This document shows positions 1-64,000 of a stretch of 64,000 bases of DNA, piece after piece. Under the pieces are notes generated by a model. That model was not told the origin of the DNA. It saw only the letters and a program-made list of their open reading frames with translations, and made no database searches. Numbering within the stretch: position 1 is the first letter of the stretch; the number at the start of each line of letters is the position of its first letter. Origin of the DNA: an uncultured Clostridia bacterium (GTDB taxonomy: Bacteria > Bacillota > Clostridia > Christensenellales > Borkfalkiaceae); the NCBI GenBank assembly GCA_930990665.1, contig CAKNQN010000003.1:62001-126000 (forward strand), read 5' to 3'. The translations under genes and the position numbers were made by a program.

Positions 1-766
1 TCTTTATTCCTTCCGGCAAAGCGGTTTTTTTCAGAGAATAACACCCGTAAAAGGCCGCGTCTCCGAGCGTTTCCGCATACTTCGGCAGAACAATTTCTTC
101 CGCCGCCGATTTTGCAAAAGCCTGACGACCGATCTTTCGGACACTGTCCGGCAGAACGATCTTTTTCGCCTGTACTTTCTGCAGGGCATAGTCCCCCACC
201 TCCGTGACAGGCAATCCCTGATAAGCGGCGGGAACAATCAGGACTTCTCCCGTAAAATTCCCCGCACCCGTGAGGCGATATTCGTCTTTCCCCTCGACCT
301 TTTCATATTCGAGTCCCTGCGTATAATCGCACACATAGCCGCATTCGTCGCAGGAAAGATCGGCGCCAAAAACGTGCTCACGTATATCATATTTTTCGCC
401 GCACCGCGAGCAGATGCGGAAGTGCACGGACTGATCGTATTCCTGCTCTTCAGAATTGTGCCCAAGCGCGGGAATCGCCTCCGCCTTTGTCGCGCCGCAC
501 TGCGTACAATGGCAGATCTTCAGTCCGTTCGTAATACAGTTCGGTGAAAATATTGTTTCCCAGTTGCCCCAACGATGCAAAATTTCTTTGTCACGTTCGT
601 CCGATAATGTTTCGTCCTCTTGCTTGCCCTCGTCCGCATTGTCGAACTCGCCCGTTTGCGCTCCTTGTCCTTCGGAAGAATCATTTTCGCCCTCCGCACA
701 TGCCGCAAACATTCCGACAGAAAAAAACAACAATACAAACAGCAGAACTCCAAAAACTTTTTTCAT
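1..766 (-). CDS. Leucine-rich-repeat (BspA/LRR_5-type) surface lipoprotein, 5' part
   Basis: The frame is open to the left edge, so only the N-terminal 255 codons are seen and the track does not list it as one ORF. It starts MKKVFGVLLF with a hydrophobic core ending in the lipobox FAAC, so Cys23 should be lipidated and the protein held on the outer face of the membrane. An acidic Glu/Asp/Ser linker follows, then CxxC pairs (CTQCG, CSRCG, CDECG), then degenerate LRR_5 repeats such as IVLPDSVRKIGRQAFAKS and LGDAAFYGCYSLKK. BspA-like repeats are usually adhesion or binding modules. The start is fixed by the SD GGAGGGAAGG. Ligand unknown. Confidence 0.85.
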   Translation of the reverse strand, partial: MKKVFGVLLFVLLFFSVGMFAACAEGENDSSEGQGAQTGEFDNADEGKQEDETLSDERDKEILHRWGNWETIFSPNCITNGLKICHCTQCGATKAEAIPALGHNSEEQEYDQSVHFRICSRCGEKYDIREHVFGADLSCDECGYVCDYTQGLEYEKVEGKDEYRLTGAGNFTGEVLIVPAAYQGLPVTEVGDYALQKVQAKKIVLPDSVRKIGRQAFAKSAAEEIVLPKYAETLGDAAFYGCYSLKKTALPEGIK

Positions 767-866
767 CCTTCCCTCCTTCTCCATAATTCGCTTTTCATGA
801 TTTTAACGACAGAATCACGTTCGGCCCTCTCTCTCAACATTATAAATCGACCGCTGCTTCATGAGC

Positions 867-895
867 AGTATAACATACCAAATCTGTAAAATCAA
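867..895 (-). promoter_or_regulatory. Promoter of the leucine-rich-repeat lipoprotein
   Basis: On the minus strand, TTGATT (895-890) and TATACT (872-867) are separated by 17 nt. This gives a leader of about 95 nt before the ATG at 766. Confidence 0.6.
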
Positions 896-1030
896 CCTTT
901 TGTAAAAATCTTTTTCATTGAATATTTGACATCACGACCGTTTTAATCTTTATTTCCGATTGAAAAAAATACGATATAACTCAGAAAATGATTGACTCTT
1001 TTATCGTATGCTGCTGTAAGTCCGAATGAC

Positions 1031-1074
1031 AAAAAACCCCGCGCAGTGCGCCAAAGCGCGCCGCACGGGGTTTT
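1031..1074 (-). terminator. Terminator of the sugar dehydrogenase/epimerase operon
   Basis: Outer stem AAAACCCCG/CGGGGTTTT encloses an inner GC-rich hairpin. On the minus strand it is followed by TTTTTTG, a normal intrinsic terminator about 110 nt after the stop of the last gene. Confidence 0.7.
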
Positions 1075-1081
1075 GGCCCTT

Positions 1082-1175
1082 CCGCACCGAAAGGGCGCGG
1101 ACGGGAATCAGATTGCACGTTCATCCGAGCCGCGCCGAAAGGGCGAGGCTCGGGATCAGACTGCACGTTTATCCG
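1082..1175. repeat. Two-copy tandem repeat downstream of the Gfo/Idh gene
   Basis: Two 46-nt copies (1082-1127 and 1130-1175, period 48) share most bases, for example CCGAAAGGGCG and TGCACGTT.ATCCG. It lies between the stop codon at 1182 and the terminator. Confidence 0.7.
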
Positions 1176-1181
1176 TTTTTA

Positions 1182-2267
1182 TCAGTCAAAATAATAGGGT
1201 TTGCCCGTCTTTTCCGACTCGTAGATGCCTTCGAGGATGCGAGTGACGACGGCGGCCTGGTCGGCCGTGACGTACAGTTTGCCCTTGCCGAGGATGGCGT
1301 TGGTGAAGCAGGCGGACTCGAGATCTTCGGGTGCGCCGCCCGCGGCGCCGTCAAAGAAGGCGACGGAAGCGCCTGCAAGGTCGGGGGTGATCATGACCTG
1401 CTTGCCGCCGAGGACCGTGTTGATGCGGAGGCCGTTGAGCATATCCGCTCCGCCCTTGTCGCCGCAGATCGTCGTGATCGCTTCTTTCGGGTCGGCAATA
1501 TTCAGCGCCCAGCTGGATTTGAGGTAGATGACCGCACCGTTCTTCATGACGACGAAACCGAAAGCGCTGTCTTCGGCGGTGAACTTTTCGACATCCCAGT
1601 CGCCCCAGGCGTTGCCGGTATTCGTCTGCTTGTTGAGTTTGTGGAAGGTCTTGCCGACGCAGTAAGCGGGTTCATAGTTGTTCATCATGAACAGCGTCAG
1701 GTCGAGCGCGTGCGTGCCGATGTCGATCAGCGGGCCGCCTCCCTGCTTTTCCTGGTCGATGAACACGCCCCAGGTAGGAACGGCACGGCGGCGGATGGCG
1801 ATGGCTTCGGCGTAGTACACTTCGCCGAACATGCCTTCATCCGCGCGCGCCTTCATGTACAGCGCATCCGGACGGAAACGGTTCTGGTAGCCGATCGTGA
1901 GCACCTTGCCCGATTTGTCGCGCGCTTCCAGCATCTTTTTCGCCTCGGCATAGTTCATAGCCATCGGCTTCTCGCACAGAACGTGCTTACCCGCGTTGAG
2001 TGCCGCTACCGTGATCTCACAGTGCGCGCAGTTGGGGGTGAGAACGAGCACCGCGTCAATGCTCTTGTCTTTGAGAAGTTCTTTGTAATCGGTGTATACC
2101 GCGCTGTCGGGCGTGCCGAAATCTTCGCGCGCTTTGATCGCGCGCTCTTCGATGATGTCGCAGAATGCGACCATCTCCGACGCGGGGTTCCTCTTCTCTG
2201 CGGGCATGTGCTTGCCGTTGGCGATGCCGCCGCAGCCGATGACGCCGATCCTGATCTTTTTATCCAT
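1182..2267 (-). CDS. Gfo/Idh/MocA-family NAD(P)-dependent sugar dehydrogenase
   Basis: A 361-residue protein, normal for the family. An N-terminal Rossmann fold is shown by IGVIGCGGIANGKH, the family signature CEKPMAMNYAEA is near residue 98, and the substrate domain has GGGPLIDIGTHALDL with the Asp/His pair expected at the catalytic site. Members oxidise a sugar or cyclitol hydroxyl, often C3, with NAD(P). It is the last gene of a four-gene minus operon (4191-3087-2342-1182) holding a second Gfo/Idh and two isomerase-like proteins. SD GAGGAT precedes the ATG. The substrate cannot be read from sequence. Confidence 0.88.
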   Translation of the reverse strand: MDKKIRIGVIGCGGIANGKHMPAEKRNPASEMVAFCDIIEERAIKAREDFGTPDSAVYTDYKELLKDKSIDAVLVLTPNCAHCEITVAALNAGKHVLCEKPMAMNYAEAKKMLEARDKSGKVLTIGYQNRFRPDALYMKARADEGMFGEVYYAEAIAIRRRAVPTWGVFIDQEKQGGGPLIDIGTHALDLTLFMMNNYEPAYCVGKTFHKLNKQTNTGNAWGDWDVEKFTAEDSAFGFVVMKNGAVIYLKSSWALNIADPKEAITTICGDKGGADMLNGLRINTVLGGKQVMITPDLAGASVAFFDGAAGGAPEDLESACFTNAILGKGKLYVTADQAAVVTRILEGIYESEKTGKPYYFD

Positions 2268-2341
2268 TTTTTTATCCTCGCTTTTTATTTTTTGAATTTT
2301 TTCGCCGAAAGATTTTGCGCGATTTTATCGCATACGTACGG

Positions 2342-3070
2342 CTATTTTGCGAACCTGCGCATATTCTGCAGGCTCTTTTTCAGATACTCTTTTTCGCCGC
2401 AGGGGAACTTTTCCACCTCCAGCACCGCAAGCTCCACGCCCTGCGCCTTGGCCTGCGCAAACACGGCGGGCATGTCGATGACGCCCTCGCCGACAACGGG
2501 CTGATCGAGCGCCGCCGCGTCTCCTGCGGCCGCCTCCTTGATGTGTACCGCCTTCAGCTTTTCGCCCATCCCCTTCATGTACGAAACGGGATCTTTGCCG
2601 CCCACGTGCAGCCAGAAAACGTCCGTTTCCGCCGCGATGTGCGCATCTTCCACAAACTGTTTCATATAGTCGCCGCCGCCCGCAAATTCGTGCGCATGGT
2701 TGTGATAGCCGAGCACGATGCCGCGCTTTTCCAGAAGCGCCTTCGCTTCGGCCGTACTCGCAAGCAGCTCCGCATATTTCTCTTTGTCCGCAAAGGTCTC
2801 CGTCGCGACCCAGGGGATAAACACATATCGGATGCCGAGTTCATCGATGTACGGAAGATTTTCCGCGATCGCTGCCGCACCGATGTGCGCCGAAAGCGCC
2901 TGCAAATGGTATTTTTCCAGAAGCTTCTTCATCTCCGCGGGCGCCTTGCCGTAAAACCCCGCAAACTCGACGCCGTCGTATCCCGCTTCCGAGACGAGCT
3001 TCAGCATCTCTTCCGGGCCGTTCTTCTCCGCAAATACGCGGAGGCTGTAAAGCTGTACCGCAAGTTTCAT
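2342..3070 (-). CDS. Sugar phosphate isomerase/epimerase (xylose isomerase-like TIM barrel)
   Basis: A 242-residue single-domain protein starting MKLAVQLYSLR with the AP-endonuclease-2/xylose-isomerase-like motifs GYDGVEFAGFYG, LGYHNHAHEF and DVFWLHVGG. His and Glu residues in these motifs usually bind a divalent metal. Relatives isomerise or epimerise sugars and keto-sugars, or act as lyases on 3-keto-glycosides. It is about 16 nt after the upstream epimerase gene with SD GGGAGGAAAG, so co-transcribed. The exact reaction is unknown. Confidence 0.82.
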   Translation of the reverse strand: MKLAVQLYSLRVFAEKNGPEEMLKLVSEAGYDGVEFAGFYGKAPAEMKKLLEKYHLQALSAHIGAAAIAENLPYIDELGIRYVFIPWVATETFADKEKYAELLASTAEAKALLEKRGIVLGYHNHAHEFAGGGDYMKQFVEDAHIAAETDVFWLHVGGKDPVSYMKGMGEKLKAVHIKEAAAGDAAALDQPVVGEGVIDMPAVFAQAKAQGVELAVLEVEKFPCGEKEYLKKSLQNMRRFAK

Positions 3071-3086
3071 CGCTCTTTCCTCCCCG

Positions 3087-4058
3087 TCATGCCCACCACA
3101 TGTTCGTGTTGCCCTGGCGGATGATGCTTTCCTGCACGAGCTTGACCGCCTTTTCCAGCCCCTCTTTCGGGGACATCAGCCCGTCTTCATGCTCGATGGA
3201 GATGGAATCGTCGTAGCCGGCAATGAAAAGTTCGGAAAAGATCTGCTTCCACAGCGTCGCGTCATGCCCGTAACCGAGGGTGCGGAAAGACCAGGAACGC
3301 GCGGGGAAATCGGTGAAAGATGTGGGGTCCAGCACGCCGTTTTTGCGCACGTTGTGCCCGAAAAGCTGGGTGTCCTTGGCGTGGAAATAATAGATCGCCT
3401 TGTGCGCGCCCAGCTCGCGGATGACTTCGGGTATGTCCATCCCCTGCCAGAAAAGGTGGGAAGGGTCGATGTTTGCGCCGATCATGTCGCCCACCGCGTC
3501 GCGAAGGCGCAGGCAGGTGGCGGGATTGTATACGCAGAAGCCGGGGTGCATTTCGAGCGCGATGCGCTTTACGCCGTTATCCGCCGCAAACTTCACCGCC
3601 TTTTTCCAGTACGGAATGAGCACTTCGTTCCACTGCCATTCGAGCGATTTCGGATACTCCGGCGGCCACGCCGCGATGTTCCACGAAGGAGTTTTCGCAT
3701 ACGGGTCGGCGCCCGGACAGCCGGAAAAGGTCACGATGCGGTCGATGCCGATCTGCCCCGCGAGCACGCAGGCGGCTTCAAAATCCGCCTCGTAGCGGGC
3801 GGCTTCCGCTTTGTCCGGATGCACGCAGTTGCCGTGCACCGAGAGCGCGGATATGCCCATGTTGTGGCGCTTGAATGTCTCCAGAAGCTGTTCGCGCGCC
3901 TTCTTGTCCTTGCTCAGCACGAGCGCATCGGCGTGCGCCTTGCCGGGATACCCCCCGACGCCCAGCTCGAACTCGTCCACTCCCAGCCCGGAAAGATATT
4001 CCAGGCTTTCGTCCAGGCTGTATCCGCCCAGAATACCGCTGACTACGCTGATTTTCAT
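3087..4058 (-). CDS. Sugar phosphate isomerase/epimerase-family protein, larger paralogue
   Basis: A 323-residue xylose-isomerase-like barrel. Motifs seen are LGVDEFELGVGGYPGKAH, SALSVHGNCVHP, RIALEMHPGFCVYNP, GANIDPSHLFWQGMD and YYFHAKDTQLF, which supply the Glu/Asp/His metal ligands typical of the fold. It is longer than its downstream neighbour and not a simple duplicate. It is the second gene of the operon, after the Gfo/Idh at 4191. The ending SIEHEDGLMSPKEGLEKAV is typical of epimerases paired with Gfo/Idh enzymes. Cytoplasmic, no signal peptide. Confidence 0.82.
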   Translation of the reverse strand: MKISVVSGILGGYSLDESLEYLSGLGVDEFELGVGGYPGKAHADALVLSKDKKAREQLLETFKRHNMGISALSVHGNCVHPDKAEAARYEADFEAACVLAGQIGIDRIVTFSGCPGADPYAKTPSWNIAAWPPEYPKSLEWQWNEVLIPYWKKAVKFAADNGVKRIALEMHPGFCVYNPATCLRLRDAVGDMIGANIDPSHLFWQGMDIPEVIRELGAHKAIYYFHAKDTQLFGHNVRKNGVLDPTSFTDFPARSWSFRTLGYGHDATLWKQIFSELFIAGYDDSISIEHEDGLMSPKEGLEKAVKLVQESIIRQGNTNMWWA

Positions 4059-4157
4059 TCTTTTCTCCCTTTGCCGCCGCGGCGGCGTTTTGATCGTCGG
4101 CGCCCCGCCCTTTCCATGGGCGCGGCGCCCTTCTTATGGCGCTCTTTTCCGCGCCTT

Positions 4158-4186
4158 ATCCGCCCTGCGCGCCGCGCAGGGCGGAT
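4158..4186. repeat. Perfect hairpin between two operon genes
   Basis: ATCCGCCCTGCGC-GCC-GCGCAGGGCGGAT forms a 13-bp perfect stem just after the stop at 4191. There is no T-run on the minus strand, so it looks like an intra-operon stabilising hairpin rather than a terminator. Two smaller GC hairpins follow in 4074-4135. Confidence 0.6.
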
Positions 4187-4190
4187 GATT

Positions 4191-5249
4191 TCAGAGTTTT
4201 TCTTTGATGACTTCGTTCTCGTGTGCGGAACGCGCCGCCGCTTCCATCAGGCGCATGACGCGCACGACCTCTTCGCGGCGGATGGTCCTCGGCTCCTCGC
4301 CGGCGCAGGCCGCGGCAAAATTCTTGTAAAACGCCCACGGCTCGGCATGCACCACGGGCAGCGGAAGCTGCTGAACGGAATCGTCCGCGCGCGGCGCCAT
4401 CGTGCGGGTGAAACCGTTGCCCGCCTTGATCCCGCGAAGGGAGGCGTCCTTTTTCACAAGCACGCGCGTCATGCCGCCGGAAAGATCCCAGTCGGCGACG
4501 GTGGCGGTGCCTTCGGTGCCGTATACCTGCCAGCGCGGCAGATTGCGGAAGCAGTCCGTCGCGACGACGATGCGGTATTTGATACCGTTTTCAAAATCCA
4601 CGGTGAGGTTGAACCCGTCGTCCACCTCTTCCCCGTAAATATAGCTGTATTCGCAGTACAGGCTGCGCACGGGCGAAGGGATCATCAGCAGCATCTGGTC
4701 GATGAGGTGTACGCCCCAGTCCAGCATCATGCCGCCCCCCTGCGCCGCCTTCTTGCGCCAGTCGCCCGGAATGCCGTTGCCCCCCATCACGCGCGATTCG
4801 ATGCAGTACACCGCACCCACCGCCTCGGTGTCGAAGATCTTCCTGACCGTCAGAAAATCGTCGTCCCAGCGACGGTTCTGGTGCACTTCAAACACGACGC
4901 CCGCCTTTTCCGCCGCGTCGTACATCTGTTCCGCCATGGCGGAAGTGAGCGTGATCGGCTTTTCGCAGATAATATTCTTGCCCGCCGCAGCCGCCGCCTG
5001 CACATACGGCAGATGAAAATCGTTGGGAGTGGCGATGAGCACCGCCCCGACCGATTTGTCCGCAAAGACCTCTTCGGCGCTCGCATAGGCACGCAGTCCC
5101 TGCTGCTCGGCAGCGCGGCCGCGCGCGGGGTCGATGTCGTATACGCCCGCAACCCGCAGCGGATGAGCAGGGTTCGTTTTACAGTATGCGGCGAGATTTT
5201 GCGCATGGTATCCGCCCATGCCGCCGAATCCGATGATGACAATGTCCAT
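4191..5249 (-). CDS. Gfo/Idh/MocA-family sugar dehydrogenase, first gene of operon
   Basis: Starting at MDIVIIGFGGMGGYH gives 352 residues. I prefer this to the track's ATG at 5288 because SD ACGGAG lies just upstream of 5249 and the Rossmann GFGGMGG then sits at the N-terminus as usual. The signature ICEKPITLTSA and the catalytic-domain motif GGGMMLDWGVHLIDQ are present. It is divergent from the AraC regulator at 5361, its probable controller, and heads the operon with two epimerases and a second Gfo/Idh. That pairing suggests oxidation, rearrangement and re-reduction of a sugar. Substrate unknown. Confidence 0.87.
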   Translation of the reverse strand: MDIVIIGFGGMGGYHAQNLAAYCKTNPAHPLRVAGVYDIDPARGRAAEQQGLRAYASAEEVFADKSVGAVLIATPNDFHLPYVQAAAAAGKNIICEKPITLTSAMAEQMYDAAEKAGVVFEVHQNRRWDDDFLTVRKIFDTEAVGAVYCIESRVMGGNGIPGDWRKKAAQGGGMMLDWGVHLIDQMLLMIPSPVRSLYCEYSYIYGEEVDDGFNLTVDFENGIKYRIVVATDCFRNLPRWQVYGTEGTATVADWDLSGGMTRVLVKKDASLRGIKAGNGFTRTMAPRADDSVQQLPLPVVHAEPWAFYKNFAAACAGEEPRTIRREEVVRVMRLMEAAARSAHENEVIKEKL

Positions 5250-5268
5250 AATAATTACTCCGTTTACG

Positions 5269-5297
5269 TTGACATTATTCCTGTGCAATGATATAAT
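5269..5297 (+). promoter_or_regulatory. Promoter of the AraC gene at 5361
   Basis: TTGACA (5269-5274), 17 nt, TATAAT (5292-5297): perfect consensus on the plus strand. The leader is about 57 nt. The matching minus-strand promoter for the dehydrogenase operon is not obvious and may need activation. Confidence 0.8.
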
Positions 5298-5360
5298 ACC
5301 ATTAAATATTGCGCTTTTCTACTCATTTTTCCAAATAAATCTACCGAAAATTGACCTATT

Positions 5361-6164
5361 ATGAAAACTTCTTACTATTACGAATCCACGCACGACAAAA
5401 ACGACACGGTGGAATTTCACATCGGGCTCAGCGGCACGACGCTACCCCATTTTCACCGCAGCTTCGAGATGCTCTACGTCTGCCGCGGCAAGGCGCATTT
5501 TACCGTGAACGGGCAGTCCTTCGAAGCGGGCAGCGACGAGATCGCCTTTGTGCACAAGTGCTGCGTGCACGAGCTGGTGCCCGACGTCGATTTTACCGAC
5601 TTCGTCCTCATTATCGGGCCGCGCTTTTCGGAAGATTTTTCCAAGATCTTTCAGGCGCAGACACTGCAGCCACACCTCGCCGACCGGCAGTTCAACCGCA
5701 CCGTCCGCCCCTATTTCGAGACGCTTCACACCCTCGCCGGCCGTAAATCCCCCGCCGAACAGCTGGTCAAAAAGGGTCTCGTAAACGCGATCGTGGGCAG
5801 CCTCGTCGCACACTACCCCGCCGTACCCGTTTCCACCACTCCCAACATCGGCATCATCGTGCAGACGCTCAACTACATCGACGATCACTTCGCCGAACCC
5901 ATCACCCTCGACTCCATCTCTTCGGAATTCGGATACAATAAATACTATTTTTCCCGCCTTTTCAACTCCTACATCGGCGATACCCTGCACAGCTACATCA
6001 ACATGGTGCGCGTGCGGAAAGTCGTTTCCGCCGCCCGCAAAGACAGCGCCGCCAACCTCTCCTCCCTCGTGTTCGAAAACGGGTTCGACTCGATGACCAC
6101 CTTCTACCGCAACTTCTCCAAATATTACGACCGCCCGCCCAAAGAAGTTTTCCGCCGCCAGTGA
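5361..6164 (+). CDS. AraC-family transcriptional regulator (cupin sensor + HTH)
   Basis: A 267-residue protein. The N-terminal half is a cupin-like sensor (PHFHRSFEMLYVCRGKAHF, then the SFEAGSDEIAFVHKCCVHEL strand pattern). The C-terminal hundred residues hold the two AraC helix-turn-helix units: ITLDSISSEFGYNKYYFSRLF and the second around SLVFENGFDSMTTFYRNFSKYY. It is divergent from the dehydrogenase/epimerase operon, so it is probably the local sugar-responsive activator. No good SD is seen before the ATG, so translation initiation may be weak. Confidence 0.9.
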   Translation: MKTSYYYESTHDKNDTVEFHIGLSGTTLPHFHRSFEMLYVCRGKAHFTVNGQSFEAGSDEIAFVHKCCVHELVPDVDFTDFVLIIGPRFSEDFSKIFQAQTLQPHLADRQFNRTVRPYFETLHTLAGRKSPAEQLVKKGLVNAIVGSLVAHYPAVPVSTTPNIGIIVQTLNYIDDHFAEPITLDSISSEFGYNKYYFSRLFNSYIGDTLHSYINMVRVRKVVSAARKDSAANLSSLVFENGFDSMTTFYRNFSKYYDRPPKEVFRRQ

Positions 6165-6482
6165 CCCCCTCCCGCAGGGGCCGCGGCCGCGCAGCTGCAA
6201 ACGTGCCTCCATTGGCGTCTGAAAAACAGTTTGCCTGCGGGCGCAGGCTTCACACAAACTCTCGCCCGACCATTTCATCACGGCTTCGGGTCGATTTCCC
6301 GATCACAGGAATCGGGTTCTGAAAAAAAAGTCAGTTATCTACAAATAAACACGCATGCGGGGCCTGATGAGCCCCGCACGGAAAAAGAGAACGCCCGCGC
6401 CGCAATTTTGCGGCGCGGGCGCTTTTTATCAGTCTTTGACGCTGAATTCGGTAAGTCCCGGGCAGCCGAGCCCGTCAGGCAC
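6165..6482. other. Intergenic region with terminator and duplicated thuA tail
   Basis: No gene. It contains GC-rich hairpins (one around TGCGGGGCCTGATGAGCCCCGCA, 6357-6379), the bidirectional terminator at 6393-6428, and a second copy of the last 15 thuA codons plus stop. Confidence 0.6.
6393..6427. terminator. Bidirectional terminator between araC and thuA
   Basis: GCCCGCGCCGCAA/TTGCGGCGCGGGC is a perfect stem followed by GCTTTTTAT on the plus strand and a pyrimidine-rich GTTCTCTTTTTCC on the minus strand. It serves the convergent araC and thuA transcripts. Confidence 0.8.
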
Positions 6483-6530
6483 TCAGTCTTTGACGCTGAA
6501 CTCGGTAAGTCCCGGGCAGCCGAGCCCGTC
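6429..6530 (-). repeat. 54-bp-period tandem duplication of the thuA 3' end
   Basis: 6429-6476 and 6483-6530 are 48-nt copies with a single mismatch (GAATTC versus GAACTC), separated by 6 nt. Each copy encodes the last 15 residues (from DGLGC to SVKD) plus TGA. Only the inner copy is translated. Confidence 0.9.
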
Positions 6531-7205
6531 GAGTACGGGGATCTGCGGCGCAACGTATTCCGCCGCCTGCGTGAGCAGTTTCTGCACCTCGGGGATGAGA
6601 TAGGTCGGGTAGGTCTCGTGGCCGGGATTGAAATAGAAAAATTTGCCGTTCCCGCGCTTGAAGACACAGCCGCCGCGCATCACTTCTCCGCCGCGGAACC
6701 AGCCGATGTATACGAGTTCGTCCGGCGCAGGGATGCCGAACGGCTCCCCGTACATCTCTTCCTGCGGAATATCGATGTATTCGCCCAGTCCGCGCGCGAT
6801 GGGATGGGTCATATCCACACACCAAAGGCGCTCATGCTCACCGTCTTCCCGCCATTTCAGCGTGCCCGGCGCGCCGGTCAGGCGCATGAACGGTTTGGAC
6901 TTGTGCGCCGAATGCAGAAAGACCATGCCCATGCCGCGATGCGCGCGATCCACGACCTTCTGCACCACCGCATCGGCTACGGCGTCGTGGTAGATGTGCC
7001 CCCACCAGAACATGACGTCCGTCCCTTCGATGATCTCGTCGGTCAGCGCGTCCGCACCCTTTTCATCGATGCGCACCGTCTGCACCTCGTTCCCCGCCTT
7101 GCGCAGAAAAGCGGCTATGCTCTCCGCCATCCCCGCAGGGTATGCCTTTTTCCCTTCCTCCGAGTCCATCGCAGCATTGTGTTCACACACGACCGTGATC
7201 TTCAT
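6483..7205 (-). CDS. ThuA-like protein (trehalose utilization family)
   Basis: A 240-residue single-domain protein, full length for the ThuA family (a glutamine-amidotransferase-like flavodoxin fold). It starts MKITVVCEHNAAM, with the family features DVMFWWGHIYHDAV near residue 65, GMGMVFLHSAHKSKPF near 95, and a C-terminal GKFFYFNPGHETYPTY. ThuA proteins accompany Gfo/Idh dehydrogenases in keto-sugar pathways and are thought to act on the oxidised sugar. That fits the dehydrogenase/epimerase operon next door, though thuA has its own promoter. SD GGAGGA. Its last 48 nt are duplicated after the stop. Confidence 0.88.
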   Translation of the reverse strand: MKITVVCEHNAAMDSEEGKKAYPAGMAESIAAFLRKAGNEVQTVRIDEKGADALTDEIIEGTDVMFWWGHIYHDAVADAVVQKVVDRAHRGMGMVFLHSAHKSKPFMRLTGAPGTLKWREDGEHERLWCVDMTHPIARGLGEYIDIPQEEMYGEPFGIPAPDELVYIGWFRGGEVMRGGCVFKRGNGKFFYFNPGHETYPTYLIPEVQKLLTQAAEYVAPQIPVLDGLGCPGLTEFSVKD

Positions 7206-7281
7206 TCCGAATCCTCCCCCGCCCGCGTTCGTGAAAGATCCTTCTTCAATTTCCCGCCGGGCGTTTTTTTGTTTCTATAGT

Positions 7282-7310
7282 ATCATAAAAAATTGACTTT
7301 TTCCACGCAA
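7282..7310 (-). promoter_or_regulatory. Promoter of thuA
   Basis: Minus strand TTGCGT (7310-7305), 17 nt, TATGAT (7287-7282), about 75 nt upstream of the ATG. Confidence 0.5.
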
Positions 7311-7343
7311 TTTTGGCTTTCTTTCTACCAAAAATTGTCTTAT

Positions 7344-8876
7344 TTAGTAGAGCAGTCGCGCCGTTTCGGGAAGAGTGAGCACGGGATTGTTGTCGCCGCG
7401 CACGGTAAAATATTCCTCATGATAGGTCTTGTGCGGAATCATGTAGACGCGCTTTTCCCGCCATTCCCCCCGCACGCAAGCGGAAAAGCGGCGGCTGGAA
7501 AGAATATAGGCGAAGATCCCCGCATTCAGCTCAACGACGGCATTTTCATACCCCTGCGCGAAGCAGCTTTTGATGGCGATCTTGATGCGGAAACTGATAT
7601 AATCGTCGGTCAGCATCACGCCCGACCCCTTGCAGTGCGGACAGGCGCGGGTGAGCATGGCGATGTTATCGCTCTTGAATTTCTTGCGGGTGAACTGCAC
7701 CAGTCCGAACTCGGTCATCGCGGACATGTTGCATTTGGCCCTGTCCTGGGCGAGCCCCTCCTGCAAGGCCGCCGCCACCGCTTCGCGGTGCGCCGGGTCG
7801 ACCATGTCGATAAAGTCGACGACGACGATGCCCCCGATGTTGCGCAGCCGCACCTGCCGCGCGATCTCTCTGGCCGCGAGCAGGTTGGTGGCAAAGACGG
7901 TGTCTTCCAGTGCGGCCGTGTCGCCCGTAAAGCGCCCGGTGTTCACGTCGATCGCGGTGAGCGCCTCCGTCTTGTCAAAGATGAGATAGGCGCCGTTTTC
8001 CAGCTCGACGCGCTTGCGAATGGAGTCGAGCACCTGCTCTTCCAGCCCGAAAAACTCGAACATCTCCCGCTCGCCCGTGTAGCGCACCAGCTTGGAACGG
8101 TAACGTGTGCGTCGGAGCGCCGCCTCCACGTGCGTAAAGGCGCCCCCCTCCCCGATGTAGATCTTGTTCACGTCGGCCAGATCGAAATCGCGCAGGAGCC
8201 TTACATGCACGTCCGCATCGCGGTAGATCAGATCTCCCACCGAGGCGTGTTCAAAATTTTCCCGCGTCTGTTCATACAGGCCGCGCAGATACTTCGCTTC
8301 CTCCCGCAGATCGCGAAGGGCGGCGTCCCGCGCATTGGTGCGCATGATGAACCCGCCTCCGCCCGCACTCAGCTTCTGCGCCGCGGAAAGAAGCTGCGCC
8401 CGCTCCCCCTCGTCCGTGATCTTGCGCGAAACGGCGCAAAAATCCGCCGTCGGAAGAAAGATGAGCCGCTTTCCCACGAACGAAAGGCACATGCTCAGCC
8501 GCGCGCCCTTGTTGCCGATGGGCGATTTGGAAACCTGCACCATCACCTCGTCTCCTGCGCGCACATGCAAACCGGAAGCCGCCGTTGCCTTCCCCTCTTC
8601 GGAGCTTTCTGCATGATCCCCCGCCGCCGGTACCTTGTCCGCATCGGCCGCGGCGGGAATGTCGCCCGCATACAGATACCCGTTCTTTGCCTGCCCGAAG
8701 TTCACGAACGCAGCCTGCATGCCCTCGAGTACGTTGACGACCCTGCCCTTGTACACGTTCCCGGAAATTTCAGACGTACTGCCCGCGTCGAGATGAAACT
8801 CGATCAACTTTCCGTTTTCCGTCACAGCGGCAAAGCAGTCTTCCCCGAAGTAGTCGAAAAACATATCTTTTTTCAT
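7344..8876 (-). CDS. rng: Ribonuclease E/G family endoribonuclease
   Basis: A 510-residue protein of RNase G length, lacking the long C-terminal scaffold of enterobacterial RNase E. The N-terminal S1 RNA-binding region (GNVYKGRVVNVLEGMQAAFVNFG) is followed by a catalytic core with ALTAIDVNTGRFTG and GGIVVVDFIDMVD, whose two Asp bind Mg. The zinc-link Cys pair appears as ACPHCKGSG. It processes rRNA and decays mRNA as a dimer or tetramer. It lies downstream of spoIVFA/B, an order common in Clostridia, but has its own promoter; the usual rplU-rpmA neighbours are absent. Confidence 0.93.
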   Translation of the reverse strand: MKKDMFFDYFGEDCFAAVTENGKLIEFHLDAGSTSEISGNVYKGRVVNVLEGMQAAFVNFGQAKNGYLYAGDIPAAADADKVPAAGDHAESSEEGKATAASGLHVRAGDEVMVQVSKSPIGNKGARLSMCLSFVGKRLIFLPTADFCAVSRKITDEGERAQLLSAAQKLSAGGGGFIMRTNARDAALRDLREEAKYLRGLYEQTRENFEHASVGDLIYRDADVHVRLLRDFDLADVNKIYIGEGGAFTHVEAALRRTRYRSKLVRYTGEREMFEFFGLEEQVLDSIRKRVELENGAYLIFDKTEALTAIDVNTGRFTGDTAALEDTVFATNLLAAREIARQVRLRNIGGIVVVDFIDMVDPAHREAVAAALQEGLAQDRAKCNMSAMTEFGLVQFTRKKFKSDNIAMLTRACPHCKGSGVMLTDDYISFRIKIAIKSCFAQGYENAVVELNAGIFAYILSSRRFSACVRGEWREKRVYMIPHKTYHEEYFTVRGDNNPVLTLPETARLLY

Positions 8877-8960
8877 TTATGACAAACCTTCTGGCCCCTC
8901 TGCCGCGCAGAAAAGCCGAAATTTGATTCCTTTTGTCCCGTTTATCTGCCGTTATTCATT

Positions 8961-8989
8961 ATTTTATCACAAAAAACCGCATTTTGCAA
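8961..8989 (-). promoter_or_regulatory. Promoter of rng
   Basis: Minus strand TTGCAA (8989-8984), 17 nt, TAAAAT (8966-8961); leader of about 78 nt. Confidence 0.65.
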
Positions 8990-9054
8990 GTGCGATCAGA
9001 AAATTCCGCACCCCCACAATAAAAATTTTTCCGCCTTGACCTGCCGACCGTCCT

Positions 9055-9094
9055 CCTTGCCCCGCCGCCCCGAGAAAGGGGCGGCGGGGCAAGG
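9055..9094. repeat. Perfect 17-bp inverted repeat (REP-like hairpin)
   Basis: CCTTGCCCCGCCGCCCC-GAGAAA-GGGGCGGCGGGGCAAGG. CTTTT follows on the plus strand, but no plus-strand gene lies upstream. It sits about 190 nt after the spoIVFB stop, so it could protect or end that transcript. Confidence 0.65.
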
Positions 9095-9283
9095 CTTTTG
9101 TCGACAGCGCCTGTTTCCGGTGCGGATCGGGGCGTCCGCCGCTTTTGCGGCGCGGATTGAAACCGTCGTTTTTTCGGGAGCGGGGGTCTTTCGCCGACTT
9201 TGCGGTACGGACCCTGCCCCGCCCCACGCCTGCCACTCGGCGCGGGGGCGCAAATTTTATTGTCCCCCACTTTACGGCAAATT

Positions 9284-10360
9284 TCATTGCGGCTTTGCTG
9301 TCTTTTGCAAGAGGAGTGCTCCCTGCATTGCGGGATCGTCTGCAATTTCTGCGCCGTCTGCATCTTCTGCACCGTCTGCATCTTCGTCAGCCATACCCTT
9401 CGGACTGTTTTCTTCCGTCTCCCCCGCACCTTCCGAGCCGGATGCGGCGGGGCGGCAGAGGGAGGAGCCGAGGCAGGCGCCGAGCGGAGCGCCGATATAG
9501 GCGCCGAGCGGGGCGGAGAGGTCTGCCCTGTCAAAAATCTCAAAGCATTCCTCCTCGCCGAGCTCGCACACAAATTCGCCGCAGGCGTCGTAGACGGAGA
9601 CCTCGAGGTATTTGCCCCGTTCCGCAAGGCGCAGAAGGCGCCCGACGGGGCAAGATTCGGAGACGGCGACGCGCCGTATTTCCAGGCCGCGAGCGAGGTC
9701 GGCGGAGCGATCGAAGCGGATGCGGCGGTAGCTGCCCCCCTTTCCGAACGCGCCCGCGAGGATGAAGAGCCCGAAAAAGAGGAGGGAGAAGTTGACGCGC
9801 ACGGAAAAGCTGTAGACGAACAGCGAAAAGAAGGCCGCGGCGAAGAGGATGCTGACGGCGCGCGCAGCGCGGCGCGCCCTCCCTTCGCCGAATTTTTTTT
9901 CGAGGATGCAAAAGAGGACGCGGCCGCCGTCCAGCGGCCAGGCGGGCAGGAGGTTGACCGCCGCCAGCCATGCCGACGTATAGGCGGCCATGTCGGTGTA
10001 CGGGTACAGATCGGGAAAGAGCCACCACAGCGCGACGAAAAAAAGGGCGCATGCCGCGTTGACGGCGGGACCGGCAAGGGCGAGGCGGATCTCCCCCGCA
10101 AGGGATATGCCCTCGATGTCGCCGCTGACCACCGCCCCGCAGGGCAGAAGGACGAGCCGGTCCAGACGGCGGCCCAGCCGCGCCGCGGCCAGGGCGTGGC
10201 CGAATTCGTGGATGACCGCCGTGACCGTGCAGGATAAAAACAAAAAGATCTCTCCGCGCACAAAAAAGAAAAGCCCGAACAAAAGAAAGAGCGGATGCAC
10301 CCGTACCGTGAACCGCTCTTTAGACTTTCTGTTTTTGCGCCGATCGCCGCGCTTATGCAT
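9284..10360 (-). CDS. spoIVFB: SpoIVFB-like M50 site-2 metalloprotease
   Basis: A 358-residue membrane protease. I start it at MHKRGDRRKN (10360), giving an 8-bp overlap with the upstream spoIVFA-like gene (ATGCATAA) and a sensible N-terminus; the track start at 10495 reads through that gene. It has the zinc motif VIHEFGHALAAA in a membrane helix and the second motif NLLPAWPLDGGRVL. A CBS-like segment (VGRLLRLAERGKYLEVSVYD) follows, then an unusual acidic tail of about 75 residues (DEDADGAEDADGAE). The family cleaves pro-sigma-K in the mother cell during sporulation. Confidence 0.87.
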   Translation of the reverse strand: MHKRGDRRKNRKSKERFTVRVHPLFLLFGLFFFVRGEIFLFLSCTVTAVIHEFGHALAAARLGRRLDRLVLLPCGAVVSGDIEGISLAGEIRLALAGPAVNAACALFFVALWWLFPDLYPYTDMAAYTSAWLAAVNLLPAWPLDGGRVLFCILEKKFGEGRARRAARAVSILFAAAFFSLFVYSFSVRVNFSLLFFGLFILAGAFGKGGSYRRIRFDRSADLARGLEIRRVAVSESCPVGRLLRLAERGKYLEVSVYDACGEFVCELGEEECFEIFDRADLSAPLGAYIGAPLGACLGSSLCRPAASGSEGAGETEENSPKGMADEDADGAEDADGAEIADDPAMQGALLLQKTAKPQ

Positions 10361-11117
10361 TCCAGACGATGTCGTTCTGCTCGTTGACCGTGTATGCCGA
10401 GATGAGAGATCCGTTGTCGTACATGGACACGGAAACTTCCCCGCCCGCACAGTAACCCACGGGAATGGTCGCATACACCCTGTCTCCCGCCGCAAGATAG
10501 GCGCTCGTCAGCCCCGATACGACGGTGGAAAAAGAGGTGGTGTGTTCGATTTCCATGGTATACGTACCCTCGTTTTCGGTGACACTCTGCACGATGCCGC
10601 CGTACGGGGCGTATACGCTGCACTCGCCCGTGAAGGTCAGTACGCCCGTCTCGCTCACCGAACAGACGATCCCGTCATCGGAAACGACGGAGCCGAGCGT
10701 AAGTTCGGAATAGGTTCGCTCGTCCGGCGCTGCGGAGGCGGGCTGCCCCTCGATCAGGCCGCGGAAAAAGGTGTTGATGGCGCTCGACGGCCAGAAAATA
10801 TTCGTCAGAAGTATGGCCGCGCAGAGCGCGACGACCGCCACAAACTCCGCCATGAGGAGTCTGCTCTCGAGAAATCTTTTATGGACGCGCGCCGGCTTTT
10901 CTTCCGCGCGGTCGAATTCGCCGTAGTCGATGACGTTCTCCCCGCTCGCGACCGGCGGCTCTTCGGGCTCCGGGCTCACACGCTCGTTGACCGACTCGAC
11001 GACGCGGTCTTTCAGTTCTGCCTCACTCTCTTTTTTCTTCTTGCTGCGTTTCTTGGTGACGTTCAGCGTGCTGACGGGGATCTCAAGCATCTCCGCATAA
11101 TCGATGGTTTCGCTCAT
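10353..11117 (-). CDS. spoIVFA: SpoIVFA-like membrane protein with LytM/M23-type domain
   Basis: A 254-residue protein. Residues 1-80 are cytoplasmic and highly charged (KKRSKKKKESEAELKDR), then one membrane helix (LLMAEFVAVVALCAAILLTNIF). The outer C-terminal domain follows the M23/LytM pattern (VYAPYGGIVQSV, TYTMEIEHTTSFSTVVSGL, YLAAGDRV) but lacks the full HxH zinc site, as expected for a regulatory rather than hydrolytic domain. In Bacillus SpoIVFA holds and regulates SpoIVFB in the forespore outer membrane. The assignment rests on topology plus coupling to the downstream M50 protease. Confidence 0.8.
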   Translation of the reverse strand: MSETIDYAEMLEIPVSTLNVTKKRSKKKKESEAELKDRVVESVNERVSPEPEEPPVASGENVIDYGEFDRAEEKPARVHKRFLESRLLMAEFVAVVALCAAILLTNIFWPSSAINTFFRGLIEGQPASAAPDERTYSELTLGSVVSDDGIVCSVSETGVLTFTGECSVYAPYGGIVQSVTENEGTYTMEIEHTTSFSTVVSGLTSAYLAAGDRVYATIPVGYCAGGEVSVSMYDNGSLISAYTVNEQNDIVWNA

Positions 11118-11209
11118 GGAAATTTCCTCCGAACGGTTGTTTTTGTATCTCTATTGTATGCCCCGAAAAAGTTTTTCAGAACAGATTTCGCAAAAAAATC
11201 CGCAAACAT

Positions 11210-11241
11210 TTGCACCTTTTTGCTTTTTGTTGTAATATAAT
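11210..11241 (+). promoter_or_regulatory. Probable promoter of the metF-metH operon
   Basis: TTGCAC (11210-11215) followed after 17 nt by TAATAT; an overlapping TATAAT ends at 11241 with a 20-nt spacing. The leader to 11340 shows no recognisable S-box or cobalamin riboswitch fold. Confidence 0.45.
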
Positions 11242-11340
11242 GATAGGCTTCTTTCCGGACGGAAGGGGCGGACCTCTTACAAAATCTTTCGCCCTCCCGA
11301 CCCTATGCCTGTCTATTTTATTCCATCAAAGGATCCTTTT

Positions 11341-12219
11341 ATGCGCATTTCGGATATTTTTCAGCAGAAAAAAGCTGTCTTTTCCTTCGAGATCTTTCCG
11401 CCCAAACCCACCGCCGACGTGGCCGCCGTGCGCGGGACCATCGAGGAGCTTTCCGCCCTCGGGCCCGACTACATTTCCGTGACGTGCAGCGCGGGCGGTT
11501 CGGGCAACGCGCGCACCGCGGAGATCGCCGCCCTCGTGCGCAGCTGCGGCGTGGAGCCGCTTGCACACGTGACCTGCATCAATTCCGACCGCGAAGCCGT
11601 TTCCGCCACCCTGCGGGAACTGGATTCCCTCGGCATACGCAACGTCCTGGCGCTGCGCGGCGACCGCGTGCAGGGCGCCGCCGAGAGCAGGGACTTTTCC
11701 CACGCCTCCGACCTCGTTGCATTCATCCGCGCGAGCGGACTCGATTTCGACATCGCGGGCGCGTGCTACCCCGAAGGCCATCCCGAGAGCCCCGACCTGC
11801 TCACGGACATCCGCAACCTGAAAAAGAAGGTGGACGCGGGCGTTTCGCACCTGAACACGCAGCTCTTTTACGACAACGAAGATTTTTACCGCTTCCGCGA
11901 CAGCATCGCGCTGGCGGGCATCGACGTGCCCGTGCAGGCGGGCATCATGCCGCTGGTGAAAAAGAGCCATATCGACCGCACCATCTCCCTTTCGGGCGCC
12001 AAGATCCCCGCCAAGATCTCCCGCATGATCGCGCGCTTTTACGATCGTCCGGAAGCGCTCATGGAGGCGGGCATCGCCTATGCCGTCGACCAGATCGTCG
12101 ACCTGCTCTCCGCCGGGGCGCAGGGAGTGCACCTGTACGTCATGAACAACCCCTATGTGGCGCGGCGCATCGCCGAGAGCGTAAAACCCATCCTGGACGA
12201 GCTGAACGGGGCCGTATAA
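11341..12219 (+). CDS. metF: Methylenetetrahydrofolate reductase
   Basis: A 292-residue FAD-dependent TIM barrel when started at MRISDIFQQKKAVF (11341), which has AAAGGA upstream; the track start at 11305 adds an unsupported leader. Family motifs: FSFEIFPPK (active-site Glu), YISVTCSAGGSG, EPLAHVTCIN, NVLALRGDRV, SHLNTQLFYDNEDFYRF and GIMPLVK. It reduces 5,10-methylene-THF to 5-methyl-THF, the methyl donor for MetH encoded two genes on. Its stop overlaps the next start (TAATG), so the genes are translationally coupled. Confidence 0.95.
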   Translation: MRISDIFQQKKAVFSFEIFPPKPTADVAAVRGTIEELSALGPDYISVTCSAGGSGNARTAEIAALVRSCGVEPLAHVTCINSDREAVSATLRELDSLGIRNVLALRGDRVQGAAESRDFSHASDLVAFIRASGLDFDIAGACYPEGHPESPDLLTDIRNLKKKVDAGVSHLNTQLFYDNEDFYRFRDSIALAGIDVPVQAGIMPLVKKSHIDRTISLSGAKIPAKISRMIARFYDRPEALMEAGIAYAVDQIVDLLSAGAQGVHLYVMNNPYVARRIAESVKPILDELNGAV

Positions 12220-12902
12220 TGCAGGTGGACAGAGAGGAATTTTTGCGCTACCTGGGCTGGAAAGGACAGGAAACGGACGATACGGTATCCGAAAAACTCG
12301 ACCGCGCCGCCGAGCGGGCGCTCGAACTTTCGCGGCCGCGCTCCGTTGTCAGGCGGTTCGGCCTCGACGGCATGCGGCTGGAAGGCACCGACTTTTTTTT
12401 CGAGGGCGAGGATATCCGAAAGCACCTTTCCGGGTGCGGGGCCGTGTTCCTGCTGGCGGCGACGCTCGGCGCACAGCCCGAACGCGAGCTCATGCGGCTG
12501 AGCGAAAAGAGCGCCTGCGAGGCGCTGCTCTTTGACACCGCCTGCTCGTGCGCCGTCGAGTGCTATTGCGACGAGATCTGCGAAGATCTGCAAAGGGACT
12601 GCCCCACGGCGCTGACCGCCCGCTTTTCCTGCGGATACGGGGATTTTCCCCTCGGTGCGCAGCGGGAGATCTGCCGCCTCCTGCGCACGGACACGCAGAT
12701 CGGGCTCTGCTGCGATGAAAGCCTGCTCCTGACCCCGCGCAAGTCGGTGACGGCCGTCGTCGGCATCACCGCCCGCCCCGCCCCTGCAAACGCGAGGGAG
12801 GGCCGCGGCTGCGGAAAGAAAAGCCACAGCCAATGCGGCGGGTGCGGCAAGACAGATTGCGCGTTCCGAAGGGAACCGAGAGGCAAGGAGAGTGACAGAT
12901 GA
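12219..12902 (+). CDS. Stand-alone methionine synthase reactivation (AdoMet-binding) protein
   Basis: A 227-residue protein starting MQVDREEFLRYLG at the TAATG overlap with metF; the track ORF from 11484 is a frame extension. It matches the vitamin-B12-dependent methionine synthase activation domain family: LFDTACSCAVECYCDEICEDL, RFSCGYGDFPLGAQ and LTPRKSVTAVVGI. In long MetH proteins this is the C-terminal domain that binds AdoMet and remethylates inactive cob(II)alamin. Here it is a separate polypeptide encoded upstream of a MetH lacking it. The C-terminus adds a Cys cluster (CGGCGKTDC). The ATGA overlap with metH couples their translation. Confidence 0.88.
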   Translation: MQVDREEFLRYLGWKGQETDDTVSEKLDRAAERALELSRPRSVVRRFGLDGMRLEGTDFFFEGEDIRKHLSGCGAVFLLAATLGAQPERELMRLSEKSACEALLFDTACSCAVECYCDEICEDLQRDCPTALTARFSCGYGDFPLGAQREICRLLRTDTQIGLCCDESLLLTPRKSVTAVVGITARPAPANAREGRGCGKKSHSQCGGCGKTDCAFRREPRGKESDR

Positions 12903-15310
12903 AGGATTTCCGAAGTTTTCTGCGCGAACGCGTCGTCGTATTCGACGGCGCGTTCGGGACGCTGCTGCAGGCGCGCGCCGCGCGCATTCCCGCCCTGCCC
13001 GAACGGCTCAACCTCGAAGATCCCGCGCTGATCGCGGGGATCCACCGCGACTACGCCGCGGCGGGGGCGGACGTGATCACCGCCAACACCTTCGGCGCGA
13101 ACGAGGCCAAGACGGGCGACGCGGCTTTGACGGAAGAGCTCGTGCGCGCCGCCGTGCGCCTTGCGCGCGAAGCGGCGCCGGGAAAGTTCGTGGCGCTGGA
13201 TATCGGCCCCACCGGGCATATGCTCGAACCGATGGGAAGCATGACCTTCGAACAGGCTTACGGCGTCTTTGCGCGCATGGTCGAGGCGGGAAAGGAGGCG
13301 GACGTCATACTCATCGAGACGATGTCCGACCTGCAGGAGCTGCGCGCGGCGCTGTTGGCGGCGCGCGAACACAGCGACCTGCCCGTGCTCTGTTCGATGA
13401 CCTTTGAGGAGAGCGGGCGCACCTTTACCGGCTGCGACCCCGTATGCTACGCGCTGACCGCCTCTCCCCTGGCGGACGCGGTGGGCGTGAACTGTTCGCT
13501 CGGCCCCAAGGCGCTCCTGCCCGCCGTGCAGAAGATCCTGCAAAACACCGACAAACCCGTCCTGGTGCAGGCGAACGCGGGCCTGCCCGACGCAGACCTG
13601 CATTACAGCGTGGGCGCGGAAGAGTTTGCACAAGTCTATCAGGAATTTCTCCGCCTGGGCGTGCGCATCGTCGGCGGGTGCTGCGGCACCACGCCCGACT
13701 ACATCCGACGCCTGCGCGATCTCGCCGACAAGGCAAAGCCCGCGCCCCTCGGCAAGGACGGCACCCTGCCCGCACCGCCCGCGCGCCGCGCCGCCGTCTG
13801 TTCGGCGACGAAGGCAATCTTCATCGACGGCGTGCGCGTCATCGGTGAACGCATCAACCCCACCGGGAAAAAGGCGATGAAACAGGCGCTCCTCGCGCGC
13901 GATTACGGCTATGTACGCAGCCAGGCCATCCAGCAGCAGGAGGCGGGCGCGGACATCCTCGACGTGAACGCGGGGCTGCCCGAACTGGACGAAAAGGAGA
14001 TCCTCCCCCGCCTCGTGCGCGAAGTGCAGGCGGTGAGCGACCTGCCCATACAGATCGACTGCGGCAAGCCGGAAGCCATCGAGGCGGCCCTGCGCGTGTG
14101 CTGCGGCAAGGCGATCGTCAATTCCGTGAACGGGGAGGAAAGGTCGCTGCGCTCCATTTTGCCCCTCGTCAAGAAATACGGCGCGGCCGTGGTCGGGCTG
14201 ACCGTGGACGAGAAGGGGGTGCCGAAGACGGCCGAAGAGCGGGTGCGCATTGCCGACCGCATCGTACAGACAGCGAAGGAATACGGCATCGCCGAAGAGG
14301 ATATCTACATCGACTGCCTCACGCTGACCGTGAGCGCCGAACAGGCGCAGGCCAAAGAGACGCTCAGGGCCATCCGCACGGTCAAGGAAAAGTACCGCGT
14401 GAAGACGGTGCTCGGCGTGAGCAACATCTCTTTCGGGCTTCCCAATCGGCCGATCATCAACTCCGCCTTCCTCACCGCCGCGCTGTTTGCGGGGCTGGAT
14501 CTGCCTATTCTCAACCCCAATGTGCCCGAAAACGCACAGACGTTGGCCGCTTTTCGCGCCCTTTCGGGCGAAGACGAAAACTGTGCGGAATACGTCGCCC
14601 GCTATGCGCAGGCGCCTGCGGCCGCGGCGGAAAAGCCCGTCCCGCCCGCAAAAGGCAAGGCGGAAGAAAATGCGGGCGATATCTTTTCCGCCATCCGCAA
14701 GGGCGCACCCGAAGCCGAACAGATCTGCGCCGAGCTTCTGAAAGAGCACCCGCCCCTCGAGGTGATCGACAAATATCTGATCCCCGCCCTCAACGCGGTG
14801 GGCGACGAATACGAAAAGGGGACGCTGTTCCTGCCCCAGCTGATCGGCGCGGCGGAGAGCGCCAAAGGCTGCTTTGCCCGCGTGAAGGCCATGCTGCCCG
14901 CAGGCGCGGCGGAGCGGGGAGAGATCGTGCTGGCGACCGTGCGCGGAGACGTGCACGACATCGGCAAGAACATCGCCAAGACGGTGCTGGAAAATTACGG
15001 ATACAGGGTGTATGACCTGGGCAAAAACGTGCCGCCCGAAGAGGTGGTGCGCGCGGTGAGGGAAAGGGACATCCGCCTTTGCGGGCTTTCGGCGCTCATG
15101 ACGACGACGGTGCCCTCCATGGAAGAGACCATTCGCCTTCTTCGCCGCGAATGTCCACACTGCCGCGTGATGGTGGGCGGAGCGGTGCTCAACCCCGATT
15201 ACGCCCGCAAGATCGGCGCCGACTGGTACTGCAAGGACGCCAACGCCGACGTGAAGATCGCCCAGTATCTCTTTGAGCAGGGCGAAAAAGTGCCCACTTT
15301 ACAGGAATAA
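12899..15310 (+). CDS. metH: B12-dependent methionine synthase, short form
   Basis: An 803-residue enzyme. In order: homocysteine-binding barrel (1-290, VVFDGAFGTLLQ, zinc motif GGCCGTTPDYI), pterin/methyl-THF barrel (about 305-570, VIGERINPTGKKA, DVNAGLPELDE), four-helix cap (about 590-680) and cobalamin domain (about 680-803) with the His ligand in GDVHDIGKNIAKTV. It stops there; the roughly 330-residue reactivation domain of E. coli MetH is missing and replaced by the preceding gene. It transfers methyl from methyl-THF to homocysteine via methylcobalamin. SD AAGGAGAG lies inside the upstream gene. Confidence 0.95.
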   Translation: MKDFRSFLRERVVVFDGAFGTLLQARAARIPALPERLNLEDPALIAGIHRDYAAAGADVITANTFGANEAKTGDAALTEELVRAAVRLAREAAPGKFVALDIGPTGHMLEPMGSMTFEQAYGVFARMVEAGKEADVILIETMSDLQELRAALLAAREHSDLPVLCSMTFEESGRTFTGCDPVCYALTASPLADAVGVNCSLGPKALLPAVQKILQNTDKPVLVQANAGLPDADLHYSVGAEEFAQVYQEFLRLGVRIVGGCCGTTPDYIRRLRDLADKAKPAPLGKDGTLPAPPARRAAVCSATKAIFIDGVRVIGERINPTGKKAMKQALLARDYGYVRSQAIQQQEAGADILDVNAGLPELDEKEILPRLVREVQAVSDLPIQIDCGKPEAIEAALRVCCGKAIVNSVNGEERSLRSILPLVKKYGAAVVGLTVDEKGVPKTAEERVRIADRIVQTAKEYGIAEEDIYIDCLTLTVSAEQAQAKETLRAIRTVKEKYRVKTVLGVSNISFGLPNRPIINSAFLTAALFAGLDLPILNPNVPENAQTLAAFRALSGEDENCAEYVARYAQAPAAAAEKPVPPAKGKAEENAGDIFSAIRKGAPEAEQICAELLKEHPPLEVIDKYLIPALNAVGDEYEKGTLFLPQLIGAAESAKGCFARVKAMLPAGAAERGEIVLATVRGDVHDIGKNIAKTVLENYGYRVYDLGKNVPPEEVVRAVRERDIRLCGLSALMTTTVPSMEETIRLLRRECPHCRVMVGGAVLNPDYARKIGADWYCKDANADVKIAQYLFEQGEKVPTLQE

Positions 15311-15368
15311 AGATGAATTGTCAAATTAAGCGCAACATTTCATAGTATAATTCACCATAAATCCAAAG

Positions 15369-15405
15369 AGGCGGGAAGGCTTTTCAGCCTTCCCGCCCCC
15401 TTTTT
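15369..15405 (+). terminator. Terminator of the metF-metH operon
   Basis: GGCGGGAAGGC-TTTTCA-GCCTTCCCGCC followed by CCCTTTTT. Confidence 0.85.
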
Positions 15406-15670
15406 GCCGATCGGAATCGCCCCTGTTTTCTGCGGCGGAGTATTTTTCCGACCGAGGCGGACGGGGGCGCAACGCATCTGCCCTGCGGCGGAGACGGATT
15501 ATAAGCGGAGCATCTTTGCGGCCGCCCGTGGCGGAGACGGATTACAAAAAGACGCGTTGCAATCGGCGCAAAGACAAAGGGCGCGGCGGGAGTTACGTTC
15601 CGCCGCGCCTTGTTTTTATGAAATATTTTTCATCCGCAGAGGGGGATCTGCAAAGATCCCTTCCCCTCTT
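15406..15670. other. Intergenic region between convergent operons (gene-free span 15311-15670)
   Basis: No gene. A short direct repeat GGCGGAGACGGATTA occurs at about 15487 and 15533. A strong hairpin (15580-15609) and a weaker one (GGGGGATCTGCAAAGATCCC, near 15642) follow. Confidence 0.55.
15580..15618. terminator. Terminator between convergent operons
   Basis: GGCGCGGCGGGA-GTTACG-TTCCGCCGCGCC, followed by TTGTTTTT on the plus strand and CTTTGTCTTTG on the minus strand. It probably ends the minus-strand carbohydrate operon. Confidence 0.7.
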
Positions 15671-17512
15671 TTACGTTTCGGTACAGCCGATCTCTTTGAG
15701 GTACTGCCGCATGGACCAGCGTTCGCCGGAGGTATCCACCTTGCCGTCCACAACGCACTTATAATATTTGTGGAAATATTTTTCTTTGCGCGTCGTGTCG
15801 CCGGGATAATACTCGTCGAAATGGTCGACAAGGAGCATCAGCGGCGTGGCCTTGACCTGCTCCAATCTTTCAAAGAGCTCGTTTTTGTGCTTTTGCGAGA
15901 GGTCGGAACAGAGCGCCTCGTCCTCCGCGCGCTCGAGTACCGCGATGCACTCTTCGAGCATCTCCTTGGGGTTATACTTCGCGTCCGTGTGCGTGCCGCG
16001 CGTGATGAAGGTGACCTTCTCCCCTTTTTCCAGGAAAGAAAGATAGTTGTTGTGGAAAATTTCCATCACGCGGCGCACCGCGCCCGCCGCCATGCCGTAA
16101 TAGAGGTCGATGTACTCGTTCATGAGCGCGTCGGCGTTCAGCGTGCAATCCCAGAGCATCTTGCGGTAGACGTACGCGCGCATGTTCGCCTGCCAGTTGT
16201 TGTGCGAATCGTGCGGGCCCTGCATGCTCAGATACTCGATGCCGTAATCGTGGAAGCCCTCCACGTTCTTCTGGATGCACCCGAAGGAATCAAAATACCC
16301 GAGATAACGGAAAAAGTTGATGTCGTATGCCCAGAACCAGAACCGATTGGCGATGTACCGCCATTCGCGCATGCTGCGCTTGACCGCCTCGATCTGCTTG
16401 TCGGAAAAATAGTCGTAGATGCCGTCGGAAAAGAGGGCGAACTGGATGATCAGGTTTTCGTCCGCGACGACCGTGTCGTCGATCGGGCAGATCTTGCCGT
16501 CCCGCTCCACGACGGGGGCTTCGCTCGCGTAGTCGTAGGCGAAGGTCATGATGCGCACGACCCGCCCGTTCATGTGTTCGCGCGCGTAGGCGTTGAGCGC
16601 CCGCACGACGACGTTGCAGAAGCGGACCAGCATGCCGCTGCGCTTGTATTTCTTTGCCTGCGCGAGGTTGTTTTCGTCCTCGAAATAGTGCGGGCCGTCT
16701 TCCTGGGTGAGCATGAAGATCTCCACGTCGGGGAATTTGATCATGTCCTTGATCATCTCGTCGATGACGATCTTCGCCACGCTCAGATCCATGCTCTCGT
16801 CCAGCTTGCCGTCCTCGGTGATGCCGTTGGTGATGTCGATCGTAGGCAAGATCTGCTCGTTCTCGTAAAAGAAACGGTAAAACTCCGGGTGGTCGTTTCC
16901 GTACACTTCAAAGGGCACGTAAAAGTGGAAATTGTGCGAAACATTCCTGCCGTACACCTTGACGGGCCCGCCGTACATTTCGGGAATGGCGGTGTACACG
17001 TCTTTGGTGCGCGTGCGCGCGAGGTGCTTCAGATCGGCCAGATCCTGAAAGACGTCCGCCGTGAGGTAGGTGCGCATCTCGAAGGAAGGCTCCGATACGA
17101 TCGCCTCGTCCGGGATGGGAAGGGTGTCCGCCTTGGGGACGTATTCGCTCTTCGCCGTCAGAAAGCGCACGCCCAGAAACCTTTCGATGTACTCGTATAC
17201 GGCATACATCCTTCCGCGTGCCGTGGCGGCGTCGAAAAAGACGTTCCCTTCAAAGGGAAAGATGACGAATCCGTCGCTTTTGAGCGTCTTTACCGGAACG
17301 GGGCAGGCTGCCGCCGCGCGCAGCGCCGTTTCCCCGATGGAGAAACAGCGCGGCTTTGCGGCGGGATCGGCTGTGACGGCGAGCCGTACGCGCAGACATT
17401 TCAGGATATACTGCTGCAGCTCCGAGGCGGCAAACTTCTCACACTCCGATGCGTTTTTCGGGATCAATATGCAAAACTTTTCTCTGCAGTCTTTTCTGCT
17501 CATTCTCTCCAT
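15671..17512 (-). CDS. DUF4838 protein with alpha-glucuronidase-like N-terminal domain
   Basis: 613 residues from the ATG at 17512 (a TTG at 17518 would add two). The N-terminal 110 residues follow the GH67 N-terminal-like pattern (ECEKFAASELQQYI, RMYAVYEYIERFLGVRFL). The rest is the DUF4838 domain with VEIFMLTQEDGPHYF, RIMTFAYDYASEAP, RFWFWAYDINFFRYLG and LSMQGPHDSHNNW, rich in acidic and aromatic residues as in a carbohydrate-active barrel. There is no signal peptide, so it should act in the cytoplasm on an imported glycan. It is the last gene of the operon, starting 3 nt after the upstream stop. Activity unproven. Confidence 0.82.
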   Translation of the reverse strand: MERMSRKDCREKFCILIPKNASECEKFAASELQQYILKCLRVRLAVTADPAAKPRCFSIGETALRAAAACPVPVKTLKSDGFVIFPFEGNVFFDAATARGRMYAVYEYIERFLGVRFLTAKSEYVPKADTLPIPDEAIVSEPSFEMRTYLTADVFQDLADLKHLARTRTKDVYTAIPEMYGGPVKVYGRNVSHNFHFYVPFEVYGNDHPEFYRFFYENEQILPTIDITNGITEDGKLDESMDLSVAKIVIDEMIKDMIKFPDVEIFMLTQEDGPHYFEDENNLAQAKKYKRSGMLVRFCNVVVRALNAYAREHMNGRVVRIMTFAYDYASEAPVVERDGKICPIDDTVVADENLIIQFALFSDGIYDYFSDKQIEAVKRSMREWRYIANRFWFWAYDINFFRYLGYFDSFGCIQKNVEGFHDYGIEYLSMQGPHDSHNNWQANMRAYVYRKMLWDCTLNADALMNEYIDLYYGMAAGAVRRVMEIFHNNYLSFLEKGEKVTFITRGTHTDAKYNPKEMLEECIAVLERAEDEALCSDLSQKHKNELFERLEQVKATPLMLLVDHFDEYYPGDTTRKEKYFHKYYKCVVDGKVDTSGERWSMRQYLKEIGCTET

Positions 17513-17514
17513 CG

Positions 17515-19035
17515 TCAAGCGAGCACGATCAGTGCCCCCTCCCCGCGATCCAGGCGCAGCGTCACCGCATTGCCGACCACCTTGGTCGACTGCGCGCGCT
17601 GAATCACTTCATACAGATAATTGTCGCCGTCGAAATCCAGGCGGATGTCCGCCTTTTCGGTACGGCTGTAATTGACGACATACAGCGCCGTGCCGCCCTT
17701 GTAGTTGAAGCACCCGACGATGCAGTCGTCCCCGTATACGCCCGTCAGCTGGCGGTAGGCGCCGGAAGAAATGATCTCCTCCCCCGGTTCCCCGTCGGTG
17801 ATGAATGCCTTGGTCGCCGCGTCGCCGTGCACGATGATGCCGTCGTTCGTCGATTTCATCAGCACGTGGTCGATCGCCTGGATCTGCTCGTTGGCGCGCT
17901 TTGCATAGTAGTACCAGCGCGTGAGGTTGCCGTCCGCGCCGATCAGACCGTTGCGGTTGACAAAGTCGTACGTTCCGCCCGTCGCATACGCAAAGTGCAG
18001 AGGCTGGATGAGCGGGAAGTACTGGATCGCCTTCGCCCCGTACGCCAGCGCGAGGTTGACGTCGTAGAGCATCTCCCCTTCGGACGGGAAGGGATCGACC
18101 GAATCTTTCCAGATCATCTCGTCGTTCCACTGTCCGCCCGCCTGCAGCATGCGCCAGAAGGGCACTTTGTACTTTTCGGCATAGCTGCGGTAGATGGAAA
18201 GCTGGTTGTACATGAGAGAAGTGAGGGTGGTTTCGGGCGTTTCGGGTTCCGTATAGGGATACTGCGTGACCGAGAGCATGCGGGGTTTAGAGACCTCAAA
18301 GAGTTCCGTCATGTATTCGTCGAACGCCATGGGGTCGGAATAGCCCCAGAAGTTGTCTTCCCCTGCCCAGTAGCCGCGGGCGTTCAGGAATACGTCCAGC
18401 CCCTCCGTGTTGGGAAGGGAATAGAATTTTTCGGTCAGAACGCCGATGTTGTCCAGCTGCGCCGTGAAGGGTTCGTCGAAGGAATGCACGCCGATGAAAC
18501 TTTCATACTGCGAAAGCTCGTCGATGAGCGATTCCAGTTCGCGCACGCCCGCTTCGGTGTTGAGCGCGATCTCGTCCAGCGGCACGTCCTCCGTGTGGGT
18601 GCCCAGCTGGCCCATGATCCAGTAGGTGTCGACAAAATAGCCGATGCCGTACTTTTTGCCCAGCTCCAGCGACTTTACGATGTTCGCGTCGTTCGCGCCC
18701 CAGCGGTCGATGGAGTAGACAAACATGTTGATGCCGCAGTCGGCAAGTTTTTGGAAGATGTCGTCGGAAATGAAGTTGGGAAGGGTGTGCCCGTCCAGGC
18801 TTCCGCCCGACGTGTACGGCGCATAGAATCCGCCGATGGGCATCACTTCGTCGCCGCCCATGATGTCATAGGAGAGAGCGTAGACCTCTTCGGGGTCAAT
18901 CTTTTCCGATTCGGTGTATTCCATGCCCTCCGTGTAAAGCTGCATGTTCACGCCGTCGTTCCCGTTTTTTCCGCAGCCCATCAGGCCGAAAAAGAGAACG
19001 CCGCAGACCATGACAGAAAGTACTTTTTTGATCAT
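17515..19035 (-). CDS. Glycosidase-like TIM-barrel lipoprotein
   Basis: 506 residues from MIKKVLSVMVCGV at 19035, chosen because SD AGGAGG precedes it and the ATG overlaps the upstream stop (ATGA). The signal peptide ends with the lipobox GLMGC. The body looks like a (beta/alpha)8 glycoside-hydrolase fold: PIGGFYAPYTSGG, CGINMFVYSIDRWG, FIGVHSFDEPF (possible acid/base), PFWRMLQAGGQWND and AYGAKAIQYFPLIQP. A C-terminal beta-sandwich (NYKGGTALYVVNYSR) follows. I cannot assign a CAZy family. It should sit outside the cell next to the solute-binding protein. Confidence 0.75.
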   Translation of the reverse strand: MIKKVLSVMVCGVLFFGLMGCGKNGNDGVNMQLYTEGMEYTESEKIDPEEVYALSYDIMGGDEVMPIGGFYAPYTSGGSLDGHTLPNFISDDIFQKLADCGINMFVYSIDRWGANDANIVKSLELGKKYGIGYFVDTYWIMGQLGTHTEDVPLDEIALNTEAGVRELESLIDELSQYESFIGVHSFDEPFTAQLDNIGVLTEKFYSLPNTEGLDVFLNARGYWAGEDNFWGYSDPMAFDEYMTELFEVSKPRMLSVTQYPYTEPETPETTLTSLMYNQLSIYRSYAEKYKVPFWRMLQAGGQWNDEMIWKDSVDPFPSEGEMLYDVNLALAYGAKAIQYFPLIQPLHFAYATGGTYDFVNRNGLIGADGNLTRWYYYAKRANEQIQAIDHVLMKSTNDGIIVHGDAATKAFITDGEPGEEIISSGAYRQLTGVYGDDCIVGCFNYKGGTALYVVNYSRTEKADIRLDFDGDNYLYEVIQRAQSTKVVGNAVTLRLDRGEGALIVLA

Positions 19036-20696
19036 TTTCTTTTCCTCCTGAGGCCGAAGGCCGCTGCCGCCGCCAGGACTGCCGCGCCCGCGGCGCTGCC
19101 GCCGAAGAGGACGGAAGAGCATCCGCCGCCTTCCCCTACGCGCACGGGATCGCCGTTTTCCAGACGATCGCCGATCAGATCGCCCGCGTCGGGCTTCGTA
19201 TCATAGTCGAAGTCGGGCGTATTCGCGATGACGTTGGTCTTGAATTCGGGCGCCTCGATCGACTGCTTCACGTCTTCATAATCGGCGTTGCTGATCGAGA
19301 AGTTGTCGATCGCAAAGTTGCCGATCTGGTTGTATGCGATGCCTTCGGTGCGCGTGCCCGTCTCTCCCCACTGGAAGATGCGGACATACCCGCTGGGCGT
19401 ATAGCCCATGTCGTAGGTGAGCTCGGGGGTGCCCCAGCTCTCGCCCTCGTATTTGAGATACAGCGACACGATCCCGTCAAGCACGGAAAAGCGCACGTTG
19501 ATGATCTTGCCTTCCGCCTCGCTCGACCAGGGATTGAATTTCATCCCCTGCGCGACGAGCGGGTTGTATTTGCCGGTGGACGCGAAGTCGTTGTCGTAGA
19601 GAATATACCGCGGGGAGGCGCAGGGTACCGTATGGTCGGCGCCGTCCTGCGTGCCTTCGAATTGCAGCCAGCTGCCCTGCTGGACGGTGGTGTCTGCGAT
19701 CTCGTTGTAGTCGTTGAGTCCGAACCCGATGCCGAACCAACCGGAAATGAGGGCGGTGATGTTGCCGCCCGCGTCCTTTTCGGCCGTGCGCTGCAAATCG
19801 GTGATGTCAAATTCCAGCACGAAATTGGAATACTGGTAACGGGTGGAGAAAAATGCGCCCGCCGTGTTGGAGAATACCAGCTGCCCGTCTTCCGCCGTCA
19901 GATAGGAGGGAGAAAGGGGCGAAGCCTTGCTCTCCGAATAGAACATGTTGGCGTTGTAGGCGTCGTTGTCAAAGGTTTCGAGATAGTCGGGATTTTCCGG
20001 CGTATCGTAGGTGTAGGCGGTGATGCTGTAGTTTTGGACGGAAAGTTTGTTCGTCCCTTCCGAGAAAAGGCCCACAAAGCCCGCGCCGTCGTTGCTGCGC
20101 AGCTGCGTTTCGTCCAGAAGAGTGTCGCCGTCGACGATAAACGTCACCTGTTTCTGTGTATTGACAAAAAGCTCCAGCGCGGCCGTATCTCCTTCGGCAA
20201 GCCCGCTCACCTGGCGGCGGTCGTAAAGGATACGGAATACGTCGTCGGCAAGATATTCGTACGCGGTGAAGAAAATGCGCCCGCCCTCCTCTTCAAAGAG
20301 AAGCTGGATGGTGCCCGCATCGCCGATGCCGGTGCGCAGGCTCTCCATTCCGAACAGGATGGAAAACTTGCCCCCCTCCGCCATGTCGGTGAAGGTGAGA
20401 TCGAGCGAGGCGATAAAGAGATCCTCGACGCCGTATTCGGCGAAGTTATCCACGCGGCCTGCGGCGATGAGGTCGGATTCGCTCTCCCCTCCGTTGAAGA
20501 GGATGGTCGAACCCTCCGCCGTGACGTCGCCGTGGACGCGGAAAGTACCCGTATTGATATGTCCGTCCGATACGCTCGTTTCGGTCACTACGTACGATTC
20601 CGACTGACCCGCCGATACCGCAATGCCCGAGCCCGCCGCCAGGACGGCGGCCAGCAGGACGGAAAGAAAGATCGCTGTCTTTTTCATGCTGCCCAT
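19032..20696 (-). CDS. Secreted, membrane-anchored surface protein, lectin-like
   Basis: About 554 residues with a signal peptide (KKTAIFLSVLLAAVLAAG) and a C-terminal anchor: Gly/Ala-rich hydrophobic helix AAGAAVLAAAAAFGL then RRKRK. No LPxTG is seen. The ectodomain has two beta-sandwich-like segments (about 35-200 and 215-450) rich in aromatic and acidic residues (FTDMAEGGKFSILFG, YQYSNFVLEFDITDLQ), resembling concanavalin/LamG-type carbohydrate-binding folds. The start is ambiguous: ATG 20696 has GGAG 3 nt upstream; ATG 20687 (MKKTAIF) makes an ATGA overlap with the upstream gene. Role inferred: glycan capture for the operon. Confidence 0.72.
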   Translation of the reverse strand: MGSMKKTAIFLSVLLAAVLAAGSGIAVSAGQSESYVVTETSVSDGHINTGTFRVHGDVTAEGSTILFNGGESESDLIAAGRVDNFAEYGVEDLFIASLDLTFTDMAEGGKFSILFGMESLRTGIGDAGTIQLLFEEEGGRIFFTAYEYLADDVFRILYDRRQVSGLAEGDTAALELFVNTQKQVTFIVDGDTLLDETQLRSNDGAGFVGLFSEGTNKLSVQNYSITAYTYDTPENPDYLETFDNDAYNANMFYSESKASPLSPSYLTAEDGQLVFSNTAGAFFSTRYQYSNFVLEFDITDLQRTAEKDAGGNITALISGWFGIGFGLNDYNEIADTTVQQGSWLQFEGTQDGADHTVPCASPRYILYDNDFASTGKYNPLVAQGMKFNPWSSEAEGKIINVRFSVLDGIVSLYLKYEGESWGTPELTYDMGYTPSGYVRIFQWGETGTRTEGIAYNQIGNFAIDNFSISNADYEDVKQSIEAPEFKTNVIANTPDFDYDTKPDAGDLIGDRLENGDPVRVGEGGGCSSVLFGGSAAGAAVLAAAAAFGLRRKRK

Positions 20697-22195
20697 TCAC
20701 TCCAGTTTTCATTGATGCTCACGATCATCTCATCCCAAAGCTCTTTGGCGTTCCTCTTGTCGCTGTTGCTCTTGAACAGAGGCTGCGCCGTGGCGATGCC
20801 CGCATACTGGTTGAGACCGAAATCCTTGAAGAGATCTGCCCTGTCCATACGCGTCACCAGCGGGGTGAGCGAGGCGGTGAATTCAAACGCCGTCTGGTTC
20901 CAGTCGCTGAGTTTGCTCACGTCGAACTTGCTCTCGTCCGTCAGGCGGACGGAAGCGGGAAGACCGGTGCTGTTCATGTAGGCGAGGGTGCCTGCATCCG
21001 AATAGAAGTAGCGCAGAAATTCCTTGGCGCCCTCGATGCAGTTGGAATATTCGGGAATGAAGACGTACATCTCCGTGCCGTTGTTGTACATGAGATTGCG
21101 CGCCTGTTTGATGCGCATATAGTCGTTGCCCGAGCACAGCCCCGCCGCCGAAGCGGTCGCCTCGGGATTGGCGTCGATCTCCGCCACGATCGCGGAAAGC
21201 TCGCGGTCGCTCATCGACGTGTCTTCCAGCTTTTCGGTGATGGAAGAGATCACGGGGATCTTCATCATGGCGATGTCTTCGTTGACCTTGGACATCTCCT
21301 TCATGATCCAGTTGCCGCCGATGGACATCGCCGCATGGCCGCCCAGGAACAGGTTCTGCACCGTCGTGAAGTTCTGGTTGGTGCTGGAAGGATTGACCGT
21401 GTTGCTCGTGAGCATGGACTCCATCGCGAGCAGCGCCTGGTAACGCCCGTCCTTTTCATAATAGTTTGCGTCCGTGCCCTTGTCAGTGCCCAGCATCACT
21501 TCTTTGGACGGAGAGTTGCCCGCCGCGTCTTTCAGCTGCATCATCGTGTTGTTGTAGTAGTTGAGGCCGTCGTACTGCGCTTCCCAGACATAGGTGACGT
21601 AGTTCCAGTAGCCGTTGTTGTACTGGTCGTTGTAGAAGAGCCACGCCTTCTGCGAACCGATCTCGGCCGAAAGGTCGGCAAGCTCGTCCGTCGTCCTGGG
21701 CAGCTCGTCTTCGGAGATCATCGTCTTGTTGTAGAGAATGCCGCACCAGCAGTTGCCGTAGCTGAGCGTGTTGATCGTGTCGTCCGCATTGTACATCCCG
21801 TCGAGAAGGTCGGGATAGTACTTGCTCTTGATCGATGCGTTTTCGCCGGGAAGCGTTTCCTTGATAAAGTCGCTGAGGTCGAGGAAGTCTTCGTTGTACT
21901 GCATGGTGTTGAGCATGGTGAAGTACAGGTCATACTGGTTGCCAGTGCCGAGGCTGAGCGTCGAGATGATCGCGCTCGCGGCAGAGGTGTACTCCGGCAG
22001 CACGGTATAGGTATCCTGCGAGGCGTTGAAATCCTCGATGATCTCTTCCATCCAGTCGGTCCCCAGGCCGGAGTCCCACATATACAGCTGGATCGTGTAC
22101 TGGTCGCCCACGACCTGCTTATTGCAGCCGGCCGTCAGCCCCACCGAGAGGGAGAGCGCGAGAACCAGCGCGGAAAGTTTGGCAAGTTTTTTCAT
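20684..22195 (-). CDS. ABC transporter sugar-binding lipoprotein (family 1)
   Basis: A 503-residue extracellular solute-binding protein. The signal peptide ends LTAGC, so it is lipid-anchored. Family-1 features: YTIQLYMWDSG opening strand, IEDFNASQDTYTVLPEY, YDLYFTMLNTMQYNEDFLDLSDF, NLFLGGHAAMSIGGNWIM and the C-terminal ELWDEMIVSINENW. The length suits oligosaccharide-binding members working with LplB/LplC-type permeases, encoded just upstream. The operon has no ATPase gene; CUT1 systems commonly borrow a shared MsmX-like one. Confidence 0.92.
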   Translation of the reverse strand: MKKLAKLSALVLALSLSVGLTAGCNKQVVGDQYTIQLYMWDSGLGTDWMEEIIEDFNASQDTYTVLPEYTSAASAIISTLSLGTGNQYDLYFTMLNTMQYNEDFLDLSDFIKETLPGENASIKSKYYPDLLDGMYNADDTINTLSYGNCWCGILYNKTMISEDELPRTTDELADLSAEIGSQKAWLFYNDQYNNGYWNYVTYVWEAQYDGLNYYNNTMMQLKDAAGNSPSKEVMLGTDKGTDANYYEKDGRYQALLAMESMLTSNTVNPSSTNQNFTTVQNLFLGGHAAMSIGGNWIMKEMSKVNEDIAMMKIPVISSITEKLEDTSMSDRELSAIVAEIDANPEATASAAGLCSGNDYMRIKQARNLMYNNGTEMYVFIPEYSNCIEGAKEFLRYFYSDAGTLAYMNSTGLPASVRLTDESKFDVSKLSDWNQTAFEFTASLTPLVTRMDRADLFKDFGLNQYAGIATAQPLFKSNSDKRNAKELWDEMIVSINENWSEWAA

Positions 22196-22225
22196 CGTTG
22201 TGTTATAAACCTCCGATCAAACGAT

Positions 22226-23092
22226 TTATTCTTTGATACCGCCGAGCGAGACGTTGCTCATCAGCGCATTGTTGCAGACAATGAACAGGATCAGCGGCGG
22301 CAGCATGGAAAGGAAGCATGCCGCATACAGCAGATCGCTGCGGTTGTTGTACATCATGTCGATGCCGAACTGGTAGATACCGACGGCCAGCGTGGGCATT
22401 TTCGGCAAATAGATGAGTGCCGTGCCGTACTGGTTCCAGTCGGAGATCCACAGCATCAGGAAGAGCGCTCCGAACATGGTCAGCGCCTGCGGGAACATGA
22501 CCTTGTAGTAGATCTGCCACTCGTTTGCGCCGTCCAGCTCGGCGGCCTCCGCATAGCTCCAGGACAGATTCTTGAAAAAGGCATAGAAGTACATGTAGTA
22601 GATGGAGAATCCGTTCAGGGAGGTGAGGAGCATCAGCCGCGAGTTGAGGAAGCCGATGCTGTAGAGCAGTTTGTACATGGCCGACTGCGTGCCGTAAATG
22701 GGAAGGGTGATGACGATGAGTACGATAAAGTACACGCCGCCCGCCCCGAAGAAGCGGTATTTGGAAGTGACGTAGGCAAGCTGCGAAGTGATGAAGATGC
22801 AGAGCAGCGGGCCCAGGAAGGAGAAGTACAGGCTGTTGAGGATCATCTCAAAGAAGCTGCTGCCGCTCGCCTCGAGGGTGGTGAACACTTCAATGTAGTG
22901 CGAAAAATAGATCTTGCTGAACCCGAAGGGCTTTTCGGCGATGGAATAGTAATCGCGCAGCCCCGAGTAGAAGCACCAGAAGATGAGGTAGAGATAGGTG
23001 AACGCGAAAACGCAGAAGATGACGAACACGATGGCGCGGGTGATCTGTTCTGCGACCGTCCTTCTGATGAGATGGCGATGACGGGCAAACAT
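22226..23092 (-). CDS. Carbohydrate ABC transporter permease, MalG/LplC type
   Basis: 288 residues with about six membrane helices. It has the cytoplasmic EAA loop YAEAAELDGANEWQIYYKVMFPQA, which docks the ATPase, and the family ending ALMSNVSLGGIKE. Its ATG overlaps the upstream permease stop (TGATG), so the two subunits are made stoichiometrically. It forms the membrane channel with the product of 23092-24051 and takes substrate from the lipoprotein encoded at 20684. Confidence 0.94.
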   Translation of the reverse strand: MFARHRHLIRRTVAEQITRAIVFVIFCVFAFTYLYLIFWCFYSGLRDYYSIAEKPFGFSKIYFSHYIEVFTTLEASGSSFFEMILNSLYFSFLGPLLCIFITSQLAYVTSKYRFFGAGGVYFIVLIVITLPIYGTQSAMYKLLYSIGFLNSRLMLLTSLNGFSIYYMYFYAFFKNLSWSYAEAAELDGANEWQIYYKVMFPQALTMFGALFLMLWISDWNQYGTALIYLPKMPTLAVGIYQFGIDMMYNNRSDLLYAACFLSMLPPLILFIVCNNALMSNVSLGGIKE

Positions 23093-24051
23093 CAGTACTG
23101 CACCTCCTCGACCCTGCTGTTGAGAAATTTACGGAAGAGCAGCGCGAGCGCACACGAGATGATCGTGAGCATCAGCCCGAGCGCCGAAACGCGGTAGATC
23201 GTGTTGGTGGCGAAGGGGTTGGAGGCCTCCTGCACGCGCATGTACATCCAGTTGGAGAGCGTCTGCGTGCCGTATTCGCCCTGCGTGAGCAGGAACACGT
23301 TGCCCGTGGCGCCGAAGATGCCCGCCACGTTGGTGGTGAGAAGGAGCACGAAGGTGGGCCAGACCATGGGAAGCACGATCTGGAACATCTCGCGCAGCCA
23401 GCTCACGCCGTCCAGCCGGGCCGATTCGACGACCGAATCGGGGATCCTCGAAAAGGAACCGCCCCACAGGATGATGTTGGCGGGGAAAGTCAGCCAGACG
23501 AGATTGAGCATGATCATCTTATTGGCAAATTGCGAATCTGCCAGCGGCGAGGCCAGGTCGTAGTCCAGCCCGTACAGCTTTTCCAGAAAATCGGGGAAGA
23601 AGTTGGTCGGGGCCATGAACTCCGTATAGAAATACCCGACGACGACCGCCGAAATGATGCTGGGCAGATAGAAGATGACGCGGAAAGCGCGGTACCCCAG
23701 GATCTTTTTGTAGATGAAATAGGATACGAACATGCCGATCGCGAACATGATGATCTGCACGCAGAAGGTCTTTAAGGTGTTCACAAGCGCCAGCTGCAGA
23801 TCGTCGCTGGGGTTGGAAGAACCGTTGATGAACCGCTCAAAGATCCATTCGAAATTCTCAAACCCCACAAAGATGACGCTGCCGTTTTCCGGACGCTGGA
23901 ATGCCATAAATATCGAGCTGATATTCACATACACATAGAACAGCAGAAACTGCACGACCGGGATGATCATGAACGAGACGATGAAGAGTATGTGGATCCA
24001 GTTGATCTTTTTCTTTTTACCGAGCGAAACGCCCGTTTGCAAATTTTTCAT
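23092..24051 (-). CDS. Carbohydrate ABC transporter permease, MalF/LplB type
   Basis: 319 residues with a short basic N-terminus (LGKKKKINWIH) and about six helices. The EAA loop reads VVESARLDGVSWLREMFQIVLPMV. A conserved PSIISAVVVGYFYTEF helix and the C-terminal NRVSALG-like segment (TIYRVSALGLMLTII) fit the LplB branch of CUT1 permeases, which often import plant or host oligosaccharides. It is 35 nt downstream of the large Cys-rich lipoprotein gene. Confidence 0.94.
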   Translation of the reverse strand: MKNLQTGVSLGKKKKINWIHILFIVSFMIIPVVQFLLFYVYVNISSIFMAFQRPENGSVIFVGFENFEWIFERFINGSSNPSDDLQLALVNTLKTFCVQIIMFAIGMFVSYFIYKKILGYRAFRVIFYLPSIISAVVVGYFYTEFMAPTNFFPDFLEKLYGLDYDLASPLADSQFANKMIMLNLVWLTFPANIILWGGSFSRIPDSVVESARLDGVSWLREMFQIVLPMVWPTFVLLLTTNVAGIFGATGNVFLLTQGEYGTQTLSNWMYMRVQEASNPFATNTIYRVSALGLMLTIISCALALLFRKFLNSRVEEVQY

Positions 24052-24086
24052 AACGTATGCCGAATTTATCCCTCTCTCCGCACGGC

Positions 24087-26444
24087 TTATGCCGCGGCGG
24101 AAGCGGAAAACGCGAGATTGATGATGAAGCTGCTCATGCTCTCTTCCGCTGCGCCGAAGTTATACTGGATGCGGATGTTGATGCCGCCCTCCGTGTTGCG
24201 GGATGCAAGGTCGACCGTGAACGGAATGGGCGCGCCGACGTAGGAAGAATCCCCTTCCACGAGGTAGGAAAAGCCGCGGTATTCTCCGTCCGGCCCGCCG
24301 AGCGTGACCGTGAGCGTATCGTAACCCTGCGCGATGAGCGTATCGACGGTTGCCTTGTCGAGGTTCAGGCGGGCGATCGCACCTTTTTCGTTGGTCATCG
24401 CGTACACCTGGTAGTCGCCGGGATTGGCGAGTTTATTCACCGTAAGCGCCGCGCCGGAAGCATTGTCGTACCCTTTGAGAACGGTCGCCGTCGCCACGTT
24501 CTGCCCGCAGAGCGTGCAGTTGCCGTCTGCGCCCCAGCTGTGCGCCGTGGGATCGGCAGGGACCTGGTCGCGCTGTTCGCTGTGACCGCAGGCGCAGGTG
24601 TACGTCGTATAGCCGCCCGCAGAGCAGGTAGGTTCCGTCTTGGCCGTCGAACTGTAAACGTGATCGGCCGCCCCCTCGATCTTCAGGGTGAACCCGGTGG
24701 GTGCCTCCCCTGCCCAGGCAATGTGACCCATATAGACCGTCTGGACGAAGAGATCGCCGCTCTCCGGACGGAGCAATGCGAATGTCAGAGCCTGGTTGCC
24801 CGCCACCGTCACCGCGCCGCTGTAGCTGATCGTGAGCCCTTCGCCGGCAAGGACGGAGAAAGTAAACTTGACGTGCGAGCCTTCCAGCGAATCGAGAAGG
24901 AGCTCGGAGACCCAGATATTGAAGAAGTCTTGTTTGGAAAGATCCAGACCGGTGAAGGTATACGTCTGCGTTGCGGCATCGTAGGTGACGTTGCTGCCGC
25001 GGAATCCGACCAGCGTTTCAGGCGCGGCCGCGGAAGGGATGCCCTTTTCAAAGGTGAAATCGATGGCAAAGCTGTCGACCGTACCGTTCAGCCCGTTGTA
25101 GGCCACATACATATCCAGCCCGTCCTCGGTGATTTTGACCGCCGTCGGCCCGGAAAGAGGAAGAACAAATTCACAAGTCGTACTGAAGCCCTTTGTCGTG
25201 TCCTGATTTACGACGTTCACCGCCTCCGTCGCGCCGTCGGGCAGCCAGTTGAATGCGCGGGCGTAGCCGTCGGGGTTGCCCAGACGCACCGTGATGCGGC
25301 CGTAGCCTTTCGCGATGAGCGCGTCGATCGCCGCTTTGTCGATGTGCAGGCGGTACTGCGTGCCGCCGTCGTTCGGGTCGGCGTACACGATGTAGCCGTA
25401 GGTTTCATCCGCCTCGATGCGGACGGGCGTGTCGTTCTGACGGTTGTAGCCCGAAAGGATGAACGCCTCGTTGACCGCCTCGCCGCAGACCGTGCAGACG
25501 CCGTCCGCGCCCCAGCTGTGCGCCGTGAGATCGATCGAATCCGCGTCTTCTCCCGTCACCGTTTCACCGCATCCGCAGATGTAAACGGGATAGCCGCCGT
25601 GCAGGCAGTCGCCCGCCGTCGTGCCCGTCTGGATACCCGGTACGTGTCCGTCCACGCCCTCGATCTTCAGAACAAAGCCGTCTGCGTCTGCGCCGGCAAG
25701 ATAGATGGTCTGCACATACAGGTCGCCGCTGTTCGGAATGAGAAGCCCGAACACGCCGTTGTCCGAAATGGTTTTTTCGTCCAGATTCGTATAGCCGAAG
25801 GTGACCTCCTGGCCGCTCTTGGCCGTGAGGGTGAATTTGACGTGATCGCCCGAAAGGGTGTCGAGAAGGAGCTTGGAGACCCAGAGATTGACAAAATCCT
25901 GTTCGGAAAGATCCATGTCCGAGAAGGTCCAGGTGCCCGCCTCGGCGTCGTAGGAGACGTTGCTGCCGCGGAACCCGACCAGCGTTTCAGAATCATCCGC
26001 CGAGGGCTCGCCCTTTTCAAAGGTAAAGTCTACCGCAAAGCAGTCGACCGTCACGCCGATCCCGTTGAACGCCACATACATGTCCAGGCCGTATTCGTCG
26101 GTGATGTTCGCGGCCGTCGGGCCGGAGATCGCCACCGTGAATTCGCAGGAATTGTTGAAGCCTTCGGTCGTAAAGTTGTTTCCTCCCTTATTGGCCGTCG
26201 CGCCGTCGGGCAGCCAGTTGAAGGTGCGGGGATTCTGATCGGGGTTGCCAAGACGCACCGTGATGCGGCCGTAACCTTCCGCGATGAGCGCGTCGATCGT
26301 CGCTTTGTCGATGTTCAGAAGATACTGCGTGCCGCCGTCATTCGGGTCGGCATACACGATATAGCCGTATTTATCATCCGTATCCGTCTCCGCATACTGG
26401 TAGGCGGCGCGATCGCCCATCTTGGCGACCGAAAGGGCAAATAC
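24087..26444 (-). repeat. Three long internal repeats in the Cys-ribbon lipoprotein gene
   Basis: R1 (about 26444-25655), R2 (about 25469-24671) and partial R3 (about 24494-24087) are recognisably related at DNA and protein level; for example GTGCCGCCGTC.TTCGGGTCGGC recurs near 26330 and 25360. R1 and R2 are full-length copies; R3 lacks the second half. Confidence 0.8.
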
Positions 26445-27290
26445 GTCCGTCACATATTCGTTGCACTGGGTGCAGACGCCTTCCGCATTGTAGGTATGCG
26501 AAAGTTTGGGCGCGACGATCTCCCGCTCGACAAGATGGCAGCTGGTGCATTCGCGCACTTCGTAAGCCGCATGCGCGCAGGTGGCCGTCGCTTCGCTCTT
26601 TAACACTTCAAAGGCATGGCCGCGCGCGGGCGTCTCGTCGTCACGGTACGGCTGCCCGCAGAGGGTGCAGGTATACGTCGTGTATCCTCCCTCCGTGCAG
26701 GTGGGAGCCGTGACGACGCCGCTGTCGCCTTCCGCATGCGTATGGCCGAGCGCGTCGACATACGATTCGGGGTCGACCACCTCTTTCCCGCAGCGATCGC
26801 AGGTGTATTTTGTATAGCCGTCTTCCGTGCAGGTGGGAGCTACCGTCTGCACCGTGCCCTCCTTTGGCGTGTGCCCGAGCGGATCGGAATAACGCGTCTC
26901 CGTCTCATCGCAGCGGGAGCATTTGTACACCGCCTCACCCGGCTCCATGCAATCCGCTTCGCAGACGGTTTCAACCAGGACGGAAAAGTCATGGCCCAGC
27001 GCGCTGCCCTGGGGCGTGACCTCTTCATAGCCGCACTGGGTGCAGGTGCGGGTGGTATAGCCCGCTTCCGTGCAGGTGGGTGCTACCGTAACCGTTTCGC
27101 CGAACACGTGCGGCGTGCTTGCGGGAAGCACTTCCCCGCAATGAATGCAAGTGCGGTCGTGGCAGGTATAGTCGTCGGCATATTCATGCTGGCATACCGT
27201 TTCGCCCTGCTTCTCGTCGCAGGCGGCCAGGCCGAAAACACAGCATACTGCCATCAAAAGCAGACATATCGTCAATGCTGTCTTTTTCAT
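24087..27290 (-). CDS. Large Cys-ribbon repeat lipoprotein, first gene of the sugar-uptake operon
   Basis: 1067 residues; signal peptide with lipobox GLAAC. Residues 30-276 contain about six Cys-ribbon repeats (APTCTEAGYTTRTCTQCGYE type, often followed by LGH). Then come three long repeats: R1 about 283-545, R2 about 608-873 and a shortened R3 about 933-1067. They share YGYIVYADPNDGGTQY, IDALIA.GYGRITVRLGNPD and GFRGSNV.YDA blocks and are joined by single Cys ribbons (SWGADGVCTVCGE). The R1/R2 fold is probably beta-sandwich. Nothing catalytic is recognisable. Being first in the operon and outside the membrane, it may bind the glycan. SD AGGAGG. Confidence 0.82.
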   Translation of the reverse strand: MKKTALTICLLLMAVCCVFGLAACDEKQGETVCQHEYADDYTCHDRTCIHCGEVLPASTPHVFGETVTVAPTCTEAGYTTRTCTQCGYEEVTPQGSALGHDFSVLVETVCEADCMEPGEAVYKCSRCDETETRYSDPLGHTPKEGTVQTVAPTCTEDGYTKYTCDRCGKEVVDPESYVDALGHTHAEGDSGVVTAPTCTEGGYTTYTCTLCGQPYRDDETPARGHAFEVLKSEATATCAHAAYEVRECTSCHLVEREIVAPKLSHTYNAEGVCTQCNEYVTDVFALSVAKMGDRAAYQYAETDTDDKYGYIVYADPNDGGTQYLLNIDKATIDALIAEGYGRITVRLGNPDQNPRTFNWLPDGATANKGGNNFTTEGFNNSCEFTVAISGPTAANITDEYGLDMYVAFNGIGVTVDCFAVDFTFEKGEPSADDSETLVGFRGSNVSYDAEAGTWTFSDMDLSEQDFVNLWVSKLLLDTLSGDHVKFTLTAKSGQEVTFGYTNLDEKTISDNGVFGLLIPNSGDLYVQTIYLAGADADGFVLKIEGVDGHVPGIQTGTTAGDCLHGGYPVYICGCGETVTGEDADSIDLTAHSWGADGVCTVCGEAVNEAFILSGYNRQNDTPVRIEADETYGYIVYADPNDGGTQYRLHIDKAAIDALIAKGYGRITVRLGNPDGYARAFNWLPDGATEAVNVVNQDTTKGFSTTCEFVLPLSGPTAVKITEDGLDMYVAYNGLNGTVDSFAIDFTFEKGIPSAAAPETLVGFRGSNVTYDAATQTYTFTGLDLSKQDFFNIWVSELLLDSLEGSHVKFTFSVLAGEGLTISYSGAVTVAGNQALTFALLRPESGDLFVQTVYMGHIAWAGEAPTGFTLKIEGAADHVYSSTAKTEPTCSAGGYTTYTCACGHSEQRDQVPADPTAHSWGADGNCTLCGQNVATATVLKGYDNASGAALTVNKLANPGDYQVYAMTNEKGAIARLNLDKATVDTLIAQGYDTLTVTLGGPDGEYRGFSYLVEGDSSYVGAPIPFTVDLASRNTEGGINIRIQYNFGAAEESMSSFIINLAFSASAAA

Positions 27291-27320
27291 GACTTTCCTC
27301 CTATTCTGAAAATCATGAAT

Positions 27321-27349
27321 ATTTTAGCACCGAAATTATTCTGTAACAA
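27321..27349 (-). promoter_or_regulatory. Promoter of the seven-gene carbohydrate operon
   Basis: Minus strand TTGTTA (27349-27344), 17 nt, TAAAAT (27326-27321). The imperfect -35 suits an AraC-activated promoter. Confidence 0.6.
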
Positions 27350-27441
27350 TATCTTATGTTAGCGTAAAAATTCTCTATATTAACTTTTCATTGGTAATTT
27401 TTTCTTTCTATTGCCTTAATTTCCCCGTATTCCGGAAAATA

Positions 27442-27471
27442 TTGACAGAAATGCACAAGATTGGGTATAAT
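27442..27471 (+). promoter_or_regulatory. Promoter of the AraC gene at 27543
   Basis: TTGACA (27442-27447), 18 nt, TATAAT (27466-27471). Confidence 0.75.
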
Positions 27472-27542
27472 AGAGCTGCCTTGGGCGCAAAGGGCCGCAA
27501 AGCCGTGCGCCGCGGGCGATTTTCCGCACACAGGAGGCGTTC

Positions 27543-28364
27543 ATGGAACTTTATACGATCGCTCCCTCCTCCCTGCAATTTTCCACGCGCATCACGCCCG
27601 ACCAGGACGAAACGGTGCATCGGCACGACTATTTCGAGATCTTTATCGTGTTGCAGGGACACATCACGCACATTACCCCGTTCGGGCGCGTCACGCTGCA
27701 GACGGGCGACGGATACCTCATCGCGCCCGACGCCCCGCACAATTTCAAGCGGCTGCGCGAGCCGTGCACCCACCGCGATTTCATGATCGCCCCCACCCTG
27801 ATGAAACAGGCCTGCGATTTTGTGGAACAGGGACTGTACGAGCGGCTCATCAAGACGCGCTACCTGCCCCTGCAGGTCGACCGCATCGAACTTCTGAGCC
27901 TGGAAAACAAGATCACAAAATTCCTCAATGACGGCGATACCACCCGCAGGAAAAATTTCGAGCGCTCCTATGTCGTGACCCTGCTCGGCTACATCTACAT
28001 GCAGGCGCCGCAGGAAATGTTCGTGGCGGACGCATTTTATTCCAACTGTCTGCAGGCGCTGAACGGCGTTTTTACCTCGCCCGATTACTTCGAAAAGCTG
28101 CAGCAGCAGCTTGGATACAGCAAAGTGTATCTTTGCCGGAAGTTCAAGGAAGTGTTCGGCCAGACGGTGAGCGAATACGTGAAGGAAAAACGGCTGGACT
28201 ATGCCTCCTACCTCCTTCTGACCACCGCCGACACCATCCCCGACATCTGCGCGCGGATCGGAATCGAGAGCCTGCCCTACTTCAACAAGATCTTCCGCGA
28301 AAAATACGGACGCACCCCCGCCAAATACCGCAAAGAGAAAAACTTCGGAGAGATCCAACCCTGA
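27543..28364 (+). CDS. AraC-family regulator of the carbohydrate operon
   Basis: 273 residues. The cupin sensor domain (TVHRHDYFEIFIVLQGHITHI, LQTGDGYLIAPDAPHNF) is followed by a helical linker and a C-terminal AraC domain (YFEKLQQQLGYSKVYLCRKFKEVFG; TIPDICARIGIESLPYFNKIFREKYGRTPAKYRK). It is divergent from the seven-gene transport operon with 252 bp between starts, so it is the likely activator responding to the imported sugar. SD CAGGAGG. Both HTH units look intact. Confidence 0.9.
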   Translation: MELYTIAPSSLQFSTRITPDQDETVHRHDYFEIFIVLQGHITHITPFGRVTLQTGDGYLIAPDAPHNFKRLREPCTHRDFMIAPTLMKQACDFVEQGLYERLIKTRYLPLQVDRIELLSLENKITKFLNDGDTTRRKNFERSYVVTLLGYIYMQAPQEMFVADAFYSNCLQALNGVFTSPDYFEKLQQQLGYSKVYLCRKFKEVFGQTVSEYVKEKRLDYASYLLLTTADTIPDICARIGIESLPYFNKIFREKYGRTPAKYRKEKNFGEIQP

Positions 28365-28371
28365 CCCATTC

Positions 28372-28411
28372 AGAGCGGGCGCAGAATTTTCTGCGCCCGC
28401 TCTTTTGTTTT
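28372..28411 (+). terminator. Terminator of araC (27543)
   Basis: AGAGCGGGCGCAGAA/TTCTGCGCCCGCTCT with a 2-nt centre, then TTTGTTTT. Confidence 0.88.
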
Positions 28412-28704
28412 ACCTCTGACCGCATTGTTTCTTCTCTCGCCCGATCGCCGCCCCGTTCGGTTTTTTCCGCTCTGCCCATGTTCGCCCTCTGTCCTGTTTC
28501 GTCGCCCCCCGCCCTGGTCGCCCCGCCCTGTTCATTTTTTCCCGCTCTTTGCCGTACAAAATTTTCCATATATAAATATTAAAGAAAAGTATACCGGAAA
28601 GTTTTTAAGGCCCGGCAGAATGAGACTTATCCTATGCGGAAGAAAAAACAGGAAAGACTGACGCAAAAAAGCCGTAAAAAAGAAAAAATTATGAGCAAAA
28701 TCAC
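28412..28704. other. Intergenic region, no gene (gene-free span 28365-28774)
   Basis: A strikingly pyrimidine-rich plus strand (about 28420-28555) is followed by an A-rich run before the tRNA-Glu promoter. The minus ORF at 28282-28569 has no SD and reads as low-complexity Gly/Arg/Glu, so I do not call it. Confidence 0.55.
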
Positions 28705-28733
28705 TTGTAAAAAATTTTTGAATATGGTATAAT
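28705..28733 (+). promoter_or_regulatory. Promoter of tRNA-Glu
   Basis: TTGTAA (28705-28710), 17 nt, TATAAT (28728-28733). Between it and the tRNA lies a hairpin AAAAACGC-GGTCT-GCGTTTTT then CTTTTT (28747-28773), which resembles a weak terminator. Confidence 0.8.
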
Positions 28734-28774
28734 CATCAAGCTAAGCAAAAAACGCGGTCTGCGTTTTTCTTTTT

Positions 28775-28849
28775 GGCCCCATGGTCAAGCGGTTAAGACA
28801 TCGCCCTTTCACGGCGGTAACTCGGGTTCGAGTCCCGATGGGGTCACCA
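28775..28849 (+). tRNA. tRNA-Glu (anticodon TTC), CCA encoded
   Basis: Acceptor GGCCCCA pairs with TGGGGTC, discriminator A and encoded CCA at 28847-28849. Anticodon stem TCGCC/GGCGG has loop CTTTCAC, anticodon TTC. T-arm CGGGTTCGAGTCCCG. Confidence 0.97.
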
Positions 28850-28856
28850 GACAAAT

Positions 28857-28897
28857 GAAAGGCGAACCCGTTTCCTTCAGGAGACGGGTTCGCCTTT
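28857..28897 (+). terminator. Terminator of tRNA-Glu
   Basis: AAAGGCGAACCCGT...ACGGGTTCGCCTTT stem followed by ATCATTT. It starts 8 nt after the CCA. Confidence 0.8.
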
Positions 28898-28920
28898 ATC
28901 ATTTATTTCAGAACATAAAA

Positions 28921-28957
28921 TTGCGGCGGCCGCTTCGCAGAAAGCGGCCGCCCCTTT
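28921..28957 (-). terminator. Terminator of the URO-D family gene
   Basis: GGCGGCCGCTT-CGCAGA-AAGCGGCCGCC is a strong stem. The minus strand continues GCAATTTTATG. Confidence 0.6.
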
Positions 28958-29066
28958 TCAATACAGAGCTCATGATCCGGCGATGAGCGCGGAAAGGAAT
29001 CTCTCTGCCTTTCCGTTGAAAATACGGATAACGCCGCACCCTTTTCCCGATCCTCGTAAAATCGAC

Positions 29067-30179
29067 TCAGACTTTTAATTCCTTGACCTTGTCGGCATAA
29101 TACTGCACGAGTTCCCATTTGGTACCCGGCATCAGACGATGATCGGGGCAGGGAATAAACCCTCCCAGATCGACCAGCCTCTGCAATCTTTCCAACTCCG
29201 CATCCACAGCCGCTTTATCTTTACGAAGCGCTGTTTTATCCATCCCGCCTATACCCAATAAGCCCTTCCCGTATTTTTTGCGGGCAGGCTCAAACTGATC
29301 TCCCCATGTGCCTATTTCCAGCGGGAACATGGTATTTACCCCGTTTTCATACCAGATCGGCAGCAATTTTTCAATGACCCCGTCGCAATCTAAAGAAATG
29401 ATGTCTATTCCGTACTGACGGCATAGTTCATTTCTTTTCTTATAATGTTTCGCACACAATTCTTCAAAGATCGTCGGAGACAGCAACGGTCCGTTTTTGA
29501 AACAGATATCCTCCCAATAATGCGCATAATCAAACTGCGCGCCCGATTTGAGAGTTTCTTCGGCACAGCGGTATTGCATTTCGGCATAGGTATCGATGAT
29601 CTCCGCCAACAGCTCAAAATCATCACACATCATATACGACATACCCACCACCGATAACATGTTCCTCACACTGCCGAGAACACTGCCCAGATTCAATCCA
29701 AGCGGACGGTCATCCTTTCGGTCGGCCAATTTTTTCAGACTTTCCTGCGGCACCCGGTCCATCGAAAATCGCATCTTCGGCAAATATAACTTTTCAAATG
29801 CCTCTCTGTCTTTCAGCTGATAATCATCTTCCGCCGGGATCGATTCTACACCTTCCCGTATCCTTTCGATCAGCCCTTCCGGATTTTGAATTCTTAAAAA
29901 ACCATCCGGCAGTTTTTCCAGAACCTTCCTTTCAAACATGGGGGAAAGCCCGTTGTATGCGCCCGCCGTCACGCTCCAGCCAAAATCCCAGCCAAGCAAT
30001 CTGTTCAGTTCTGCATCCGCTTCTGCGCCGTCGCACCATGCATTGGCCAGTTCATAAGAGATATGCCCTTCGGCAGCCCATTCCAACAGCAACTCTTTCC
30101 AATATCCGAAATGTACCGCCGGCATCCTGTCCGTTTTCCGATAATGTAAAATATTGCTTACGCGTTCCCTGTTTGTCAT
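29067..30179 (-). CDS. Uroporphyrinogen decarboxylase (URO-D)-family protein
   Basis: 370 residues from MTNRERVSNILHYRKTDRM (30179), the usual start of this subfamily, with AAGGGGA upstream. ATGs at 30230 and 30263 are in frame; 30230 has its own GGAAGG. It lacks the conserved N-terminal Arg-rich loop of true HemE and resembles the URO-D-like proteins found with corrinoid methyltransferases or sugar loci. Motifs: LGWDFGWSVTAG, YAHYWEDICFKNGP, IDIISLDCDGVIEKLLPIW and GKGLLGIGGMDK. It has no methyltransferase or corrinoid partner here. It is visibly AT-richer than the flanking genes and lies between tRNA genes. Confidence 0.8.
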   Translation of the reverse strand: MTNRERVSNILHYRKTDRMPAVHFGYWKELLLEWAAEGHISYELANAWCDGAEADAELNRLLGWDFGWSVTAGAYNGLSPMFERKVLEKLPDGFLRIQNPEGLIERIREGVESIPAEDDYQLKDREAFEKLYLPKMRFSMDRVPQESLKKLADRKDDRPLGLNLGSVLGSVRNMLSVVGMSYMMCDDFELLAEIIDTYAEMQYRCAEETLKSGAQFDYAHYWEDICFKNGPLLSPTIFEELCAKHYKKRNELCRQYGIDIISLDCDGVIEKLLPIWYENGVNTMFPLEIGTWGDQFEPARKKYGKGLLGIGGMDKTALRKDKAAVDAELERLQRLVDLGGFIPCPDHRLMPGTKWELVQYYADKVKELKV

Positions 30180-30216
30180 CTGAATTTTCCCCTTACTTTT
30201 TTGCATCCATGTATAA

Positions 30217-30267
30217 TTATCTGAATTCATTCTTATCCTTCCATCTGAGCGTTGCTCCCGCAATCAT
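30217..30267 (-). CDS. Putative 16-residue leader peptide upstream of the URO-D gene
   Basis: ATG at 30267 has an excellent SD (AAGGAGGATTA) and encodes MIAGATLRWKDKNEFR then TAA. It lies in the transcript between the promoter at 30364-30392 and the main start at 30179, in a different frame from the possible upstream start at 30230. It may control translation of the main gene, or be a chance SD. Too short for the ORF track. Confidence 0.4.
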   Translation of the reverse strand: MIAGATLRWKDKNEFR

Positions 30268-30363
30268 TAATCCTCCTTCTGCCTTGATTGAGATCGACAC
30301 CGCAGCAAAGAAAATTAAGCTCTGCCGAAGATGTTCTTTCTCTGTTAAAAATTCTATGTGCCT

Positions 30364-30392
30364 ATTATAATCTTGCAGATTCTGTTCGTCAA
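30364..30392 (-). promoter_or_regulatory. Promoter of the URO-D family gene
   Basis: Minus strand TTGACG (30392-30387), 17 nt, TATAAT (30369-30364). It gives an unusually long leader of about 178 nt. Confidence 0.75.
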
Positions 30393-30652
30393 CAGATATG
30401 AAAAAATTGATGATATTTTTTTATTTTTCTGAAAGACTGCCCGTCTTTCAGGCGATCATCCGCCTGAAAAGCGCCGCTCCACATTCGAAAAAAAACATTT
30501 CACCGATCCGAAAATCCGCCGCAGCGTAAACGCGGCCGCAGCTCCGGCCGCAAAAGACCGCGGAGAGCCTTTCCGAAAAGCGGAACAGGGAAAATTGCGG
30601 AGGCTTTTGAAATCGCACACCGGCTAAAACCGAAGCAAATGCGGAAGGCAAA
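30393..30652. other. Intergenic region, no gene (part of 30268-30695)
   Basis: Two small hairpins (GAAAGAC-TGCCC-GTCTTTC near 30431 and CAGGCG-ATCAT-CCGCCTG near 30448) and a GC-rich stretch. No ORF with a ribosome-binding site. Confidence 0.5.
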
Positions 30653-30694
30653 AAAAGCAAAGAGAAGGGCGCATGGTGTGCCCTTCTCTTTGCT
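30653..30694 (-). terminator. Terminator of the tRNA-fMet/tRNA-Met operon
   Basis: GCAAAGAGAAGGGC...GCCCTTCTCTTTGC stem immediately after the tRNA-Met 3' end on the minus strand, followed by TTTTTTTGCC. Confidence 0.9.
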
Positions 30695-30695
30695 T

Positions 30696-30772
30696 TGGTA
30701 GCGGCGGTGGGATTCGAACCTACGACCTATCGGGTATGAACCGATCGCTATAACCAACTAAGCTACGCCGCC
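30696..30772 (-). tRNA. tRNA-Met (anticodon CAT), elongator or lysidine-type Ile
   Basis: Acceptor GGCGGCG pairs with CGCCGCT (G1:U72), discriminator A, encoded CCA. Anticodon stem ATCGG/CCGAT has loop TTCATAC, anticodon CAT. A CAT anticodon could also be tRNA-Ile2 after lysidine modification; sequence alone does not settle it. The T-stem GTAGG/CCCAC has one A-C mismatch. Confidence 0.9.
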
Positions 30773-30866
30773 GTATTCTGACTGAAAAAACCGCCGTCTG
30801 CGTGGCCTTTCCCTTTTCGGGGACCCGGAAAGGGAACTTTCCGGGACGGGCCGCCGTGCGGCGTTG

Positions 30867-30943
<77 letters not shown>

Positions 30944-30972
30944 ATATGGCTCCTCTTCAAAAGAGCTTTCTT

Positions 30973-31001
30973 ATTTTATAGCATTGCGGTACGTTTGTCA
31001 A
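30973..31001 (-). promoter_or_regulatory. Promoter of the tRNA-fMet/tRNA-Met operon
   Basis: Minus strand TTGACA (31001-30996), 17 nt, TAAAAT (30978-30973). Confidence 0.8.
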
Positions 31002-31079
31002 CTGTTTTCAGCCTTTCGCGGAATTTTTTTCGCAAAAGGCTGGAAAAAGGCACCTTTTTCCCCCGCAAAATGAAAATAC

Positions 31080-31108
31080 TTGACACTTTCTCTTTTTTTG
31101 ATTAAAAT
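31080..31108 (+). promoter_or_regulatory. Promoter of the ilvB-ilvN-ilvD-cimA operon
   Basis: TTGACA (31080-31085), 17 nt, TAAAAT (31103-31108). The leader is only about 33 nt, so there is no room for a T-box or attenuator. Confidence 0.8.
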
Positions 31109-31146
31109 AATGTGCAACTATTTGTATTTTTATGCAGGAGCTTTCT

Positions 31147-32793
31147 ATGAAACTTACCGGCGCAGACATTCTCATACGCTGTCTGAAAGAGCAGGGCGTC
31201 GACACCGTTTTCGGGTATCCGGGCGGGTGCGTTCTGGACATTTACGACGCACTTTACCGCGACGGGACACTCCGGCACATTCTCACCGCGCACGAACAGG
31301 GCGCGGCGCACGCCGCCGACGGGTATGCGCGCTCTACCGGAAAAACGGGCGTCTGCTTTGCCACTTCCGGGCCGGGCGCGACCAACCTCGTGACGGGCAT
31401 CGCCACCGCGTACATGGATTCCGTGCCCCTCGTGGCCATCACCGGCAACGTGACCGTGCCCAGCCTCGGGCGCGACAGCTTTCAGGAAGTGGACATCGCG
31501 GGGATCACCATGCCCGTGACGAAACACAACTACATCGTCAAAGACGTGAAAAAACTCGCCGCGACCGTGCGCGAGGCCTTTTACATCGCCGGCTCCGGTC
31601 GAAAGGGACCCGTCCTCATCGACATTCCCAAAAACATTCAGACGGAGGTGTGCGACTACGAAGAGCTGCCGCCCGCCGTCTATGTTCCCAAGCCCGTCGC
31701 CGCCGATCTGCGGCCTGCGGCGGACGCTCTTGCGCGCGCCGCGCGCCCGCTCATCATCGCGGGGGGCGGCTGCATCGGGGCAAACGCGACGGAGGGGCTG
31801 AAGGCGCTCGCCGAAAAATGGCAGGCACCCGTCTGCTCCACCCTGATGGGACTGGGCGGCTTTCCCGCTTCCGACCCCAGATTCCTGGGCATGATCGGCA
31901 TGCACGGCACCGAAGCCGCCGACGCGGCCTTCCGCGAAGCGGACACCGTGCTCGTGTGCGGCATGCGCTTTTCCGACCGCGTGGCGGGCGACCGCGTCAA
32001 GTTCCGCGAGGGCAAGACCATCGTGCAGTTTGACATCGACGCCGCCGAGATCGACAAAAACGTGGACGCCGACGTGCACGTGATGGGAGATCTGCAAGAG
32101 ATCTTCCGTGCCCTTCTCCCCCTGCTCCCGCAAATGGAGCACGAGGCATGGCTGCGCGAGATTTCCGCCCTGCAGAAAGCGGGAGACGCGGACATCGACA
32201 AGAACCTGCCCGCCTACAAGATCCTCACCGCCATGCAGAAATTCACCGATGCGGACACGCCCGTCGCGACGGACGTCGGACAGCACCAGATGTGGACGGC
32301 GCAGTACTGCAAATTTGAAAAGCCGCGCACCTTCCTTTCCAGCGGCGGACTTGGCACCATGGGCTTCGGCATGGGCGCAGCGATCGGCGCCTGCACGGGA
32401 ACGGGCAGAAAGACGGTGCTCGTGACGGGCGACGGCAGCTTTCACATGAACCTCAACGAGCTCTGCACCGCCGTTTCTCACCGTCTGCCCCTCGTCATCC
32501 TGCTGATGGACAACAACACGCTGGGCATGGTGCGGCAGTGGCAGGGACTCTTCTACGGCAAGCGCTATTCCCAGACCACCCTCGACCGCAAGACCGATTA
32601 CATCAAGCTCGCCGAGGCGTTCGGCGCGAAGGGCTACACCATCGCGGGCGAAAAGGATATCCTGCCCGTCCTGCAAAAGGCGTTCGCCGAAGCGGGGCCG
32701 GTGCTCGTCGACTGCAAGATCGGCATCGACGACAAAGTGCTGCCCATGATCCCGCCCGGAAAATCCTATGACTCGGTCATAACCAGGCTGTAA
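31147..32793 (+). CDS. ilvB: Acetolactate synthase large subunit
   Basis: 548 residues from MKLTGADILIRCL (31147), chosen over the track ATG at 31132 because GCAGGAG lies 6 nt upstream. A ThDP enzyme with the three usual domains: N-terminal PYR domain with the catalytic Glu (LTAHEQGAAHAADGYAR), central FAD-binding domain, and C-terminal PP domain with GDGSFHMNLNEL and DNNTLGMVRQWQ. It condenses pyruvate to acetolactate or with 2-oxobutyrate. First gene of the valine/isoleucine operon, 9 nt before ilvN. Confidence 0.96.
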   Translation: MKLTGADILIRCLKEQGVDTVFGYPGGCVLDIYDALYRDGTLRHILTAHEQGAAHAADGYARSTGKTGVCFATSGPGATNLVTGIATAYMDSVPLVAITGNVTVPSLGRDSFQEVDIAGITMPVTKHNYIVKDVKKLAATVREAFYIAGSGRKGPVLIDIPKNIQTEVCDYEELPPAVYVPKPVAADLRPAADALARAARPLIIAGGGCIGANATEGLKALAEKWQAPVCSTLMGLGGFPASDPRFLGMIGMHGTEAADAAFREADTVLVCGMRFSDRVAGDRVKFREGKTIVQFDIDAAEIDKNVDADVHVMGDLQEIFRALLPLLPQMEHEAWLREISALQKAGDADIDKNLPAYKILTAMQKFTDADTPVATDVGQHQMWTAQYCKFEKPRTFLSSGGLGTMGFGMGAAIGACTGTGRKTVLVTGDGSFHMNLNELCTAVSHRLPLVILLMDNNTLGMVRQWQGLFYGKRYSQTTLDRKTDYIKLAEAFGAKGYTIAGEKDILPVLQKAFAEAGPVLVDCKIGIDDKVLPMIPPGKSYDSVITRL

Positions 32794-32802
32794 GGAGGAC
32801 TC

Positions 32803-33321
32803 ATGCAAAAATATACGATCACGGCGCTGCTCGCCAACAAGAGCGGCGTGCTTACCCGCATTTCCGGCCTGTTCGCGCGGCGCTGCTTCAACATCGAGAG
32901 CATCTGCGCCTGCACCACCGAAGACGAAAACTTTTCCCGCGTGACCATCGTGCTTTCGGGAGACGAACACGCCCTCTCGCAGGTGACGAAACAGCTGGAT
33001 AAACTCATCGACGTGAAAAAGATCACGCTCGCCGAGGAACACGATTCCATCTTCCGCGAGCTTCTGCTCGTGAAGATCCGCACCGCCGCCGAAACGCGCG
33101 GCGAACTTCTGACCCTGCGCGATATCTATAAGGCGAAGATCGTCGACCTTTCCCCCACCACCGCCATCCTCGAACTGACGGGCGAGCCGAGCAAACTGGA
33201 CGGTTTTCTGCGCGTGGTACAGCCCTACGGTATCCTCGAAATGGCGCGCACGGGTGTGACCGCCCTCTCCCGCGGGGAAAAATGCCTGAACGATCTCGTG
33301 GACTACAACGAACTGATCTGA
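32803..33321 (+). CDS. ilvN: Acetolactate synthase small (regulatory) subunit
   Basis: 172 residues, full length. The N-terminal ACT domain (YTITALLANKSGVLTRISGLFARR, NIESICA) binds valine for feedback control, followed by the C-terminal ALS_ss domain (ELLLVKIRTAAETRGELLTL, ELTGEPSKLDGFL, GILEMARTGVTAL). It pairs with the IlvB product just upstream. SD AAGGAGGA at the end of ilvB. Confidence 0.95.
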   Translation: MQKYTITALLANKSGVLTRISGLFARRCFNIESICACTTEDENFSRVTIVLSGDEHALSQVTKQLDKLIDVKKITLAEEHDSIFRELLLVKIRTAAETRGELLTLRDIYKAKIVDLSPTTAILELTGEPSKLDGFLRVVQPYGILEMARTGVTALSRGEKCLNDLVDYNELI

Positions 33322-33411
33322 ATGCGGCCGCGCGGCGGAAATCGGGCAGATGGCGCGTTTTTTCGCAGACGTACGGAAAAAACTGAAATAAATAGCGGAA
33401 GGTATCTTATT

Positions 33412-35076
<1,665 letters not shown>

Positions 35077-35094
35077 TCGCTCGCGAGGATTACC

Positions 35095-36669
35095 ATGGAT
35101 AACAAAAAACTGCAGATCTTCGACTCCACCCTGCGCGACGGGGCGCAGGGCGCCAATATCTCCTTTTCCGTCGACGACAAGATCAAGGTCATCGAGACCC
35201 TCGACGCCCTCGGCATCGACTTCATCGAGGCAGGCAATCCCTTTTCCAATCCCGCCGAAATGCAGTTTTTTCAGCGCATTGCAGGCATGAAACTGCAACA
35301 CGCCAGCATCGTCGCCTTCGGGTCCACACGCCGCAAGGGCGTGTCGCCCGAAGAGGACGGGAACCTGCGCTCCCTGATCGCCGCCGGAACGGAGTACGTG
35401 GCCATCTTCGGCAAAAGCCACATCCGCCACGTGACCGACGTTCTGAAAGTGACCCCCGAAGAAAACCTTGACATGATCGCTTCCAGCGTGCGTTTTCTTA
35501 CCGAACACGGAAAAAAAGTCGTGTTCGACGCCGAACATTTCTTTGACGGTTACAAGACGGATTCCGATTACGCCTTTGCTGCGCTGCGCGCAGCTTACGA
35601 TGCGGGCGCGCACTGCCTCAGCCTCTGCGACACCAACGGCGGGATCTTCCCCGACGAGGCGTTTGAGATCACCAAAAAGGTGACCGAAGCTTTCCCCGAT
35701 ACGATCGTGGCCATCCACTGTCACAACGACGGCGGGCTGGCCGTTGCAGACTCCATCGCCGCGGTGCAGGCGGGCGCACGGCAGATCCAGGGCACATTCC
35801 TCGGCTTCGGCGAGCGGTGCGGAAACACAAACCTGTGCACCGCCATCTGCAACCTGCAGTTGAAGCGCGGCTATGAGTGCATCCCGCCCGAACACCTCAA
35901 AGACATCTACGAAAACGCGATGACCATCGCCGAGACCGCCAACGTGGCCGTGCCCCCGAACCAGCCGTACATCGGCATGAACGCGTTCGCGCACAAGGCG
36001 GGCATGCACGCGGACGGCGTGCTCAAATACTCCTCCTCCTTCGAACACGTCGACCCCGCGATCATCGGCAACAAGCGGAAATTCCTCCTTTCGGAGATCT
36101 CCGGCAAGAGCGCCATTTACGACAAGCTGAAAACTTATTTCCCCGCCCTCGACAAGAACGGCAAGGAGATGGGCGAGATCGTGAACGCGCTCAAAGAGCG
36201 CGCCCTCTCCGGCTATCAGTACGAGGCCGCAGAGGCATCCTTCGTGCTGCTCGTCGAAAAGATCCTCGGGAAATATAAAAATTCTTTCGATCTGATCAGC
36301 TACAAGATCATCAACGAACAGCCCGCCATCGAGGGAAAAGTGGCTTCGGCGATCATCAAAGTGCGCGTGAACGGCATCACCAAGATCGCCGCTTCCGACG
36401 GCGAAGGCCCCGTCCATGCGATGGACCTCGCCCTCCGCGCCGCCCTCGCGGACTTCTATCCCGAGATCGCCCACGTCTCCCTGACCGACTTCAAGGTGCG
36501 CGTGCTCGATTCGGACAAGGCCACCGCCGCCAAGGTGCGCGTGCTGATCACTTCGGCCAGCAGCAGCGATTCCTGGACGACCGTCGGCGTCTCCGAAGAC
36601 ATCATCGAGGCGAGCTGGATCGCCCTCACCGACTCCATCGACTACGCCCTCATGCGCCGCGAAAAATGA
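35095..36669 (+). CDS. cimA: (R)-citramalate synthase
   Basis: A 524-residue DRE-TIM metallolyase: IFDSTLRDGAQGANISF (metal-binding and catalytic), AFGSTRRKGVSPEED, IHCHNDGGLAVADS (His pair) and NAFAHKAGMHADGVLKYSSSFEH. The C-terminal 150 residues are the LeuA-type allosteric domain. Length and the FGSTRR motif fit the citramalate synthase group rather than 2-isopropylmalate synthase. It condenses pyruvate and acetyl-CoA, giving 2-oxobutyrate via LeuCDB for isoleucine. No leuA is in the window. 18 nt after ilvD. Confidence 0.88.
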   Translation: MDNKKLQIFDSTLRDGAQGANISFSVDDKIKVIETLDALGIDFIEAGNPFSNPAEMQFFQRIAGMKLQHASIVAFGSTRRKGVSPEEDGNLRSLIAAGTEYVAIFGKSHIRHVTDVLKVTPEENLDMIASSVRFLTEHGKKVVFDAEHFFDGYKTDSDYAFAALRAAYDAGAHCLSLCDTNGGIFPDEAFEITKKVTEAFPDTIVAIHCHNDGGLAVADSIAAVQAGARQIQGTFLGFGERCGNTNLCTAICNLQLKRGYECIPPEHLKDIYENAMTIAETANVAVPPNQPYIGMNAFAHKAGMHADGVLKYSSSFEHVDPAIIGNKRKFLLSEISGKSAIYDKLKTYFPALDKNGKEMGEIVNALKERALSGYQYEAAEASFVLLVEKILGKYKNSFDLISYKIINEQPAIEGKVASAIIKVRVNGITKIAASDGEGPVHAMDLALRAALADFYPEIAHVSLTDFKVRVLDSDKATAAKVRVLITSASSSDSWTTVGVSEDIIEASWIALTDSIDYALMRREK

Positions 36670-36780
36670 TTTTTTCGTAAATGCTTACAATCTTCAATCT
36701 GCCCGAAGAAGGGCAATCCTTTGAAACAAGATGTGCGAAAAAAGTTCGCTTATCTCTCTTTCAAAAAAAATATAATTCCT

Positions 36781-36815
36781 GAGAGCGAAAAATTTTTCGC
36801 TCTTTCTGTTTTTTG
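36781..36815 (+). terminator. Terminator of the ilv-cimA operon
   Basis: AGAGCGAAAAATTTTTCGCTCT perfect palindrome followed by TTCTGTTTTTTG. The gene-free span 36670-37005 also holds a small GCCCGAAGAAGGGC hairpin and the next promoter. Confidence 0.8.
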
Positions 36816-36886
36816 TGTTTTTTTCGGAAACTTTTCTGTTTTTATCTACATACTCGATAGCAACCGGCAAAATGCATGTTTTTTGT

Positions 36887-36915
36887 TTGCCTTTCTGCAT
36901 TTGCTCTGCTATAAT
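36887..36915 (+). promoter_or_regulatory. Promoter of the DUF4422-GT8 gene
   Basis: TTGCCT (36887-36892), 17 nt, TATAAT (36910-36915); leader about 84 nt. Confidence 0.6.
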
Positions 36916-37005
36916 AAACGGGCTACCTGACAAAACTACTTATGAAACGGCAAACTGCAAGACATAAACAGATCTGCTGCCGGATTGACGAATGAAAGGA
37001 GAAGC

Positions 37006-38808
37006 ATGACTAACTCCAAGATCGCATTTTTTGTTTCCAGCCACAAACCGAGCGTATCGGTCGACAATAGCATTCTTCACACCGCAAAGCAAAAGGAGAT
37101 CGTAGAGTTCCTTCGCGGCGGGACCGACGAGGATAAGTTCATGGCCGAGCGGGCAAATGAGTACTGCGAACTGCTCACCCAGTATTGGGCATGGAAATAC
37201 CAGGACGCGGATATATATGCATTTGGGCATTACCGCAGGCTGTTTTCCTTCGGCGAAGAAGAGCAAACGGACGAATTCAATATTATACGAGAAAAAGATC
37301 TGAACGGAAAAACGCTGAAAAAGTACGGACTCGATGACCCGGAGCGGATCCGCAACGCTGTCTGCGATTACGACGTGATCGCACCCCTGCCCTATGAGTA
37401 TAAGGAGGGGTCTGTATACGAACAGTACAAAAACGCGGCAAAACTGCACGTGGAAGATCTGGACTTTGTACTCGGCGTCATCGACCGGGACTACCCGGAG
37501 ATGGCAGACGCTGCGCACCGGTACATTCACGGCAATAAGATGTATACGTGCAACATGTTTTTCATGAAAAAAGAACTGTTTGCCGATTACAGTTGCTGGC
37601 TGTTTGATATTTTAAGAAAATTTTACGACTACAAGGATATGGCCGCCGAACACTACAATTCCGAAGCCATGCGCACACCGGGACATTTAGGAGAAAGGCT
37701 GTTCGGAATCTATTATACATGGCTGCTTGACCAGAAAAAATACAGGACGAAGACGCTGAAAATCGTAACTTTTGAAAACACCGACCCCTTTATCAGCCTG
37801 AATCCCGCTTTTTCACGAAACAACGTACCCATCTTTCTGGCGACAAACGCATTTTATGCAAAGTTTACCGCCGCCACCCTGCAATCGATCGCAGAACACG
37901 TTTCTTCCGATCATAACTATGACATCATCGTTCTGCACAACAATCTTCCAAAGGCGGATATGGCGCGCCTGCGCTTTGTCACAAGCGAAAGAAAAAATAT
38001 TTCTCTGCGCTTTGTCAACCCCGAACCGCTGTTCGATTCGTATGCACTGTACGAGAGCAATACCATTACCAAAGAGACCTACTACCGACTGATCATTCCT
38101 GAAACATTTCCCGCCTACGACAAAGTATTGTATCTGGACAGCGACCTCGTCGTGCTCGACGATCCGGCCAAACTTTGGGGGATCGATATAGGAGAGAACT
38201 TCCTCGGCGGCGTTGTCGACATCTGCCACGCGGGAGACATCAACGGTTTTGACGAAAATATTGCGCAATATTACAGCTCTCTCGGCCTGGAAAGCTTCTC
38301 CTACATCAATGCCGGCGTGCTGATCATGAACACAGCCGCGCTGCGCAGACAGTTCACTGCCAAATATCTGCTGGATTTTGCTCAACAGGGGAATTTCCGT
38401 TTTCAGGACCAGGATCTTCTCAATCTTCTCTGCGAGAATAAAATTTTTCCGCTCGGCTTTGAATGGAATTATTTTGCCGATCCGGAAGACAGCTATCGGG
38501 GTTATTCGCGCACCTTTGCACCCAAACCGCTGTTTGACGCCTACATGCGGGAAAAGGAGAATTTCCGCATCCTGCACTTTGCAGGCAACGAAAAGCCCTG
38601 GCTTTATCCGGAAAGTGAATTTGCCCCCTATTTTTGGAAATATTTCCGCAAGACGCCCTACGATCTGTGCCAGATCCTGACCGTACACCCCCCTGCACCG
38701 AGCCGTAATAAAACCGGTCTGCTACGCAGAGTTGTGCTGCGGCTTTGTCCGAAAGGTACCCGCCGCCGCGCTCTGGCCAAAAAAATTTATCGATTGGTAA
38801 AACATTGA
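37006..38808 (+). CDS. Bifunctional glycosyltransferase: DUF4422 domain fused to GT8
   Basis: 600 residues from MTNSKIAFFVSSHKP (37006), with SD AAAGGAG. Residues 1-240 match DUF4422 glycosyltransferases (YCELLTQYWAWKY, YAFGHYRRLFSF, NMFFMKKELFADY, ERLFGIYYTWLL). Residues 265-540 are a GT8 domain: VPIFLATNAFYAKFTAATLQSI, KETYYRLIIPETFPAYDKVLYLDSDLVVLDD with the DxD nucleotide-sugar site, YINAGVLIMN and FQDQDLLNLLC. The C-terminal HFAGNEKPW matches the GT8 metal-binding His region. It probably builds surface polysaccharide, adding two sugars. It is AT-richer than the amino acid genes around it. Confidence 0.88.
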   Translation: MTNSKIAFFVSSHKPSVSVDNSILHTAKQKEIVEFLRGGTDEDKFMAERANEYCELLTQYWAWKYQDADIYAFGHYRRLFSFGEEEQTDEFNIIREKDLNGKTLKKYGLDDPERIRNAVCDYDVIAPLPYEYKEGSVYEQYKNAAKLHVEDLDFVLGVIDRDYPEMADAAHRYIHGNKMYTCNMFFMKKELFADYSCWLFDILRKFYDYKDMAAEHYNSEAMRTPGHLGERLFGIYYTWLLDQKKYRTKTLKIVTFENTDPFISLNPAFSRNNVPIFLATNAFYAKFTAATLQSIAEHVSSDHNYDIIVLHNNLPKADMARLRFVTSERKNISLRFVNPEPLFDSYALYESNTITKETYYRLIIPETFPAYDKVLYLDSDLVVLDDPAKLWGIDIGENFLGGVVDICHAGDINGFDENIAQYYSSLGLESFSYINAGVLIMNTAALRRQFTAKYLLDFAQQGNFRFQDQDLLNLLCENKIFPLGFEWNYFADPEDSYRGYSRTFAPKPLFDAYMREKENFRILHFAGNEKPWLYPESEFAPYFWKYFRKTPYDLCQILTVHPPAPSRNKTGLLRRVVLRLCPKGTRRRALAKKIYRLVKH

Positions 38809-38834
38809 AAAAACCGCCCGAAAGGGCGGTTTTT
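38807..38834. terminator. Bidirectional terminator between two glycosyltransferase genes
   Basis: GAAAAAACCGCCC-GAAA-GGGCGGTTTTTTC overlaps the stop of the upstream gene; it has T-runs on both strands and serves both convergent transcripts. Confidence 0.88.
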
Positions 38835-38866
38835 TCGGTTTTTCCCGCGAAACTGTTGCTTCCCTT

Positions 38867-39877
38867 TCAGGGACTGTTCCGGAGGGGAAGATTCAGATAC
38901 ATGACGATCTTTCTCCGACAAGCGGCAATATCTTTTCGAATGAGAACATCTGCAAACCAGTTGATTTTTTCCTCCGAAAAATATCGTACATTCCCCCATT
39001 CTTCCGCAGAAAACGAATCGGAAAGCGCCAGAAAAAAGTCGCGGAATTCTTTTCTTCGGCGGGTATTGCACAGATGATACATGCCGTCGCGCAATACATA
39101 AAACAGCACGCCCGCCCAGATCCTTTCGCCGCAACCCCGCGAGAGCATAAATGCACGCATCTCCTGAAGATTTTGCAGAAAATCCTTCCGATAACGGGCG
39201 TTGTCGATCTCTCGGTCGGTGATCGATGTGCCCACGTTTTTACGGTAATCATAATAGCTGTCCTGCAGAACCGAGATCTTATTCGCACAGATCTGCGCAT
39301 AAATCCCAAACGGCGCATCCTCGAAAATGCGCGGCGCAGGAAATTTTATGCCGTTTTCATCCAGAAGCGATTTGCGGTAAAATTTATCCCAACAGCCGAT
39401 ACACGTCAGAAGAAGCGGCTGCTCTTCGACCGGAAATCCGCCCATCCTGCTCCACCGATAAAAATTCAGCATGTTCCGATAGGGATGGCGGCAGTCGTCC
39501 AGCATGTCGAGGATCATCGGATTCGACATTACGAGATCAGCCCCGTCTTCCTCCAGCTTTTTTACCGCCGCCGCAAAGTATCCGGGCGCAATCCTGTCAT
39601 CGCTGTCTACAAAGGCGACGTACTCCCCGCTCGCCTGCTCCAACCCGAAATTGCGCGCCGCGCCGGGTCCGCCGTTCTTTTGTAAGAAAAACCGCATTTC
39701 CGCGTGTTCTCGGGAATATTCCTCCAAAATCTTCACGCTCGCGTCTTTCGATCCGTCGTCGATGCAAAGCACCTCGAAATTCTGCCATGTCTGCGCAAAG
39801 ATGCTGTCCAGGCACTCTTTCAGATATTTTTCCGCATTGTATACCGGCACGATAACGGAAATCTTTCCTTTCTCCAT
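38867..39877 (-). CDS. Glycosyltransferase family 2
   Basis: 336 residues from MEKGKISVIVPVYNAEKY (39877), preceded by AGGAGG; the track start at 39898 lies before the SD. GT-A fold signs: CIDDGSKDASVKIL, NGGPGAARNFGLEQA and AFVDSDDRIAPGYF with the DxD-type metal site, then FEDAPFGIYAQI in the acceptor region. The C-terminus is a helical region. It probably transfers a sugar during capsule or teichoic-type polymer synthesis. It lies downstream of the dTDP-glucose dehydratase gene on the same strand, 50 nt away. Confidence 0.9.
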   Translation of the reverse strand: MEKGKISVIVPVYNAEKYLKECLDSIFAQTWQNFEVLCIDDGSKDASVKILEEYSREHAEMRFFLQKNGGPGAARNFGLEQASGEYVAFVDSDDRIAPGYFAAAVKKLEEDGADLVMSNPMILDMLDDCRHPYRNMLNFYRWSRMGGFPVEEQPLLLTCIGCWDKFYRKSLLDENGIKFPAPRIFEDAPFGIYAQICANKISVLQDSYYDYRKNVGTSITDREIDNARYRKDFLQNLQEMRAFMLSRGCGERIWAGVLFYVLRDGMYHLCNTRRRKEFRDFFLALSDSFSAEEWGNVRYFSEEKINWFADVLIRKDIAACRRKIVMYLNLPLRNSP

Positions 39878-39927
39878 CTGCCGACCTCCTTTTTTCATTG
39901 ATTATCGTCGAACATCGCTGTTGTGCG

Positions 39928-40980
39928 TCAGGCCTGCCGGCCTTCGCCTCCCGGCAAAGAACCCGCGACCAGAATCTTCCCCTCGGCAAAGGGCGGAACT
40001 TTCCGATATTCGCCGCTCCCGATCTTTGCCAGCCATTCCCCGTGCCCGCGATACCACGCGACCGTGCGCGAAAGCCCCTCACAAAGCTCCGTCTTCGGAA
40101 AAAAGCCAAGCTCGGAAGATATCTTGCCGCAGTCGAGCGCATACCGACGATCGTGCCCCGGGCGGTCGGCCACGAACACGATCTCGCTTTCCTTTCTCCC
40201 GCACAGCCGGAGGAGGGCGGAAACGATCTCCAGATTGCTGCAAGCCTTTCCGCCGACGTTGTAGATCTCGCCCTGCCGCCCCGCACGCAGGACCGCATCG
40301 ACGGCGCGGCAGTGATCGGTCACGTCCAGCCACTCGCGCACGTTTTTGCCGTCGCCATATACCGGCACCGGCTCCCCGCGCATCGCCTTGCCGATCGCGA
40401 GCGGGATCAGCTTTTCCGGAAACTGCAGGGCGCCGTAATTGTTGGCGCTGCGGGTGATCGTCAGGCGTACCCCGTAGGTGCGCGCATACGCCAGCGCGAA
40501 GAGATCCGCCGCCGCCTTGCTCGCCGCATACGGACTGGACGGCCGCAATGCCGCCCGCTCGCCGAACTTTTTCCGCGAACCGAGCGGCGTGTCGCCGTAC
40601 ACCTCGTCCGTCGAGATGAGGTGCATCCGCGCGCCGTATGCGCGGCAGGCTTCCAGCATGACCTGCGTGCCCGCGACGTTCGTGCGCAGAAATACGCCCG
40701 CATCGGCGATGGAACGGTCGACATGGCTCTCCGCCGCAAAATGCACGCAGACCTCCGGCTTCTCCTTCGCAAACAGCGAAAACACCCCCGCACGGTCGCA
40801 TACGTCGCCCTGATAAAAGCGGAAGCGCCCGCTCGCAAACGCCCCTTCCAGCGACCACAGATTCCCCGCATACGTGAGCTTGTCCAGACACACGACCTCG
40901 TCCGCCGGATGCTCCCGCAGAATGTATCCGATAAAATTCGCGCCGATAAACCCCGCGCCGCCCGTCACAAGAACTTTCAT
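39928..40980 (-). CDS. rfbB: dTDP-glucose 4,6-dehydratase
   Basis: A 350-residue extended SDR. NAD site VTGGAGFIGANFIGYIL, HFAAESHVDRSIADAG, the catalytic segment STDEVYGDTPLG with YAASKAAADL (YxxxK), and TRSANNYGALQFPEKLIPL, diagnostic of RfbB rather than GalE. It makes dTDP-4-keto-6-deoxyglucose. The rfbA, rfbC and rfbD genes normally beside it are absent, so the pathway is completed elsewhere or leads to another deoxysugar. High-GC codon usage, unlike the adjacent GT genes. Residues after GSGEYRK form a short extra tail. Confidence 0.92.
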   Translation of the reverse strand: MKVLVTGGAGFIGANFIGYILREHPADEVVCLDKLTYAGNLWSLEGAFASGRFRFYQGDVCDRAGVFSLFAKEKPEVCVHFAAESHVDRSIADAGVFLRTNVAGTQVMLEACRAYGARMHLISTDEVYGDTPLGSRKKFGERAALRPSSPYAASKAAADLFALAYARTYGVRLTITRSANNYGALQFPEKLIPLAIGKAMRGEPVPVYGDGKNVREWLDVTDHCRAVDAVLRAGRQGEIYNVGGKACSNLEIVSALLRLCGRKESEIVFVADRPGHDRRYALDCGKISSELGFFPKTELCEGLSRTVAWYRGHGEWLAKIGSGEYRKVPPFAEGKILVAGSLPGGEGRQA

Positions 40981-41045
40981 TTATCCCCTCCGCCTTATTT
41001 CCGAGAACCGCTGACCGTGCGGCTCATTTTTGACGCCCGTGCGGC

Positions 41046-41900
41046 TCATTTCCGACCCGCCAGCAGGCTTTCCGCCAGTGCGTCGCCCGTGCGGTAGGTG
41101 CAGTAGCTGACGATCTCGGGCAGGGCGAAATCGAGGGGGCGGATGACTTCGAGTTTTCCGGCCGATATCGCCTTTTCCGCCATTTTATAGGGCAGAAAGC
41201 TGTAACCCACGCCATCGACGAGGTAGTCGATGACCTTGCCGCTGTTGTCGATCTCAAAGCGGAAGGCGTGCCGCGGCGGGAAGAGGGTGCGGATGAACTC
41301 CCCCGCGTCGCCGAAGGCGAAATTGCACATGAGGTATTCGCATTCCGAAAGGTCCGCCTTGCGGATGCCGCCGCGGTATTCGTTGCGGGCGGGCGACGCG
41401 AGCAGCACCAGCTTGTCGGTGGCAAATTTCCGGCTGGTAAAGCCCGTCTTTTTGAGGGGGAGATAACAAAATGCGACGTCGAGGATGCGGTCCTGCAGCA
41501 TCTGCAGAAGGTCGACCGAGTGCCCCAGCACGATCTTCAGGGAGACGTCCTTCCGATTCTCGAAAAAAGAGCGGAAATAGGGATACAGCCCGCTCTCGTA
41601 GGCGGCGTTGATCACCCCCGCCCGCAGTTGCTTTTCGTAGCGCGAAGAGGCGTCTACCTCCCGCACGAAGCTCTCTTCCAGCTCGATGATGCGCTGGGCG
41701 TACGAGAGAAAGATCTTGCCCTCTTCGGTCAGGTCTACCCCGCCCTGCCGCCGCAGAAACAGCTTTTTGCCCGTCTCGTTCTCCAGTTCCGCGATGCGGT
41801 TGGTCACCGTCGACTGCGCCACATACATCCGCTCGGCCGTGCGCGTGAAGTTCTTCAGCTTGGAAAGCATGATAAACGTGCGGATGGATTCGGTGTTCAT
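41046..41900 (-). CDS. LysR-family transcriptional regulator, divergent from leuC
   Basis: 284 residues. N-terminal winged HTH (SIRTFIMLSKLKNFTRTAERMYVAQSTVTNRIAELENE) and a C-terminal substrate-binding domain (LRAGVINAAYESGLYPYF, DVAFCYLPLKKTGF, DGVGYSFLPYKMAEKAI). It shares a 146-bp divergent region with leuC, so it probably controls leucine synthesis, perhaps sensing a pathway intermediate as LeuO/IlvY-type regulators do; the ligand is not deducible. It begins just below its promoter at 41991-42020, which is nested over the leuC promoter. Confidence 0.9.
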   Translation of the reverse strand: MNTESIRTFIMLSKLKNFTRTAERMYVAQSTVTNRIAELENETGKKLFLRRQGGVDLTEEGKIFLSYAQRIIELEESFVREVDASSRYEKQLRAGVINAAYESGLYPYFRSFFENRKDVSLKIVLGHSVDLLQMLQDRILDVAFCYLPLKKTGFTSRKFATDKLVLLASPARNEYRGGIRKADLSECEYLMCNFAFGDAGEFIRTLFPPRHAFRFEIDNSGKVIDYLVDGVGYSFLPYKMAEKAISAGKLEVIRPLDFALPEIVSYCTYRTGDALAESLLAGRK

Positions 41901-41983
41901 TCCCTGCCCTCCCCCTCCGCCTATGGCGGAAAGCGATTTATTTTTTCGATAGAATCAATTAAAATTATCTATTTTATAAATCG

Positions 41984-42012
41984 TTTACAAATTATATCAC
42001 ATGTGGTATAAT
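41984..42012 (+). promoter_or_regulatory. leuC promoter, overlapping the opposing lysR promoter
   Basis: TTTACA (41984-41989), 17 nt, TATAAT (42007-42012). A near-palindrome ATATCACATGTGGTAT in the spacer could be the LysR box. Confidence 0.75.
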
Positions 42013-42020
42013 GGTGTCAA
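41991..42020 (-). promoter_or_regulatory. lysR promoter, overlapping the leuC promoter
   Basis: Minus strand TTGACA (42020-42015), 18 nt, TATAAT (41996-41991). It lies almost wholly inside the leuC promoter. Confidence 0.75.
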
Positions 42021-42046
42021 ATGAAAATCAAGGAGTTATATGCGTT

Positions 42047-43306
42047 ATGGGAATGACAATGTCGCAGAAGATCCTCGCATACCATGCGGGTCTGCCCGCG
42101 GTGAAGGCGGGACAGCTGATCGACGCCGAGCTGGACATGGTGCTGGGCAACGACATCACTTCGCCCGTCGCGGTGAAAGAATTTGAGAAGGCGGGATTTT
42201 CCTGCATCCGCTGCCCTGCCAAAGTGAGCATGGTGATGGACCATTTTACCCCCAACAAGGACATCAAGGCGGCCGAACAGGTCAAGACGGTGCGCAATTT
42301 CGCGAACAAATACGGCGTGGACAATTTCTTCGACGTCGGGCGCATGGGCATCGAACACGCCCTTCTGCCCGAACAGGGACTGGTCGGTGCGGGCGACCTG
42401 GTGATCGGCGCGGACAGCCACACCTGCACTTACGGCGCGCTCGGCGCCTTTTCGACGGGCGTGGGCTCGACGGATATGGCCGCCGGCATGATGAGCGGGA
42501 AATGCTGGTTCAAGGTGCCTTCCGCCATTAAATTCGTTCTGAAAAACAAACCCGCCAAATACATCTGCGGCAAGGACGTGATCCTGCACATCATCGGGAT
42601 GATCGGCGTGGACGGCGCCCTGTATAAATCGATGGAGTTTGTCGGCGACGGCATTCAGTATCTTTCCATCGACGACCGCTTCACCATCTGCAACATGGCG
42701 ATCGAGGCGGGCGCGAAAAACGGGATCTTCCCCGTCGACGACGTGACCCGCGAATATCTGAGCGGCAGGTTCAAGCGGGAGATCCGCGTCTTCGAAGCGG
42801 ACCCCGACGCCGAATACGAGCGGGTGATCGAGGTGGATATGAGCAAACTCAAACCCACCGTGGCCTTCCCGCACCTGCCCGAAAACACCCGCACCCCCGA
42901 AGAGTGGGGCGACGTGAAGATCGACCAGGTCGTGATCGGTTCCTGCACCAACGGGCACATCTCCGACCTCAGAATCGCGGCGGACATCCTCAGAGGCAAA
43001 CACGTCGCCAAAGGGGTGCGCTGCATCGTCATCCCCGCGACCAACACCATCTGGAAACAGGCCATGCACGAGGGACTCTTCGACGTGTTCATCGATGCGG
43101 GCGCCGTCGTATCCACCCCGACCTGCGGGCCCTGCCTGGGCGGACACATGGGCATCCTCGCCGCCGGCGAGCGGGCCGTCGCCACGACCAACCGCAACTT
43201 CGTCGGACGCATGGGACACGTCGACAGCGAAGTGTACCTCGCTTCCCCGTACGTCGCCGCGGCCAGCGCCATCGCCGGAAAGATCGCAACCCCGGACGAG
43301 GTATAA
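42047..43306 (+). CDS. leuC: 3-isopropylmalate/citramalate dehydratase large subunit
   Basis: 419 residues from [15 protein letters not shown] (42047), with AAGGAG upstream; the track start at 42011 lies in the promoter. This is the shorter, archaeal-like LeuC/HacA type. 4Fe-4S cysteines are in [13 protein letters not shown] and [26 protein letters not shown] binds substrate. With LeuD it isomerises 2- to 3-isopropylmalate and, given cimA, citramalate to methylmalate. First gene of the leu operon. Confidence 0.95.
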
Positions 43307-43387
43307 TCCCACGCCCCGTCACAGAGCAGGCGGAGCCTTTCCGAAGGGAAAAGCCCCGCACAAAATCATCAGAAAGAGGACATTACC

Positions 43388-43876
43388 ATGACTGTCAAAG
43401 GAACTGTTTTCAGATACAAGAGCGACGTGGATACCGACGTCATCATCCCCGCGCGCTACCTCAACACCACCTCCGAGGCGGAGCTCGCCTCCCACTGCAT
43501 GGAGGACATCGACAAAGATTTCGTCAAAAAGGTGAAAAAGGGCGACATCATCGTCGCCGAAGACAACTTCGGCTGCGGCTCTTCCCGCGAACACGCGCCC
43601 ATCGCCATCAAGGCGAGCGGCATTTCGCTGGTCATCGCCAACTCCTTCGCGCGCATCTTCTACCGCAACGCCATCAACATCGGCCTGCCCATCCTCGAAT
43701 GTCCCGAAGCGGTGAAAAACATCAAGGCGGGCGACGTCGTCTCCTGCGATCTCTCCAAAGGCGAGATCGTCAACGAGACCACCGGCCAGAAATTTCAGGC
43801 GGAACCCTTTCCCCCGTTCATCCAGAACATCATCGACAAGGGCGGCCTGATCGCCTCCATCAAGGCGGCGCAATAA
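43388..43876 (+). CDS. leuD: 3-isopropylmalate/citramalate dehydratase small subunit
   Basis: 162 residues, the usual length of the small subunit paired with short LeuC. Motifs: [18 protein letters not shown], the swivel-domain active loop [17 protein letters not shown], and [19 protein letters not shown]. It completes the isomerase with LeuC. SD AGAGGA; 81 nt after leuC with a short GC-rich hairpin-prone spacer. Confidence 0.95.
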
Positions 43877-43950
43877 GGCACGGCGCGGGCGGAACAAAGG
43901 GATCCTCCCCTCCGCCTGCCCCTTTCGCGCGGGAGCGCGCTTTCTGAATC

Positions 43951-44541
43951 ATGCCGAAAATCCGAAAATACACCCTGCGCACGGAGCGGAACATCGTCTG
44001 CGCGCTGTGCGCTGTCATTTTCCTGGCCTTTGCGGGCGCGGCCGTCGCCGCCTGGCTCGCGGCACCCTTCCCCATCGGCGCGGTGCTCACTTTTGTGGCG
44101 GCGTTCGTGCTTCTGTTCACGGGCATCCTTGCCGCTGGCTGGGTGCGGTACGCCCGCCGCTATTATGCCGCCGCGGCAGGCTCGGAATTTCCCGTCGCCA
44201 TGCTGGATAAGAACCTGTCGGTGACCTTCCTGGCCGCCGATGCGGAGGCCGCGGCAGCCTGCCTGCGCGCGTTTGCCGCGCTCTCCCGTTCAGACACGGG
44301 CGAAGACGGACAGACGCTTTCAAAGCGCAGAAAAGAGATCCGCGAAAAGACGCTGGGAAAGGCGCAAAGCCTCTTTTATCCTTCGCCTGCGCCCGCCGAT
44401 CTGGCGGCGCTGCGGAACAAGAAATGCGTGCTTTTGCGCAGTACGTACACCGAAAACCGCGCTCTTTGGGATGCGGTCGGGCTCTTTGCCCTCTCTCCGC
44501 CCATCCTCGCGGACGATCGAACGGAGACCTGCCATGAATAA
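43951..44541 (+). CDS. Two-helix membrane protein of unknown function, paralogue A
   Basis: 196 residues. A basic N-terminus (MPKIRKYTLRTERN) precedes two hydrophobic helices (about 15-65) and a soluble C-terminal domain ending in DLAALRNKKCVLLRSTYTENRALWDAVG. It is recognisably related to the next gene in helix layout and in that last motif. The two overlap by 8 bp (ATGAATAA), so are translationally coupled. Found inside the leu operon between leuD and leuB. I do not recognise the family. No strong SD; GGAGCG is about 17 nt upstream. Confidence 0.65.
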   Translation: MPKIRKYTLRTERNIVCALCAVIFLAFAGAAVAAWLAAPFPIGAVLTFVAAFVLLFTGILAAGWVRYARRYYAAAAGSEFPVAMLDKNLSVTFLAADAEAAAACLRAFAALSRSDTGEDGQTLSKRRKEIREKTLGKAQSLFYPSPAPADLAALRNKKCVLLRSTYTENRALWDAVGLFALSPPILADDRTETCHE

Positions 44542-45163
44542 GACAAAGACACCGAAAAGCGAGCGCGGCCGCAAAGAGCGGTTTGTGCTCGACAACGTGC
44601 GCTACGGCGCGGCCGCCCTCCTGTTTGCGGGGCTTTCGACGGCGCTGTGGTTTGTGCAACGCCCCATCGGCATCGGAGCGGTCGTCTTCACCGCCGTCTT
44701 CTCCGCCGTCGCGATCGGAAATTTCCTGAACGGACTGCTTCTTTTGCGCTCCTTTGTAAGACTCACCGAAGACCCCGCCGTACCCTTTGCCGTCGTCAAT
44801 GAATACGGGCATCTGGAACTTTGCGGCGGAACGCGGGAACAGGTGCAGAAATACGCAGAATTTTCCGTCCGAAGCTACGCGAAAATGTATCGGCCCGTCG
44901 ACACCAGGCCGGGAAAAGAGGAGATCGCCGCCGCCCGCGCCGAACAGAAAAAACTGCTCGCCGAGGAAAAAAATCTGGCGGCCGCCCTTTCGCCCTGCCG
45001 CCAGTTCGACCGCTTCACCCCTTCCGACCTCAAAGCCCTTCACGGCAAGGTCATCTTCGTGAGCGAACGGATGCTGCGAGCCACCGGCGAAAACGCCTGG
45101 CAGAATGCCGGCAAAGACAACGAGATCGTGGTCCTGCACGCCCCTCTCTTGGGACAGCAATGA
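44534..45163 (+). CDS. Two-helix membrane protein of unknown function, paralogue B
   Basis: 209 residues starting MNKTKTPKSERGRKERFV (44534), inside the end of paralogue A. Two hydrophobic segments (about 24-75: YGAAALLFAGLSTALWFV and IGAVVFTAVFSAVAIGNFL), then a soluble domain with a charged helix (EIAAARAEQKKLLAEEKNL) and DLKALHGKVIFVSERMLRATGENAW, matching the C-terminal motif of paralogue A. Probably a heteromeric membrane pair. Function unknown; leu-operon membership suggests a branched-chain amino acid or membrane-stress role, but that is only context. Confidence 0.65.
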   Translation: MNKTKTPKSERGRKERFVLDNVRYGAAALLFAGLSTALWFVQRPIGIGAVVFTAVFSAVAIGNFLNGLLLLRSFVRLTEDPAVPFAVVNEYGHLELCGGTREQVQKYAEFSVRSYAKMYRPVDTRPGKEEIAAARAEQKKLLAEEKNLAAALSPCRQFDRFTPSDLKALHGKVIFVSERMLRATGENAWQNAGKDNEIVVLHAPLLGQQ

Positions 45164-45202
45164 TGCGCCGACAGCAATGCCGTTCAGCAAAAAAATTAAC
45201 AC

Positions 45203-45316
45203 ATCATTTTATGCGGCCGCATTTCGGGTCGGCAATGTTCTGCCGGCGAAAAGGCCGTACGGCAGTAAAAACAATGAAATCATAATTTTGTGCGGCCGCG
45301 TTTCGGGCCGGCAAAT
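45203..45316. repeat. Imperfect direct repeat upstream of leuB
   Basis: ATCATTTTATGCGGCCGCATTTCGGGTCGGCAA (45203-45235) recurs as ATCATAATTTTGTGCGGCCGCGTTTCGGGCCGGCAA (45279-45313), about 77 nt apart, in the non-coding gap before leuB. Confidence 0.65.
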
Positions 45317-45329
45317 CGGGAGGTAATTT

Positions 45330-46412
45330 ATGAAAAAGCATATCGCGGTGCTCGCGGGCGACGGGATCGGCCCCGAGATCACGAACGGCGCCATTGCCGT
45401 ATTGAACAAGGTCGGCGAAAAATTCGGCCATGAATTTGAATTTGAGCAGCTGCTGATGGGCGTCTGCGCCATCGAAAAGACGGGCGAGCCTTTGCCCCAG
45501 TATACCATCGACCGCTGTCTCGCTTCCGACAGCGTGCTTCTGGGCGCGGTGGGCGGCGCCGTCGGCGATCCGCGCATCGAGAAACTGCCGGGGCATCTGC
45601 GCCCCGAAGCGGGACTTCTGAAGATCCGTTCGGCGCTCGGGCTGTATTCCAACCTGCGCCCCGCGAAGCTCTTCCCCGCGCTCGCGGGAGCCTGCCCCCT
45701 GCGCAAAGACATCGCCGAGAAGGGCATCGACCTCGTCGTCGTGCGCGAACTGATCGGCGGCATCTATTTCGGAAAGCGCGGCAGAGGCACCGAAGAGGGC
45801 GGCGAATACGCCTATGACACCGAAAAATACAACGTATCGGAAGTGACGCGCATCGCGAAGATCGCCTTCGAGCTCGCGCGCAAACGCCGCCATCGCGTGA
45901 CTTCCATCGACAAGGCGAACGTGCTGGAATCCTCCCGCCTGTGGAGAGAGGTCGTGCACACCGTCGCCAAAGATTACCCCGACGTCGAGCTCATCGACAT
46001 GCTCGTCGACAACACCGCCATGCAGCTGGTGAAAAACCCTTCCCAGTTCGACGTGGTGCTCACTTCCAACATCTTCGGCGACATCCTCTCCGACGAGGCC
46101 GCCCAGATCACCGGCTCGATCGGCATGCTCGCCTCTTCCTCCCTCGGTGCGACCAAGCGCGGCCTGTATGAACCCATCCACGGCTCCGCGCCCGACATCG
46201 CGGGCAAAGACCTCGCCAATCCCATCGCGACCATCCTCTCCGCGGCCATGATGCTGCGCGACTCCTTCGACCTCACCGAAGAGGCCAAAGCGGTGGAAGA
46301 GGCTGTCAATAAGGTGCTCGACGAAGGCTACCGCACCGCCGACATCATGAGCGAAGGCATGAAACAGGTCAAAGGCAGCGAGATGACCAAACTCATCGTC
46401 GAAAGGATCTGA
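45330..46412 (+). CDS. leuB: 3-isopropylmalate dehydrogenase
   Basis: 360 residues. [16 protein letters not shown] opening, [23 protein letters not shown] (family LTGGIYFG variant), [13 protein letters not shown], and the metal/substrate site [21 protein letters not shown]. It oxidatively decarboxylates 3-isopropylmalate with NAD and probably also 3-methylmalate from the citramalate route. SD GGGAGGT. Last gene of the leu operon, followed by a strong terminator. Confidence 0.95.
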
Positions 46413-46490
46413 AAAAGGTTTTTTCATTTTTCTGACTCGGACAAAACTCTGCAAGGTTCTGTACTGCGCAAACACAGATTGAAAATTTTT

Positions 46491-46537
46491 TCGCACGGTT
46501 TCTTTCGGATTTCCGAAAGAAACCGTGCGAATTTTTT
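46491..46537 (+). terminator. Terminator of the leu operon
   Basis: TCGCACGGTTTCTTTCGG-ATTT-CCGAAAGAAACCGTGCGA: 18-bp perfect stem, then ATTTTTTG. Confidence 0.93.
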
Positions 46538-46544
46538 GCTCCCC

Positions 46545-46585
46545 AATGAAGGCGGCGACCCCGTTTTGGGGTCGCCGCCTTCATT
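46545..46585 (-). terminator. Hairpin at the end of the small Cys-protein pair
   Basis: AATGAAGGCGGCGACCCC-GTTTT-GGGGTCGCCGCCTTCATT is an 18-bp perfect stem that includes the stop codon of the gene at 46581. The minus strand has no immediate T-run, so it may act as a 3' stabiliser or with the neighbouring hairpin. Confidence 0.6.
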
Positions 46586-46835
46586 GAACTTCCATTTTTT
46601 CCACTGTCTGTAAAAGAAATAAAACGTCTTCTTCCGCTTCGTCCAGCCGCCGCAGAGATTGACTCGCCTTCGCGTCCCGCTTTTTCCACTTCTCGCACGA
46701 AAAATCCGGATTTGTTACCGTTTCCCTTTCCGTGCAGTAAAAAAATTTTTCTTTCCACATCCTGCAATAACATTTTGTGTACACCCGTTTCCATGCGCCG
46801 CACGTTTTGCAGCTTTTATTCGTCTGCGCCTTCAT
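46581..46835 (-). CDS. Small Cys-motif protein, tandem paralogue 2
   Basis: 84 residues from MKAQTNKSCKTCGAWKRVY (46835), preceded by GAGGAT; the track start at 46889 lies in the coding region of the upstream paralogue. Pattern: SCKTCGAWKRVYTK, then FFYC, then FSCEKWKKR, i.e. CxxC followed by two further single Cys, and an acidic C-terminal helix (LRRLDEAEEDVLFLLQTVEK). It overlaps the upstream gene by 20 bp. It probably binds one zinc ion. Function unknown; similar small Cys proteins are common in Clostridia. Confidence 0.7.
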   Translation of the reverse strand: MKAQTNKSCKTCGAWKRVYTKCYCRMWKEKFFYCTERETVTNPDFSCEKWKKRDAKASQSLRRLDEAEEDVLFLLQTVEKMEVQ

Positions 46836-47082
46836 CCCGATTATCCTCTGCCACTTCGCGCAGCGCATGCAATTCAAGAAGTATTTCATTCAGATAATAC
46901 CGCAACAAGCGCACACTTCTCCTTCTGAGCGGTTTTTTCACAAATTCTTTGCACCCGTCCTGCACCGTTACCTGTTCCTGCCTTTTGCGGCACAACCCCG
47001 TTTTCGTTTTATTGAACTGTTTTGCGCCTTTCGTATAATATCTTTCAAAAAAACGACAGAACGAACAACTTTTATTTTCCAT
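46816..47082 (-). CDS. Small Cys-motif protein, tandem paralogue 1
   Basis: 88 residues with a perfect SD (AAAGGAGG, 6-nt spacing). Pattern: SCSFCRFFERYYTKG, then TGLCRKR, then DGCKEFVKKP, and a C-terminal helix (VRLLRYYLNEILLELHALRE). The cysteine order and the R.YTK, C..R and C...KK positions align with the protein encoded immediately downstream, so the pair is a tandem duplication. A putative promoter is TTGACG with TAGAAT (19-nt spacing) at about 47115-47145. The protein is basic except for its acidic tail. Confidence 0.75.
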   Translation of the reverse strand: MENKSCSFCRFFERYYTKGAKQFNKTKTGLCRKRQEQVTVQDGCKEFVKKPLRRRSVRLLRYYLNEILLELHALREVAEDNRDEGADE

Positions 47083-47209
47083 ACAGCCTCCTTTTCAAAT
47101 CATTTGCGAGGCTATTCTACCATATTCGAAAAAAACTTCGTCAAAATACACTAAATGACGTGTAAAAATTTTTTTGTTTGACAATGCGCAAACATTGCGG
47201 GGAAAACAC

Positions 47210-47244
47210 ACGCCGCCGCGCAAAATTGCGCGGCGGCGTTTCTT
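47210..47244. terminator. Terminator of the lipoprotein gene at 47245
   Basis: ACGCCGCCGCGCAA/TTGCGCGGCGGCGT with a 2-nt centre. GTGTTTTCC follows on the minus strand, TTCTTTC on the plus strand. Confidence 0.75.
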
Positions 47245-48675
47245 TCAGTTCAGCGGTTGGAGCACAAGTACCACCGCTTCGTATTCGATCGTCTGCTGTA
47301 ACGAGGCGGTCATTGCAGGCAGCCCGTTTACACTTGTTTCGGTGAGTTTGTAGATCAGCGTGCCCTTCGCTTCTTCCACATATACGTATAAATCCCCGCC
47401 TTCGCAAACCAGCGAGTTGCCCGTCATGATCAATCCCTGGTTTTCAAACGACTTGACTGAGACGTCGAAATAAGAACTGCTCACCGTTTTCTGCGACGGC
47501 AGATCGTAATACCAGATCTCTCCGTCACTCTTCTGTACCACCACCAGGCGCGGTGAAACGGGATATGCCTTGTACATATTAGGCAGATAGGCCTCTGCAG
47601 CGTATGTATTAGCCTCACCCTCCGTCAGCGTGCCGTACCAGATATAATCGGCGCCCCTTCCGTCCGCATTGATCACATACATCTCATTTCCGAGCAGCGA
47701 CACATACCCCTCTTCGGAGGAATATCGATCCGGAAACCGGATGACCGTCTCGCCCGGGAGCCATTGTTCCTCCAAAACCCCGTCGCTGCCATACCGTTTG
47801 ACCGTATAGCATTCCGGCTCATAATAAGCGGAATCCCTGATATCTCCGACATACAGCTCGTTGCGGAAAACATAGGCATACCCGTCATCTCCGATACGGA
47901 CACGGTCGGTAACGTAGACGATGTTCCCTTCTTTCTGTGCGATCGACTCATTCTGCACATAAAAATTGCCGAAATTGTCTTTGCATACGTCATCTACATC
48001 GATATTTTTATTCGGCATCAGGTCGGTGACCGTGAGCGCCCCGCCTTCCAAAGTCAGAGAATAATAATCCGGCCTTATCAGATCGCGATCGGTTTTGGAT
48101 ATGATGCCGTCTCCATGAACATAGAAAATCCCCAATTCGGCGAGAGAATACAGCTTACCTGTAGCGCGATCGATCAGAAAATTTTCTTCCCAAGAGTAAA
48201 AATTTCTGTTGTAATCCGGATCCTCAAAATAACTGGAATACAGCGTACTGTCGGAATACGCCACGAAAATGAAACTTTTCGTCGCATACAATTTGACCGG
48301 GTTCGGCTCGATCTGTTCCTGGGTCACCTCATAACTCCCGTCGCCGTATTCCTCCGTCGTCGTGTAGACGAAGGTGATCTTCTCAAACGAGCCGTCTTCG
48401 TCAAAGCGGACGATATACGTCTTTTCGATCGTCTCACTCACCGGCTCGGAAGACCCGCCCTCTTCCGCGACCAGACCTATGCTCTCCGCTCCGCCGAGAT
48501 CGACGCGCGCGTTGTCGAACATCTGCGCGCTGAGGGAAATATTTTCGCCCTCATAAGAAGGCAGCTCCGTTCCGCCCCCTCCGACTTGGCCGGGGCGAAA
48601 AGTGATCGTCCGCGTACAGGCTGCGGCCGAAAACAGCAGACACAAAATCAAAAAACTGCAGATAACTTTCTTCAT
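47245..48675 (-). CDS. Lipoprotein of unknown function, probable beta-propeller
   Basis: 476 residues from MKKVICSFLILCLLFS at 48675 (SD GGGAGGA); the track start at 48750 is upstream of the SD. Lipobox SAAC. The mature protein is almost all short beta-strand blocks of 40-50 residues (YIVRFDEDGSFEKITFVYTT, FLIDRATGKLYSLAELG, GNFYVQNESIAQ, VKRYGSDGVLEEQWLPG, MYVINADGRGADYIWYG), suggesting a 6-8 bladed propeller sensor or scaffold. No enzymatic motif is recognised. It is divergent from yggS. Confidence 0.75.
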   Translation of the reverse strand: MKKVICSFLILCLLFSAAACTRTITFRPGQVGGGGTELPSYEGENISLSAQMFDNARVDLGGAESIGLVAEEGGSSEPVSETIEKTYIVRFDEDGSFEKITFVYTTTEEYGDGSYEVTQEQIEPNPVKLYATKSFIFVAYSDSTLYSSYFEDPDYNRNFYSWEENFLIDRATGKLYSLAELGIFYVHGDGIISKTDRDLIRPDYYSLTLEGGALTVTDLMPNKNIDVDDVCKDNFGNFYVQNESIAQKEGNIVYVTDRVRIGDDGYAYVFRNELYVGDIRDSAYYEPECYTVKRYGSDGVLEEQWLPGETVIRFPDRYSSEEGYVSLLGNEMYVINADGRGADYIWYGTLTEGEANTYAAEAYLPNMYKAYPVSPRLVVVQKSDGEIWYYDLPSQKTVSSSYFDVSVKSFENQGLIMTGNSLVCEGGDLYVYVEEAKGTLIYKLTETSVNGLPAMTASLQQTIEYEAVVLVLQPLN

Positions 48676-48740
48676 GATTCCTCCCTGCCAATCTTTCCAT
48701 GCGCGGACGGGGCCTCTTTTCCCCGACCATGCGCAAAGAC

Positions 48741-48769
48741 AGTATACCATAAATCTGTCTGCCCGTAAA
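48741..48769 (-). promoter_or_regulatory. Promoter of the lipoprotein gene
   Basis: Minus strand TTTACG (48769-48764), 17 nt, TATACT (48746-48741). Confidence 0.6.
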
Positions 48770-48772
48770 CAG

Positions 48773-48792
48773 AAATGAAAATATTTTCATTT
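48773..48792. promoter_or_regulatory. Perfect 20-bp palindrome, putative operator
   Basis: AAATGAAAATATTTTCATTT is exactly self-complementary. It lies between the lipoprotein promoter (48741-48769) and the yggS promoter (48807-48835), about where a regulator of either gene would bind. Confidence 0.55.
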
Positions 48793-48806
48793 GAAAAACG
48801 CAGACA

Positions 48807-48835
48807 TTGACATTCTGCCGCAAACGTATTATAAT
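48807..48835 (+). promoter_or_regulatory. Promoter of yggS-sepF
   Basis: TTGACA (48807-48812), 17 nt, TATAAT (48830-48835): full consensus. Confidence 0.85.
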
Positions 48836-48870
48836 AATCGAAAACAAAGCATTGGCGGGAGGTCGGCCGC

Positions 48871-49545
48871 ATGATCACGGAAAACGTAAAGAAAGTGCTC
48901 GCGGAGATCGCGGGCGGGAACAATTTGGGCGAAAAAATAACGCTGGTGGCCGCCACCAAAACGCGCACGCCCGAGGAAATCAACGAGGCCATCGCCGCGG
49001 GCGTTTGTGACATCGGCGAAAACAAAGTGCAGGAATTTACCGCCAAATTCGACGCCGTGCACGGCGCAAACCGCCATTTTATAGGACATTTGCAGACAAA
49101 TAAGGTGAAGTACCTTATCGGCAAAACGCACCTCATCCACTCGCTCGACCGCATGGAACTTGCCGACGAGTTGCAAAAGCGCGCCGAAAAGGCGAACTGG
49201 ACGGCCGACTGTTTGATCGAAATAAACATCGGCAGCGAACTTTCGAAAAGCGGTTTTTCGGCAGAAAACGCCTTAAAAGCGTACGAACAGTTGAAGGCAT
49301 ACCCCAACATCCGCCTGCGCGGACTGATGGCGATGCTGCCCGTTTCCGACGATTCTGCATTTTTGCGTTCATTATGCTTGTGTATGCGCGAAATTTATGA
49401 TACAATAAAGAGGACGGACGGGAATTTTACCTGGCTTTCGATGGGAATGAGCGGCGACTGGAAGCTGTGCGTGGAATGCGGAAGCAACATGATACGGCTG
49501 GGCACTTCGCTGTTCGGGCCGCGAAACTATCCCGCCGCGACGTAA
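48871..49545 (+). CDS. yggS: YggS-family pyridoxal phosphate-binding protein
   Basis: 224 residues, a single-domain alanine-racemase-like barrel. The PLP lysine lies in LVAATKTRTPEEINEAI; other motifs are DIGENKVQEF, HFIGHLQTNKVK, LIEINIGSELSKSGF, LRGLMAML and LSMGMSGDW with the phosphate-binding SNMIRLGTSLFG. The family buffers free PLP and affects amino acid homeostasis. It sits directly before sepF, the conserved order of the Gram-positive ylm division cluster (ylmE-ylmF). SD GGGAGG. Confidence 0.94.
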   Translation: MITENVKKVLAEIAGGNNLGEKITLVAATKTRTPEEINEAIAAGVCDIGENKVQEFTAKFDAVHGANRHFIGHLQTNKVKYLIGKTHLIHSLDRMELADELQKRAEKANWTADCLIEINIGSELSKSGFSAENALKAYEQLKAYPNIRLRGLMAMLPVSDDSAFLRSLCLCMREIYDTIKRTDGNFTWLSMGMSGDWKLCVECGSNMIRLGTSLFGPRNYPAAT

Positions 49546-49556
49546 GAGGGAATCGT

Positions 49557-49889
49557 ATGGGGTTTTTTGACCACGCGCGCGAGAAAAGCGCGGCAAAAAA
49601 ACGGCATATCCCGGGCGAAGAGCTGCCCGCCCGCCGCAAATACGAAAAGCCGGAGGGCAGCCAGCCCATGCAGATCCGCCGCCCGCGCTCGTATGCGGAC
49701 GTGGAAGAGATCATCGACCGGCTCAAAGACAAACTGATCGTGATCGTGTATCTGAGCGACCTCAACACCGCTACCGCCGCCCGCGTGACCGATATCCTAA
49801 GCGGCGCTATCTACGCACTCGGCGGAGGCATGGCAAAACTGGAAAAGGATATGTTCATCTTTACCCCCGACGGCGTCGACGAAAAATAA
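49557..49889 (+). CDS. sepF: Cell division protein SepF
   Basis: 110 residues: a variable N-terminal linker with basic residues, then the SepF domain (YADVEEIIDRLKDKLIVIVYL, AARVTDILSGAIYALGGGMAKLEKDMFIFTPDGV). SepF polymerises into rings and tethers FtsZ to the membrane. The expected N-terminal amphipathic helix is short here (MGFFDHAREK). It starts 11 nt after the yggS stop, with SD AGAGGG, in one operon ended by a terminator at about 49947. Confidence 0.92.
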   Translation: MGFFDHAREKSAAKKRHIPGEELPARRKYEKPEGSQPMQIRRPRSYADVEEIIDRLKDKLIVIVYLSDLNTATAARVTDILSGAIYALGGGMAKLEKDMFIFTPDGVDEK

Positions 49890-49946
49890 ATTTGTACCAT
49901 TTTACAGCGTTCCTATGGGAACGGATGTCAAGATACCTCAAAGGAG

Positions 49947-49982
49947 GAAGGCAGACGCATTGCGCCTGCCTTCTTTCTTTTC
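49947..49982 (+). terminator. Terminator of yggS-sepF
   Basis: GAAGGCAG-A-CGCATTGCG-C-CTGCCTTC followed by TTTCTTTTCTT. Confidence 0.75.
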
Positions 49983-50020
49983 TTCCCTTTTTGCGCCTTG
50001 CCGACATCCGGCAAAAAGAA

Positions 50021-50063
50021 GGCAAAGCCCTTTGTTTTTCGGAAGAAAACAAAGGGCTGTGCC
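50021..50063 (-). terminator. Terminator of the antiporter gene
   Basis: GGCAAAGCCCTTTGTTTTTC...GAAAACAAAGGGCTGTGCC; the minus strand continues TTCTTTTTGCC. Confidence 0.75.
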
Positions 50064-50064
50064 G

Positions 50065-51783
50065 TTATTCTGCGGCGGGCTCTTCGGCGGAGAGGCGGAT
50101 GCAGACGAGAGTGTCGCCTTCCTGCAGGGCGGTGCCGCCGTACGGGATGACCGTGCCGCCTTTGCGCTTGATCATGGCGATGAGTGTGCCTTTGGGGAGT
50201 TCCAGATCGCGCACGCACTTGCCGATCCAGGCGTGGTTTTTGCCGAGGTATTCTTCGAACATGCCGAAATCTTCGCGGTTTTCGAACTCCGGCGCCGCCG
50301 TTACGAGCACGTCGCCCGCGTTTACGACGGTATCGCCGCCCGGCACCAGCGTATCTTCGCCGCGGATGATGAGCACGATCAGAAACCCGTGCGGCATGAC
50401 GCACTCTCTGAGCGGGCGCCCCGCCCACGGATGCTTTTTGCCGACCACGACTTTGACGAAACTGACGTCCGTTTCTTCCTGGTAGTCGTTGAAGGTGCGC
50501 AGAACGTCGTCCGTATCGCCGAGCATACGCATCTTTTTGGAGAGCAGGGGCAGCAGCGTACCCTGCACGGCCACGGAAATGATGACGATGCAGAACACGA
50601 TGCTGAACAGGTCGTACGGGAGATTGCTCTCCCCCAGCGTGCTGACGGCGTAGATGGCGAACACGATGGACGCCACGCCGCGCAGGCCCGCCCAACTGAT
50701 TATGCCGATCTGGTTGAGTTTGGCGCGGAACGGCACGAGCAGCGCGCTGACGACGGCGGGGCGGGCGAGCACCGTCATGAACAAGAAGATGAGCACGGCG
50801 GGCACGAGCACCTGCGGGCGGATGAGCCACTCGGGCGTGGACAAAAAGCCGAGCAGGAAAAAGATCATCATCTGCGCGACGCCCGTGAGCGCATCGAAAA
50901 AGCGGACGCAGTCGCGCTTTTGCGAAATGCGCGCGTTGCCGAGCAAAATGCCGCAGATGTACACGGAAAGGTAGCCGTTGCCCGCTAAAATATCGATGCC
51001 CGTAAAGGAGCCGAGCACCGAAGGGATAGAGTAGGCGAGCAGTGCCAGCGCCAGCACGAAGATGGTGCCGCCCTGCCCCATGTTAAAGGCAAAGCGGCGC
51101 AGGATGAAGATGCCTATCATGCCGAACGCCACGCCGAACAGCGCGCCGAACCCGACCTGCGAGGCGAGCATGCCGACGATTTCGCCCGCGCCCATCGCCT
51201 GCGCCCCGCTGACGCCGTACTTTGCGGCGAGCAGCGCCACGAACACCACGGTGAGCATGTACGACATCGGGTCGTTCGAGCCGGATTCCATTTCCAAAAG
51301 CGAAGAAGTGTGGTACTTTAAGTTCAGACGGCGCGAACGCAGGATGTTGAACACCGACGCCGCGTCGGTAGAGGCGATGACGGAACCGACGAGAAAACTT
51401 TCGATCCAGCCGATGCCTTCCGGAAAAAAGGGCAGCAACTGAAAAATAAAATACACGCCCACGCCGACGAGGCCCGCCGTGAGCGCCGTGCCCGCGAACG
51501 AGAGCAGCAGCGCGCGCCCCGCGACCGGCCGCGCCTCTTTGAAGTTGGTGCCGAACCCGCCCGAAAAGATGACGACGACCAGGCAGACGGAGCACACGAC
51601 GTTGCCGAGGTCGTAATCGGTAAAATTATCCTGCCCGGCGACGCGCAGGAGCACGCCGAACGCCATGCCGATGCCGATAAACAGCAGCAGCGAGGGCACT
51701 TTCACTTTATCCGTAACGCGGTTGACAAAAACGCACATGGCGATCACCGCGCCCACGAGCAGCATGATATATACGTAGTCCAT
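50065..51783 (-). CDS. K+/H+ (cation/proton) antiporter with RCK_C domains, NhaP2/CvrA type
   Basis: 572 residues. About twelve membrane helices in the first 395 residues; the ion-binding region includes FLVGSVIASTDAASVFNILRS and LLEMESGSNDPMSYMLTVVF, the CPA1 signature. A cytoplasmic tail holds two TrkA-C/RCK_C-like repeats (PLRECVMPHGFLIVLIIRG, VRDLELPKGTLIAMIKRKGG), which bind regulatory ligands. It exports K+ or Na+ in exchange for protons. It follows dagK on the same strand 108 nt away; SD AGGAGG. Confidence 0.92.
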   Translation of the reverse strand: MDYVYIMLLVGAVIAMCVFVNRVTDKVKVPSLLLFIGIGMAFGVLLRVAGQDNFTDYDLGNVVCSVCLVVVIFSGGFGTNFKEARPVAGRALLLSFAGTALTAGLVGVGVYFIFQLLPFFPEGIGWIESFLVGSVIASTDAASVFNILRSRRLNLKYHTSSLLEMESGSNDPMSYMLTVVFVALLAAKYGVSGAQAMGAGEIVGMLASQVGFGALFGVAFGMIGIFILRRFAFNMGQGGTIFVLALALLAYSIPSVLGSFTGIDILAGNGYLSVYICGILLGNARISQKRDCVRFFDALTGVAQMMIFFLLGFLSTPEWLIRPQVLVPAVLIFLFMTVLARPAVVSALLVPFRAKLNQIGIISWAGLRGVASIVFAIYAVSTLGESNLPYDLFSIVFCIVIISVAVQGTLLPLLSKKMRMLGDTDDVLRTFNDYQEETDVSFVKVVVGKKHPWAGRPLRECVMPHGFLIVLIIRGEDTLVPGGDTVVNAGDVLVTAAPEFENREDFGMFEEYLGKNHAWIGKCVRDLELPKGTLIAMIKRKGGTVIPYGGTALQEGDTLVCIRLSAEEPAAE

Positions 51784-51891
51784 CCGTCACCTCCTTTTTC
51801 CGCCGCGGCGCAAAGGCGCTTGCGGGTTTTGATTGCAGTATGTTTGATTAAATAAGTTATTGCCGTATTTTTATTATAAAAGCGGTATTTT

Positions 51892-52770
51892 TTATGCTTG
51901 ACCGCGGTACATGCGCAGGGTATCTTTGACGACCTCCACGGTAAAGGGCAGATCGTCGTACAGTTCGCCGTCTACCTGCACGGTGAGCGGTTTTTCGGGC
52001 ACGATCTCCGCGCGCTCGCAGCGCTCGAAATAGGTGAATTTTTCGCGCAGGATGCCGCCCTTCATCAGTTTGATAAAAGCGGCGGGCACTTTCAGTTTTT
52101 TTACGTCGTCCACCACGACCAGGTCTAAAAGCCCGTCGCCGAGTTTTGCCTCGGGGCACATGGGAATGCCGCCGCCGATGCGGCTGCCGTTGCCCACGCA
52201 GGCGATGAGCGCGTTGAAATCGCGCCCGCCCGCGGCCGTGCTCGCGTGCAGTTTGTAGTTTTTGAACTTGCACAGCGAAATGATCAGGCTGATGATGTAC
52301 TGGAACTTTCCGCGCAGTATCTTCGAGCGGCGGCAGCGCTGCAAAATTTCCACGTCGATGCCCGTGCCCGCCACGTTGATGCCGCGCACGCCCTTGGGCA
52401 GCTGCATGAATTCGGTGTACTGCGGCGTTCCGTCTAAAATGAGATCGACCGCCTTTTCCGGTTCGAGCGGGATGCCCGCGAACGAGGCGAAGTCGTTGCC
52501 CGTGCCCGCGGGGATGAGCCCGAGCGCGCACTTATCGAAATTGGTAAAGCCGCACAGCACTTCGTGCAGGGTGCCGTCGCCGCCGAGAACGACGATATCG
52601 CCCTCCCCCTCTTCGGTGAGAGAGCGGGCGAGATGCATGGCCTGGCCGGATTTTTCCGTTTCGTGCACGCAGTACGCGGCGCCGCGCTCCTCCAGCCGCG
52701 CGAACGCGCGGCGGTGGATCTTTTTCTTTTTGCCTCCGCCGGAAAGCGGATTGTAAATAATATTATACAT
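51892..52770 (-). CDS. dagK: Diacylglycerol/lipid kinase, YegS/DgkB family
   Basis: 292 residues from MYNIIYNPLSGGGKKKK (52770), SD GGGAGAA; the track ORF to 53004 is a frame extension. The ATP-binding and catalytic motifs are IVVLGGDGTLHEVLCGF and LGLIPAGTGNDFASFAGIPL, with VNVAGTGIDVEILQR-like and GGGIPMCPEAKLGDGLLDLVVV later. It phosphorylates diacylglycerol or a related lipid at the membrane, recycling it to phosphatidate. Divergent from cca with a shared -35 element. Confidence 0.92.
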   Translation of the reverse strand: MYNIIYNPLSGGGKKKKIHRRAFARLEERGAAYCVHETEKSGQAMHLARSLTEEGEGDIVVLGGDGTLHEVLCGFTNFDKCALGLIPAGTGNDFASFAGIPLEPEKAVDLILDGTPQYTEFMQLPKGVRGINVAGTGIDVEILQRCRRSKILRGKFQYIISLIISLCKFKNYKLHASTAAGGRDFNALIACVGNGSRIGGGIPMCPEAKLGDGLLDLVVVDDVKKLKVPAAFIKLMKGGILREKFTYFERCERAEIVPEKPLTVQVDGELYDDLPFTVEVVKDTLRMYRGQA

Positions 52771-52801
52771 ATTCGTTCTCCCGCGACAATTTCTCTTTTC
52801 T

Positions 52802-52830
52802 ATTATACAATAAATGCGCCCGATTTGCAA
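52802..52830 (-). promoter_or_regulatory. dagK promoter sharing its -35 with cca
   Basis: Minus strand TTGCAA (52830-52825), 17 nt, TATAAT (52807-52802). TTGCAA is self-complementary and is also the -35 of the plus-strand promoter. Confidence 0.8.
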
Positions 52831-52853
52831 TTTATTTTGAAACCTGTTATAAT
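52825..52853 (+). promoter_or_regulatory. cca promoter sharing its -35 with dagK
   Basis: TTGCAA (52825-52830), 17 nt, TATAAT (52848-52853). The leader contains a small GTGAAATTTCAC palindrome. Confidence 0.8.
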
Positions 52854-52907
52854 GGTGGGGTGAAATTTCACGCGCGGCGTGGCTCTTTCCGCCGCAAAAA
52901 GGAATAA

Positions 52908-54260
52908 ATGCAACTGAATTTACCCGAAAAACTGCATACGTTGGCGCAAAAAGCGGACTTCCCGCTGTACGTTGTGGGCGGCGCCGTGCGCGACGCGCTG
53001 GCAAATCTTCCCGCCTCGCCCGACCTCGACCTCTGCGCGCCCGTCTCCGCCGAAAAATTTTCTTCCCTCGCCGCAGGGTGCGGACTGGAAGTGAACGGCG
53101 TGTACAAAAACACCGGCACGGTGAACCTGACGGCGGGCGATAAAAAGATCGAATTTACCTCTTTCCGCACGGATACCTACCGCCGCGGCGAGCACGCGCC
53201 GTGCGCCGTGGAGTTCACCGGCGACATAACAGCGGACGCGCGGCGGCGGGATTTTAAGTGCAACGCCGTGTATTACGACATCAAGGAGCAGACGCTGTGC
53301 GACCCGCTGGGCGGCGAGGCGGACATCCGCGCGCGCATTTTGCAAACGACGCGCCCCGCCGAGGAAGTTTTTTCGGAAGACGGACTGCGGCTGATGCGGC
53401 TGGCGCGGTTTGCGGCGCAGTTGGGATTTTCCCCCACCGCCGCGTGCAAGGCGGGCGCGAAGGCGAACGCCGGACTGATCGGCAAAATTTCCGCCGAACG
53501 CATTTTTGCCGAACTGCTGCAAATTCTGCACGCAGACGAAAAGTACGGGCGCACATACGCGCACTACGACGGACTGAAAATGCTGGACGAGACGGACGTT
53601 CTGCGGCATATCCTGCCCGAACTGGCCGCCGGCAAAGGCATGGCGCAGCGCAGCGATTTCCACGATTACGACGTGCTCGAACACAGTTTGCGCACCTGCC
53701 GCTATGCCGATAAAAGCATCCGCCTGGCGGCGCTGCTGCACGACGCGGGCAAACCCGCCGCCTTTGCGCAGACGGGAAAATTTTACGGGCACGACGTGCT
53801 GGGCGAAGAAATCGCCCGCGCCATCCTCGAGCGGCTGAAAGCGCCCAAAAAGACGACGGAACTGGTGTGCCGGCTCACCCGCCTGCATATGTACGACCTC
53901 GACGGCAAAACGCGCGAGAGCAAGATACGCGCGTTCATCGTGAACAATTACGACGTATACGAACCCCTGCTCTTATTGAAGCAGGCGGATTTTTCCGGCT
54001 GCAAAGACGACCTTTCGGTGTGCCCCACCCTCACGAAATGGGAAAGTATCCGCGAACAGATGAAAACCGAGGGTGCGCCCTTTACGCTGAAAGAACTGGC
54101 GGTGCGCGGCGGCGACCTGCGCGGCATCGTTCCGGTGCAAAAAATCGGGGACGTACTGCAGAAACTGCTGCTGTTCTGCGCGCAGGACGGGCGGCGGAAC
54201 CAAAAGGTCACGCTGCTGAAAGAGGCGGCGCGGCTGGCGGAGGGAGAACAAAATGGCTGA
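52908..54260 (+). CDS. cca: CCA tRNA nucleotidyltransferase with HD domain
   Basis: 450 residues, class II. Nucleotidyltransferase head YVVGGAVRDALANL and PDLDLCA (metal-binding DxD); DARRRDFKCNAVYYD; EDGLRLMRLARFAAQLGF for base recognition; then an HD phosphohydrolase domain (DVLEHSLRTC, RLAALLHDAGKP, HDVLGEEIARAIL). It adds or repairs the tRNA 3' CCA. Three of three tRNAs in the window already encode CCA, so here it is mainly a repair enzyme. It overlaps rmuC by 8 bp. Confidence 0.95.
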   Translation: MQLNLPEKLHTLAQKADFPLYVVGGAVRDALANLPASPDLDLCAPVSAEKFSSLAAGCGLEVNGVYKNTGTVNLTAGDKKIEFTSFRTDTYRRGEHAPCAVEFTGDITADARRRDFKCNAVYYDIKEQTLCDPLGGEADIRARILQTTRPAEEVFSEDGLRLMRLARFAAQLGFSPTAACKAGAKANAGLIGKISAERIFAELLQILHADEKYGRTYAHYDGLKMLDETDVLRHILPELAAGKGMAQRSDFHDYDVLEHSLRTCRYADKSIRLAALLHDAGKPAAFAQTGKFYGHDVLGEEIARAILERLKAPKKTTELVCRLTRLHMYDLDGKTRESKIRAFIVNNYDVYEPLLLLKQADFSGCKDDLSVCPTLTKWESIREQMKTEGAPFTLKELAVRGGDLRGIVPVQKIGDVLQKLLLFCAQDGRRNQKVTLLKEAARLAEGEQNG

Positions 54261-55515
54261 AATATTTTCCGCGATCGCGGCGGCGTGCGCATTGGCGGCG
54301 CTCGTCGTTTCGCTGTTCGTGCTCAAACGGCAAAAAACCGGCGGCGCAGGCACCGGCCCCGCGCCCGACACGGCGCGGCTGGAACAGATGCTGGCGCGGC
54401 AGGAATACATCGTACAGGAAAACGCCCGGGCGACGCGCGATTTTCTCGATTTTATGGCCAAACAGCAGGGCGGCAACCTGCGCGGCATACAGGAAAAACT
54501 GGAAGAACTGAACGCCGCCACCGAGCGGCGGCTTTCGGAAATACAGCGCACGGTGGCGGGCGAGATCCGCTACATGACCGAGCAGAACGCGAAAAACCTC
54601 GCCGACATCCGCGCCACGGTAGACGAAAAACTTTCCAACACTCTGGAAACGCGGCTGAGCCGCAGTTATTCCATCATCAACGAGCGGCTGGAAGCGGTGT
54701 ACAAGGGCATCGGCGAGATGCAGCGGCTGGCGGGTAGCGTGGCGGACATCAAAAAGGTGTTTTCCAACGTAAAAACGCGCGGTATGTGGGGCGAAGTGCA
54801 GCTTTCGGCTCTGCTCGAACAGATGCTCTCCCCCGCGCAGTACCGCGCCAACGTGCATATCGACCCCGCCGACAATTCCGTGGTGGAATTTGCCGTGCTG
54901 CTGCCCTCGAAAGAGGGAGAAACGGTGTGGCTGCCCATCGACAGCAAGTGCCCCACCGACGAATACGTGCGGCTGGTGGAGGCGGGCGACGCTTTGGACA
55001 AAGACGCCGCCGACCGCGCGGCGAAAAATTTGGAGCGCGCGCTGAAAACGCAGGCCGACCTGATCGCCAAAAAGTACATCCGCCCGCCGCTGACGGCGGA
55101 TTTCGCCATCATGTTTCTGCCGCTGGAAGGGCTGTACGCCGAATGCGTGAAGATGCCCGGACTCGCCGACCACCTCGCGCAGAGGCGCATCCTCGCCTGC
55201 GGGCCGACCAACCTCGGCGCGCTGCTCACCACCCTGCAGATCGGCTACAAGACGGCCGCCATCGAAAAGCGTTCGGGCGAACTCTGGGAACTGCTCTCCG
55301 CCTTCAAGCACGAGTTCCGCAATTTCGTGCAGATCCTCGAAAAGGCGCAGAAAAAATTGCAGGAGGCGCAGGACACCATCGAGAACGCCGCCAAAAAGAC
55401 GCGCACCATCGACCGCAAACTGAAAAACGTTTCCGAGATCGGCGAAACGCGCGCAAACCAACTGCTGGGCGGGGACGCGGACGGCGCGGGCGAGGACGGC
55501 GGCGACCTGCTTTGA
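54253..55515 (+). CDS. rmuC: DNA recombination protein RmuC
   Basis: 420 residues. N-terminal membrane helix (AACALAALVVSLFVL), a coiled coil (about 40-160), and the RmuC nuclease-like domain: GMWGEVQLSALLEQMLSP, VEFAVLLPSKEGETVWLPIDSKCPTDEY, DFAIMFLPLEGLYAE and ACGPTNLGALLTTLQIGYKT. Members limit inversions and DNA rearrangements. Its ATG lies inside the end of cca (AAATGGCTGA overlap), so the two are coupled. Confidence 0.94.
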   Translation: MAEIFSAIAAACALAALVVSLFVLKRQKTGGAGTGPAPDTARLEQMLARQEYIVQENARATRDFLDFMAKQQGGNLRGIQEKLEELNAATERRLSEIQRTVAGEIRYMTEQNAKNLADIRATVDEKLSNTLETRLSRSYSIINERLEAVYKGIGEMQRLAGSVADIKKVFSNVKTRGMWGEVQLSALLEQMLSPAQYRANVHIDPADNSVVEFAVLLPSKEGETVWLPIDSKCPTDEYVRLVEAGDALDKDAADRAAKNLERALKTQADLIAKKYIRPPLTADFAIMFLPLEGLYAECVKMPGLADHLAQRRILACGPTNLGALLTTLQIGYKTAAIEKRSGELWELLSAFKHEFRNFVQILEKAQKKLQEAQDTIENAAKKTRTIDRKLKNVSEIGETRANQLLGGDADGAGEDGGDLL

Positions 55516-55559
55516 GCCAGGTTTTTCCGTTTACGGCGGAATTTTACTGCGCAGAATCA

Positions 55560-55588
55560 TTGCAATCATCCGCAATTTATATTATAAT
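55560..55588 (+). promoter_or_regulatory. Promoter placed directly against a start codon
   Basis: TTGCAA (55560-55565), 17 nt, TATAAT (55583-55588). The ATG begins 7 nt after the -10, at the expected transcription start. Confidence 0.75.
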
Positions 55589-55594
55589 AAAAGC

Positions 55595-55891
55595 ATGAAA
55601 CTTATTAAAATTGCGCGGGAACAGCTGCCCGCCAGAGAGGATTTCGTTTTTTCCGACAAGACGGTACAGGGCGCAACGGTGGGCAAATGCGGCACATCGC
55701 TGTATATAATTTCGCCGCGGCGATTCAAACTGTATACGGACGGAACCGACACCGTTCACATCCTTTCCGGCGCGGGGCACTTCAAATGGGCGCGCGGCGA
55801 AACGCCTTTTGCCGCCGGCGAGAGCTTTTCCGCCGAAAACGTAGGCGAATACGAAGTGAACGGAAACTGCGAATTTATCGTGGTGCGGTGA
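55595..55891 (+). CDS. Small cupin-like protein, probably leaderless
   Basis: 98 residues. Alternating beta-strands and turns (YIISPRRFKLYTDGTDTVHIL, GHFKWARGETPFAAGESFSAENVGEYEVNG, CEFIVVR) fit a small RmlC-like cupin of the sensor or metal-binding sort; no clear His-rich metal site. No SD: the bases before the ATG are AAAAGC, directly after TATAAT. It is separate from rmuC, 79 nt downstream, with its own promoter. Function unknown. Confidence 0.7.
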   Translation: MKLIKIAREQLPAREDFVFSDKTVQGATVGKCGTSLYIISPRRFKLYTDGTDTVHILSGAGHFKWARGETPFAAGESFSAENVGEYEVNGNCEFIVVR

Positions 55892-56012
55892 ACGACGGCT
55901 GTTCCGGCCCCGTTTGCATCGTGACGGAAGTTTCGCTCCGCGGTACAGGCCGAAACGCGCGGCCGCGGCCGTGCGGCGGTACTTTTACGAAAACAAAAAG
56001 AGAGGTAAAAAT

Positions 56013-59000
56013 ATGGTAAAATCCAATTTCAGTTTGGGCACCGTGCTGCTGACGATCGTACTGACCATCGTCATTTTTATCGGCGCCATCGCGGGCACGC
56101 TCATCGCCGTGTACAAGACGGTGAAAGTGAGCACCATCACCGGACTGTTCGGCGATACCGAATGGATATCTTCCGAATACGACGGCACCATCGAAGAGGT
56201 CGTGAAAAAGGTTTCCGACGCGCTTTCGGGCGAGATCAATATCGACACGCTGACCGAGATCTCCCCCGCGGCCGGCGATTTTGCCGACCAACTCGTAGAC
56301 AACATCGAAAACAACGGCCTGTTCAAAGTGGACCGCGAACTGCTGTATTCCACCAATTTTTCGCAGCTGACCGCAAACCTGACGGAGATGCTGGTGATCA
56401 CCGCGTCGCTCAACGACCTTTCGGAGCAGTTCTCGTTTGACCTGCCCGACCTCGACATCATCACGGGCAATGCGGAAAGCCCCCTCCTCGTTTATACGCA
56501 GGTCAACGACAACGAGGCGGGCACCATCGACAAGGTGTTCGACGGCAAGTACGCCGCCCAACCCTATACCTTCTACTCGCGTGCGGAAAGTTTTGTTTCC
56601 GAATACACCGACGATGCGGGCGCTGAGCAGCCCGTCACCGCCCAAACCACCGAAACGCTGTATAAACTGGAGGGCGTAGATACGCAGAGCGGCTACCTCA
56701 AACGGAGCACCGACGGCGCGACGCTGTACCTGCAAACGGCAACAGGCAACGACAGCACGCCGTTCGTGTACACGCCCATGACGGAAAACAACGGCGCGGT
56801 GTACGCGGTGAACGAGAACGAGGTCACCTTTGCCCTCGCCGCCAACGAAAAGATCGCGACGCGCACCGGCCCCGACGGTTATACCGAACTTCCCCTCGGC
56901 GATCCCCAGGGCAACGTGACGGCGTACGAAGTGGCGGCTCCCTACCGCTATAAGCCGCTGTTTGCAGAAGAAACAGCGGCGCCCGAGGGCGGAAACCCGA
57001 TGGGCGACACCCCGAAAACGGGCGACTACTACGAGGCGAACGGCAAATATTACGTGCTGGTGACGCAGACGGACGGGAGCGGCAATTACGTGGCAGATAC
57101 CGAAAACGGCGGCTTTGCCGTTGCGAAGGACTATACCGCGGAAACGCTCTTTGCCCTCGAATACGTATATACGGAAGCGGACGCCGCGGCGGCCAACGCC
57201 GATACGGCGCTGTACGTGGAAACCGACGGCATCGGCGGCCTGCCCGTGACCTATGCGCTGACGGCTTTTTCGCGCGTGTTCGACATGGACGAAATGACGC
57301 TGGCGGACGTGGGTACTTACTTCGGCGTAGACCTCTCCAACGACATGCTCGACACGGTGCGCTACGTGCCGATGGGCTACCTCTCCGATTCGATGGGCGC
57401 GGAAATGAACGGCATTTACGTGAAGGACGTTCTGGACATAACGCCCGATTCCTCCGCCCTGCTGCGCACCCTCGCCTACGGCGAAGAGGGCGTGGATTAC
57501 CGCATCGAAGGGGACGAATTCGTGATGATCGGCAATGCGGAGCCGAAAACCATCGCCGACCTCACGTTGGGATTGGACGAACTGAAAATTTCTTCCGTCG
57601 TGGACATCGTGACCGACGAAGAGGCGGAGGATTCGGGCGGAACGCTCACCGCCTCGCACCCGCTGATGCAGGCGATCGCCGACTGGACGCTGACCGATTT
57701 TTCCGACTCGGCAAAAATCAACTCGCTGACCATCGGCGACGTAATAACCATCGTGACCAACGAAGAGGAGACCGACGACAATCCCGCCTCGCCCAAAATT
57801 TTGCAGCTTTTGGCGGACGTACCGCTCGACAAGATCAGCGGCGCCATCGACGGCTTTACCCTCGGCGAGATTCTCGGCGAAGAAGCAACGAGCGACGGCT
57901 TCCTCGCGCTTTTGAAAAATTCCACGCTCAATTCGCTGGCAGGCGACCTGAACAACCTGACCGTGCAGCAGATGTTTGCCGACAACATCTACGGCTACCA
58001 CGTTGTGGCGGAAATTGCGGTTGGGGAAAACGCGTCCGCCGAAGAAAAATTCAATGCGCTGAAAGCCCTTTACGAGCAGTACAGCGCCGACTACAACGGG
58101 CAGTTGTTCGTGTATGTGAACGGCAAAACCATGACGTTCGAGGAATATGTGGCGGACTACAAAACGGCGGATAACACGGACGGCACCATCACCGCCGTGC
58201 CCTCGCAGCTGCTATCGCCCTATATTCTGATCGACGGAACCAACCAAGACAATTACAAAAACGTTCCGCTGTATATGTACGACGCTGCGGAAAATAAATA
58301 TGTGCCCGCCACCGCGATCACCGGCTGGCAGCTGCCGAACGCGCAGGACGCGACGTATTACACCGACCGCGAAGGCAAAAACCCGGCGACACCCGGCACA
58401 GGCGGCCATTACACCGTTGACACACTGTACCGCTGGGACGTTTCTTCCGAAACGATAAAAAAGGTGAGCCTCCTCCCCGCCGCCTACGGTTTGACGGAAG
58501 AAGGCGAAAAAGCCGAACGGCTGTATTCGCGCCTGCGCTTTGCGGGAACGTACGATAGCGATTACGAGTTCAAATACGGCAACCTGTTCTATTACGATAT
58601 CCAAAAAGACGGCTGGGTGCAGGTGATGCTGGATGTTTCCGGCGACGGCTACGTTCTCGCGAACGCGGAGGACGCGGCGAAACTGATCGGCCAAAACCTG
58701 TACACCTACGGTGACCCCGCGGGCGCGTGGAAGTACCTGGTTACACAGAACGGCAAGGAAACTTCCTGCCGGGTAGAAAGCATCGGCAGCCTTATGAGCA
58801 ACGTGCAGGCAAACATCAGCGAACTCACCCTGCGCGATTTGTACGACGACGGCATGATCACCATTACCCCGCCCGACGAAAACACGACGCCGGAAGAAAT
58901 GCTGGATAAAGAAATCAAGGTCGGCGTCACTTCTTACGGCACGATCGGCGAACTCACGCTCGACGGCATGATCAACCTGATCTTCCAAATCGCCTCCGGC

Positions 59001-59033
59001 GATATCGATTTCGGTGGAACGGCAACCGCATAA
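56013..59033 (+). CDS. Large membrane-anchored protein with an N-terminal helix, unknown function
   Basis: 1006 residues from MVKSNFSLGTVLL (56013), SD AGAGGT; the track start 99 nt earlier has no SD. One N-terminal membrane helix (LTIVLTIVIFIGAIAGTLIAVYK), then a large ectodomain. It has a recurrent motif of about 30-50 residues: TLADVGTYFGVDLSND, ISSVVDIVTDEEAED, LTIGDVITIVTNEEETD, FTLGEILGEEATSD, LTVQQMFADNIYGY, and near the end LTLRDLYDDGMITI. A middle region of Tyr/Thr/Asp-rich blocks (TGDYYEANGKYYVLV, TGWQLPNAQDATYYTD) looks like a surface repeat module. I recognise no family. Confidence 0.75.
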   Translation: MVKSNFSLGTVLLTIVLTIVIFIGAIAGTLIAVYKTVKVSTITGLFGDTEWISSEYDGTIEEVVKKVSDALSGEINIDTLTEISPAAGDFADQLVDNIENNGLFKVDRELLYSTNFSQLTANLTEMLVITASLNDLSEQFSFDLPDLDIITGNAESPLLVYTQVNDNEAGTIDKVFDGKYAAQPYTFYSRAESFVSEYTDDAGAEQPVTAQTTETLYKLEGVDTQSGYLKRSTDGATLYLQTATGNDSTPFVYTPMTENNGAVYAVNENEVTFALAANEKIATRTGPDGYTELPLGDPQGNVTAYEVAAPYRYKPLFAEETAAPEGGNPMGDTPKTGDYYEANGKYYVLVTQTDGSGNYVADTENGGFAVAKDYTAETLFALEYVYTEADAAAANADTALYVETDGIGGLPVTYALTAFSRVFDMDEMTLADVGTYFGVDLSNDMLDTVRYVPMGYLSDSMGAEMNGIYVKDVLDITPDSSALLRTLAYGEEGVDYRIEGDEFVMIGNAEPKTIADLTLGLDELKISSVVDIVTDEEAEDSGGTLTASHPLMQAIADWTLTDFSDSAKINSLTIGDVITIVTNEEETDDNPASPKILQLLADVPLDKISGAIDGFTLGEILGEEATSDGFLALLKNSTLNSLAGDLNNLTVQQMFADNIYGYHVVAEIAVGENASAEEKFNALKALYEQYSADYNGQLFVYVNGKTMTFEEYVADYKTADNTDGTITAVPSQLLSPYILIDGTNQDNYKNVPLYMYDAAENKYVPATAITGWQLPNAQDATYYTDREGKNPATPGTGGHYTVDTLYRWDVSSETIKKVSLLPAAYGLTEEGEKAERLYSRLRFAGTYDSDYEFKYGNLFYYDIQKDGWVQVMLDVSGDGYVLANAEDAAKLIGQNLYTYGDPAGAWKYLVTQNGKETSCRVESIGSLMSNVQANISELTLRDLYDDGMITITPPDENTTPEEMLDKEIKVGVTSYGTIGELTLDGMINLIFQIASGDIDFGGTATA

Positions 59034-59181
59034 TCCGAACGCTGGTACCCCAGCACTTAAAGCGCCTTCCCCGCACAGGGATGGCGCTTTTTTGCGGCCG
59101 CGGACTTTTCATGAATGCGGCAAAAAATCGGCGACGCTGCCCTTTTTGCGGCAAAAAACCTTTCCGCAAGCGCAAAATCGA

Positions 59182-59210
59182 TTGACTTGCCCGCAAAATT
59201 AAGGTATAAT
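59182..59210 (+). promoter_or_regulatory. Promoter of rpsF-ssb-rpsR
   Basis: TTGACT (59182-59187), 17 nt, TATAAT (59205-59210). Confidence 0.8.
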
Positions 59211-59216
59211 GTCATA

Positions 59217-59280
59217 TGCGCTGAAAAAAGGCGCAAAACCTTGCGCACCCGCACGGTGCGCCGAATAAGACCGGGAGGTG
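59217..59280 (+). promoter_or_regulatory. rpsF leader, possible S6:S18-binding RNA
   Basis: The 75-nt leader has a hairpin GCGCACC-CGCA-CGGTGCGC (59242-59262), then CCG just 3' of the stem and GACCGGGAGGT at the SD. Known rpsF leaders bind the S6:S18 complex through a stem with an exposed CCG; this fits loosely. Not a certain call. Confidence 0.4.
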
Positions 59281-59287
59281 AAAAATC

Positions 59288-59572
59288 ATGAAGTACGAAA
59301 TGCTGTATCTGATCGACTCTGCCGTCGCCGAAGAAGCGCGCGACGCTACGATCGCCAGGTTTGAAGACCTGGTAAAGAGTTTGGGCGGCACGGCGGTTTC
59401 TACGGACAAATGGGGCGTTAAAAAACTCGCTTATCCCATCAACTACAAGAGCGAGGCCTTTTACGCACTGCTGACCTATGAAGCCGACGGTTCTTTCAAC
59501 AAAGAACTCGACCGCGTTGCCGGGATCACGGAAGGCGTTATGCGCAGAGTGATCACGAAGTCGAACGCATAA
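59288..59572 (+). CDS. rpsF: 30S ribosomal protein S6
   Basis: 94 residues, the usual bacterial length. Family signs: KYEMLYLIDSAVAEEA, LVKSLGGTAVSTDKWGVKKLAYPI, FYALLTYEADGSFNKELDRV and GVMRRVITK. It binds S18 on the platform of the small subunit. SD GGGAGGTG. First gene of the canonical rpsF-ssb-rpsR operon. Confidence 0.96.
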   Translation: MKYEMLYLIDSAVAEEARDATIARFEDLVKSLGGTAVSTDKWGVKKLAYPINYKSEAFYALLTYEADGSFNKELDRVAGITEGVMRRVITKSNA

Positions 59573-59585
59573 ACGGAGGAAAAGG

Positions 59586-59999
59586 ATGAACAAGGTTTTT
59601 TTGATCGGAAACCTCACGCGCGACCCCGAACATTCGGAGACCAACAGCGGCGTATCTGTCTGCCGCTTTGCGATCGCGGTGAACCGCAGATTTTCTTCGC
59701 AGGACGCCGAACGCCAGACCGACTTTTTTAACGTGACGGCTTTCCGCGGACTGGCCGACAACGTCGCTCGTTTCTGCAAAAAGGGCAACAAAGTTGCCGT
59801 CGTCGGAAGCATTCAGATGCGCAACTACGAAGATAACTCCGGCCAGAAACGCACCTTCGTCGACGTGATCGCCGACGACGTCGAATTCCTGTCGCCGAAA
59901 AATGCGCAGGGCGACGACGATTATTCCGCGCCTGCACCTGCTCCCCGCAAAAAACCCGCCCTCGAGGCGATCGACGACGATTCGGATATTCCGTTTTAA
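59586..59999 (+). CDS. ssb: Single-stranded DNA-binding protein
   Basis: 137 residues. OB fold at 1-105 (NKVFLIGNLTRDPEHSETNSG, CRFAIAVNRRF, DFFNVTAFRGLADNVARF, KVAVVGSIQMRNYED, TFVDVIADDVEFLS) with a short linker and the conserved acidic tip DDDSDIPF, which recruits replication and repair partners. Its operon position between rpsF and rpsR is conserved in bacteria. SD GGAGGAAAAGG. Confidence 0.96.
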   Translation: MNKVFLIGNLTRDPEHSETNSGVSVCRFAIAVNRRFSSQDAERQTDFFNVTAFRGLADNVARFCKKGNKVAVVGSIQMRNYEDNSGQKRTFVDVIADDVEFLSPKNAQGDDDYSAPAPAPRKKPALEAIDDDSDIPF

Positions 60000-60089
60000 C
60001 AACCCTTTCTGCGGCCTTCTGACGGGATCTCGCACGCCGCAGACTCACAGGCGGATTTTCCGCCTCCATTCTAAGAAAGGAGAACGACC

Positions 60090-60338
60090 ATGGAAGAGAA
60101 TAAACCTGTCCGCAAACCCATGAAGCGCACTTCGCGCAGAAAGGTGTGCGCTTTCTGCCAGGAAAAAGTCGAATACATCGACTATAAAGACGTCAACCGT
60201 CTGAAAAAATTCATCACCGAAGGCGGCAAGATCCTTCCCCGCCGCATGACCGGTACCTGCGCCATGCACCAGAGGGAACTTTCCAACGCCATCAAAAAGG
60301 CGCGCATCGTCGCGCTGCTCCCCTTCAAAGGCGAGTAA
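60090..60338 (+). CDS. rpsR: 30S ribosomal protein S18
   Basis: 82 residues. [58 protein letters not shown] plus C..H indicates the zinc-binding (C+) form of S18. SD AAAGGAG, 90 nt after ssb; the longer gap contains no hairpin of note. Last gene of the operon. Confidence 0.96.
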
Positions 60339-60341
60339 TCA

Positions 60342-60373
60342 CAAAGCCCGGGCTTTCCGCCCGGGCTTTTTTT
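60342..60373 (+). terminator. Terminator of rpsF-ssb-rpsR
   Basis: AAAGCCCGGG-CTTTCCG-CCCGGGCTTT followed by TTTT, 4 nt after the rpsR stop. Confidence 0.92.
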
Positions 60374-60695
60374 CGCCTCTTCTCAGGCGGTTTTTATTTT
60401 TACAGGAACACCTTTTCTCCCCCCCCGTTTGCCGAACGCCGCTTTGCCGTCCGCCGCAAACAGGCGAATTTTTTTCTTTAACTTTTAGACAACATCGCCC
60501 GTCCCCCTATATTTGTCGGCGCGTTCTTCCGCCGCAAGCAGAGAAAAAAGCCCTCGCCGAAAAGCGAGGGCTTTTTTGTTTGCTCGGAAGGCCGCGCCCG
60601 AACGGGGGCGGTCGTTTTGTTTTCTGCCGTCAGACTGAGTCCCCGAACGGGGCTTTTTGATTCTTTCAGAAACAGGCGTCCTGAGAGAAAAAAGT
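60374..60695. other. Gene-free region with further terminator-like hairpins
   Basis: No ORF with an SD. It has at least two more hairpins with T-runs: AAAAAAGCCCTCGC-CGAAAA-GCGAGGGCTTTTTT (60544-60577) and AGTCCCCGAACGGGGCTTTTT (about 60637-60657). They may insulate the ribosomal operon from the convergent GH4 gene. A transcribed small RNA between terminators is possible but unsupported. Confidence 0.5.
60544..60577 (+). terminator. Second terminator between rpsR and melA
   Basis: 14-bp perfect stem AAAAAAGCCCTCGC/GCGAGGGCTTTTTT; symmetric A/T arms suit both strands. Confidence 0.85.
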
Positions 60696-62006
60696 TTAAC
60701 GGTAGACGGGGAGCCAGCCTTTATGCGCCTCGAAAAGATCGTCGCAGAGGCTCTTGATGTCGTCGAGGGAGAGCTCGGCGGCGGTGTGCGGGTCGAGATA
60801 GGCTGCCATGTACACGGCCTCTTTGCTGCGCGTTCTGGCTGCTTCGATGGTCATGTTCTGAACATTGATGTTCGTGCGGTTGAGCGCGGCGCACTGTTCG
60901 GGCAGCGATCCGAAATAGCAGGGATTGACGCCGCAGCCGTCGATCATGCAGGGCACTTCCACGCAGGCGTTTTGCGGGAGATTGTCGATGAGCCCCGTAT
61001 TGAGCACGTTCCCGTGAATCTTATATGGCACGTCGTTGATGACTGCGCGGATGATGGGCATGCCGAACTCATGGCTGATCTCGTGCTTCACGTTTTCGGA
61101 AACGAGGGTCTTCTGCAATTTTTCCCATCCCGCGATCTGGTTGACACAGCGGCGCGGATACTCGTCGAGCGGGATGTTGTACCGCTCGATGAGCTCCGGA
61201 TACTTCGACTTGATATAGTAGGGATTGTATTCGGCGGTGTGTTCGCTCGATTCGGTATTGTAATAACCGAAACGGTGCATGATGTCGTGGCGGACGAGGT
61301 CATTTTTCATCTTTTCCGCATATTCGCCGCTCAGCGAACGGCGCTTGATCTCGGGATAGAGGTCGTTGCCCGCCAGATCCACGATTTCGGTAAGCCAGGC
61401 TTGGTGGTTGATGCCCGCGATCTTCCAGCGGCATTTTCCGATGTATTCTTCCATGCCCAGTTGCTCGAAAAGAATCTTTACGCAAACCTGCACGCTGTGG
61501 CACAGCCCCACCGTGCGCACGTCGAGATAGCGTTGCATATACCCCGTGAGCATCGCCATGGGGTTGGTATAATTCAGAAAGAGTGCGCGCGGGCATTCTT
61601 TATGCATGTCCTCGGCAAACTCGTCCAGAACGGGAATGGTGCGAAGTGCCCGGAAAATGCCGCCGATGCCGAGCGTATCTGCGATCGTCTGGCGCAAGCC
61701 GTACTTTTTCGGGACTTCAAAATCGGTGACCGTGCACGGCTTGTATCCGCCCACCTGGATGGCGTTGATGACAAAATCTGCACCGCGAAGCGCTGCACGC
61801 CTGTCCGTATATGCGCGGATCTTTGCCTTCCCATTATAGTTTTTGTTTATGCTCTCCAACATGCGGCGGGAATCTTCCAACCGCTTTTCGTCGATATCGT
61901 AAAGAGCAATGTCAAACTCGCCGAGTTCGGGCGAAAGAATGCAGTCGCCCAACACATTTTTCGCAAAAACGGTGCTCCCTGCGCCCATAAACGTGATCTT
62001 GAACAT
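60696..62006 (-). CDS. melA: Glycoside hydrolase family 4, alpha-galactosidase-like
   Basis: 436 residues. NAD-binding Rossmann start FKITFMGAGSTVFAKNVLGD, then DIALYDIDEKRLEDS, DFVINAIQVGGYKP, NYTNPMAMLTGYMQR, the metal-binding GLCHSVQVC (CHSV form, typical of alpha-galactosidases; 6-phospho-glycosidases differ) and KIAGINHQAWL. The enzyme needs NAD and Mn and works by oxidation-elimination at C3. Cytoplasmic. It is divergent from an AraC gene, its likely controller, via a nested promoter. SD GGAG. Confidence 0.92.
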   Translation of the reverse strand: MFKITFMGAGSTVFAKNVLGDCILSPELGEFDIALYDIDEKRLEDSRRMLESINKNYNGKAKIRAYTDRRAALRGADFVINAIQVGGYKPCTVTDFEVPKKYGLRQTIADTLGIGGIFRALRTIPVLDEFAEDMHKECPRALFLNYTNPMAMLTGYMQRYLDVRTVGLCHSVQVCVKILFEQLGMEEYIGKCRWKIAGINHQAWLTEIVDLAGNDLYPEIKRRSLSGEYAEKMKNDLVRHDIMHRFGYYNTESSEHTAEYNPYYIKSKYPELIERYNIPLDEYPRRCVNQIAGWEKLQKTLVSENVKHEISHEFGMPIIRAVINDVPYKIHGNVLNTGLIDNLPQNACVEVPCMIDGCGVNPCYFGSLPEQCAALNRTNINVQNMTIEAARTRSKEAVYMAAYLDPHTAAELSLDDIKSLCDDLFEAHKGWLPVYR

Positions 62007-62041
62007 GTGTGTCTCCTTTTTTCGGAAATTTTCGTATTTCT

Positions 62042-62070
62042 ATTGTATCACGGCGCACTTTGTGATACAA
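62042..62070 (-). promoter_or_regulatory. melA promoter on a symmetric inverted repeat
   Basis: Minus strand TTGTAT (62070-62065), 17 nt, TACAAT (62047-62042). It coincides with the plus-strand promoter offset by one base. Confidence 0.72.
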
Positions 62071-62071
62071 T
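62043..62071 (+). promoter_or_regulatory. araC (62123) promoter on a symmetric inverted repeat
   Basis: TTGTAT (62043-62048), 17 nt, TACAAT (62066-62071). The inverted repeat arms are TATTGTATCAC (62041-62051) and GTGATACAATA (62062-62072). Confidence 0.72.
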
Positions 62072-62080
62072 AAAAATTGT

Positions 62081-62096
62081 ATTGAAAACTTTCAAT
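62081..62096. promoter_or_regulatory. Small palindrome, putative operator
   Basis: ATTGAAA-AC-TTTCAAT lies just after the expected plus-strand transcription start and upstream of the minus promoter. Confidence 0.45.
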
Positions 62097-62122
62097 TTTG
62101 TTTACTCGGGGGAAGAGATCAT

Positions 62123-62971
62123 ATGGCCACGTCCTTTTACGACATACAGAAAAAACTTTTTCCGCTGGCAGATACCGATTTTCAGATCGCGATCTTCGGA
62201 TTCCAGGGTTCCGAACCGGGACACCGCCACCGGGCGATCAAGCAGGAACACGTACTGCAATATGTGATCGGCGGCCGCGGCTTTTACGAGGTGGGCGGAA
62301 AGAGCTATTCCCTGGCGGCGGGAGACATGTTCTACCTGCCGAAAAACGAGCTCGTGTATTATTATGCTGACCCGAAGGACCCCTACCGGTATTATTGGCT
62401 GGAGATCGACGGCGCTTCGGTACGGCAGCTCCTTGAAAGGGCGGGCTTTACAAAGGATACACCCGTCGCGCACATCGACGACCAGGCGATCGAAATTCTG
62501 TTCCGGCGTATCTGGCCGAAGATCCTCCAGAACACTTTTTCCGGCTACCTCGCCGCCAAAGGACTCACCTACGAACTGATCGCGCGCCTGCTCTCTTTCC
62601 GGCAGGACAACGCGGAAAAGCTCCAGCCGCCCGCCGTGCAGTATGTGGAACAGGCCATCCGCTTTATCAAGGAAAATTTCAGCGAGAACATCGGCGTAGC
62701 CGACATTGCCGCCGCCGTCGGCGTGGGCAGAACCTATCTGAGCGTGCTCTTTTCCCGCCTGACAAGCCTTTCGCCCGTGGAATACCTCCTTTCCTATCGC
62801 ATCGAACAGGCCAAAAAAATGCTCGATTTCGGCGTGTCCGTCACGGAAACCGCCACCAGCTGCGGATTCAACTCCCCCGCTTACTTCTCGACCCGTTTCA
62901 AAAACAGCACCGGCCTCTCCCCCTCCGCTTACAGGGCGGCAAGCGCCAAAACAGATGACAGCAAAGACTGA
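62123..62971 (+). CDS. AraC-family regulator of the alpha-galactosidase gene
   Basis: 282 residues. N-terminal AraC_binding cupin (HRHRAIKQEHVLQYVIGGRGFYEV, LAAGDMFYLPKNELVYYYADP, YRYYWLEIDG), a linker, and the AraC HTH pair (GVADIAAAVGVGRTYLSVLFSRL; SVTETATSCGFNSPAYFSTRFKNSTGLSPSAYR). It is of the MsmR/RafR type that activates alpha-galactoside genes, matching the divergent GH4 gene. SD GGGGGAAG. Confidence 0.92.
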   Translation: MATSFYDIQKKLFPLADTDFQIAIFGFQGSEPGHRHRAIKQEHVLQYVIGGRGFYEVGGKSYSLAAGDMFYLPKNELVYYYADPKDPYRYYWLEIDGASVRQLLERAGFTKDTPVAHIDDQAIEILFRRIWPKILQNTFSGYLAAKGLTYELIARLLSFRQDNAEKLQPPAVQYVEQAIRFIKENFSENIGVADIAAAVGVGRTYLSVLFSRLTSLSPVEYLLSYRIEQAKKMLDFGVSVTETATSCGFNSPAYFSTRFKNSTGLSPSAYRAASAKTDDSKD

Positions 62972-63004
62972 TACCCGAAGACAGCGACAAAGATCCAATA
63001 CCCA

Positions 63005-63044
63005 AAGGGAGCGGCCCGCGCAAATTTGCGCGGGCCGCTCCCTT
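63005..63044. terminator. Perfect 40-nt palindrome, terminator-like
   Basis: AAGGGAGCGGCCCGCGCAAA/TTTGCGCGGGCCGCTCCCTT has exactly complementary 20-nt arms, 33 nt after the araC stop. Only CTATAAAATC follows, so the T-run is weak, but it is well placed for the convergent genes. Confidence 0.7.
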
Positions 63045-63282
63045 CTATAAAATCTCATTTACCGATATCTTATTTGCCGATATCTTATTTGCCGATATCT
63101 TATTTGCCGCCGCACGGGCGAACTCTTTCAAGCTAGGCCCGACGGGCAGCGCCTCAGAGGCGAGGCCGCATGGGCCAACTTTTCAGATATGGCCGCCCGG
63201 GTAAAATCACGCGGGCAGGACCTTGGGGCGTAGCCTTGCGGCCAACGTCGCGCAGCGCCGTTCAGGCAGAGCCGCGCAGACG
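63045..63282. other. Gene-free tail between araC and the permease (span 62972-63282)
   Basis: It has the palindrome, a 15-bp tandem repeat and a GC-rich stretch with small hairpins (GCCCGACGGGC). No gene seen. Confidence 0.5.
63054..63110. repeat. 15-bp tandem repeat, about 3.8 copies
   Basis: The unit CTTATTTGCCGATAT repeats at 63069 and 63084, with a variant (CTCATTTACCGATAT) at 63054 and a truncated copy (to TTGCCGC) at 63099. Each copy contains TTATTT, and no ORF spans it. Confidence 0.9.
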
Positions 63283-64000
63283 CTACACGAGCAGGGCGTT
63301 GAGGTAACCTGTGCCCAACAGGACGGCGAGGAAAGAAAAGTTCAGCAAAAGGAATTTCGCGATGTATTTTTTTGTTTCGCCCGGCTGGACGCGGCGGAAG
63401 GTGTTGAGGGTGATGAGGCTTGCCAGCGAAGCGATGGGGGTGCCGAGGCCGCCGATGTTGACGGCGACGAGAAGGCCTGCGTAGTCGGAGGTGAATTTGG
63501 AGAGCAGGACGGCCGAGGGGACGTTGGAGATGACCTGGCAGGACAGGACGCCGAAGGCGAGAGGGTCGAGGGCGACGAGCGCGCCGAGAAAGTCGGCCAC
63601 GGCGGGGATGCGGGCGAGGTTGCCCGAAAAGACGAAAAAGGCGCAGAAGGTGAGGAGCAGCCCGTAATCGACGCGGAGCACCGCGCGGAAATCGAGGATG
63701 AGAAGGGCCGCCGCGACGGCCAGAAGCCCCCAGTAATAGGGAAAGACGCGGAAGACGATGAGAACCGACAGCACAAACAGCGCCGCGTAGGCGAGGATGC
63801 GCCACAGTTTCGGGCGGACGCGCGGCGAGGACGTGAGCGCGGCGGGCTCCGCCTTCACGAACAGACAGGTGCCGAGGATGAGCACGAACGCCACGCCGAA
63901 CGGAAGGGCCATCACCGCAAAAAATTCGCCCGTCGGGATATGAAAGTAGGAATAGAGATAGAGGTTCTGCGGGTTGCCGAAGGGGGTGAGCATGCCGCCG
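63283..64000 (-). CDS. ArsB/NhaD/SLC13-type ion permease, 3' part
   Basis: The frame is open to the right edge (GGM LTPFGNPQNLY), so the N-terminal half is missing and the track's ATG at 63993 is internal. 239 codons visible. Several membrane helices (FGVAFVLILGTCLFV, LAYAALFVLSVLIVFRVF, LLLTFCAFFVFSG), with the two family loops LTPFGNPQNLYLYS and QVISNVPSAVLLSKF plus GGLGTPIASLASLI, the anion/Na+ permease signature. YbiR-like members are closest by motif. Substrate unknown. Confidence 0.85.
   Translation of the reverse strand, partial: GGMLTPFGNPQNLYLYSYFHIPTGEFFAVMALPFGVAFVLILGTCLFVKAEPAALTSSPRVRPKLWRILAYAALFVLSVLIVFRVFPYYWGLLAVAAALLILDFRAVLRVDYGLLLTFCAFFVFSGNLARIPAVADFLGALVALDPLAFGVLSCQVISNVPSAVLLSKFTSDYAGLLVAVNIGGLGTPIASLASLITLNTFRRVQPGETKKYIAKFLLLNFSFLAVLLGTGYLNALLV

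Follow-up and report, generated by a model that had tools for sequence, protein, structure and literature searches.

The 116 bp gap between the divergent genes melA and araC of an uncultured Clostridia bacterium (Christensenellales; Borkfalkiaceae) contains an inverted repeat that reads as a promoter on both strands. This raises the question of whether the repeat is the shared core of two overlapping promoters or a regulator-binding site with a secondary resemblance to promoters, and of what would then set the direction of transcription. The window (the whole stretch of DNA analysed, 64 000 nucleotides) comprises positions 62 001–126 000 of contig CAKNQN010000003.1 (assembly GCA_930990665.1), and positions are counted from its first letter. 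The source genome assembly is incomplete (74% complete) and the whole-genome scans covered 1.45 of 1.50 Mb, as stretches.

Gene organization

The melA product scores 614 bits against NCBIfam NF011657 (cut-off 486), which places it in the α-galactosidase subfamily, and both the GH4 and the GH4C domains of Pfam are matched. The regulator matches HTH_18, HTH_AraC and AraC_binding in Pfam and, with this double helix–turn–helix and ligand-binding domain, belongs to the AraC/XylS family. The gene names given in a preliminary description of this DNA are thus correct. The genes and start signals are as follows.

60696–62006, − strand: melA, GH4 α-galactosidase of 436 residues (NCBIfam NF011657; Pfam Glyco_hydro_4 and 4C)
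62004–62006, − strand: melA start codon, with a Shine–Dalgarno-like GGAG at 62016–62013 (−)
62123–62971, + strand: AraC-family regulator of 282 residues (Pfam AraC_binding, a cupin, and HTH_18)

Downstream of araC there is a strong hairpin (63007–63042), and just after it a 15 bp unit, CCGATATCTTATTTG, is present in three perfect tandem copies (63062–63106).

Sequence and geometry of the inverted repeat

The repeat at 62041–62072 has the form TATTGTATCAC-N10-GTGATACAATA, with two 11 bp arms (62041–62051 and 62062–62072) separated by a 10 bp spacer. The + strand reads TTGTAT (62043–62048)-N17-TACAAT (62066–62071) and the − strand reads TTGTAT (62070–62065)-N17-TACAAT (62047–62042), so that each −10 hexamer shares 5 bp with the opposing −35-like hexamer. 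Direct reading confirmed the coordinates, the N17 spacing and the reciprocal 5 bp overlaps that had been reported. An additional feature, overlooked in that account, is the TG of an extended −10 element in each arm (62063–62064 on the + strand and 62050–62049 on the − strand). The TTG in each arm is located 17 bp from the opposing −10, and the cores of both predicted promoters therefore lie on the same DNA and face opposite genes, an arrangement of overlapping divergent promoters. By its sequence, each arm is predicted to be the −10 of one promoter and the weak −35 of the other: the extended −10 (TG-n-TACAAT) would serve the gene lying on the same side as the arm, and the TTG would serve the opposite promoter. 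The elements are listed below.

62041–62072, no strand: predicted nested dual promoter core with 11 bp arms and N10 (N10 in 8/8 orthologs)
62042–62050, − strand: predicted extended −10 of melA, TG-A-TACAAT (TACAAT at 62047–62042, TG at 62050–62049)
62065–62070, − strand: putative weak −35 of the melA promoter, TTGTAT, N17, within the araC −10 (TTG and spacing invariant in 8/8)
62063–62071, + strand: predicted extended −10 of araC, TG-A-TACAAT, with an upstream TG giving the TRTG form (TG and TACAAT in 8/8)
62043–62048, + strand: putative weak −35 of the araC promoter, TTGTAT, N17, within the melA −10 (TTG and spacing invariant in 8/8)
62035, − strand: predicted melA transcription start, an A located 7 nt past the −10, from which it is inferred (leader of ∼28 nt)
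62078–62079, + strand: predicted araC transcription start, likewise placed from its −10 (leader of ∼45 nt)

The window has one copy of the 18-base motif, compared with 0.01 expected from shuffled sequence, and at zero mismatches the motif is found at a single place in the genome, the melA–araC gap. Such perfect symmetry, with arms of 11 bp or more, is nevertheless not unusual in the window (∼17 distinct sites, mainly G+C-rich hairpins), and symmetry by itself is therefore weak evidence. The −35-like TTGTAT agrees with TTGACA at only three of six positions, which explains why this promoter pair is absent from the list produced by the consensus scan.

Conservation among orthologous regulators

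Orthologs of the regulator were compared in eight genomes including the source genome; the other seven sequences are 34–73% identical (tblastn), six of them from the same family and one from another family of the order. The position of the element and its exact N10 spacing are kept in all eight. The TG-n-TACAAT pattern is retained in both arms of all eight loci, with the TG present in 15 of the 16 arms: the melA-side arm has TACAAT in 8/8 and TG in 7/8, and the araC-side arm has both in 8/8, together with the T further upstream that belongs to the Gram-positive TRTG form. Mean pairwise identity is 98% for the core arm columns, 54% for the `n' columns and 40% for the spacer. Fixed core columns with a drifting `n' and spacer are the pattern of an extended −10. 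Conservation of a symmetric element in relatives had been proposed as a check; it is the extended −10 elements and N10 that are kept, and perfect symmetry is confined to the source genome among the eight. With a simple promoter score, the arm ranks first towards araC in 8/8 loci and towards the enzyme gene in 7/8, where these promoter weights, like the repeat scoring used below, are our own heuristics. The exception is G136, in which the melA arm lacks the TG and ranks third towards the enzyme.

A search of 398 genomes of the family with ATTGTAnCA-N12-TGnTACAAT gave six places at zero mismatches, all six upstream of this regulator, while a control search with the reversed pattern gave one chance match, at up to one mismatch. 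This exclusive location, the invariant spacing in 8/8 orthologs and the perfect 11 bp arms of the source genome, with centres 21 bp (two helical turns) apart, would also suit a palindrome that is mainly a dimeric operator for the AraC protein or another repressor, with its promoter resemblance secondary. We regard this explanation as unlikely, in part because the arm bases that are kept spell an extended −10, with its `n' as the position that varies freely. In addition, the two arms of a locus are no more alike than shuffled partners (75 identical positions compared with 73.3; P = 0.23), as expected of two promoters rather than of a matched dyad, although this test covers eight loci and a relaxed operator would give the same result.

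A direct repeat next to the element

Immediately to the right of the element is a 21 bp direct repeat, missed in the preliminary description, with TGT cores at 62078 and 62099.

62076–62092 (limits approximate), + strand: putative AraC half-site R1, core TGTATTG at 62078–62084 (TGT in 7/8 orthologs)
62097–62113 (limits approximate), + strand: putative AraC half-site R2, core TGTTTAC at 62099–62105 (TGT in 8/8 orthologs)

When the 45 bp downstream of the element is compared across the orthologs (eight loci), no repeat period other than 21 bp stands out (z = 2.8; next 1.2). A core-anchored test on 20 loci gave a clear result, clearer than a first period test on eight distant loci with 10 bp windows and no core motif. 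R1–R2 is likely to be the site of the adjacent AraC-family protein. From the predicted starts, R1 spans approximately −41 to −57 relative to melA and coincides with the start of araC. The repeat adjoins the −35 of melA, which is the sequence arrangement of an AraC class II promoter. Compared with the TGTTGCA found in relatives, the R1 and R2 cores of the palindrome-bearing clade are more loosely defined.

The pentamer TTGTA is common to the arms and to the R1/R2 cores, and the regulator might touch the arms as well. This shared pentamer is a further point for the palindrome as an operator; against that explanation, a separate AraC-type direct repeat is present. The sharing of TTGTA by both arms and R1 also suits a dual role, in which the promoters are nested and the arms contain low-affinity AraC half-sites through which the apo-regulator represses both genes, an arrangement likened to AraC looping and to the tet and bio operators. 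The invariant N10 fits this dual role as well, but a second AraC box would have to lie in the spacer, which is not conserved, and we consider the dual role somewhat less probable than a simple operator.

Two other − strand promoters were considered and rejected. The pair TAAACA...TACAAT (62104–62076) relies on a TACAAT-like core in R1 that is missing in most orthologs, and TTGAAA...TATTGT, found in the scan, was set aside with it since the R1 core is not kept in most orthologs.

Related AraC–GH4 pairs without the palindrome

The comparison sample contained 40 divergent AraC–GH4 pairs from across Clostridia, of which 20 lack the palindrome and have a good TGTTGCA-like 21 bp repeat. In 17 of these 20, the distance between the repeat and a −10-like hexamer towards melA (most often TATAAT) is 30 or 31 bp; among pairs of gap values excluding 31, the best accounts for 5 of 20 loci. 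In the palindromic clade the melA-side TACAAT is exactly 30 bp from the TGT core of the repeat. The match in distance marks the left arm, independently of the palindrome, as the −10 of melA, and it puts R1–R2 at the position of a class II AraC activator, approximately −41 to −78 relative to the start predicted for melA. On the other side, R1–R2 overlies the beginning of the araC transcript as predicted, from approximately +1 to +35.

These pairs (L149, L159, L174, L270, L299 and others) resemble the locus in gene content, in the 21 bp repeat and in the 30–31 bp distance to the melA −10, but their araC promoter is elsewhere, at various distances, and the reciprocal −10/−35 overlap with an offset (d) of 24 is absent. 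In non-palindromic pairs such as L291, L294 and L296, the best araC −10 is 52–53 bp from the melA −10 (seven loci) or 42–43 bp (four loci). Relatives of this type appear to be arranged in other ways, with the operator placed on the promoter of araC.

That related pairs possess the repeat without the palindrome, and preserve the melA −10 distance, argues against the palindrome as the operator. This alternative had already been raised with the first description of the repeat; the separate 21 bp repeat and, as far as eight loci show, arms without extra symmetry make it the less likely reading. The proposal of overlapping, mutually exclusive promoters has gained from the −10 elements in 8/8 orthologs and from an operator distance of 30 bp as in relatives, but the switch does not appear to be one of built-in competition only.

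Promoter signals in the genome

The extended −10 is a real promoter signal in the source genome, as judged from the orientation bias of TG-n-TATAAT upstream of genes (44 forward compared with 15 reverse). All 16 arms have TACAAT, whereas C is found at that position in 8 of 52 TG-n-TAyAAT sites upstream of genes. A TATAAT would take the TTG from the opposite strand, and the C therefore fits dual use of the arms. An operator would also account for C in 16/16 arms, and the same invariant C, at position 3 of the −10, is in keeping with half-sites in the arms. These explanations are opposed by arms that occur alone. Against an operator, GTGATACAATA recurs four times elsewhere in the genome as an unpaired arm, in three cases with a TTG 17 bp upstream; against half-sites in the arms, single-arm, promoter-like TACAAT sites with no opposing arm are present upstream of other AraC genes (L151, L155 and L156). 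A regulon defined by further copies of GTGATACAATA was rejected, as the four others resemble ordinary single promoters. In the whole-genome scan of opposing promoter-like sites, the offset d = 24 was found once, at the melA–araC element; the commonest and enriched offsets are d = 2 and d = −1, which correspond to the shared −10 of known bidirectional promoters.

A chance palindrome, or an RNA hairpin or terminator, with no regulatory promoter is highly improbable in spite of a single-strand fold z of −2.4 and the many hairpins in the window, since the genes are divergent, the eight orthologs keep the element while its spacer drifts and, for the hairpin or terminator in particular, no T-run follows the repeat and the predicted transcripts begin outside it.

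A similar element, ATTGTTTCAC-N10-GTGnTACAAT (L042:1501–1530), precedes a pectinesterase gene and shows strong conservation, being shared with ∼17 further genomes of genus g8 (among them L039, L041, L043–L056 and L059). Only its pectinesterase-side arm contains a −10; the other arm has an invariant TTTCAC, and a separate TATAAT at a greater distance belongs to the divergent gene.

Comparison with known systems

In the araBAD operon of E. coli, a 21 bp direct-repeat operator (I1–I2) immediately precedes the −35 of the enzyme genes and the regulator gene is divergent. The melA–araC locus is similar in its 21 bp repeat at the enzyme −35 and in its divergent regulator (AraC-type class II). The araC–araBAD region has two separate promoters, and a distant half-site forms a loop; here, both promoters are predicted within the same 32 bp. 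At E. coli bioA–bioB, the arms of a palindrome overlap elements of two opposing promoters, as in the present case, but that palindrome is the site of the BirA repressor, whereas the regulator site at melA–araC appears to be the separate direct repeat. A third comparison is PacrA/acrR, whose driver, SoxS, is itself an AraC-family protein.

Bidirectional promoters have been recognized only recently, and there has been very little work on how they are controlled (PMC12825309). As described by Warman, Wade and Grainger (PMC12825309; PMC10268837), they consist of pseudo-symmetric DNA to which polymerase binds in either orientation, in a mutually exclusive manner, and a protein that activates transcription one way can repress it the other way. 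By definition they have a shared −10 and divergent starts 7–25 bp apart, mostly 18 (PMC10268837). The melA–araC element lies outside this definition: its −10 elements are separate (62042–62047 and 62066–62071), each overlapping the opposing −35 instead of being shared, and 43 bp separate its predicted starts. In its working it may resemble a bidirectional promoter, although it is not one by definition. From its sequence, it would be grouped with divergent promoters that overlap, one edge having activation of the araBAD type, and it appears to be a new layout of a known kind. No description of this clostridial AraC–GH4 element was found in the open-access literature searched.

Proposed mechanism

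We consider it probable, from the sequence comparisons, that two divergent σA promoters are nested with the element as their common core and that AraC binding favours melA and shuts off araC. RNA polymerase would load in one orientation at a time because both cores overlap within 32 bp. With no inducer, the stronger araC promoter (TRTG extended −10) would be used at a low level. In the presence of inducer, AraC bound to R1–R2 (62076–62113) in the class II position would recruit polymerase in the melA orientation. Transcription of araC would then be turned off in two ways, through occupation of the shared core and through obstruction of the araC start (+1 to approximately +35) by AraC.

AraC binding beside and over the element should thus set the direction. 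At PacrA/acrR, strong activation by SoxS towards acrA represses acrR via polymerase competition, but bound SoxS itself is no hindrance to the acrR transcript (PMC12825309), so that the obstruction half of the predicted shut-off is less certain than the competition half. The `built-in switch' first suggested for this locus probably needs an activator, since basal competition was negligible in the promoters tested by Warman et al. (PMC12825309).

Origin and retention beside a different enzyme

In a maximum-likelihood tree of 41 regulators, the eight palindrome-bearing ones are on one side of a branch with support of 98/96, and shuffling of the labels never gave a value as low as that of the observed grouping. 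Such clustering in one clade fits a single origin of the nested layout. In one of the eight loci (G048; L069:3877–3908), the divergent gene encodes GLAA-B domains (a GH110-type α-galactosidase) instead of GH4. In spite of this unrelated enzyme, the regulator, the promoter element and R2 are retained and R1 is weaker, beginning with CGT instead of TGT. Retention of the element beside a GH110-type enzyme suggests that the switch travels with the regulator, and we infer that it responds to α-galactosides.

The fuller account towards which we lean, with less confidence than for the shared core itself, is a conserved switch within one footprint: the arms would act as −10 and −35, TACAAT/TTGTA would be under dual selection, an AraC dimer at the edge would orient the polymerase, and the arrangement would have evolved once in Clostridia and been kept after enzyme replacement. 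On this account, the locus would be a natural, conserved case of near-identical promoters in both directions with a dedicated activator at one edge, in which polymerase orientation as a switch is directly testable with single-base changes. The operator-to-−10 rule for AraC–melA pairs across Clostridia aids the prediction of regulation in uncultured gut bacteria.
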